A stretch of DNA of 33,259 nucleotides from Sphingomonadaceae bacterium (GTDB lineage Bacteria; Pseudomonadota; Alphaproteobacteria; Sphingomonadales; Sphingomonadaceae): NCBI GenBank assembly GCA_021732525.1, contig JAKFUU010000049.1, positions 1 through 33,259 of the forward strand. Direction: 5' to 3'. Shown in pieces: positions 1 through 33,259 of this stretch. A program made the position numbers and the translations under genes. Under the pieces are notes generated by a model, which did no database searches, was not told where the DNA came from, and was given only the letters and a program-made list of their open reading frames with translations. Within the stretch, counting starts at the first letter, position 1. Each line of letters begins with the position of its first letter.

Positions 1-1034
1 CCCCCGACCCCTCCCCTGAAGGGGAGGGGAGATTCGAACAGCTTCGCCATCGGGTGGCGGGCGATGGTTCCGGCGAGTCTTGAACCTTGGATTTGATTGT
101 CATCGATGAACCGGAGGTGGTCCATCTCATTATCAGATTGCAGGTTCGTTGCGCGCAACTGCAATCCTGATCGCGCTCGAAACGCATCAAGCAAATCGAA
201 GGCCATTAGAAAACGGCGTCCATCGTCTGCGTAAAATAGATGGTAATGCTCGTCCGGCCCATATGCGATCGCCTGATTGACCGGGATCGTCCAGGGCGTC
301 GTCGTCCAGATCACCGCATAGGCACCGACAAGTTCCGCAATCGGCGATGAAACAATCTCAAACGCCACATCAATCTGTGTCGAGGTGATATCCTCATATT
401 CCACCTCGGCCTCGGCCAGAGCGGTTTTTTCGACCGGGGACCACATCACCGGCTTCGCGCCGCGATAAAGCTGCCCGGACTCCGCAAATTTCAAAAGCTC
501 CGACACAATCGTCGCCTCGCTGCCCGAATCCATCGTCAGATAGGGCTTGTCCCAATGGCCGAGAATGCCGAGCCGCTTCACTTGTTCGCGCTGCACATTC
601 ACCCAAGCTTGCGCATAGGCGCGGCATTCGGCGCGGAATTCCTTGACCGGAACTTCGTCTTTATTCAGCTTTTTCTTCCGGTACTGCTCCTCAACCTTCC
701 ATTCGATGGGCAGGCCGTGGCAGTCCCAGCCGGGCACATAAGGCGCGTCTTTGCCGAGCAAGCTCTGCGTGCGGCACACCATGTCTTTCAAAATATGGTT
801 GAGCGCATGGCCGATATGCATGTCGCCATTGGCATAGGGCGGGCCGTCATGCAGGATGAATTTTTCGCGCCCCGCACGCGCCTCGCGCAGGCGGTGATAT
901 AGGCCCTGTTCTTCCCAGCGCGCCAAAATCCCCGGCTCCTTTTGCGGCAAACCGGCCTTCATCGGAAATTCGGTCTTGGGCAGAAAGACAGTGTCTTTAT
1001 AATCGGCGGCTTGAGGGCTGGTTTCTTCGGTCAT
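1..1034 (-). CDS. ileS: Isoleucyl-tRNA synthetase, N-terminal part (runs off left edge)
   Basis: Class I aminoacyl-tRNA synthetase that charges tRNA-Ile in the cytoplasm; about 345 N-terminal residues are present. The class I signature is visible as [15 protein letters not shown] (HIGH motif), followed by [14 protein letters not shown] and then [14 protein letters not shown] at the start of the CP1 editing domain. I chose the ATG at 1034 (MTEETSP) because it gives the usual short lead before [11 protein letters not shown]. An in-frame ATG at 1085 has a better Shine-Dalgarno (GGATGGAG, overlapping the ribF stop codon) and is a real alternative adding 17 codons. The gene follows ribF directly, the order known from many proteobacteria, so it is probably the last gene of the purE-ileS operon. 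The last residues before the edge ([10 protein letters not shown]) are encoded by a perfect DNA palindrome and do not look like IleRS; see the separate repeat entry. Confidence 0.95.
8..29. repeat. Perfect palindrome read in frame inside ileS
   Basis: Ten-base arms CCCCTCCCCT (8-17) and AGGGGAGGGG (20-29) are separated by two bases. The arms are exact reverse complements. In the ileS reading frame (minus strand) the element translates without a stop as [10 protein letters not shown], directly after the conserved-looking ARHPM segment of the editing domain. GC-rich palindromes of this kind are familiar between genes in sphingomonads; here it lies within coding sequence. The left edge cuts the rest, so it cannot be seen whether the ileS frame resumes beyond it. 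Confidence 0.7.
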
Positions 1035-1097
1035 ATCGCAGGCGGCCTTAAGCGAACCGGCGGGGCAGCGCAAGAACTTGCGCATCGCGGCTCCATC

Positions 1098-2042
1098 CTA
1101 CCGAAAGGATACCCCGTCCAATATCGCACGGGCTTGATCGCAATCCATGACCATTTGCGCGGTCAAGGCAGCCATATCGTCAAATTTCGCCTCGCCGCGA
1201 ATGAAGGCGTGAAATTCGACTTCGATGGTTTGGCCATAGATATCTTCGTTAAAATCAAAAAAATGCGGTTCGAGCAATAATTTGGGCGGATCGAAACTCG
1301 GGCGGATGCCCAAATTGGCCGCGCCGTTCAAAATCCGTCCATCGGATAACCGTCCGCGCACCGCATAGATGCCATATCGCGGCCGCAAATATTGGCTCAT
1401 ATCGATATTCGCGGTGGGATAGCCCAAGAGCCGTCCGTTTTTGTCGCCATGCTGGACAACAGCCTGCACCGCGAAAGGCCGGGTTAGCAGGCGGATGGCG
1501 GCGGGGCAATCGCCCGCCTTCAACGCATCGCGGATGCGGCTGGAAGAGATCACCTCTCCCTCCGCATCAACCGGGCCGACCGTTAGGCTGTCCAATCCGC
1601 AAGCGCCGCCTTTTTCCCGCAGCATTTGGACCGTGCCGCGCCGCTGCGATCCAAAAGTGAAATCTTCGCCGGTCACCACGGCGGCAATGCCCAAATGTTC
1701 GATCAGCAGATGGGCGATGAAATCTTCGGCCGTCATGCGGGCGAGCGGCGCGGCAAAATCAAATATCAACATCGCATCCGCGCCCGCCGTTTCGAACAGC
1801 CTTTGCCGTTGATCGAGCGTGGTCAGCCGAAAAGGCGGGCTATCCGGCACAAAATGCCGCACCGGATGCGGATCGAATGTGGCGATGATTGCGGGACGCC
1901 CCTCGGCGCAGGCTTTGTCAATTGCCGCCTTGGCGACCGCTTGATGGCCCAAATGGAAACCGTCAAAATTGCCGAGCGCCGCCACGCTGCCGCGCAAGGC
2001 ATCGGGGATGACGTCGCTATGATGAATAAGCGGGATCGCCAT
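1098..2042 (-). CDS. ribF: Bifunctional riboflavin kinase / FAD synthetase
   Basis: Converts riboflavin to FMN and then FAD. The 314-residue length is normal for the family. The N-terminal FAD-synthetase (nucleotidyltransferase) domain shows GNFDGFHLGHQAV near residue 25, TFDPHPVRHF near 55, GEDFTFGSQRRG near 125 and SSSRIRDAL near 167. The C-terminal flavokinase domain shows GRLLGYPTANI near 204 and NGAANLGIRPSF near 240. The start ATG lies 19 bp after the stop of the upstream dipeptidase gene, with only a weak purine-rich (GGCG) ribosome site. The stop codon (1098-1100) overlaps a strong Shine-Dalgarno sequence for a possible upstream start of ileS, which suggests translational coupling. 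It is the fifth gene of a minus-strand operon that starts at purE. Confidence 0.95.
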   Translation of the reverse strand: MAIPLIHHSDVIPDALRGSVAALGNFDGFHLGHQAVAKAAIDKACAEGRPAIIATFDPHPVRHFVPDSPPFRLTTLDQRQRLFETAGADAMLIFDFAAPLARMTAEDFIAHLLIEHLGIAAVVTGEDFTFGSQRRGTVQMLREKGGACGLDSLTVGPVDAEGEVISSSRIRDALKAGDCPAAIRLLTRPFAVQAVVQHGDKNGRLLGYPTANIDMSQYLRPRYGIYAVRGRLSDGRILNGAANLGIRPSFDPPKLLLEPHFFDFNEDIYGQTIEVEFHAFIRGEAKFDDMAALTAQMVMDCDQARAILDGVSFR

Positions 2043-2061
2043 TATGCCGCCACGCCGCCCT

Positions 2062-3258
2062 TCATCGCCGATATGCGGTTTCTGGCACTAATCCCGCGCG
2101 GATTACGCGCAGCGCATTTTCGCCCATAACCGCGCGTATTTCCGCTTCGGACAAGCCCGCATCCAACAACGCCTGCGTCACTTGCACCAGCCGAGATGTG
2201 TCAAAACGCACCGTTACGGCGCCGTCATAATCGCTGCCCAAGGCGGCATGTTCGATACCCACCAGATCCCGAATATGGACGATGGCCTTGGCAATCGCGG
2301 CGGGTGAGGTATCGCAAACCGCGCCCTCCCAATAACCAACACCGATCACTCCGCCGGTCTTGGCAACACCCTTAATCTCCGCATCGGTTAGGTTGCGGTT
2401 TTCGCCGCAGGTTGCTTGCACCCCGCCATGGCTTGACACCACCGGACGCCGCGCGATGGCGAGCAATTGGGCAACGCCCGCGTGGCTAAGATGCGCGATA
2501 TCGACGATCATCCCCTTGGCCTCCATATCGCGAATAATTTGCTTGCCAAACGGTGTCAGTCCGCCTTTTTTCAGGCCATGCATCGACCCGGCCAGTTCAT
2601 TGTCGAAAAAATGTGTCAGGCCCGCCATGCGAATACCCGCTTGATACAGCCGGTCCAAATTCGCTCGCTTACCCTGCAGATTATGCAGACCTTCGGCCGA
2701 CATCATGGCGCCAACGGGGGCGGCTTTGTTTGCTATGCGCGCTTTCCGTGCTGCAATTAACGCCGCCAAATCGCTTGCCGACCGAACCCGCTTTGCTTTA
2801 CCCTCGGAAGCAGCCACCGCGCGGTCCAGTTTTTCGGCGTGATAAATCGTGCGTTCGGTCAGCGATGTCCATGTCCTGATGGGTTGCAGCTGCGCGATCA
2901 CCAATGGCGTGATATTGTCGCTATCCGCGCCATTGGCATCATAATTTTGGTTTGCGGGCGTTTTGGTAACCGATGAAAAAACCTGAAGCGCGACATTGCC
3001 GGTCGCAAGCCGGGGCAGGTCCATTTGGCCTTGGTCGCTGCGCCGGGTGATATCGCGCTGCCACATTAAGCTATCGCTATGCAGATCGATGATCGTCAAT
3101 GTCTTATGCAGCGCGGCGGCCCGCGCGCTCACCTTGGGCAGCGGCTTGCCATCGATAATATTCATGCTGCGTTCGGTATAGCCCGGCGCAAAAATAAAGA
3201 ATCCGGCCACCACCGCGATGATGATCAAAATTACGCCGAGTAATATTTTGCGGATCAT
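2062..3258 (-). CDS. Membrane-anchored M19 (renal-type) dipeptidase
   Basis: Zinc metallopeptidase of family M19, which hydrolyses dipeptides, including ones with D-residues. The 398-residue protein has an N-terminal hydrophobic anchor (about residues 4-25, ILLGVILIIIAVVAGFFIF), so the catalytic part should be periplasmic. Family metal-binding features are visible: IIDLHSDSLMWQ (HxD) near residue 57, MSAEGLHNLQG (bridging Glu) near 185, DIAHLSH near 255, VVSSHGG near 276 and LGSDYDGAV near 343. The start ATG overlaps the folA stop (ATGA, 3255-3258), so the two are probably translationally coupled. Its place between folA and ribF gives no obvious functional link; a role in turnover of cell-wall or imported dipeptides is inference. 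Confidence 0.9.
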   Translation of the reverse strand: MIRKILLGVILIIIAVVAGFFIFAPGYTERSMNIIDGKPLPKVSARAAALHKTLTIIDLHSDSLMWQRDITRRSDQGQMDLPRLATGNVALQVFSSVTKTPANQNYDANGADSDNITPLVIAQLQPIRTWTSLTERTIYHAEKLDRAVAASEGKAKRVRSASDLAALIAARKARIANKAAPVGAMMSAEGLHNLQGKRANLDRLYQAGIRMAGLTHFFDNELAGSMHGLKKGGLTPFGKQIIRDMEAKGMIVDIAHLSHAGVAQLLAIARRPVVSSHGGVQATCGENRNLTDAEIKGVAKTGGVIGVGYWEGAVCDTSPAAIAKAIVHIRDLVGIEHAALGSDYDGAVTVRFDTSRLVQVTQALLDAGLSEAEIRAVMGENALRVIRAGLVPETAYRR

Positions 3259-3758
3259 GCGCGCTCCTTGCGCCGCAAAGTAACAAAGCTATGCGCCGGA
3301 ATGGTGGCTTGTGCGGCAAAATCGGTGCGTGCGGTTTCATCCCATATCGCGGCGTCAAACGGATCGATCATGGTATCGCCTGCGGGGCGAAGGTGAATTT
3401 CGGTCAATTCCACTTTGTCAGCGAGATGCAAAAATAACCGGTAAATTTCCGCGCCGCCGATCACGCAGACATGCCCGCTATTGGCGCGTTTCAGCGCTTC
3501 TTCGGGTGAATAGACAATTTCCACATTGTCCTCTTCGGGCTGCCAACCCGCATCGCGGGTCAGCACAATATGGCGGCGTCCGTCGAGCAAACCGGGCAGG
3601 CTTTCAAAGGTCTTGCGCCCCATAATCATCGGGCGGCCTTTGGTAATCTGCTTAAAATGGCGCAGGTCCGCCGGAATATGCCAGGGCATATCGCCATCCT
3701 TGCCAATGATCCCATTTTCGGCGCGGGCAACAACAAGGATGATTTCGGGCCGATTCAT
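3255..3758 (-). CDS. folA: Dihydrofolate reductase
   Basis: NADPH-dependent reduction of dihydrofolate to tetrahydrofolate, supplying one-carbon carriers for purine and thymidylate synthesis. The 167-residue protein has the standard DHFR layout: IILVVARAENGIIGKDGDMPWHIPADL at the N-terminus (active-site acidic residue in PADL), GRPMIMGRKTFESL (NADPH-binding loop), HIVLTRD and CVIGGAEIYRLFL. I start it at the ATG of MNRPEII; a TTG seven codons upstream stays in frame but adds non-conserved residues. There is no clear Shine-Dalgarno at the ATG. The gene begins 24 bp after purK and ends in an ATGA overlap with the dipeptidase gene. Its position beside purE-purK fits a purine/folate theme. Confidence 0.95.
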   Translation of the reverse strand: MNRPEIILVVARAENGIIGKDGDMPWHIPADLRHFKQITKGRPMIMGRKTFESLPGLLDGRRHIVLTRDAGWQPEEDNVEIVYSPEEALKRANSGHVCVIGGAEIYRLFLHLADKVELTEIHLRPAGDTMIDPFDAAIWDETARTDFAAQATIPAHSFVTLRRKERA

Positions 3759-3782
3759 GAAAGAGCGACTAGCCGCCAAATC

Positions 3783-4853
3783 TTATCGATACAAGCGGGT
3801 AACATGACCCATCTTTCGGTCCGGTTGGATTTTTGATTTTCCATATATATGCACATGCGCGCCGGGATCGGATAAATATCGGGCCATTTTGTCGGCATCT
3901 TTCCCGATCAGATTGTGCATTTCCACGCGCTCGGCGGTGGTGGCGGTGTCGCCCAGTGGCAAGCCGCAAATCGCGCGGATATGATTTTCAAACTGGCTGG
4001 TAACCGCGCCTTCAATGGTCCAATGGCCGCTATTATGCACGCGCGGGGCCATTTCGTTGAATATCGGGCCGCGCTTGGTTGCGAAAAATTCGGTCGTCAT
4101 CACGCCGACATAATCGAGCGCGCCGGCTATCGCGCCCGCCAATATCCGCGCTTTGGCGATCTGGCTTTCCACCAAAGGCCCAGCCGGGACCGTGGATTGC
4201 GCCAATATGCCATCTTTATGCAGATTGCGCGCGCTATCCCAATAGCGGATATCGCCATTCGCGCCGCGCACCAAAATAACCGAAAATTCGGCGTTAAAAT
4301 CCACCAGCGCTTCGATGATAACCGGCCGCTGCCCCAAATCATCCCACGCTTGCGCGAGATCGCTATTGTCTTCCAGTTTAATTTGGCCCTTGCCATCATA
4401 GCCCATTCGGTTGGTTTTTGCGATCGCCGGAAAGCCGATTTGGGCGGCGCCAGCGCGAAACTCCTCCCAATTTTCCGCCATCAAAAATGCCGTAGTTTGC
4501 CCGCCACACTGGACCGCAAACTGCTTTTCGGCCATTCTGTCTTGCGCGGTGGTGAGCGGAGCTACACCGGGGATAATGCCGATTGTGCCCGCAATTTTTT
4601 GCAACGGCGCGGCCGGGATATTTTCAAATTCATAGGTGATGATATCGCAGCAATCGGCAAATTCAGCCAAAGCCTGGGGATCATCAAAGGCGGCGCGGGT
4701 AAATTGCGCCGCGACATCGGCGGCAACGCAGCCATCATCGGGGGCATAAATATGGCAGCGATAGCCAAGCTTTGCCGCCGCCATCGCGAGCATCCGGCCT
4801 AGTTGCCCGCCGCCCAAAATACCGATGGTCGAACCGCGCGCCAGCGGCTTCAT
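3783..4853 (-). CDS. purK: N5-carboxyaminoimidazole ribonucleotide synthase
   Basis: ATP-grasp enzyme of purine synthesis that carboxylates AIR with ATP and bicarbonate to N5-CAIR, the substrate of PurE. The 356-residue protein opens with the Rossmann-like [16 protein letters not shown], then [27 protein letters not shown] (ATP-grasp lid) and [17 protein letters not shown], the PurK family signature carrying metal/ATP ligands. The start is set at MKPLARG because that ATG forms an ATGA overlap with the purE stop (4850-4853), an arrangement typical of purEK operons. Longer in-frame extensions run antisense to nothing conserved and are ignored. Confidence 0.96.
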
Positions 4854-5338
4854 TCGGGCGTCTCCGCAACCGCATTGGATTGATCGGCGCGCCAATCCTC
4901 CAATCGCTGGGCCAGCGCATCATCCTGAGTTGCCAGCATCGCGGCGGCGAGCAATGCGGCATTTGTCGCCCCCGCGCTACCGATCGCAAGGGTGCCCACC
5001 GGAATGCCTGCGGGCATTTGCACGATCGACAAAAGGCTATCCATACCGCGCAGCGCCTTTGATTGCACCGGTACGCCCAGAACCGGAATCCGGGTCATTG
5101 CGGCAATCATCCCCGGTAAATGCGCCGCGCCGCCCGCGCCCGCAATAATGCATTTCAGGCCGCGTCCCGCCGCACCCTTGGCAAATTCATATAATCGCTC
5201 CGGGGTGCGGTGAGCGGATACCACCTTGCATTCATGCGGTATGTCCAGCGCCGCCAATGTCGATGCAGCCGCCTGCATTATTTTCCAATCCGACCGGCTG
5301 CCCATGACAATGCTGACCAAAATTTGCACTTCGCTCAC
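4850..5338 (-). CDS. purE: N5-carboxyaminoimidazole ribonucleotide mutase
   Basis: Moves the carboxyl group of N5-CAIR to give CAIR in de novo purine synthesis. With a GTG start at 5338 the protein has 162 residues, the normal size of class I PurE. Visible motifs are [11 protein letters not shown] (phosphate and substrate binding), [13 protein letters not shown] (with the catalytic His region), [13 protein letters not shown] and [21 protein letters not shown]. An upstream ATG at 5428 would add 30 non-conserved residues and lacks support; the GTG is preceded by GGGATATTCA, a modest ribosome site. It is the first gene of the minus-strand operon purE-purK-folA-M19-ribF-ileS, and its promoter should lie in 5339-5547, shared divergently with the diguanylate cyclase gene. 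Confidence 0.94.
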
Positions 5339-5406
5339 CTGAATATCCCGTTCGCTCGATATTGGTTCAAATAAGCTCGCTCTTCTACTGGTCCATCCCG
5401 CGCAGT

Positions 5407-5456
5407 GCAATCGCCGATTGCGGTGCAATAATACCGAATATTAACGGTCAATATTA
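5407..5456. promoter_or_regulatory. Symmetrical motifs in the purE / diguanylate cyclase divergent spacer
   Basis: The 209-bp spacer between the divergent purE (5338) and GGDEF (5548) genes is AT-richer than its surroundings. It contains a 15-base inverted repeat GCAATCG-C-CGATTGC (5407-5421) and a direct repeat AATATTA-N6-AATATTA (5437-5443, 5450-5456) in which each unit also contains the palindrome AATATT. These could be operator sites. No regulator is identified and promoter hexamers are not convincing. Confidence 0.3.
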
Positions 5457-5547
5457 AATAAATCGGGCGTAAATTGTTGCAATATAGATCAAACTCGGCT
5501 TGTAATCAAAAAAAGCAAAACACATCTGGGTCGCAGATGGGGGCAAT

Positions 5548-6132
5548 ATGAAATCATCCGCGAACACCAATGTGGCGGATCAAGACGGCGACATAATAAA
5601 CCTGCCATTGATCCAAGAGAATCATCGGCTGCGCGCGCGCGTTGCCGAATTGGAGCGTTTGGCGCTGCGCGATTCGTTGACACCCTTATACAATCGGCGG
5701 CATTTTATCGATGTGCTGGATCGTTGGATATGGCGCGCGCATCGCTATGACCACCAAGGCGCGGTGTTTTTCGTTGATGTGGATCAGCTAAAGACGGTCA
5801 ACGATCAATATGGGCATGATTTTGGTGATCAGCTGTTGCTGGTGGTTGCCAACAGGCTGCAAAGCTGTGTGCGCCGGTCCGATATTGCGGCCCGCATTGG
5901 CGGCGATGAATTTGGGCTATTGTTGGAAAATATCACCATCGGCCAATTGGAGTCGAAAGCCCTGAAAATAAGCAAAAGCATCGCTAAAAAACCAGTGGAA
6001 TATCTAGGTCAGAATTTGGACGTCAGCGTTTCGGTTGGCTATGCCATCATTGAAAGCGGGGTTTCCGCAGCCGAAATGCTGCGCCGGGCCGACCAATCCA
6101 TGTATGAAGCAAAAGCCGGTAAACGGGGCTAA
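5548..6132 (+). CDS. Small GGDEF diguanylate cyclase
   Basis: Predicted to make cyclic di-GMP from two GTP. The 194-residue protein is almost only a GGDEF domain: DSLTPLYNRRHF (residues 42-53), VFFVDVDQLKTVNDQYGHDFGD (metal-binding Asp and nucleotide-binding region, about 74-94), an intact GGDEF at 118-122, and VSVSVGYAI plus the terminal ADQSMYEAKAGKRG. An RxxD inhibitory-site motif (R109-D112) sits exactly five residues before GGDEF, so product inhibition is likely. There is no signal peptide, membrane segment or recognisable sensor; the first 40 residues include a short probable coiled coil (ENHRLRARVAELERLAL) that could mediate dimerisation. A GGGGGC-type ribosome site precedes the ATG. 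It is transcribed divergently from purE and convergently to polA. Confidence 0.92.
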   Translation: MKSSANTNVADQDGDIINLPLIQENHRLRARVAELERLALRDSLTPLYNRRHFIDVLDRWIWRAHRYDHQGAVFFVDVDQLKTVNDQYGHDFGDQLLLVVANRLQSCVRRSDIAARIGGDEFGLLLENITIGQLESKALKISKSIAKKPVEYLGQNLDVSVSVGYAIIESGVSAAEMLRRADQSMYEAKAGKRG

Positions 6133-6192
6133 ACTGGCGAGCGGATTTGTCGCGAAGAGCGCGAAGCGATAATGCTTATCGGCTGCAATGCC

Positions 6193-6220
6193 AAGGTTTC
6201 GGCCGTTATAGCCGAATCTT
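6193..6220. terminator. Probable bidirectional terminator between the cyclase gene and polA
   Basis: Between the convergent stops at 6132 and 6229 lies a hairpin: AAGGTTTCGGC pairs with GCCGAATCTT (one bulge) around a 7-base loop. There is no clean T-tract, so intrinsic termination is only plausible. A second smaller palindrome, CGATAA-TGC-TTATCG, sits at 6167-6181. Confidence 0.4.
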
Positions 6221-6228
6221 AACAGACC

Positions 6229-9084
6229 TTAATGCGCCTCGCCCCAGCTTTTGCCGGTGCCAATGTCGACGCCCAGCGGCACGGAGATCGGGACGGCGGG
6301 CTCAGCCGCGCCCATCATCACGCTGCGGATCACGTCGCTGGCCGCCGCCACATCGCCGGCGGGCAATTCAAACACCAATTCATCATGCACTTGCAACAGC
6401 ATTTGGACCTTATGCAGCCCCGCCGCCGCCAGCGCACCGTCCATCCGGGCCATGGCGCGTTTGATGATATCGGCGCTGGTGCCCTGGATCGGCGCGTTGA
6501 TCGCGGCGCGCTCGCTGCCTTGCCGTTCGGTGGCATTGGCCGATTTGATCCGCGGGAACCATGTCTTGCGGCCAAACAAGGTCTCGGAATAACCTTTCTC
6601 GCGCACCGATGCCAACGTCTCTTGAATATAGGCGCCGATCCCCGGAAAGCTTTTGAAATAGGCGTCGATCATCGCCTGCGCTTCATCAGGAGTCGATTCG
6701 AGCCGCTTGGCCAGGCCCCAGCGCGAAATGCCATAAAGGATCGAAAAGTTGATCGTCTTGGCGCGTCCGCGGGTATCGCGGTTCACTGTGCCAAATAGCT
6801 CGCGTGCGGTGCGCGCGTGGATATCCTCGCCCGCCTCGAATGCTTCTTTGAGCGCGGGCACATCGGCAATATGCGCCGCCAGCCGTAATTCAATCTGGCT
6901 ATAGTCGGCCGCCAAAATCACATTGCCCGGCTCCGCTACAAAGGCATCGCGAATTTGCCGGCCCATTTCGGTGCGGATTGGGATATTCTGCAAATTCGGG
7001 TCGGTCGATGATAGTCGCCCGGTCTGCGCGCCGACAAGACTATAGCTGGTATGGACGCGGCCCGTGCGCGGGTTGATCTGTTCCTGCAAGCTATCGGTAT
7101 AGGTCGATTTCAGCTTGGCGAGCTGCCGCCATTCGAGCAGCTTTCCGGCGATTTCCACGCCGTCTGCCGCTAGATTTTCGAGCACGGTCACATCGGTCGA
7201 ATAAGCGCCCGATTTGCCTTTCTTGCCGCCCTTATGTCCCATTTTTTCAAAGAGGATTTTGCCCAACTGTGCGGGCGAGCCGAGCAGGAACGGTTCCCCT
7301 GCCAGCGCGTGAACCGCTTTCTCCAATTTCTCCATTTCGCTCGCAAATTCCCCGCTGAGCCGGGACAATACCGCGCGGTCCACCTTGATCCCGCGGCACT
7401 CCATTTTGGACAGCACGGGCACCGTTGGCCGGTCGACCATTTCGTAAATGCGCGTCGCTTTTTCAGGCGCCATCCGCAATTTCAGATGATGCCAAAGCCG
7501 CAAAGTGACATCGGCATCCTCGGCGGCATATTTGGTGGCTTCCAATATCGGCACTTGGGCGAAACGGATCTGGCTTTTGCCGGTCCCGGTCAGGCTTTTG
7601 TAGCTGATCGTTTGATGGCCTAGATGCAGTTTTGATAGCTCGTCCATACCATGACCATGATCGCCCGCATCCAGGTTGAAACTCATGACCATCGTGTCAT
7701 CGAACGGCGCGATCGCTATGCCATGCTGCGCCAGCACACTCATATCATATTTGAGATTTTGCCCGACCTTCAGCACGCTGTCATCTTCGAGCAAGGCTTT
7801 GAGCCGCGCCAGCGCATCGGCCACCGGTATCTGTTCGGGCTTTTCCGCAAACATATCGCTGCCGCCATGTTGCAATGGCACATAGCAAGCTTCACCGGGC
7901 GCGACGGCGAGCGAAAATCCAGCCAAATTCGCGGTCACCGCCTCCAAACTGTCGGTTTCGGTGTCAAAGCCAACCACGCCGGCGGCCCGCGCCTTGGCGA
8001 TCCACTCGTCGAGCGCCCCAAGCGTGGTGATGCAGGCATAAGCGGAAACATCAATCGGCGGCATTGTCGGCGGTTTTGGCGCTTGTCCGGCTTGCGGCGC
8101 ATGGTCGGCGCCATCACCCGCCATAGTTGACTTGGGCTGCCCCGCAATCGCCTTATTCGCCGCCTCGGTGTCGGTTGCTTGCCCCACACGTTTGAGCAAC
8201 GCCTTAAACCCGTGTTTTTGCAGGAAAGGCACCAGCGGCGCTTCCGGGATTGGTTTTAACACCATATCATCGAGCGCGATCGGCAAAGGGCAATCATCCT
8301 TCAAAGTTACCAATATGCGCGATAGCCTTGCCTTATCCGCATGGTCGATCAGATTATCGCGCATTTTTGACGGTTTCATCGCCGCCGCGCCCGCCAGCAC
8401 ACCATCGAGATCGCCAAATTCCATCAACAGCTTGGTCGCGGTCTTCGGCCCAATGCCGGGAACACCGGGGATATTATCGCTGCTATCGCCCATCAACGAC
8501 AGCATATCGCCGACCAATTCGGGGCCGACGCCGAATTTCTCCGCCACCTCCGCTTTGCCGATGCGCTTATCCTTCATGGTATCGAACATATCGACACCCG
8601 CCTTGCCCGCGGCGGGATCAGGCTCTTCGATCAATTGCATCAAATCCTTATCGGACGAGATGATCGTCACCTTCCACCCCGCCGCCGCTGCCGCCTTGGT
8701 GTAACTGGCGATCATATCATCGGCCTCGACATTTTCCTCCTCCACCATCGGCAGCGAAAAAGCCCGCGTGGCATCGCGGATGATCGGAAATTGCGGGCGC
8801 AAATCTTCGGGCGCGGGCGGGCGGTTGGCCTTGTAATCGGCGTAAATTTCGTTGCGAAAACTCGTGCCCGCCTTGTCCAAAATCACCGCCATATGGGTGG
8901 GGCCATCGGCGGCATGCAAATCATCCGCCAGCTTCCACAGCATATTGGTATAGCCCAAAATCGCCCCCACCGGCACCCCGTCGGGATTGGTGAGCGCAGG
9001 CAGGCTGTAATAAGCGCGGAAAATATAGGCCGATCCATCGACCAGATAGAGATGATTTTGTGTAGGTGCAGATTCTTCGGACAT
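6229..9084 (-). CDS. polA: DNA polymerase I
   Basis: Repair and Okazaki-fragment-processing polymerase. The 951 residues contain all three domains. The N-terminal 5' nuclease opens with LYLVDGSAYIFRAYY, then SDKDLMQL and LMGDSSDNIPGVPGIGPKTA. The 3'-5' exonuclease appears intact: VGFDTETDSL (first carboxylates, about residue 373), GQNLKYDMSVL and YAAEDADVTLRLW. The family A polymerase domain shows LAADYSQIELRLAAH (motif A), RGRAKTINFSILYGIS (motif B) and LLQVHDELVFELP (motif C). The start gives MSEESAP; no strong ribosome site precedes it. It is convergent with the cyclase gene and divergent from the TonB receptor gene, and appears monocistronic. Confidence 0.97.
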   Translation of the reverse strand: MSEESAPTQNHLYLVDGSAYIFRAYYSLPALTNPDGVPVGAILGYTNMLWKLADDLHAADGPTHMAVILDKAGTSFRNEIYADYKANRPPAPEDLRPQFPIIRDATRAFSLPMVEEENVEADDMIASYTKAAAAAGWKVTIISSDKDLMQLIEEPDPAAGKAGVDMFDTMKDKRIGKAEVAEKFGVGPELVGDMLSLMGDSSDNIPGVPGIGPKTATKLLMEFGDLDGVLAGAAAMKPSKMRDNLIDHADKARLSRILVTLKDDCPLPIALDDMVLKPIPEAPLVPFLQKHGFKALLKRVGQATDTEAANKAIAGQPKSTMAGDGADHAPQAGQAPKPPTMPPIDVSAYACITTLGALDEWIAKARAAGVVGFDTETDSLEAVTANLAGFSLAVAPGEACYVPLQHGGSDMFAEKPEQIPVADALARLKALLEDDSVLKVGQNLKYDMSVLAQHGIAIAPFDDTMVMSFNLDAGDHGHGMDELSKLHLGHQTISYKSLTGTGKSQIRFAQVPILEATKYAAEDADVTLRLWHHLKLRMAPEKATRIYEMVDRPTVPVLSKMECRGIKVDRAVLSRLSGEFASEMEKLEKAVHALAGEPFLLGSPAQLGKILFEKMGHKGGKKGKSGAYSTDVTVLENLAADGVEIAGKLLEWRQLAKLKSTYTDSLQEQINPRTGRVHTSYSLVGAQTGRLSSTDPNLQNIPIRTEMGRQIRDAFVAEPGNVILAADYSQIELRLAAHIADVPALKEAFEAGEDIHARTARELFGTVNRDTRGRAKTINFSILYGISRWGLAKRLESTPDEAQAMIDAYFKSFPGIGAYIQETLASVREKGYSETLFGRKTWFPRIKSANATERQGSERAAINAPIQGTSADIIKRAMARMDGALAAAGLHKVQMLLQVHDELVFELPAGDVAAASDVIRSVMMGAAEPAVPISVPLGVDIGTGKSWGEAH

Positions 9085-9153
9085 GCTGTTTTTGATAGCA
9101 GCGACCCTGCCTCATGTCTTGATGATATTTGGATCAGAAACCCTGCCGTAAAA

Positions 9154-9190
9154 ATGTCAGCAATCTGTCATGTGGTCGCCGCAGTTTATA
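9154..9190 (+). promoter_or_regulatory. Pho box and candidate -10 upstream of the TonB receptor/phytase pair
   Basis: ATGTCAG (9154-9160), four bases CAAT, then CTGTCAT (9165-9171) closely match the PhoB-binding consensus of two CTGTCAT repeats spaced by 4 bp (11-bp period). The second repeat is perfect; the first differs at its two end bases. A TTTATA hexamer at 9185-9190 lies 13 bases downstream, slightly farther than the usual distance in Pho promoters. The site is 93 bp before the receptor start and oriented with it, so phosphate-starvation activation of the receptor-phytase operon is likely. The binding itself is inferred. Confidence 0.65.
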
Positions 9191-9263
9191 CGCCGCGGCG
9201 TCACGCGCACTGTCTAAGGACCGGGCCAGAACAGACACTGTAAACATATAAAAGGGTATTTCT

Positions 9264-11618
9264 ATGACGACTCGCCGCGCAGCTATTCGTTTGTCCACCG
9301 TCGCATTGTTACTGGCCAGCGCCGCGTCTCCAGCGCTCGCGCAAGATACCGCGCCCGACGCGGCGGCGGCCGAATCAGCAGACGAAGAGGCCATTCGTAC
9401 CTCGAATGAAATTGTGGTGATCGCCGGGATCGGCTTTCGCAACCGTTCGGAAACGCCCGAACCGGTGCTGGTTTATGACGAGCAATATTTTCAGCGTTTT
9501 GAACCGCTAACCGCCGGTGATGCGCTCAAGCGGGTGCCGTCGGTGACATTTCTGGCCGATGTGATCGAAAGCGACGGTGCCCGGCTGCGCGGGCTTGATC
9601 CGGGCTATACGCAAATTTTGATCAATGGGGATAAGGTTCCCGGCACCAATGCCGACCGGTCTTTCTTTCTCGACCGGATACCCGCCGAGTTGATCCAGCG
9701 TGTTGAAGTTATCCGTTCTTCCTCGGCGCGGCGCACGGGCGATGCGGTGGCGGGAACGTTGAATATCGTGCTGCGCGACGGGTATCAGCTTGATGGCGGT
9801 TATCTGCGCGGCGGCGCTTTATTTTTTGATGATGGCGAAGTTAAGCCAACCGTGGGCGGCGTGTTCGGCGGGGCGCTTGGCCCTGGCCGCTTTTTGGTGG
9901 GCGCCAATATTCAAGGCCGCTATAATCCAAAAATAAAAAGCAGCTTGCGTTTTTCGGACTCGCCGGAAAATAATCCCAATTTCGCAACCGAAGATTTCGA
10001 CAATCGCGAAGACCAAACCGACACCCGCGATGGCACCGATTATGCCTTTAACGCCAGCTATGACATTGAAGGCGATAACACCAATTTTGAATTGAGCGGT
10101 TTTTATGTTCGCACCGACCGGGTGGAGGACGAGCGCTCGTTTGAATATAATGACCCCACGGCGATAAATGGTCCGGTGCGCGCGGCAACGCCGGGTAACT
10201 TGCTGACCGACAATGCCAATGTGAATGATATTGATCAGGAAAGCTACAGTATTTCCAGCAAGATCAGCCATGAATGGGGGCTGGGTGAAACCAAATTTAA
10301 GGTCGGCTATGCCCGGTTCAAAAATGAAGAAGATGAAACCGAATTTGAAATTGATTTTGACCGCACCCTACCGCGCTTTACCGGCGATATCACCGCACGC
10401 CGCATTGTCGATGAAGAATTGTCATTCAATCTGGATCACGCTTTCAACCTGACCGACGAAATCAAATTTGTGGTTGGCAGTTTCTTGCAGCTTAAGGACC
10501 GCGATACCGATATTGCCGAGGACCGAAACCGCTTCAACCTGACCGCCGCGGCGCGGGTTTATGATCAATTCAGCCGCAACCCAACCGAATTTGCCACCGC
10601 GCCCGATCCGCTGGTGTCGCTGCCCGGCGGATTGAATGTGATTGAGGAACAACGGCTGGATTTTTATGGCGAATTTGAAGGGCAAACGGGCAATCTCCGC
10701 TTCCTTGCTGGATTGCGATATGAAACCACCGATTTTGACGTGAATGATTTGACCGTGGCGCCTGCGCTGGCCTTGCAATCGAATGATTATTCGCTCTTGC
10801 TGCCATCGGCATCGATCAAATATGACCTGCAAAATGGCGGCCGGATCACCGCATCGGTGGCGCGCACCAACCGGCGGCCGCAATTTGACTTTCTGTCACC
10901 CGCTTTGTTGGAGGCGGAACTGGGCGATAATGACCTTTTGGGCAACCCCGCGCTGCGCCCCGAAGTCGCATGGGGCGGTGATTTGGGTTATGAACATCGC
11001 CTCGGCGGCACGGGCGTTGTCGGCATCAACTTCTTCTACCGCAGTGTCACCGATTTGATCGAAGTCGCCAACACCGGAGAAGAAGGATCCGAAGGCGATG
11101 GCACATTTGTGTTGCAACCGCGCAATACCGGCGACGGCGACGTTTATGGGGTCGAATTTGATCTGTCCACCAATCTTGCATTCATCGGCCTGAAAAATAC
11201 CGGTATTTTCGGAAATTTCTCCTGGTTGGATAGCAATGTAACCGATTTTGCGGGTGACCGCCGGTTTAACGGACAATCCAATTTCGTTTATAATTTTGGC
11301 GCCATTCAGGATATTCCATCGGTCGGCGTTGCTTTTGGTGCCACTTACCGCAAGCAGGGCGAAGCGTTTGACCGGCTGGTGGCCGAGGAGGTTTTCACGA
11401 CCTTTGGCGCCGATTTGGAAATATTTGTTGAAAAGAAATTTGGCAAAAACTTCACCATTCGGGCCATTGGTTCCAATTTGCTGAACGCTAGAAAAGACGA
11501 AGTGTTCAACAAGTTTAACACCCTTGAAGAGCAAGAGGACCGGGATTTTGACGAATTTGAACTCGAATCGGAAGAGGCCGGTCCGGTATTCCAAGTCGTT
11601 GCGCGCCTCGCCTTTTAA
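9264..11618 (+). CDS. TonB-dependent outer-membrane receptor, phytase-linked
   Basis: Outer-membrane active transporter powered by TonB-ExbBD. The 784-residue precursor has a signal peptide ending ASAASPALA-QD (residues 1-26), an acidic linker with a TonB-box-like stretch EIVVIAG (about 48-54), a plug domain (RVPSVTF, RLRGLDPGYTQILINGDKVPG, ELIQRVEVIRS, AVAGTLNIVLRDG, about 85-175) and a long beta-barrel ending in the terminal aromatic signature FQVVARLAF. Translation starts after AAAAGGG. The stop shares one base with the start of the phytase lipoprotein gene (TAATG), so both are made from one message. The substrate is not read from sequence; the phytase partner and the Pho box suggest inositol phosphates, phosphate esters or a chelated phosphate source. 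Confidence 0.93.
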   Translation: MTTRRAAIRLSTVALLLASAASPALAQDTAPDAAAAESADEEAIRTSNEIVVIAGIGFRNRSETPEPVLVYDEQYFQRFEPLTAGDALKRVPSVTFLADVIESDGARLRGLDPGYTQILINGDKVPGTNADRSFFLDRIPAELIQRVEVIRSSSARRTGDAVAGTLNIVLRDGYQLDGGYLRGGALFFDDGEVKPTVGGVFGGALGPGRFLVGANIQGRYNPKIKSSLRFSDSPENNPNFATEDFDNREDQTDTRDGTDYAFNASYDIEGDNTNFELSGFYVRTDRVEDERSFEYNDPTAINGPVRAATPGNLLTDNANVNDIDQESYSISSKISHEWGLGETKFKVGYARFKNEEDETEFEIDFDRTLPRFTGDITARRIVDEELSFNLDHAFNLTDEIKFVVGSFLQLKDRDTDIAEDRNRFNLTAAARVYDQFSRNPTEFATAPDPLVSLPGGLNVIEEQRLDFYGEFEGQTGNLRFLAGLRYETTDFDVNDLTVAPALALQSNDYSLLLPSASIKYDLQNGGRITASVARTNRRPQFDFLSPALLEAELGDNDLLGNPALRPEVAWGGDLGYEHRLGGTGVVGINFFYRSVTDLIEVANTGEEGSEGDGTFVLQPRNTGDGDVYGVEFDLSTNLAFIGLKNTGIFGNFSWLDSNVTDFAGDRRFNGQSNFVYNFGAIQDIPSVGVAFGATYRKQGEAFDRLVAEEVFTTFGADLEIFVEKKFGKNFTIRAIGSNLLNARKDEVFNKFNTLEEQEDRDFDEFELESEEAGPVFQVVARLAF

Positions 11619-12694
11619 TGCCCGCTAAACTGGCAAAGCTGCTGCCGCTGGCGCTCCTTTTGGGCGCGTTCAGCGGATGCAGCGGCGGCGCGGAGAGCAT
11701 TTCGGCAACGAAGAACTTGCCGCCCGTCATCGTCGCAGCGTCGGGCGAAACGCGGCCCGTTGGCACCAACAATGAAGATGCCGCCGACGACCCCGCAATT
11801 TGGCGCAATGCCGCCGACCCGGCGGCCAGCTTAATCGTTGCGACCGATAAAAAGGCCGGGCTTTATGTCTATGGTCTGGACGGGGCAAAGCGGTCTTTCA
11901 TCAATGCAGGTTTGGTCAATAATGTCGATTTGATCGAAATGGGCGGCGAAGGCATCATCGTGGTTGCCAGCGACCGCAATGACAAAAAACAAGCGATGCT
12001 CGCGGTGTTCCGGCTTGATCCGGCCACCGCGGCGCTCACTGCGCTCGGCAAGGTTCCGGCGGGCAAAGCCGAAGGTTATGGCATATGCCTTGCCGCAGGG
12101 CGCTTTTCCGGCGGCGGCGCGAACGCGATCACCGCCTTTTCCGTGCTCAAAAACGGACAAATCCGGCAGATGCTGCTGACGGTTCGCGGCGACAGCGTCG
12201 TAAAAGCCAAATCGCGCGACTTGTCCGTCCCGACCCAGCCCGAAGGCTGCGTGGCCGATGAGGAAAACGGGCATTTGTATATAGGCGAGGAAGACGCCGG
12301 CATCTGGCAATTCCCGCTGGATTCGCGCGGCGGCACGGCGGGTAAAATCGTCGCCCGCACCGACAATCAGCGGCTGGTTGCCGATGTCGAAGGCTTGGCG
12401 ATTGTGGACGCGGCAGGCGGCAAAAGGTTGCTGATCGCGTCAAGCCAAGGTGACAGCGCCTTTGCGGTTTTTGGCTTGCCCGATATGCAATTTAAGGGCC
12501 GATTTGCTATTGGCCGCGGCGGTTCGATTGGCGCCGTCAGTGAAACCGACGGGATCGCGGTCATGGCCGGATCATTCGGGGCCGAATATCCCGCCGGGTT
12601 ATTTGTCGCGCAAGACGGCGATAATGGCGCAAAAGCACAGAATTTTAAGCTGGTAAGCTGGAAAGCGGTGCGCGACGCAATGAAGCTCGATTAA
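11618..12694 (+). CDS. Beta-propeller (3-)phytase lipoprotein
   Basis: Calcium-dependent hydrolysis of phytate to lower inositol phosphates and phosphate. The 358-residue protein begins with a lipoprotein signal (LLPLALLLGAFSG-C, Cys near residue 21), so it should be membrane-anchored. Beta-propeller phytase features include ADDPAIWRN (about 55), IVATDKKAGLYVYGLDG (about 72-90), EGYGIC, QPEGCVADEENGHLYIGEEDAGIW (about 205-230) and DVEGLAIV. Length fits the family. It is translationally coupled to the TonB receptor by a TAATG overlap, and both should respond to the upstream Pho box. The lipobox has Phe at -3, slightly atypical. Cellular side (periplasmic or surface) cannot be settled from sequence. 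Confidence 0.9.
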   Translation: MPAKLAKLLPLALLLGAFSGCSGGAESISATKNLPPVIVAASGETRPVGTNNEDAADDPAIWRNAADPAASLIVATDKKAGLYVYGLDGAKRSFINAGLVNNVDLIEMGGEGIIVVASDRNDKKQAMLAVFRLDPATAALTALGKVPAGKAEGYGICLAAGRFSGGGANAITAFSVLKNGQIRQMLLTVRGDSVVKAKSRDLSVPTQPEGCVADEENGHLYIGEEDAGIWQFPLDSRGGTAGKIVARTDNQRLVADVEGLAIVDAAGGKRLLIASSQGDSAFAVFGLPDMQFKGRFAIGRGGSIGAVSETDGIAVMAGSFGAEYPAGLFVAQDGDNGAKAQNFKLVSWKAVRDAMKLD

Positions 12695-12727
12695 CCCAAA
12701 ACGGGCACGCTTCGCGCTATTGGGTTA
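12692..12727. terminator. Hairpin overlapping the stop codons of two convergent genes
   Basis: TAACCCAA (12692-12699) is the reverse complement of TTGGGTTA (12720-12727), with a 20-base GC-rich loop. The left arm contains the phytase stop codon and the right arm overlaps the last codons of the convergent isomerase gene (stop at 12717-12719). The genes are 22 bp apart, so this is the only space for a shared terminator. There is no T-tract. Confidence 0.4.
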
Positions 12728-13319
12728 GCATTTCTTCCAATGGCCCCAAACGTTCTTTGCCAAAAAACATTTCGTCGCCGACGTAAAAAGTGGGAATGCC
12801 GAATGCGCCGCGGGCCACAGCGGCCTCGCTATTGGCGGCCAGCGCGGCTTTCACCGCGGGGTCTTGCGTGCGCGCCAGCAAATCTACCCCATCAAATCCC
12901 GCGTCATTCATCGCCGCGACATACACCGCTTCGTCATCCATTTTCAAATTCTGTTCCCACATCATCGCAAGACCAGCATCGATATAAGCGCCCAGCCGGC
13001 CGTCTTGCTGCGCCGCAATCGCGCCGCGCATCATGATCAGCGTGTTCACCGGAAAATGCGCATTCATCTTAAAAGCCGAAAGATTGTGCCGCGCGATAAA
13101 GCGCCGGGTTTCGAGCATTTCATATGCCATTTTACCCTTGACCGGAGCGAAGGCGACCATCGGCGCCTGGTTCCCCGTAGCCTTGAAGATTCCGCCCAAA
13201 AGACAAGGGATATAATGGATCGCCGCCTCAGTGCGCGTGGCAATATCGCGCAAGACCTTATCCGCCAGATAGGCATTGGGGCTGGCAAAATCAAAGATGA
13301 AGTCGACCGTTTTTGGCAT
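12717..13319 (-). CDS. DsbA-family isomerase (2-hydroxychromene-2-carboxylate isomerase type)
   Basis: Thioredoxin-fold, kappa-class GST-like protein of 200 residues. The N-terminus VDFIFDFASPNAYLAD carries the DF-S-P-xx-Y motif with the Ser that binds glutathione in HCCA isomerases; the C-terminal part contains ARGAFGIPTFYVGDEMFFGKERLG, the cis-Pro strand of this fold. The ATG at 13319 is chosen because it overlaps the stop of the preceding SDR gene (TGATG); an upstream TTG reading is unconvincing. No other aromatic-degradation gene is nearby, so naphthalene catabolism is not supported and the true substrate is unknown. Last gene of the minus-strand cluster, convergent with phytase. Confidence 0.85.
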   Translation of the reverse strand: MPKTVDFIFDFASPNAYLADKVLRDIATRTEAAIHYIPCLLGGIFKATGNQAPMVAFAPVKGKMAYEMLETRRFIARHNLSAFKMNAHFPVNTLIMMRGAIAAQQDGRLGAYIDAGLAMMWEQNLKMDDEAVYVAAMNDAGFDGVDLLARTQDPAVKAALAANSEAAVARGAFGIPTFYVGDEMFFGKERLGPLEEMLTQ

Positions 13320-14047
13320 CACCAATTTTCTTTCCAAGGCCGCAAATCCATTTCATGCGTCCATGCCGTCCTCGGCTGTTTATGCAGCATCACATAATTT
13401 TGCGCAATATCATCGGGCGATAAGATCGCATCCTGTTCGCGCCGCGCATCGACATCGCTGACATTTTCGCGGATGAAATTCGAATCAATCGCGCCATCGA
13501 TAACAATATGCGCAACATGGATATTCTGCGGGCCCAGCTCGCGCGCCATCGATTGTGCCAATGCACGCAGGGCAAATTTTGCCCCGGCGAAGGCCGAAAA
13601 ACCGTTGCCGGCGCGCAGGCTGGCAGTCGCGCCGGTGAATAATATCGTGCCGCGCCCGCGCGCCAGCATCCGTTTTGCGGCTTCGCGCCCGGTCAGGAAA
13701 CCGGCAAAAGCCGCCATTTCCCAAACTTTGCGGTAAACTTGCGCCGTCATTTGCGTAATCGAAAAACGCACATTCGCGCCAATGTTGAACACCGCAACTT
13801 CGATTGGACCAACGCTGGCTTCAATGGTGTCAAACAGCGCGGTCATCGCCGCCTCATCGCGCGCGTCGGCGGGAAAGGCGGCGGCATCGAAACCTTCATC
13901 GCGGATCGATTGCGCCAATTTTTCGAGCGCCGCCGCATGCCTTGGCCGCCGCACGAGGCAGGCGGTCATCCCCTCGCGGGCAAAGGCCCGCGCAATCGCC
14001 GCGCCGGTATCATCCCCCGCCCCGATGACCAGACAGACGGGTTTCAT
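13319..14047 (-). CDS. Short-chain dehydrogenase/reductase lacking the catalytic Tyr
   Basis: A 242-residue classical-SDR-like protein with an N-terminal nucleotide-binding motif VIGAGDDTGAAIARAF (altered from TGxxxGxG), FNIGANV (Asn near 88 in place of NNAG) and ILFTGATASLRAG for the serine-containing strand. At the position of the YxxxK catalytic motif it reads F153-A-G-A-K157, so the lysine is kept but the tyrosine is Phe. The C-terminus ends HEMDLRPWKENW. A good GGGGAG ribosome site overlaps the mltG end; the ATG follows the mltG stop immediately (TAAATG), and the stop overlaps the isomerase start. With Phe for Tyr, ordinary alcohol/ketone oxidoreduction is doubtful. Function unknown. Confidence 0.85.
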   Translation of the reverse strand: MKPVCLVIGAGDDTGAAIARAFAREGMTACLVRRPRHAAALEKLAQSIRDEGFDAAAFPADARDEAAMTALFDTIEASVGPIEVAVFNIGANVRFSITQMTAQVYRKVWEMAAFAGFLTGREAAKRMLARGRGTILFTGATASLRAGNGFSAFAGAKFALRALAQSMARELGPQNIHVAHIVIDGAIDSNFIRENVSDVDARREQDAILSPDDIAQNYVMLHKQPRTAWTHEMDLRPWKENW

Positions 14048-15016
14048 TTATATCTCCCCTCGCGCGCGGCGGATGGCGAACCATTTTTCGACATTTTTAT
14101 TATGCTCCTCCAACGTGTCAGCAAAAACATGCCCGCCGGTGCCATCGGCGACGAAAAACAACGCGCTGGTTTTTTCTGGATTGAGCACCGCCTCTATTGC
14201 GGCGCGCGATGGATTGGCAATCGGCCCATCGGGAAGGCCGGTTTTGGTATAAGTATTATAGCCGTTGATTGCCTGAATTTCGGATTGACGGATGCGGCGA
14301 CCGAGCGGTTTGCCTTTCGTGATCGGATAGATGATCGTGGGATCCGCTTGCAACAGCATACCAATACGCAAGCGGTTGGAATAAACCCCCGCTACTTTGC
14401 GCAATTCCGATTTTTTTGAGGTTTCTTTTTCAACAATCGCCGCAAGATTAACCGCCTGCTGCGGGGTGTTCACCGCGATATCGGCGCTGCGTTTCTGCCA
14501 TGCTTCGGTCAGCGCCTTGGCCATCGCATCCTGCATCCGTTCCAGCACGGCGGCGCGGCTTTCGCCTTTTTCGAAAGCATAGCTATCGGGCAGCACCGAT
14601 CCTTCGGCGGGAATAGCGATGTTGCCGGTCAGCTGATCATTGGCGAGCAACCGTTCATAAACCATCACCGCCGGCATTCCCTCAACAATCGTGATCAGCC
14701 GCTGGATCACTTTGCCGCCCGATAGAATATCGAGGATATCGGCGTTGGACGCGCCCGCCGGGATGTTAAATTCGCCCGCTTTGATGGTTTTCCCGCGCCC
14801 AAAAATCTTGGCGCGCGAAAGAAAGGCAGCGGCGGATTTAATAATCTTGCCCTGTTCCATCTGCTCGGCCGCCGCTGCGATGCTCGACCCCGGCTGGATC
14901 ACAATCGTCACATCACGGGTCGATGGACCGGCCGCCGTCCATCCATAAGCAAAATTACCGCCAATGAGCAACAGGAGCAACAGACCCAGCCCGGCCACTA
15001 TCTTGGCGGCGCGCAT
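14048..15016 (-). CDS. mltG: Endolytic murein transglycosylase
   Basis: YceG/MltG-family inner-membrane lytic transglycosylase that cuts nascent glycan strands and so limits their length. The 322-residue protein has one N-terminal membrane helix (about residues 5-24, IVAGLGLLLLLLIGGNFAYG), a LysM-like region (GSSIAAAAEQMEQGKIIKS) and the catalytic domain with GSVLPDSYAF, the conserved LAAIVEKETSKKSELRKVAGVYSNRL (catalytic Glu in VEKE) and LLQADPTIIYPITKG, ending with LPDGPIANPS. It starts 4 bp after the fabF stop. The acpP-fabF-mltG order is common in proteobacteria, which supports the call. Confidence 0.94.
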   Translation of the reverse strand: MRAAKIVAGLGLLLLLLIGGNFAYGWTAAGPSTRDVTIVIQPGSSIAAAAEQMEQGKIIKSAAAFLSRAKIFGRGKTIKAGEFNIPAGASNADILDILSGGKVIQRLITIVEGMPAVMVYERLLANDQLTGNIAIPAEGSVLPDSYAFEKGESRAAVLERMQDAMAKALTEAWQKRSADIAVNTPQQAVNLAAIVEKETSKKSELRKVAGVYSNRLRIGMLLQADPTIIYPITKGKPLGRRIRQSEIQAINGYNTYTKTGLPDGPIANPSRAAIEAVLNPEKTSALFFVADGTGGHVFADTLEEHNKNVEKWFAIRRARGEI

Positions 15017-15020
15017 GCGG

Positions 15021-16277
15021 TTAGATTGCTTTCATGATCAGGCTGGCATTGGTGCCGCCAAAACCAAAGCTGTTATTGAGAACCGCGCGCACCGTGCGTT
15101 TGCGCGCCACATGCGGAACAAGATCAACGCCTTCGCAGCCTTCATCGGGATTGTCGAGATTGAGCGTCGGCGGCACGATTTGATCGCGCAGCGCCAGGAT
15201 ACAAAATATGCTTTCCACCGCGCCCGCGCCGCCGAGCAAATGGCCAATAGCCGATTTGGTGCTGCTCATTGATGCGCCGCCCAAATCATTACCAAACAAG
15301 CGCTTCACCGCGCCCAGCTCAATCACATCGGCCATTGTCGAGGTGCCATGCGCGTTGATATAATCGATATCGGATGGCTGCATCCCGGCTTTTTTCAGCG
15401 CCATTTGCATCGACCGAAACGCGCCGTCGCCAGTGGGGTGGGGCGCGGTGACGTGATAGCCATCGCCCGACAAGCCATATCCCACCACCTCGGCATAGAT
15501 TTTCGCGCCGCGCGCCACCGCATGTTCATATTCTTCGAGGCAAACCACGCCTGCGCCCTCGCCCATCACAAAACCGTCGCGGTCTTTATCATAAGGGCGG
15601 CTCGCTTGCTCAGGCCGATCATTATAGGACATGTTGAGCGCGCGCGCCTGCGCAAACCCAGCAACGCCCAGCGGATTGATCGTGCTTTCCGAACCGCCCG
15701 CCAGCATGATGTCGGCATCATCATCGCGGATCATCCGCGCCGCATCGCCAATCGAATGCGCGCCGGTGGAACAGGCCGTTACGACCGCGTGATTGGGGCC
15801 AAATAGCTGATATTTAATACTCACCTGACCCGAAATCAGGTTGATCAGACGGCCATGGACGAAATGCGGGCTGACCCGGCCGGGGCCTTTTTCCGCCAGC
15901 ACCAGCGATTCGCTCTCAATCCCCGGCAAACCGCCGATGCCCGAACCGATCGAGCAGCCCGCGCGCAACCTCTGCGCCTCGGTCATGTCGGTCAGGCCAG
16001 CATCCTCCAATGCCTGTCCCGCAGCATCAATGCCAAATATGATGAAGGGATCAACCTGCCGCTGCACCTTGTAATCCACCCGCTTATCGGGATCAAAGCC
16101 ATATTCGTGATCGGCGGGCTTCACCTCGCAGGCAATCTTGCATTTTTGATCGGCAGGATCAAAGCGGGTGATCGGGCCTGCTCCCGATTTTGAAGCCAGT
16201 ATATTGGCCCAGCTTGTTTCCACATCCGCGCCCAGCGGCGTTACAAGGCCCAATCCTGTTACAACTACACGGCGCAT
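15021..16277 (-). CDS. fabF: 3-oxoacyl-ACP synthase II
   Basis: Condensing enzyme of type II fatty-acid elongation: joins malonyl-ACP to acyl-ACP with loss of CO2. The 418 residues are normal length. The thiolase-fold Cys-His-His triad is visible: VVTACSTGAHSIGDAAR (C169), YINAHGTSTMADVIE and TKSAIGHLLGGAGAVE, with the C-terminal NNSFGFGGTNASLIM loop. A good AAGGA ribosome site lies 7 bases before the ATG. The gene is separated from acpP by 151 bp containing a terminator-like hairpin, so its expression may be uncoupled from the very abundant acpP message. Confidence 0.96.
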   Translation of the reverse strand: MRRVVVTGLGLVTPLGADVETSWANILASKSGAGPITRFDPADQKCKIACEVKPADHEYGFDPDKRVDYKVQRQVDPFIIFGIDAAGQALEDAGLTDMTEAQRLRAGCSIGSGIGGLPGIESESLVLAEKGPGRVSPHFVHGRLINLISGQVSIKYQLFGPNHAVVTACSTGAHSIGDAARMIRDDDADIMLAGGSESTINPLGVAGFAQARALNMSYNDRPEQASRPYDKDRDGFVMGEGAGVVCLEEYEHAVARGAKIYAEVVGYGLSGDGYHVTAPHPTGDGAFRSMQMALKKAGMQPSDIDYINAHGTSTMADVIELGAVKRLFGNDLGGASMSSTKSAIGHLLGGAGAVESIFCILALRDQIVPPTLNLDNPDEGCEGVDLVPHVARKRTVRAVLNNSFGFGGTNASLIMKAI

Positions 16278-16350
16278 ATTTTTTCCTTCATCAACGGCGC
16301 AGCCGCCCGTTTTGGCCCCAGCGCGATCATTATTTAACCCGCATCAGGGC

Positions 16351-16396
16351 CGAAAAGCAAACGGCTTTCCAGCAGGGTCATCCGCCGAAAAGCCGT
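16351..16396 (-). terminator. Terminator or attenuator-like hairpin between acpP and fabF
   Basis: On the minus strand ACGGCTTT (16396-16389) pairs with AAAGCCGT (16368-16361) and is followed by TTGCTTTTCG (16360-16351). The 8-bp stem with a T-rich tail 33 bases after the acpP stop resembles a weak intrinsic terminator. It could allow high acpP and lower fabF transcription. Confidence 0.45.
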
Positions 16397-16428
16397 GTCC
16401 ATCTATTTTCCGCGCAAAGGCGCGATGA

Positions 16429-16662
16429 TCAACCGTTGGCGTCGATAAATTCGATCGCATCTTTAACGGTCGCAATTTTCTCCGCGGCATCATCGGGGAT
16501 TTCAACGTTAAATTCCTCTTCAAACGCCATCACCAGCTCGACGATATCCAGGCTGTCCGCGCCCAAATCGTCAATGAAACTGGCAGCTTCGGTCACCTTG
16601 TCGGATTCGACGCCCAGATGTTCGACTACAATTTTTTTGACCCGGTCTGCGGTGTCGCTCAT
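16429..16662 (-). CDS. acpP: Acyl carrier protein
   Basis: Carries growing acyl chains on a 4'-phosphopantetheine arm. The 77-residue acidic protein has the invariant [18 protein letters not shown] motif, with S37 as the attachment site, and the terminal [11 protein letters not shown]. The start MSDTADRV is set by a strong AAGGGG ribosome site 8 bases upstream; an ORF extension of five codons is not needed. It lies between fabG and fabF, with 98 bp upstream of it that probably holds its own promoter. Confidence 0.97.
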
Positions 16663-16760
16663 AAAATGCCCCTTCAATGTTTGGGATGAATATTCTGTTG
16701 CTTTGCCCTAATGCGCACAAAGGCTTCTGGCAAGGGGGAGAGATGCATTTTGCTTTGGCA

Positions 16761-17501
16761 CTATGACATCATCGCCATCCCGCCATTTACATGTAATGTC
16801 TGTCCGGTGATATATCCAGCCTCGCGTGATGCCAAATAGGCCGCAGCCGCGCCAATATCGCCGCCATCGCCCATCCGGCCCATCGGGATGCGGGCATTCA
16901 GCGCCTCTTTTTGGGCATCGGCAAGCACGGCGGTCATTGGCGTTGCGATAAAGCCCGGCGCGATGCAGTTGACGGTAATGCCCCGGCTTGCCAGTTCCTG
17001 CGCCAATGCTTTGGACATGCCGGTAACCCCCGCCTTGGACGCGGCATAATTGGCCTGGCCTGGATTGCCCGTTGCGCCCACCACGCTGGTGACCGAGATG
17101 ATCCGGCCAAAACGCGCCTTCATCATCGGGCGCGCGGCGGCGCGGCAGAGGCGAAAATTGGATTCCAGATTAACGCGGATCACATCCGCCCATTCCTCAT
17201 CCTTCATCCGCATGGTTAGATTATCGCGGGTGATACCGGCATTGTTGATCAATATATCAATCTTGCCAAACGCCGCCAGCGCCGATGGGATCAGCGCCTC
17301 CACGCTGCCCGCATCGCTCAGGTCGCAGGGGATGGCAATATGATCGCCGCCCAGCATGTCGCGATAGGCGGCCAGCTTATCCGCGTTGCTGCCCGATACC
17401 GCCAGCCTTGCCCCCTGCCCCGCCAGCGCGCCGCAAATCGCCTGGCCAATTCCCCCCGATGCGCCGGTTACGAGCGCGGTCATTCCGGTTAGATCAAACA
17501 T
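16761..17501 (-). CDS. fabG: 3-oxoacyl-ACP reductase
   Basis: NADPH-dependent reduction of 3-oxoacyl-ACP in fatty-acid elongation. The 246-residue SDR shows the cofactor motif TGASGGIGQAI, the NNAG motif (ILINNAGITRDN), the catalytic Ser in ISVTSVVGATGNPGQ, and YAASK, then the conserved C-terminus GQTLHVNGGMAMMS. The start MFDLTG at 17501 is preferred over an ATG at 17513: the GGAG ribosome site is correctly spaced for 17501 and covers the other start. That ribosome site directly abuts the inverted repeat of the GxxExxY element, so everything upstream of fabG's translation start is element DNA. Confidence 0.96.
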   Translation of the reverse strand: MFDLTGMTALVTGASGGIGQAICGALAGQGARLAVSGSNADKLAAYRDMLGGDHIAIPCDLSDAGSVEALIPSALAAFGKIDILINNAGITRDNLTMRMKDEEWADVIRVNLESNFRLCRAAARPMMKARFGRIISVTSVVGATGNPGQANYAASKAGVTGMSKALAQELASRGITVNCIAPGFIATPMTAVLADAQKEALNARIPMGRMGDGGDIGAAAAYLASREAGYITGQTLHVNGGMAMMS

Positions 17502-17512
17502 TATTTTCTCCA

Positions 17513-17544
17513 TTTTTTCGCGCAGAGGCGCAGAGGCGCAGAGG
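17513..17544. repeat. Left terminal inverted repeat of the GxxExxY element
   Basis: T-run, then CGCGCAGAG followed by two further (G)CGCAGAG units and GG; three tandem 8-mers GCGCAGAG. Reverse complement of the right arm apart from G/A differences at the unit junctions and a 2-base length difference. Confidence 0.75.
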
Positions 17545-17545
17545 A

Positions 17546-17926
17546 TCAGTAATTATTGACGAGACGCTTGATACCTTCCTTGAGAGTAGCCCCGCCAAAA
17601 TTGATAATTAGCCCTACGGGCTGTTTTGTCAGACGTAAATAAGTGAGTAACTGCTTTGCATGGACGGGATTCAACCGTTCCACGGATTTGATTTCCAGTA
17701 TAAGTTGGTCATTTACAAGCAAATCGATACGAAATGCGCCGGTAAATGAGATACCTTCAAATTCGAAATCGACCGCCTTTTGGCGGTCAACTTTATATCC
17801 CATTTCGATAAGTTTCGCCGCCAGCACCGTTTCATAGACAGTTTCGAGCAGGCCCGGACCAAGCGTCTTGTGGAGCCGAATAGCCAAATTCACCACATCA
17901 CCGGTAATTTGATCAATTTGCTTCAT
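17546..17926 (-). CDS. GxxExxY protein (PD-(D/E)XK-like)
   Basis: A 126-residue member of the GxxExxY family: the name-giving motif is G25-L-L-E28-T-V-Y31 within LGPGLLETVYE. A PD-(D/E)XK nuclease-like core follows: RIDLLVNDQLILEIKS, with D68, E78 and K80 in the positions of the metal-binding triad; then H89-x-x-Q92 and TYLRLTKQPVGLIINFG, the usual family C-terminus. A GGAGG ribosome site lies just before the ATG, inside the inner edge of the right repeat; the stop is one base from the left repeat. Biochemical role is not established; nuclease activity is an inference from the fold. It is unrelated to fatty-acid synthesis and looks like an insertion. Confidence 0.9.
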   Translation of the reverse strand: MKQIDQITGDVVNLAIRLHKTLGPGLLETVYETVLAAKLIEMGYKVDRQKAVDFEFEGISFTGAFRIDLLVNDQLILEIKSVERLNPVHAKQLLTYLRLTKQPVGLIINFGGATLKEGIKRLVNNY

Positions 17927-17936
17927 AAACCCTCCA

Positions 17937-17968
17937 CCTCTCCGCGTCTCTGCGTCTCTGCGCGAAAA
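17937..17968. repeat. Right terminal inverted repeat of the GxxExxY element
   Basis: Reads CCTCTCCGCG, then TCTCTGCG twice and CGAAAA on the plus strand. It is the inverted counterpart of 17513-17544. The ribosome site of the GxxExxY gene starts at its inner edge. Confidence 0.75.
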
Positions 17969-17970
17969 TA

Positions 17971-18780
17971 TTATTCCCCCGTGAAATTCGGACTGCGTTT
18001 TTCGGTGAAGGCATCGATGGCTTCGTCATTGTCGCGGGTGGCATGCGCGAGGGATTGCATCGCGGCGGCCATTTCGAGGCTGTTTTTGAGATCTGTCGTC
18101 TGCCCCTCGCGCAATAGCCGTTTGGTCATCCGCACCGCATGCGGCGGATTGGCGGCGATTTTTTCGGCCACCATACGCGCAGCCGCCATCAATTCACCAT
18201 CGGGAACCACGCGGGCGACCAAGCCAATCGCGAGAGCCTCCTGCGCGCCGATCATCTCCCCGGTCAGCGCCAGCTCGGTGGCCTTAGAAAAGCCGATAAT
18301 GCGGGGCAGCAGCCACGCGCCGCCGTCGCCCGCAATGATGCCCAGCTTCACAAAGCTTTCGGCAAATTTGGCCGATTGCGCCGCGATTCGAATATCGCAC
18401 ATGCAGGCAAGGTCGCATCCCGCGCCAATCGCCGCGCCATTGATCGCCGCAATGACGGGAATTTCGAGCGCCTGAAACATCAACGGCAAACGTTGAATGC
18501 CATATTTATAATTGCGCCGCGTTTGCACCGGATTTTCGGCTTTCAACCCGCCGGTGCCCGCCTTCATCTGCTTGAGATCACCGCCCGAGGAAAAGGCGCT
18601 GCCCGCGCCTGTTAAGATGACACAGCGGACGCCGATATCCCGGTCCGCGCCCTCAAACGCCGCGCATAGAGCGTCAATCACGCGATTTTCGGAGATTGGA
18701 TTGCGCCGTTGGGGCTGATTCAGCGTGATCGTTAAGATCGCGCCGTCTTGTTCCAATTTTACCCATTCCCTATCTGTCAT
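17971..18780 (-). CDS. Crotonase-family protein (enoyl-CoA hydratase/isomerase-like)
   Basis: A 269-residue crotonase-fold protein acting on acyl-CoA. The oxyanion-hole segments are visible (SAFSSGGDLKQM near residue 65, and INGAAIGAGCDLACMCDIRIAA near 115). The two catalytic glutamates of classical enoyl-CoA hydratase are not conserved: the first position is Asp (GCDLA) and the second falls in AESFVKLGIIAGDGGAW, where a hydrophobic residue replaces Glu and an Asp appears in GDGG, as in isomerase-like relatives. Hydratase activity is therefore uncertain. The ATG overlaps the fabD stop (ATGA), so it is coupled to fabD. It separates fabD from fabG, which often lie together. Confidence 0.87.
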   Translation of the reverse strand: MTDREWVKLEQDGAILTITLNQPQRRNPISENRVIDALCAAFEGADRDIGVRCVILTGAGSAFSSGGDLKQMKAGTGGLKAENPVQTRRNYKYGIQRLPLMFQALEIPVIAAINGAAIGAGCDLACMCDIRIAAQSAKFAESFVKLGIIAGDGGAWLLPRIIGFSKATELALTGEMIGAQEALAIGLVARVVPDGELMAAARMVAEKIAANPPHAVRMTKRLLREGQTTDLKNSLEMAAAMQSLAHATRDNDEAIDAFTEKRSPNFTGE

Positions 18781-19715
18781 AGCTGCTTCAGCAAAGCCTC
18801 CATATCATCCATCGTTATAATGCTGGCCGCGCTCACCCCGTCGCCGGCGCTGCGTTTCACCATGGGGCACAGCAGCTTGCCGCCGAGTTCGACAAATTCG
18901 GTGACGCCAGCCGCCGCCATCGCGCCAATGCTTTCGCGCCAGCGCACCCGGCCAGTGACCTGTTCGACCAGCTGCGCGGTGATGATCGCGGGATCGGACA
19001 CCGGCGCGGCGGTAACGTTGGCGTAAAGCGGCACGCATGGCGCATGTATCAAAATATCGGCCAGCGCATCGGCCATCACGGCGGCCGCGCTCTGCATCAA
19101 TGGGCAATGGAACGGCGCAGAAACGGGCAGTTTGATACCGCGTTTGATGCCGTAATCCTTGGTCAGAGCAATCGCCCGGTCAACCGCGCCGATATGCCCC
19201 GAAATGACCACTTGCGAAGGATCATTATCATTGGCGACGCAGCATATTTCGCCCTGCGCCGCTGCCTCCGCCAGGCTTTCGGCTTTTGCGATATCCGCGC
19301 CCAGCAAAGCCGCCATCGCGCCAATGCCGACCGGAACCGCCGCCTGCATCGCGGACCCGCGCAATTTCAGCAGCTTTGCCGTGGTCGCCAAATCCAGCGC
19401 GCCCGCCGCGCATAAGGCGGTATATTCACCCAGCGAATGCCCCGCGACAAAGCGCGCCTTATCCGCCAGCTTCGCTCCGCCCTCGGCCTCCATCACGCGC
19501 AAAGTCGCAACCGCATTGGCCATGATTGCGGGTTGCGCATTGGCGGTCAGGGTTAATTCCTCCTCCGGCCCCTCGCACATTAAGCGAAAGAGATTTTGCC
19601 CCAGCGCCTCATCCACTTCTTGAAATACCGCCTTGGCCGCAGCGCTGGCGGCGGCGAGATCTTTGCCCATACCCACGGCTTGGCTGCCTTGTCCGGGAAA
19701 AATAAATGCGCGCAT
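18777..19715 (-). CDS. fabD: Malonyl-CoA:ACP transacylase
   Basis: Transfers malonyl from CoA to ACP, the entry step of fatty-acid synthesis. The 312-residue protein begins AFIFPGQGSQAVGMG and has the nucleophile motif VAGHSLGEYTAL (S94), the malonate-binding Arg region (LKLRGSAMQ), and SAPFHCPLM with the catalytic His. Two adjacent ATGs (19718, 19715) are possible; the second is better spaced from AAAGGA. It starts 31 bp after ldcA and overlaps the crotonase gene by ATGA. Confidence 0.96.
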   Translation of the reverse strand: MRAFIFPGQGSQAVGMGKDLAAASAAAKAVFQEVDEALGQNLFRLMCEGPEEELTLTANAQPAIMANAVATLRVMEAEGGAKLADKARFVAGHSLGEYTALCAAGALDLATTAKLLKLRGSAMQAAVPVGIGAMAALLGADIAKAESLAEAAAQGEICCVANDNDPSQVVISGHIGAVDRAIALTKDYGIKRGIKLPVSAPFHCPLMQSAAAVMADALADILIHAPCVPLYANVTAAPVSDPAIITAQLVEQVTGRVRWRESIGAMAAAGVTEFVELGGKLLCPMVKRSAGDGVSAASIITMDDMEALLKQL

Positions 19716-19745
19716 CATTCGTTCCTTTTGCTGATGTCCAGCGGC

Positions 19746-20582
19746 TTATTGCCGGGCGGACGCGGTGGCAAGGGCGAAGGGGACAATTTTATTATCGCCA
19801 TCATGCCCGATATCCGCCCGGCCCAGATAGGCAATGCCGGACCGCGCGCACCAGCGCTGCGCGATCGCCGCTTCATCCTCGCCAAAGGGCCGGTCATTTT
19901 CGGGTATGTCACCCACCCGGCCCAGCCGCAAACCGGCTATGCCCTTATCCGCCAAATAGGTCATCACATTAAACATCGCCCGGTCAAAAGCATACAGATA
20001 TTCGGACACTTCTTCGATGATCAACACATGCCCCGAAAGGTCGGGCATGATCGGCGTGCCGACCATCATCGCCAGCGTCATCAGGTTAAAGGCGGCGTAT
20101 TTTTGCCCCGCGATTAAACCTGGCTCCAGCGCGGACGGTTCGCGCCGTGTCATCCAATCGAGCGCGCGCCGAACCGCCGCCTCGCCGCCGGTGCGGCGGA
20201 TATCGCGCACCATCGGGCCATGCACGGGGAAACCTATACCCGCCTGATACAGCGCGCCGAGCAGATTGCCGCCATCGCTATAACCCAGATAGATTTTGCC
20301 CCGTGCGGCATTCCCAAGCCCGCGCACCGCATCCTGCGCGATCCGCGCCGCGCCATACCCGCCGCGCGCGAACCATATCGCATCTATGCCAGGATCATTG
20401 GCAAGCCCGGTAAAGGCCGCCAGCCGCGCCGCATCATCGCCGGCAAAATGGCCCGCTTCCCCAAAACATTGTTCGTGCCAGACAAGCTGCGCGCCGGGAT
20501 ATTTGGCCCGCGCCAGCGCATCAACGCGCGCCGCATCGTCGCGGGAAAGCGGGGTGGACGGCGCGCATATGCCGATTTTCAT
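19746..20582 (-). CDS. ldcA: Murein tetrapeptide LD-carboxypeptidase (S66)
   Basis: Cytoplasmic serine peptidase that trims the terminal D-Ala from murein tetrapeptides during recycling. The 278-residue protein starts MKIGICAPSTPLSRDD, then ARGGYGAARI and the nucleophile motif KIYLGYSDGGNLL, the Glu-containing VLIIEEVSEYLYAFDR, and DIGHDGDNKIVPFAL with the catalytic His. An AGGAG ribosome site supports the ATG at 20582; the ORF extends 12 further codons upstream without conserved sequence. It is divergent from an Mpl-like ligase gene by 55 bp and leads into fabD. Together with the ligase it outlines a peptide-recycling step. Confidence 0.92.
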   Translation of the reverse strand: MKIGICAPSTPLSRDDAARVDALARAKYPGAQLVWHEQCFGEAGHFAGDDAARLAAFTGLANDPGIDAIWFARGGYGAARIAQDAVRGLGNAARGKIYLGYSDGGNLLGALYQAGIGFPVHGPMVRDIRRTGGEAAVRRALDWMTRREPSALEPGLIAGQKYAAFNLMTLAMMVGTPIMPDLSGHVLIIEEVSEYLYAFDRAMFNVMTYLADKGIAGLRLGRVGDIPENDRPFGEDEAAIAQRWCARSGIAYLGRADIGHDGDNKIVPFALATASARQ

Positions 20583-20637
20583 TTTTCGCTGCTCCTGCGC
20601 CATTGCCAAAATAGGCACGATTCAATAGCGGAGAGCA

Positions 20638-22041
20638 ATGACCAAAAACAAATCCTATTTCTTCTGCGGCATTGGCGGATCGGGCATGTTGCCGCTGGCG
20701 ATGATATTGCGCGAGGGCGGGGCGCAGGTTTCGGGGTCGGACCGCGCGCTCGACCAAGGCCGGTTGGCGGCAAAATTCGAATATCTCGAGGCGGCGGGCA
20801 TTGGTCTGCATCACCAAGATGGCAGCGGCTTGCACAGCGGTGACCAGATTTTGGTCGCCTCCGCCGCGATAGAAGATAGCGTGCCCGATATTGCCAAGGC
20901 CCATGCGCTCGGATGCAAACGGATGACCCGCGCCGAGCTGCTCGCTCAATTATTCAACGCCGCGCCGCGCAGCGTCGCGATTGGCGGGACCAGCGGCAAA
21001 TCAACGGTAACGGGCATGGCGGGGTGGATATTGACCTGCGCCGGCGCCGATCCCACCATCATGAATGGCGGTATCATGAAGAATTTTGCGTCGGCGGACG
21101 CGCCTTTCGCCAGCGCGCGGGTGGGCGGCGGCGACCTGTTCGTCAGCGAGGTCGATGAAAGCGATGGATCGATTGCGCTTTACACCCCCCAAGTGGCCGT
21201 GCTGAATAATATCAGTCTCGATCACAAAAGCCTGCCCGAACTTCGCCAATTATTCGGCAAATTTGCTCAAACCGCCAAAAGCACGATCTGGAATGCCGAT
21301 GATATCGAAACCGTCGCCCTGCTTGCCCCGCTGCATCTTACCGGCGACATTAGCTTTGGATTTTCGGACCGCGCCGATATCCGGGCCACTCAAATCGTCG
21401 ATTCACCGCTGGGCAGCCGCTTTACCTTGACTGCGCAAGGCACCGCTTTGCCGGTCAATCTGCAAGTGCCCGGCCGGCATAATATCTCCAACGCGCTGGC
21501 AGCGATCGCAGCAGCCATGGCGGTGGGCGTTAACGCTCCGGCGGCGGCGGCGGCGATGGAACGCTTTACCGGATTGGCGCGGCGCTTTGACATTGTTGGT
21601 ATCGCCGGCGGGGTTACCGTTATCGACGATTTCGGGCATAATCCCGATAAAATCGCCGCGACGTTGGCAACGTTAAAGGCCTTTCCCGGCCGTGTGATCG
21701 TTTTTTTTCAACCGCATGGCTACGGCCCGATCCGGGTGATGGGGCAGGAATTGGCGCAGGTATTTGCCCGGATGCTGGGGCGCGATGATCATCTGATCCT
21801 GTGTGATCCGGTTTATTTCGGCGGCAGCGTCGATAAAAGCATTGGCAGTGCGTCAATCACCGACGCGGTGCATGCCGCAGGACGCAATGCGCAATATATC
21901 CCAAACCGCGACGAATGCGGCAGACGCATCATTGAGCTGGCAAAATCCGGCGACCGAATTGTCATCATGGGCGCGCGCGATGATACGCTGAGCGCATTTG
22001 CCGCCGATTTGCTCGGCCAATTGGTCAAAGCGTCGGTTTAA
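20638..22041 (+). CDS. mpl: Mur ligase family protein, probably murein-peptide ligase
   Basis: ATP-dependent Mur ligase of 467 residues. N-terminal UDP-binding motif FFCGIGGSGMLPLAMIL, P-loop AIGGTSGKSTVTGM (about 115-128), SEVDESDGSIALY and LNNISLDHKSLPEL in the central domain, PGRHNISNALAAIAAA, and a C-terminal domain with DDFGHNPDKIAATLATLKAFPG. Size and layout fit Mpl, which joins free tripeptide to UDP-MurNAc, or a MurC paralog. The divergent ldcA makes Mpl the better reading, since LdcA yields the tripeptide Mpl uses. GGAG lies 7 bases before the ATG. I am sure of the family and less sure of the exact substrate. Confidence 0.8.
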   Translation: MTKNKSYFFCGIGGSGMLPLAMILREGGAQVSGSDRALDQGRLAAKFEYLEAAGIGLHHQDGSGLHSGDQILVASAAIEDSVPDIAKAHALGCKRMTRAELLAQLFNAAPRSVAIGGTSGKSTVTGMAGWILTCAGADPTIMNGGIMKNFASADAPFASARVGGGDLFVSEVDESDGSIALYTPQVAVLNNISLDHKSLPELRQLFGKFAQTAKSTIWNADDIETVALLAPLHLTGDISFGFSDRADIRATQIVDSPLGSRFTLTAQGTALPVNLQVPGRHNISNALAAIAAAMAVGVNAPAAAAAMERFTGLARRFDIVGIAGGVTVIDDFGHNPDKIAATLATLKAFPGRVIVFFQPHGYGPIRVMGQELAQVFARMLGRDDHLILCDPVYFGGSVDKSIGSASITDAVHAAGRNAQYIPNRDECGRRIIELAKSGDRIVIMGARDDTLSAFAADLLGQLVKASV

Positions 22042-22065
22042 CCAAAGGCGGGATATTCTGATCAT

Positions 22066-22120
22066 TGCCGCTTGCAAACACGCGGCACTTCGACTAATGG
22101 CCGCGCTTCCTGAAAAGGAA
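22066..22120 (+). promoter_or_regulatory. Structured leader upstream of rpsF
   Basis: The 147-bp rpsF leader contains hairpin TGCCGC/GCGGCA (22066-22071 with 22082-22087) and hairpin TTCCT-GAAA-AGGAA (22107-22120) with a GNRA-type loop. Ribosomal S6:S18 autoregulatory leaders are known in front of rpsF-rpsR in many bacteria. Whether this is one was not tested against a covariance model. Confidence 0.4.
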
Positions 22121-22188
22121 TCACAAGAAAGCCGGAGGGGCGTGGGCATGGTGCTGCGTCAGCGATCGGCAAGATAAAGGAACCGCCC

Positions 22189-22617
22189 ATGGCTCTATAT
22201 GAGCATGTATTTTTGGCGCGTCAGGATCTGAGCCAGGCTCAGGTTGACGTGTTGGCAGCCGATGCCACCAAAATCATCGAAGATAATCAAGGCAAGGTTG
22301 TAAAAACCGAAACCTGGGGTTTGCGCACGCTGACCTATAAAATTCAAAAAAACCGCAAGGCGCATTTTGTGATGCTGGAAATTGACGGCCCCGGCGATGC
22401 GGTTGCGGAGCTGGAACGCCAAACCCGCATCAACGAAGATGTCATTCGTTATATGACCGTGCGCGTCGATGAACATGAAAAAGGCCCATCGGTGATGATG
22501 CGCAAAAGCGAGCGTAGCGAGCGCGCACCGCGCTTTGGCGATCGTCCTGACCGCAGCGAACGGGGTGATCGCCCCGACCGCGCACCGCGCCCATCGCGCG
22601 AAGAGGAGGCTGTATAA
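22189..22617 (+). CDS. rpsF: 30S ribosomal protein S6
   Basis: Small-subunit platform protein that binds 16S rRNA together with S18. The 142 residues begin [15 protein letters not shown] and contain the conserved [18 protein letters not shown] and [25 protein letters not shown]. After about residue 105 comes a charged low-complexity tail rich in Arg, Asp and Pro (repeated [17 protein letters not shown] units) ending REEEAV, longer than in E. coli S6. An AAGGAA-type ribosome site precedes the ATG. The stop shares a base with the rpsR start (TAATG). Confidence 0.97.
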
Positions 22618-22841
22618 TGTCACGTCCATTTTTCCGTCGCCGCAAATCCTGCCCTTTCCAAGGCAAGGATGCACCCAAAATTGATTATAAGGATGTGCGC
22701 CTGCTGCAAGGTTACATTTCCGAACGCGGCAAGATTGTGCCATCGCGCATCACCGCCGTTTCCGCCATTAAACAGCGCGAGCTGGGCAAAGCCATCAAGC
22801 GTGCACGCCATATCGGCTTGCTGCCTTACATCGTGCGTTAA
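22617..22841 (+). CDS. rpsR: 30S ribosomal protein S18
   Basis: Basic 74-residue partner of S6. It shows RRRKSCPF near the start, [25 protein letters not shown], and the conserved [21 protein letters not shown]-terminus. It is coupled to rpsF by a TAATG overlap and followed by rplI after 12 bp. Confidence 0.97.
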
Positions 22842-22853
22842 GGGAGAAGACAC

Positions 22854-23534
22854 ATGGATATCATACTTCTCGAACGCGTCGAAAAATTGGGCTCAATTGG
22901 CGATGTGGTGACGGTGAAGGACGGCTATGCCCGCAACTTCCTGTTGCCCAACAAAAAAGCGCTGCGCGCCAACGCGGCAAACAAGAAAGTGTTTGAGGCC
23001 AACCGCGCCCGAATCGAAAGCGACAATGCGTCGCGCCGCGATGATGCCGCAAAAGCATCCGCGCATGTCGAAGGCAAACAAATCGTCCTGATCCGCGCGG
23101 CATCCAACACCGGGCAGCTTTATGGTTCGGTAACCGTGCGCGACATTACCGATGGCCTGAATGCCGAAGGTGCGCATATTAACAAGGGTATGATCGTGCT
23201 CGAACGGCCGATCAAGGCGCTGGGCGTATATGACGTGAAAGTCGTGCTACATCCCGAAGTGTCGGTGAAAGTAACGGTGAATGTCGCGCGCAGCGACGAT
23301 GAAGCCGAACTGCAAAAAGACGGCATCAATGTAATGGATCAAATGTTCGAAGACGAACAAGCCGAAATTGCCGCCGAACAAATCGAAGCTGCGGTCGAGG
23401 CCGAAGAAGCCGCCGATGCGGCCGACGCCGCCGAAGCCGAAGCCAATATCAAACGCCGCGCCGCCCAAGAAGCCGCCAAAGCCGCCGAAGCCGAAGCGGG
23501 CCTGTCCGCCGGCGCGCAAGTGGACGACGAATAA
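22854..23534 (+). CDS. rplI: 50S ribosomal protein L9 with long Ala/Glu-rich tail
   Basis: L9 N-domain: MDIILLERVEKLGSIGDVVTVKDGYARNFLLP, binding 23S rRNA; a helix linker (RANAANKKVFEANRARIES) and a C-domain (GQLYGSVTVRDITDGL, VDVKVVLHPEVSVKVTVNV) complete the usual 150 residues. The protein then continues for about 75 residues as a low-complexity Ala/Glu/Asp-rich segment (repeated AEEAADAADAAEAEA-type units), giving 226 residues in all. Codon use in the tail is GCC/GAA-heavy but in keeping with the rest. GGGAGA precedes the start. Last gene of rpsF-rpsR-rplI. Confidence 0.96.
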   Translation: MDIILLERVEKLGSIGDVVTVKDGYARNFLLPNKKALRANAANKKVFEANRARIESDNASRRDDAAKASAHVEGKQIVLIRAASNTGQLYGSVTVRDITDGLNAEGAHINKGMIVLERPIKALGVYDVKVVLHPEVSVKVTVNVARSDDEAELQKDGINVMDQMFEDEQAEIAAEQIEAAVEAEEAADAADAAEAEANIKRRAAQEAAKAAEAEAGLSAGAQVDDE

Positions 23535-23547
23535 AGCGGAGCTGATC

Positions 23548-23602
23548 TTAGAGCGATTTCGAGTGAGGTGGAAACACCGAACGGCTCGGAAATCGCGGAA
23601 AA
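23548..23602. repeat. REP-like nested palindrome downstream of rplI
   Basis: Starts TTAGAGC. Outer stem GCGATTTC (23553-23560) with GAAATCGC (23589-23596), extended by GAG/CTC with one bulged base; inner hairpin GGTG-GAAA-CACC (23567-23578). It is 19 bp past the rplI stop, does not code, and resembles dispersed intergenic palindromes of alphaproteobacteria. Confidence 0.6.
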
Positions 23603-23610
23603 CAGGGAAA

Positions 23611-23649
23611 CTAGACCCAGTTTTTGATTCAATCAAAAACCGGGTCTAG
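23611..23649. terminator. Strong palindrome, probable rplI operon terminator
   Basis: CTAGACCC (23611-23618) pairs with GGGTCTAG (23642-23649), and GTTTTTGATT (23620-23629) with AATCAAAAAC (23631-23640): 18 base pairs with one A/C mismatch and almost no loop. It could stop transcription from both sides; the T-rich stretch is inside the stem rather than after it, so it may instead be a repeat module. Confidence 0.5.
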
Positions 23650-23757
23650 AGCCTGATAACGTTAAGTTGATTCTCTCCGCCATTGCGAGCGAAGCGAAGC
23701 AATCCAGCGTTATCCTTCACAACCCTAGATTGCCGCGTCGCTTCGCTCCTCGCAATG
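23646..23757. repeat. Dispersed composite repeat, copy 1
   Basis: Begins CTAGAGCCTG and shares 45 of 51 aligned bases (23646-23696) with 27400-27450. Its second half is an inverted repeat: CATTGCGAGCGAAGCGAAGC (from 23681) against the complement ending CGCAATG at 23757. The motif CATTGCGAGCGAAGCGAAGC is familiar from intergenic repeats of alphaproteobacteria. It lies between rplI and the convergent PLP-enzyme gene. Confidence 0.65.
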
Positions 23758-23782
23758 ACGATTCGTATTACTGTAACTTGCT

Positions 23783-25093
23783 TTAAACCGCCGCGAGTGC
23801 TTGTTCGAAATCGGCGATCAGGTCATCGGGATCTTCGATGCCGATTGAAATCCGCACCAGATTATCGGTAATGCCCAGCCGGTCTTTGCGCGCCTGCGGC
23901 ACCGACAGATGCGTCATCGCCGCCGGGTGGCTGGCCAGCGTTTCGGTGCCGCCCAGGCTGACCGCCAGCTTGGCGATTTTAAGGTTATCCAGAAAGCGAA
24001 AACTCTCTGCCTCGCCGCCCTTGATAAAGACCGAGAAGGTGGAACCGGCACCGCTGCAATGGCGGTTATAGATATCCTGCTGACGCGGATCGTCGATCAT
24101 GCCGAGATATCCCAGCCTCGCCACCTTGGGATGCGCTTTCAGGAACGCGCAGACTTTGGCGGCATTTTCGCCCGCCCGGCTCATCCGCAATTCGAGCGTT
24201 TCGAGGCTGCGGCACAGCATCCATGCGGTATTGGGATCGCAAATACCGCCCATCATATTGCGCAGCATCCGCACCGGGGTGAGCCATTTTTTCGCGCCCG
24301 CCACGCTGCCCGCGACCAGATCGCTATGCCCGCCGGCATATTTGGTCAGGCTGTAAACGACGATATCCGCGCCTTGCCTGATCGGCTGCTGCCACAGCGG
24401 CCCCAAAAATGTATTGTCGATGGCGATCGGCGGACCATCCTCGCCAAAGGCTGCGCCGCGCGCATCGCGCACGGCTTCGACATCGACGAGCGCATTGGTG
24501 GGGTTGGCCGGGCTTTCGAGATAGATCATCGCGAGCTTGCCGCCTTGCCCTGCGGCTTGTTCCTTGGCCTGCGCCAAAATTGCATCTATTTCGCCGCGCG
24601 TCGCGCCCGCCGGGAAATCCAGATAGGTAACACCAAATTTGCTCAATATTTTGGCGACGAAACCTTCGCTGGCGGCATAAAGCGGGCCGCTATGCACGAT
24701 CACATCGCCCGCCGCGCAATAGGCGAGCATCAGCGCGCAGATCGCGGTCATTCCGCTCGAAAAAACCAGCGCATCTTCGGCCCCATCCCACAGCGCCAGC
24801 CGGCCCTCCAATATCTCCTGATTGGGCGCGTTGAAGCGCGAATAGACCAGCCCTTCGGCGCCGCCGGGACGCGCGCCGGTGATCCCTTCAAAATGCCGTT
24901 TGCCGGCGGCCGCATTTTCAAACACGAAAGTCGAAGTGAGGAAAATCGGCGCTTTGATCGAACCTTCGGACAATACCGGGTCAAAGCCATGCCCCATCAT
25001 CAATGTTGCCGGGGTCAGCTTGCGCCCGCCGATAGTGTCAATGGAGATTTTGGGTTTGCGGCGCGGTGTCATACGGTCGTCGGTCATACTCAT
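23783..25093 (-). CDS. Cystathionine gamma-synthase-family PLP enzyme
   Basis: Cys/Met-metabolism PLP-dependent enzyme (fold type I) of 436 residues. Key features: PIFLTSTFVFEN, GLVYSRFNAPNQEILEGRLA (Tyr/Arg that bind PLP phosphate of the neighbouring subunit), FSSGMTAICA, YLESPANPTN, AIDNTFLGPLWQQP, and the PLP lysine in VVYSLTKYAGGHSD (K251), then LGGTETLASHPAAMTH. Family membership is clear; whether it acts as cystathionine gamma-synthase, cystathionine lyase or methionine gamma-lyase cannot be told from motifs alone. The start has a strong GGGGAG site. The gene is 87 bp from the DASS transporter gene and has a possible operator in between. Confidence 0.88.
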   Translation of the reverse strand: MSMTDDRMTPRRKPKISIDTIGGRKLTPATLMMGHGFDPVLSEGSIKAPIFLTSTFVFENAAAGKRHFEGITGARPGGAEGLVYSRFNAPNQEILEGRLALWDGAEDALVFSSGMTAICALMLAYCAAGDVIVHSGPLYAASEGFVAKILSKFGVTYLDFPAGATRGEIDAILAQAKEQAAGQGGKLAMIYLESPANPTNALVDVEAVRDARGAAFGEDGPPIAIDNTFLGPLWQQPIRQGADIVVYSLTKYAGGHSDLVAGSVAGAKKWLTPVRMLRNMMGGICDPNTAWMLCRSLETLELRMSRAGENAAKVCAFLKAHPKVARLGYLGMIDDPRQQDIYNRHCSGAGSTFSVFIKGGEAESFRFLDNLKIAKLAVSLGGTETLASHPAAMTHLSVPQARKDRLGITDNLVRISIGIEDPDDLIADFEQALAAV

Positions 25094-25134
25094 GCTCCCC
25101 TTTGGATCCTGTTCCCATGCTGATATCAGAATTT

Positions 25135-25148
25135 GTTTCTATCGAAAC
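25135..25148. promoter_or_regulatory. Palindromic candidate operator upstream of the PLP enzyme gene
   Basis: GTTTC-TATC-GAAAC, 42 bp before the start codon at 25093. On the minus strand it follows a TATTAT hexamer that could serve as a -10. The position over the expected transcription start suggests a repressor site, possibly responding to sulfur amino acids; this is inference. Confidence 0.3.
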
Positions 25149-25180
25149 TATAATACGCAAGGCTGACTTTCGACAGGGCC

Positions 25181-26599
25181 CTACATGGCCTGAGCCACCG
25201 CCCAACATACGCCAACCAATATCGGTATTCCGGCCAGATCGAGCAGAAATCCCGCTCTTAACATTTTGGGCAGTGCGATATGCCCGGTGGCCCATCCGAT
25301 GGCATTCGGCCCGGTGCCGCTGGGCAGCATAAAGCCCCAGCTTGCCGCCATCGACGCCGCCATCGCCAGAAACCACGGGTCCGCGCCGGTCGCTGCCGAT
25401 AGCCCGGCAATCACCGGAATCACGCCGGTTGCGGTCGCCACATTGCTGGCAAATTCGGTGATCCATATCACCAGCGCGACGACCGCGATGCCAATGATCA
25501 GCGGATGCACCGTGGCCAAAGGGCGTAGCGCTTCGCCCAGCCACCCGGCCAGCCCCGATGCGGTAATCCCCGCCGCCAGCGCGAGGCCGCCGCCAAACAT
25601 CATGATCACCGCCCAAGGCGCGCGGTCGGCCTCTTTCCAGATCAGCAATGGCCGGCCGCCGCCACCTGGAACGACGAATAACAAAAAGCTGCCCAATATC
25701 GCGATACTGCCATCGGTCAGCGCGCCCTTGGGCAGAAAACCGCCGAGCCAGGGCTGGATAACCCATAGCAGCACGACCAGGATTATCACCGGAAGCAGCC
25801 TTTGTTCCGACTGGCTCCACGGGCCCGGATCGCCGATTGCGGCCCTTGCCCGGTCGCTGCGAAAATCGCTCGCCGCCAAATTCTGCACGCGCATCAGGAT
25901 GGCAGCGCAGACCGGTATCGCGATCAACACCGCCGGCAGGCCAAAAGCCATCCAGGAGAGGAAAGAGATTTTCATGCCCAACTGCTCGTCGATCAATCCG
26001 GCGGCGATGGCGTTGGTGGGCGAACCGACAATGGTGCCCAGCCCGCCAATGCTGGCGGCAAAAGCAATTCCCATCACCAATGCGCCGGCCATGCCGCCGG
26101 TTTCTTCCGGCTGCACCCCGCCAGCGGCGAGCACGGCGAGCGCGATGGGGACCATAATCAGCGCCGTCGAGGTGTTTGATATCAACATCGACAGCAGCGC
26201 GGTGGCAATCATAAAGGCAAATAACAACCCGGCCTTGCTCGCCCCGGCGCGCGCCAAAATTGCCAGCGCGACGCGGCGGTGCAGGCCGGCCCGTTCAATC
26301 GCCAGCGCCAAAAAAGCGCCGCCCAAAATCAGGAACATGGTTTCTGAATAATATTTTTCGGCAACCGCTTTGGCCTCCATCACCCCCATCAGCGGCAGCG
26401 CGACAAAGGGTAGCAATGCGGTGACGGTGAGCGGCAAGGCCTGCGTCATCCACCATATCGCCATAAGCAGCACGAGCGCCGACACATGCCAGGCGGCAGC
26501 ACCCATGCCCGCCGGAGCCGGGGCGAGCAGCATTGCGGCAAATAACAACAGCCCCGCCCAAAAACCGATCCGCTCACCGGTCCTACCCTCGGCGCTCAT
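25181..26599 (-). CDS. DASS (SLC13) family anion transporter
   Basis: Inner-membrane, probably sodium-coupled transporter of dicarboxylates or related anions; 472 residues with about 11 hydrophobic segments. The first DASS substrate/sodium motif reads SMLISNTSTALIMVP (SNT); the second reads TEFASNVATATGVIP, where SNV replaces the usual SNT. Other family stretches are WWMTQALPLTVTALLPFVALPLMG, FLILGGAFLALAIER and GSPTNAIA. The ATG at 26599 overlaps the pgeF stop (ATGA), so the two form an operon. Substrate is not predictable. Confidence 0.9.
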   Translation of the reverse strand: MSAEGRTGERIGFWAGLLLFAAMLLAPAPAGMGAAAWHVSALVLLMAIWWMTQALPLTVTALLPFVALPLMGVMEAKAVAEKYYSETMFLILGGAFLALAIERAGLHRRVALAILARAGASKAGLLFAFMIATALLSMLISNTSTALIMVPIALAVLAAGGVQPEETGGMAGALVMGIAFAASIGGLGTIVGSPTNAIAAGLIDEQLGMKISFLSWMAFGLPAVLIAIPVCAAILMRVQNLAASDFRSDRARAAIGDPGPWSQSEQRLLPVIILVVLLWVIQPWLGGFLPKGALTDGSIAILGSFLLFVVPGGGGRPLLIWKEADRAPWAVIMMFGGGLALAAGITASGLAGWLGEALRPLATVHPLIIGIAVVALVIWITEFASNVATATGVIPVIAGLSAATGADPWFLAMAASMAASWGFMLPSGTGPNAIGWATGHIALPKMLRAGFLLDLAGIPILVGVCWAVAQAM

Positions 26600-27372
26600 C
26601 GGGGCAGGCCGATCAACGAAATTTGCGTGCCATAATCGCTCTCGCCCGCATGGCATGTCCGGCGGTAGCTGAAAAAACGTTCGGGCTGGCTATAGGTATC
26701 TTCGCCCAGACATTCGATTTGGCGGATACCGGCGGCGGCGAGACGCGCGGCGACATAACCTTCCAGATCAAATTGATGATGGTCCGCTTTACCGGTGCCA
26801 AAAAAATGTTCATTCGCCGGGTCGGCTTCGATGAAGCGCCGGAAAAAACCTTCATCAACCTCATAGCTTTTTTGCGCGATGCAAGGGCCAATGGCGCAAG
26901 CGATATTTTCGCGGGCCGCGCCCTGTTTGACCATCGCCTGAATTGTCGCTTCATTAACCCCGGCTATCGCGCCCTTCCATCCCGAATGTGCCGCGCCGAC
27001 CACCCCGGCCCGCCGGTCAGCAAACAACACCGGCACGCAATCCGCCGTCGATATGCCCAGCAATATACCCGGCCGGCCGGTCACCATGGCATCGGCCTTG
27101 GGCGGATTATCCGGGGCGGGCGCTTCATCAATCACCAAAATATCGGCCGAATGAATTTGATGCACCCGTGCAAGCCGCGCGCCGGGCATCACCGCGTCCC
27201 CCGCAAGCCGCCGATTTTCGAGCACCGCCGCCCGGTCATCCTTTGACCCCAGCGCGATGTTGAGCCCCGCATAAATTCCGCCCGAAACCCCGCCCTTGCG
27301 GCCAAAAAAGCCATGCGGCAGACCGCCCAGCGCCGGCGCGGTCAGCTTTTCCATATGGTCTGCGCTCAACAT
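26596..27372 (-). CDS. pgeF: Peptidoglycan editing factor / multicopper-like polyphenol oxidase family (YfiH)
   Basis: Family of YfiH/LACC1-like proteins, linked both to correct peptide composition of cell-wall precursors and to purine-nucleoside chemistry. The 258-residue protein has the conserved GFFGRKGGVSGGIYAGLN, VHQIHSADI, GISTADCVPVLFAD (Cys/His metal or nucleoside site), GAAHSGWKGAIAGV and AIGPCIAQKSYEVDEGF. An AGGAG site precedes the ATG. It overlaps the transporter gene by ATGA. The window also holds mltG, ldcA and an Mpl-like gene, so a cell-wall theme is present though the genes are not adjacent. Confidence 0.92.
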   Translation of the reverse strand: MLSADHMEKLTAPALGGLPHGFFGRKGGVSGGIYAGLNIALGSKDDRAAVLENRRLAGDAVMPGARLARVHQIHSADILVIDEAPAPDNPPKADAMVTGRPGILLGISTADCVPVLFADRRAGVVGAAHSGWKGAIAGVNEATIQAMVKQGAARENIACAIGPCIAQKSYEVDEGFFRRFIEADPANEHFFGTGKADHHQFDLEGYVAARLAAAGIRQIECLGEDTYSQPERFFSYRRTCHAGESDYGTQISLIGLPR

Positions 27373-27399
27373 TTTCTCCTCTCGCCATCCTCACTATCC

Positions 27400-27487
27400 C
27401 TAGAGCCTGGTGATGTTAAGTTGATTCTCCTCGTCATTGCGAGCGAAGCGGAAACAAGTTTGGTGTGCGCGCCCAATAAGCTAGAGC
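27400..27487. repeat. Dispersed composite repeat, copy 2 (truncated)
   Basis: Starts CTAGAGCCTG and matches copy 1 at 45 of 51 bases as far as GCGAGCGAAGCG (27450); the inverted second half found in copy 1 is missing. A further CTAGAGC at 27481-27487 flanks its far side, 6 bp before the next start codon. It fills the spacer between the divergent pgeF and epimerase-like genes. Confidence 0.6.
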
Positions 27488-27493
27488 AACGCC

Positions 27494-28351
27494 ATGACCA
27501 ATCATATGTTAATTTTCGGCATGGGCTATAGCGCGGGCCATTTGGCGGCGATACTGGGTGCGCGTGGCTGGCGCGTCACCGGAACCCGGCGCGCGGCGGA
27601 CGACCATAATATCGCCTTTGAGGACCGGGCGGCGGTGATCGCCGCGATGGACAGCGCCAGCCATATACTGTCCTCGGTTCCGCCCGAACGCGGCGGCGGC
27701 GATGCCGTGCTCGATCAATATGGTGATGCAATCCGCACCGCGCCTGCGCGCTGGACTGGCTATCTTTCTTCCACCGGCGTTTACGGCGATACGGCGGGTG
27801 CATGGGTGGATGAAAGCGCCGCGCTCACTGGCCGCAGGCCGCAGCGTAATGCCGCCGATTGGGCGTGGCAAAGCCTGCGCCCGGATATGCGGGTGTTTCG
27901 TTTGCCCGGCATCTATGGCCCTGGGCGCAGCGCGCTCGATCGGGTGGCGCGGGGAAATGCGCAGCGGATCAACCTGCCCGATCAGAGTTTCAGCCGGGTG
28001 CATGTGGAGGATATCGCCGGCGGGATTATCGCATCCTTTGACGGCCCGCCGGGTGTTTATAATCTGGCCGATGATTTGCCATGCAGCCAGAACCGGGTGA
28101 TCGAGGCGGCCTGCGACCTGCTGGGAATGGTTTACCCGCCGATGCTGCCGCTGGAGGCGGCCGACCTGTCGCCAATGGCGCGGTCTTTTTATGCCGAAAA
28201 CCGGCGCATATCCAATGGTAAAGCCCGGCGCCTGCTCGGATGGCGGCCGCGATATGCCGATTACCGCGCCGGCCTTGCCGCCTGCATGGCGATGAACATG
28301 CCCGCCATCACCAACGCCGCGCCGCCCGCCGCCAGCAAAGACCAGACATAG
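27494..28351 (+). CDS. Extended-SDR NAD(P)-binding protein (epimerase-like)
   Basis: A 285-residue Rossmann-fold protein with MLIFGMGYSAGHLAAIL at the N-terminus, SSVPPERGG, YLSSTGVYGDTAGAWVDES (SST plus Tyr), RLPGIYGPGRSALDRV, FSRVHVEDIAGGI and GVYNLADD, a pattern known from YeeZ-like extended SDRs. A catalytic lysine after the Tyr is not evident. Substrate unknown. The ribosome site is weak; ATG at 27494 or 27506 would both work. The last 30 codons overlap the convergent EamA gene, and the residues there (after RPRYADYRAGLAA) look non-conserved. Confidence 0.83.
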   Translation: MTNHMLIFGMGYSAGHLAAILGARGWRVTGTRRAADDHNIAFEDRAAVIAAMDSASHILSSVPPERGGGDAVLDQYGDAIRTAPARWTGYLSSTGVYGDTAGAWVDESAALTGRRPQRNAADWAWQSLRPDMRVFRLPGIYGPGRSALDRVARGNAQRINLPDQSFSRVHVEDIAGGIIASFDGPPGVYNLADDLPCSQNRVIEAACDLLGMVYPPMLPLEAADLSPMARSFYAENRRISNGKARRLLGWRPRYADYRAGLAACMAMNMPAITNAAPPAASKDQT

Positions 28352-29202
28352 CCTTCGAAAATGGTCGACAGCGCCATCGCCACAACGGGGATAAACACGC
28401 TGGTATAGGCGGCTTTGCCGGGACCGATGTTACGGATCAGGCGAAAATACAGCGGAAATGTAACCACCGAACCAATAATGCCCAAATAAACGATACCGCC
28501 CAGATAAGCGGCGGTCCATTCCATCTGCGGCGGCCCAAATTGCAACCAGGACCAAAGCCCATTGCCGATCACGCCGTAAAGCATCGACCAAGCCAAGACG
28601 GTGATAATCGGAAAGCGCGACAATCGGTCCGATGCTTGCAGAACATTGGTGATTGAGGCCATCATCACGGCGGCCATCGTCAACCCCGTGCCAATCAAAA
28701 CCGCATTCACCGCCACGGGCGCGGCGCGATATTCGCCGAGCATCAACAGACCCACGCCAATGCTGGCCACAAGCGATCCCAGCCAGAATGTCGGCGCCAC
28801 CGGCCGGTTCAACCAATATTTCCCGAAAATGGCATTGGGCACGATCAATAAGGCAAAAATCACCGCAACCAGCCCCGATGTGATATATCCCTCCGCCGCA
28901 TAGACGAAATTGAAATTCAACCCAAATTGCACGCAGCCAATGACAATGGCCCAGCCATGCGCGCGGCGGTCCATCCGTAAATTTTGCCGCAGAACGAGCG
29001 CCAGCAAGAACATCCCCGCCGCCGCCGCAACGAAACGGTAAGTTACCGACCAGCTTGGCGGAACGCTGCCCAATTGCCCCTTGATCACTAACCAGGTCGA
29101 ACCCCAAATGAGCGATACCAATAAAAAGGGGATCAGCACGCTGGGGTGAAACAGGCCGTGTTCTATGGGCGCAGGGGCCGGTTCGGTGGGATGTTCGCTC
29201 AT
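28261..29202 (-). CDS. EamA/DMT-family transporter
   Basis: A 313-residue inner-membrane protein with ten hydrophobic segments in two EamA repeats; visible stretches include LIPFLLVSLIWGSTWLVIKG (first helix with the GSTW motif), GCVQFGLNFNFVY, LIVPNAIFGKYWLN, VASIGVGLLMLGEY, and in the second repeat VVTFPLYFRLIRNIGP and SVFIPVVAMALSTIFEG. It is likely an exporter of metabolites or amino acids, but substrate is not predictable. The start overlaps the threonine aldolase stop (ATGA); its 3' end overlaps the convergent epimerase-like gene by 91 bp. Confidence 0.9.
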   Translation of the reverse strand: MSEHPTEPAPAPIEHGLFHPSVLIPFLLVSLIWGSTWLVIKGQLGSVPPSWSVTYRFVAAAAGMFLLALVLRQNLRMDRRAHGWAIVIGCVQFGLNFNFVYAAEGYITSGLVAVIFALLIVPNAIFGKYWLNRPVAPTFWLGSLVASIGVGLLMLGEYRAAPVAVNAVLIGTGLTMAAVMMASITNVLQASDRLSRFPIITVLAWSMLYGVIGNGLWSWLQFGPPQMEWTAAYLGGIVYLGIIGSVVTFPLYFRLIRNIGPGKAAYTSVFIPVVAMALSTIFEGYVWSLLAAGGAALVMAGMFIAMQAARPAR

Positions 29203-30200
29203 AAGGCGGCAATCGCCGCGGCCAGCGGCCGCACATCGGCGGCTTTATGGTGCCAACTGGTCACCAGCCGCGCCGAACCTTCGCCCCAATCGTAAAAATC
29301 AAAACCCGCACCGCGCAGCGCCGCAGCTTCGGCAGCGGATAGCGACATGAAAATCTCATTGGCCTCAACCGGATGGAGCAAACGATCCTGGGCCGCATCG
29401 GCAAGAATCGCGGCGGCGGCGTTGGCCGCACGGGCATTATCAAGCCACAAATCATCCGACAGCATGGCCAGCAATTGCGCCGCCAAAAACCGCCCCTTGC
29501 TCTGCAAATGCCCCGCCTGCTTGCGGCGATAGCGCGCCGCATCGGCCAAATCTGTGTCAAAAAAAATCAAGGCTTCGGCATTCATCGCGCCATTTTTGAC
29601 AAAGCCAAAGCTGAGCGCGTCGACCCCCGCGCGCCAGGTGACATCGGCGGGCGCGCAGCGGCTTGCGGCAACCGCGTTGGCAAAACGCGCGCCGTCCATG
29701 TGGAATTTCAAGCCCCTGTCTGCGCACAGATCGCCAAGCGCGGCAACCTCATCCGGCGTATAAATCAAGCCATATTCGCTGGCATTGGTGATCGACAGCG
29801 CCGCCGCCTGCATTTGATGCACATCATCGCGAATCGCTGACAGCCGCTGGCGCACCGCCTCCACGGTTAGCTTTGCGCCTTCGCCCGGCGTGAGCAGCAA
29901 TTTTGCACCGCCGGTATAAAATCCGGGCGCGCCGCATTCATCGACCTCAATATGCGCTTCTTGATGGCAAATAATCGCTTGATGCGACCGCGCCATGCCG
30001 GCCAGCGCCAGACAATTGGCGGCCGTGCCCGTGGATACCCACAAAGCGCACACATCGCGTTCAAACAATTGCGAGAATGCCGCGTCAAGCCGGCGGCTCC
30101 ACGCATCGCCATCATAGGCGGTATCGACGCCGTTGGCCGCCATCATCGCATCCATCACCATGGGGTGAACTGTTGCTGCATTGTCCGAGAAAAACCGCAT
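29199..30200 (-). CDS. Low-specificity L-threonine aldolase-type PLP enzyme
   Basis: Fold type I PLP enzyme that cleaves L-threonine or allo-threonine to glycine and acetaldehyde (beta-hydroxy amino acid aldolase). The 333 residues begin FFSDNAATVHPMVMDAM and show WVSTGTAANCLAL, HQEAHIEVDECGAP, SITNASEYGLIYTPDEV, FHMDGARFANAVA (Asp that contacts the PLP ring) and SFGFVKNGAMNAEALIFF with the Schiff-base lysine K202. Ribosome site AAGGCGGG. It is followed, by ATGA overlap, by the EamA transporter, which might export its product or a related amino acid (inference). Confidence 0.9.
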   Translation of the reverse strand: MRFFSDNAATVHPMVMDAMMAANGVDTAYDGDAWSRRLDAAFSQLFERDVCALWVSTGTAANCLALAGMARSHQAIICHQEAHIEVDECGAPGFYTGGAKLLLTPGEGAKLTVEAVRQRLSAIRDDVHQMQAAALSITNASEYGLIYTPDEVAALGDLCADRGLKFHMDGARFANAVAASRCAPADVTWRAGVDALSFGFVKNGAMNAEALIFFDTDLADAARYRRKQAGHLQSKGRFLAAQLLAMLSDDLWLDNARAANAAAAILADAAQDRLLHPVEANEIFMSLSAAEAAALRGAGFDFYDWGEGSARLVTSWHHKAADVRPLAAAIAAL

Positions 30201-30251
30201 GAACCCGCCTTAAGGCCAAGGCGCTTTTCGTCAAGCGCAGACGGCTGTGCA

Positions 30252-31163
30252 TCAATATTGCAGCTTCAACCCCGGCCGGGGCCAACGCATTTTGGCCAGT
30301 TGCCCGCTGCCCGACAGACAGATATAGGCATCGCGCATATCATCGCCGCCAAAGGCGATATTGGTGGTGAAAATGTCGGGTGTTGGCACAAATTCGACGA
30401 GATCGCCCGCGGGCGAAATCACGCTGATCCCGCATTCGCCGATGGTGGCAACGCAAATATTGCCGCATTCTTCCACTGCCAAACTATCAAAAAATTTATA
30501 GCCAGCGGGGCGATAGAGCGGGATACCGGGGCCGCCCGGCCCGCCGTCCGCCGCCACTTTGCCCGGCGCGGTAATGGTAAATTTCATCAATCGGCAAGTG
30601 TAAGTTTCGGCCGCGTAGAGCGTTTTGCCGTCGGGCGACAACCCCACGCCATTGGGGTTATTCGATGGAAAAACAACCTCTTCCAAATGGCTGCCATCAG
30701 TCTTTCCGTAAAAAATACCCACAATATCATGGGTGCGGTTGGCATAATCGACTTTGCCATGATCGGTGAACCAAAAGCCGCCGTCGGCGTCGAAAACAAT
30801 ATCGTTAGGGCCGCGCAAGATGCAGCCAAAATCGCCGCTTTTATAAAGAATCTCCACCGCGCCAGTGGCGATATTGATCCGCTCAATCCGCCCGCCCGAA
30901 TAATCATCGGCAATGCCGTGCGGGGTCAGATAACCAGCGCTTTCGTTCCAGTTGAAGCCGCCATTGTTACAGCAATAGAGCCAGCCATCGCCGCCCAGCG
31001 CCAGCCCGTTGGGCCCGCCGCCGGTGTCCGCCAGCTTGCTCTTCCCGCCACCAGGCGCGATGCGGGTAATCTGCCCGCGCGCAATTTCGGTTAGGATGAT
31101 GCTGCCGTCGGGCATGACAATCGGCCCTTCGGGAAAGGCCAAACCGGTTGCGATGATCTCCAT
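30252..31163 (-). CDS. SMP-30/gluconolactonase family protein
   Basis: Six-bladed beta-propeller lactonase-type protein of 303 residues without a signal peptide. Family features: GLAFPEGPIVMPDGSIILTEI (metal-binding Glu in PEGP), GGPNGLALGGDGWLYCCNNGG, LRGPNDIVFDADGGFWFTDHG (Asn-Asp pair), SNNPNGVGLSPDGKTLYAAET, and DSLAVEECGNICVATI. AGGAG is well placed before the ATG. Probable substrate is a sugar lactone or other ester; not determinable. It is 51 bp upstream of the aldolase gene on the same strand and may share its transcript. Confidence 0.9.
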   Translation of the reverse strand: MEIIATGLAFPEGPIVMPDGSIILTEIARGQITRIAPGGGKSKLADTGGGPNGLALGGDGWLYCCNNGGFNWNESAGYLTPHGIADDYSGGRIERINIATGAVEILYKSGDFGCILRGPNDIVFDADGGFWFTDHGKVDYANRTHDIVGIFYGKTDGSHLEEVVFPSNNPNGVGLSPDGKTLYAAETYTCRLMKFTITAPGKVAADGGPGGPGIPLYRPAGYKFFDSLAVEECGNICVATIGECGISVISPAGDLVEFVPTPDIFTTNIAFGGDDMRDAYICLSGSGQLAKMRWPRPGLKLQY

Positions 31164-31240
31164 TACCCGTCTCCTCAGGAATCAGCGGTGATGCTGGCAT
31201 AGATTGGCGCGGAATGAAAGCCGTTCCACCGCCATGCCTC

Positions 31241-31428
31241 ATATTCTAACTGTTAGCGTGATTTACCAACATATATGATTTTGTAAATTATTAATGAATG
31301 ATAAATATCACACAAATATTTGGTAATATTAGATTTATTAAAACTGGCATGCGATGTGCTTATGTGTGTTTGTACTGCAAATATGAATATAACCGCCACC
31401 ATCGGTAAAGATTGAAAGGAATATTACA
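31241..31428 (+). promoter_or_regulatory. AT-rich leader upstream of the mini-gene pair
   Basis: About 190 bp markedly richer in A+T than the rest of the window. It holds an inverted pair TTACCAA (31263-31269) / TTGGTAA (31320-31326) and, nearer the gene, TGTGTT-N17-TATAAC ending around 31391, a weak promoter candidate. No ORF of note. It probably contains the promoter of the two 39-codon genes. Confidence 0.35.
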
Positions 31429-31548
31429 ATGACCATCACCATCCGCACACAGATCGCTTGCTTATTCACCGCCGTTTTTTGTGCCTTTATCACCGTCGGC
31501 ACCAGCGTTGCCCCCGCGATCGCTTCGATATCGCCCTATCTCGCCTAA
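31429..31548 (+). CDS. 39-residue hydrophobic mini-protein A
   Basis: Short ORF with a strong AAAGGA ribosome site 8 bases before the ATG, ending in TAA. The peptide starts MTITIRTQIACL, has a hydrophobic middle with FCAFIT (17-22) and GTSVAPAI (24-31), and ends SPYLA. It shares about 17 of 39 positions and exact length with the ORF 27 bp downstream. That conservation, with two good ribosome sites, argues that both are real genes. It looks like a single membrane helix or a signal-peptide-like secreted peptide (possible cleavage after AIA). I do not recognise the function. Confidence 0.7.
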   Translation: MTITIRTQIACLFTAVFCAFITVGTSVAPAIASISPYLA

Positions 31549-31575
31549 ACCCATATCTGACAAGGAACCCACATT

Positions 31576-31695
31576 ATGAATTTTTCTGACCATCCCAAAG
31601 CCGCCGCTATCCTCGCCTCGCTATTTTGTGCCTTCATCACGATTGGGATGAGCGTGGCCCCCGCCATCCAACCCGCCGCTGCTTTGCTGGCATAA
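31576..31695 (+). CDS. 39-residue hydrophobic mini-protein B
   Basis: Tandem paralog of the preceding mini-gene: also 39 codons, ATG after CAAGGAACCCACATT, stop TAA. It starts MNFSDHPKAAAIL, has FCAFIT at the same positions 17-22 and GMSVAPAI at 24-31, and ends ALLA. The N-terminal third differs freely from its twin while the block from 17 to 31 is kept, the pattern expected of protein-level selection. No function known to me. The aldehyde dehydrogenase gene starts 130 bp downstream on the same strand. Confidence 0.7.
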   Translation: MNFSDHPKAAAILASLFCAFITIGMSVAPAIQPAAALLA

Positions 31696-31824
31696 GCCAG
31701 CTTACATCGCTGCTGCGCCGGCAATTATTCGCCTTTGCGTCTTTTGACACGGAAAGCATTTGAATAGCGCCGCCGGACGATTACTATGGTTTCACCCGAT
31801 ATCATAGCGACGACCGGAGGCCAT

Positions 31825-33258
31825 ATGACCAACTATCCCACGGACCTTAAATTCTATATAAATGGCCATTGGCGTTCGGGTGATGGCCGCGCGGTCCACC
31901 GGATCATCAACCCGGCAACCGGTGAGAAGCTGGCCGAATTGCCCCTGGCGAATGCCGCTGATCTTGACGAAGCGCTGCTATCGGCGGCGCGCGGCTTCGA
32001 AATCTGGCGCGCGACCGATGTTAACGAACGCGCCGCCAAATTGCACAAAGTCGCCGATTTGATCCGCCAGCGCGCAGATGCCATCGCGCCTTGGCTCACG
32101 ATGGAACAGGGCAAGCCGCTGGCCGAGGCCAAAGGCGAGGTGCTATCTTGCGCGGCGACTTTTGATTATTTCGCCGAAGAGGCAAAGCGCAGCTATGGCC
32201 GCATTTTGGTGCGCCCCACCGGACAGCGCAGCTTGGTTCTCAAACAACCGATTGGCCCGGTTGCGGCATTCAGCCCGTGGAATTTCCCGGTCAGTTTGAT
32301 GAGCAAGAAAATGGCCGCCGCGCTGGCCGCCGGCTGTTCGATCATCGCCAAACCGCCCGAAGAAACCCCGGCCTGCACCATCGCCATCATGCAATGCGTG
32401 GTTGATGCAGGGATCCCCGCCGATGCCGCTCAATTGGTTTTTGGCGTCCCCGATATGGTCAGCCGCCATTTGATCGCATCGCCGATTATCCGCAAAATCA
32501 GCTTCACCGGCAGCGTACCGGTGGGCAAGCATTTGCTGAAGCTGTGCGCCGATGGGGTCAAACGCACCACGATGGAACTGGGCGGCCATGCCCCGGTGAT
32601 CGTCTTTGAGGATTGCAACCTGGAAAAAACCCTCGATCTGGCGGCGGCCACCAAATATCGCAATGCGGGCCAAATTTGCATTTCGCCCACGCGCTTTTAT
32701 GTGCAGCAAGGGATTTATGAGGCCTTTACCAAAGGCTTTGCCGAACGGGTTTCAAAGATAAAAGTCGGCAACGGGCTGGATATTGATAGCGCGATGGGGC
32801 CGCTCGCCAATGATCGGCGCACCCCGGCAATCGAAGCCTTGGTGGAGGATGCACGGGCCAAAGGGGCGAAAGTGCTGGCTGGCGGTGCGCGCGGCGGCGG
32901 CGCAGGTAACTTTTACCAGCCAACCGTGCTATCGGATGTACCGGCAAGCGCCGACGTGATGGACAATGAACCCTTCGGTCCGGTCGCGCTGATCCGACCC
33001 TTTGCAACATTTGACGAAGCGATTGAACAGGCCAACCGCCTGCCTTTTGGCCTGGCCGGATATGCCTTCACCGAAAATGGCCGGCAGGCCAATCGGATCG
33101 CCGATGCCTTGGAGGTGGGCATGGTGGGCCTCAACAATTTCGCCATTTCTGCGCCCGACGCGCCCTTTGGCGGCGTCAAAGAATCGGGTTTCGGCAGCGA
33201 GGGCGGCCCCGAAGGCCTCGACAGCTATCTGGTCACCAAAGCGGTCCATCAATATTGA
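31825..33258 (+). CDS. NAD(P)-dependent aldehyde dehydrogenase, succinate-semialdehyde type
   Basis: Oxidises an aldehyde, probably succinate semialdehyde, to the acid. The 477-residue protein has GPVAAFSPWNFPVSLMSKKMAAALAAGCSIIAKPPEETP (cofactor binding, about 144-182), ISFTGSVPVGK, TTMELGGHAPVIV (general base E251), RNAGQICISPTRFYV (nucleophile C285), EPFGPVALI and PFGGVKESGFGSEGG. The ATG at 31825 is set by GGAGG 5 bases upstream; an ORF start at 31786 adds 13 residues without a ribosome site. The gene ends one base before the window edge and is complete. Exact substrate is inferred from overall similarity only. Confidence 0.9.
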   Translation: MTNYPTDLKFYINGHWRSGDGRAVHRIINPATGEKLAELPLANAADLDEALLSAARGFEIWRATDVNERAAKLHKVADLIRQRADAIAPWLTMEQGKPLAEAKGEVLSCAATFDYFAEEAKRSYGRILVRPTGQRSLVLKQPIGPVAAFSPWNFPVSLMSKKMAAALAAGCSIIAKPPEETPACTIAIMQCVVDAGIPADAAQLVFGVPDMVSRHLIASPIIRKISFTGSVPVGKHLLKLCADGVKRTTMELGGHAPVIVFEDCNLEKTLDLAAATKYRNAGQICISPTRFYVQQGIYEAFTKGFAERVSKIKVGNGLDIDSAMGPLANDRRTPAIEALVEDARAKGAKVLAGGARGGGAGNFYQPTVLSDVPASADVMDNEPFGPVALIRPFATFDEAIEQANRLPFGLAGYAFTENGRQANRIADALEVGMVGLNNFAISAPDAPFGGVKESGFGSEGGPEGLDSYLVTKAVHQY

Positions 33259-33259
33259 A

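Follow-up and report, generated by a model that had tools for sequence, protein, structure and literature searches.

The inverted repeats that surround GxxExxY genes suggest an undescribed kind of mobile DNA. Gene-bearing and gene-less mobile units with common ends are well supported by our data, and on balance we consider it probable, though by no means assured, that they form a mobile-element family driven by the GxxExxY nuclease; the family would work like RAYT-REPIN or IS-MITE systems but belong to neither. Movement of the units by the nuclease itself is inferred. The starting point was the window, i.e. the whole 33,259-nt stretch analysed here, contig C28 of a genome that comprises 3.0 Mb in 68 contigs.

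The window carries a GxxExxY gene of 126 codons on the minus strand (17546..17926), identified by its ORF, profile matches, alignment and a structure model. It lies between two inverted-repeat arms of 32 nt, one on its upstream side (17940..17971; ATATTTTCGCGCAGAGACGCAGAGACGCGGAG on the minus strand) and one on its downstream side (17512..17543), which are 88% complementary to each other and consist of tandem 8-nt units: positions 17520-17543 are three tandem copies of GCGCAGAG. With up to two mismatches, CGCAGAGNCGCAGAG matches four times in the window, always inside the two arms, compared with a mean of 0.28 in shuffled windows, none of which (0/100) reached four. A chance origin of the repeat is thus ruled out by the shuffles, together with the offset controls at GxxExxY loci described below, and the inverted repeats of tandem units reported in the earlier note are confirmed. 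The gene between the arms is GxxExxY, and no transposase gene is present in the unit. An Rfam search of positions 16400-19000 returned no RNA family match at E up to 1.

Upstream of the unit lies a crotonase/enoyl-CoA hydratase gene (17971..18780, minus strand), and this gene and the upstream arm have their last base in common; downstream lies fabG (16761..17501, minus strand). The unit had been described as sitting exactly between the crotonase stop codon and the fabG ribosome site. Its position is as described, but the fabG start that agrees with relatives is the ATG at 17501 and not the one at 17513. The longest fabG ORF, starting at 17513, has four extra codons that fall within the duplicated copy of the ribosome site.

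Comparison with relatives indicates how this junction may have arisen. We looked for crotonase relatives in 99 genomes and read the best 30 loci, namely the window and 29 others, all from the same genus. The crotonase-fabG junction is empty in 27 of these 29, with a single nucleotide from stop to start (..GGAGAATAA-N-ATG or near variants, for example ACAGGAGAATAA-T-ATG); the remaining two, L050 and L052, contain a different GxxExxY unit with CGCGGAG repeats. Empty sites in close relatives, which had been set as a check, do therefore exist. Judged from these comparisons, the window junction looks imperfectly duplicated over about 13 bp, with a putative crotonase-side copy (GGGGGAATAATAT; 17968..17980, minus strand) and a putative fabG-side copy (GGAGAAAATAATG; 17499..17511, minus strand) that comprises the ribosome site and start codon. 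A duplication, likewise listed as a check, is visible, although its copies are imperfect and no exact long repeats were seen. The tail of crotonase and the ribosome site and start of fabG would both be intact because about 13 bp were apparently duplicated; the absence of an older spacer, also claimed earlier, follows from this apparent duplication and from the 1-nt empty junction of the relatives.

The protein matches PF13366 (E 2.6e-36; 125 bits against a cut-off of 22) and TIGR04256 (E 8e-37; 126.2 bits against a cut-off of 35), the only two families matched at E 1e-3, and one search returned 7692 relatives. The PD-(D/E)XK-like residues pointed out at the outset are conserved: among 71 aligned relatives D68 and K80 are kept in at least 90%, and E78 and Q92 are invariant. 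The predicted model (pLDDT 93.9) places D68 in strand 59-71 and E78 and K80 in strand 75-80, and matches PDB structures of the PD-(D/E)XK nuclease fold; in the model the protein is a compact nuclease of this type, and no solved relatives were found by sequence. Viral proteins are among the matches in the fold search, the best being G8DDC4 (E 5.5e-9), and Halogranum tailed virus 1 contributes a PD-(D/E)XK nuclease. In a tblastn search with the window protein, none of 50,697 phage records and 8 of 72,556 plasmid records gave a match. Several close relatives are named 'iron complex transport system substrate-binding protein' by one source, probably a mis-transferred name. GxxExxY, TIGR04256 or PF13366 is mentioned in three of the papers searched, PMC8934634 among them. 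In the literature searched, which comprised neither bioRxiv nor most subscription journals, we found no function for GxxExxY proteins and, partly by narrow phrases, no description of repeats around their genes.

The arrangement in the window is not an isolated case. Of 296 genomes from the window's order, 56 have a PF13366 match, with up to eight per genome, and 82 loci were read (76 from across the order, four from the window's genome, and L050 and L052), a few of which are broken copies. Inverted repeats were scored by local alignment of the upstream flank with the reverse-complemented downstream flank. A threshold score of 30 was reached by 80 of the 82 loci and by none of 328 offset controls at the same loci, and short TTCAC... 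arms are still visible at the two loci below it. These numbers, controls included, refer to widened flank windows, adopted because ORFs extend into the downstream arm; a first run with narrower windows gave 53/82. A second control with narrow windows, which paired the upstream flank of one locus with the downstream flank of another, reached scores of up to 69 (99% at 46), but it is uninformative on pairing within a locus because arms are similar between loci. Read from the outer edge inward, the arms show the xAG strand in 78 loci, with ties at the other four, and the unit measures 437-481 bp in 79 of the 82, which is space for the GxxExxY gene only. GxxExxY genes are thus regularly flanked by repeats, a point for which a survey had been proposed, both in the order and, at 23 of 30 loci, in other phyla. 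At L040/L288 and L293 the arms of the GxxExxY gene have the reversed orientation, with CTCTGCG... inward from the outer edge.

The genes occupy a few recurrent slots. The fabD (or crotonase)|fabG slot holds 32 of the 82 genes and a second slot 13, other slots having smaller sets; at L001 the second slot is carboxynorspermidine synthase|nspC, with both neighbours below NCBIfam's cut-offs. Slot labels change 16 times on a tree of 78 proteins, compared with a shuffled mean of 43.5, and distances between GxxExxY proteins follow those between their fabD/fabG neighbours, with clear exceptions (Mantel r 0.44, 0/2000, 30 loci). A freely scattering transposon is ruled out for the gene by these recurrent slots. 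Vertical inheritance is ruled out as a complete account by empty sites, remnants and slot replacement. Remnants and empty sites were seen in the genus of genome G330, in which 61 genomes were searched, 58 had fabD and 50 fabD-fabG loci were read: a full GxxExxY gene is found in 22, and none in the other 28, where the gap is 9-25 nt in 17, 41-169 nt in 9 and about 1.25 kb in 2. L204 retains the arms and an internally deleted gene, and L202 a gene tail and one arm; by their sequence, both look like remnants of lost units. As to replacement, 17 pairs of loci have fab DNA at least 90% identical (90-94%; duplicate reads removed, some loci shared between pairs), and the identity of their GxxExxY proteins is 0.945-0.992 in three pairs and 0.635-0.754 in fourteen, with none between; one pair just under the cut (fab 0.899) has an intermediate identity of 0.841. 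Because very different proteins occur beside fab genes that are 90-94% identical, the slot appears to have been refilled by different lineages. The protein is under strong purifying selection: six pairs have a dS below 1, and their dN/dS is 0.06-0.19.

Such turnover in fixed places could also be produced by a homing-like cassette: its nuclease would cut a slot that is empty or occupied by a rival, and recombination in the conserved genes on either side would copy the unit into it; units would then spread between alleles at fixed sites, and gene-less units would be other things or derivatives. The few recurrent slots, the near-identical (3/17) or very different (14/17) proteins of the fabD|fabG slot and the patchy presence of PF13366 across genomes are all consistent with this account. 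It leaves unexplained the inverted repeats, the gene-less units at unrelated sites and the association of unit ends with the gene, and we regard it as rather unlikely. Purifying selection, a position among operon genes of one direction in those slots that were read closely, and the long complementary arms might instead indicate a host nuclease with a cellular role, surrounded by regulatory or RNA-processing hairpins of operon gaps rather than by transposon ends. A host gene of this kind would hardly be limited to 56 of the order's 296 genomes, be missing from 28 of 50 fabD-fabG loci in one genus and leave apparent remnants such as L204 and L202; nor does it account for crotonase|fabG and nuoC|nuoD sites that are empty in most relatives. 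We give this explanation very little credence. The proposal of a minimal mobile unit stands in part: empty sites, the imperfect duplication and the regular flanking repeats speak for it, but the gene is found at recurrent slots and is not scattered.

The repeat ends also occur without the gene. The window's genome has four PF13366 genes. The one on contig C1 shares the repeat type of the window unit, and different arms (TTTCATGCAAAGATAAGAAG..., GTAAAAAAGGCGGGAAG...) flank those on C5 and C2. In addition the genome contains four gene-less units, three on C4 and one on C9, whose ends are TTTCGCGCAGAG or TTCACGCGGAG. The 19 places found in this genome at up to one mismatch are accounted for by two GxxExxY genes, these four gene-less units and two lone matches at which no paired arm was seen. 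All three units on C4 lie in the nuo operon, at nuoI|J, nuoE|F and nuoC|D, and these junctions were compared in 20 relatives. At nuoC|nuoD, where ATGAGC flanks both sides of the gene-less unit, the genes overlap without an insert in 17 of the 20, and unrelated repeats are present in three. Both nuoI and nuoJ are found in 14 relatives, with a spacing of 11-33 nt in 12 and other inserts in two, one of which is an inside-out CGCAGAG hairpin. The spacing of nuoE|F, with both genes in 19 relatives, is highly variable, and the unit of the window's genome is absent from the junctions read, three long ones having been read in part. L252, L253 and L262 carry unrelated inverted-repeat families, of GTCATCCTGAA... 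and CCCCGCGAAAGCGGGGATC types, at the nuoC|nuoD stop/start overlap, where the window's genome has its CGCAGAG unit. Judging by these sequences, insertions seem to land often at tight operon junctions.

Across the order, the pattern TTCNCGCRRAGNCGCRRAG has 823 matches in 71 of 296 genomes, its reversed control four. The ends are found in 47 of the 56 genomes with PF13366 and in 24 of the 240 others (Fisher 1.4e-27, kinship ignored). These counts include the arms of the GxxExxY genes themselves; after removal of two matches per gene the ends are found in 36/56 versus 24/240 (1.5e-16, kinship again ignored). Zero matches were found in nine of the 56 genomes with the gene. The 42 arm pairs read span 78-201 bp, nested units counting as more than one pair. 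Gene-less arms match the GxxExxY ends of their own genome better (0.72) than those of shuffled genomes (0.59; 25/5000), and do so in 14 of the 16 genomes with usable ends, by a score based on three variable positions and the listed places only. The interiors of gene-less units match GxxExxY ORFs over 13-34 nt only, and we take these matches to be the repeats because some of those ORFs extend into the arm. An origin of the gene-less units as deleted gene copies was rejected on these grounds, L204 alone looking like one.

The main counter-evidence to nuclease-driven movement is the occurrence of units in genomes without the gene. Six genomes (G104, G225, G238, G045, G160 and G252) have 8-25 pattern matches, the maximum of 25 in G104, and PF13366 was not found in them; loss of the gene would explain this, or else the units can be moved by another agent. 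Inside-out hairpins, with TTC ends facing each other across a short spacer, were seen at L344-L346 (G252, G160, G045) and L251 (G036). Possibly the gene is a passenger, and another transposase or the host recombination machinery recognises the ends and moves gene-bearing and gene-less units alike. The ends that occur where PF13366 has no match fit such a history, including the concentric nested units, i.e. unit inside unit, of G104 (L328, L330, L332, L336) and G225 (L340), as does the fact that no strand-joining activity has been shown for GxxExxY. A passenger, however, would not be expected to be under purifying selection or to covary with the repeat type over several phyla, and the 19 places in the window's genome revealed no longer unit with the same ends. 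We judge this explanation unlikely; the GxxExxY nuclease is the more probable driving agent.

This covariation emerged from seven contigs of other phyla (Neomarinimicrobiota, Chthoniobacteraceae, three Planctomycetaceae, Chlorobi and Acidobacteria), all of which have such arms (scores 25-67), and from their genomes, with 1-12 PF13366 matches each. At 30 loci, which include the contigs' own genes, scores of at least 30 were found in 23 and of at least 28 in 25, versus 1 of 115 controls; as L296 and L298 are halves of one place, 22 of 29 distinct places reach 30. Two types of arm can be distinguished, with xAG units (CGCAGAG, CACGGAG) or xAT units (CGCGGAT, CACGGATT, CGCAGATT), and both occur together in six of the seven genomes. 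In a tree of 25 of the 30 loci (L289, L290, L294, L296 and L298 left out) and 15 proteins from the window's order, a single branch separates the two types (support 100/98, 0/500 shuffles). Labels were given by eye, the 15 proteins as a block (AG); a mechanical count agrees for 23 of the 25 and leaves L272 and L292 uncalled. A label was also given to L279, where the control (23) outscores the arms (20), and L272, L284 and L297 score only 25-26. The AT-type pattern has 28 matches in G396, 27 in G400 and 3-5 in G395, G398 and G401, all with an AT-type gene; in the window's order, 13 genomes have 0-4 each. No AT-type match was found in G397, which also has an AT-type gene, and G399 has 23 matches with no AT-type gene found. 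The suggestion that the protein acts on its own repeats thus receives indirect support from the covariation and from the end match within genomes, although covariation is also expected from physical linkage. The wider reading, that a lone GxxExxY nuclease moves its own gene and gene-less units across phyla as an analogue of RAYT-REPIN, with at least two repeat dialects (xAG and xAT), is in our view tentative and falls somewhat short of probable; as part of it, the analogue would stem from an unrelated nuclease and the dialects would be paired to two branches of the protein.

In the element we propose, a single GxxExxY gene, some 120-150 codons long, would be bounded by terminal inverted repeats built of tandem 8-10-nt units, which in the window are of the TTC-N-CGCRRAG type. 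The PD-(D/E)XK protein may bind the repeated units in dimeric or multimeric form and cut at the element ends, which would mobilise its own unit and, in trans, gene-less units. Mobilisation in trans, already raised in the earlier note, is favoured by the gene-less units with the same ends. The gene would be mostly resident in a few operon slots and maintained by purifying selection, and the gene-less units would form a genomic population as REPINs do beside RAYT. PD-(D/E)XK enzymes cut DNA, but we know of none that joins strands unaided, which leaves the integration step without a shown agent.

Several known systems resemble these units in part. RAYT tyrosine transposases are of the HUH type, whereas the GxxExxY protein is modelled as PD-(D/E)XK and not as a tyrosine transposase. 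A REPIN-RAYT system (PMC3116915, PMC8049555) has a gene flanked by repeats and dispersed intergenic hairpin doublets with the same ends, which are more frequent in genomes having the gene. Excision of REPINs has been looked for by deep sequencing of populations (PMC3116915). GxxExxY is likewise a resident gene flanked by repeats, and its dispersed short units are intergenic, share the ends of the gene and are commoner where the gene is present (kinship ignored). It differs in arms of tandem 8-10-nt units, in several copies per genome (up to 12 matches) and in a slot apparently refilled by different lineages. With IS and MITE elements the units have in common terminal inverted repeats and gene-less relatives, and the imperfect copies at the window unit may represent a target duplication; in contrast to them, the window's gene matched no transposase family, and the gene-less interiors are unlike deleted gene copies, except in L204. 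A resident RAYT-like gene with dispersed satellites comes closer to our observations than an ordinary selfish element. Free-standing homing endonuclease genes are alike in having a nuclease-type gene in a conserved slot, empty alleles and turnover, and differ in the inverted repeats and the gene-less dispersed units of GxxExxY. Cas4 proteins, of which SSO0001 (PDB 4ic1) is presumably one, have conserved cysteines for an Fe-S cluster; unlike Cas4/RecB-like nucleases, the GxxExxY protein has 126 residues and no cysteine, and the predicted common fold gives no function.

The match between repeat and protein makes the nuclease-driven reading directly testable. The PD-(D/E)XK superfamily is not known to act alone in transposition. 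If the reading is true, transposition would gain a further nuclease superfamily, the common intergenic repeats, many of them so far unexplained, would have an origin, and the abundant GxxExxY proteins, a large orphan family, would acquire a function.
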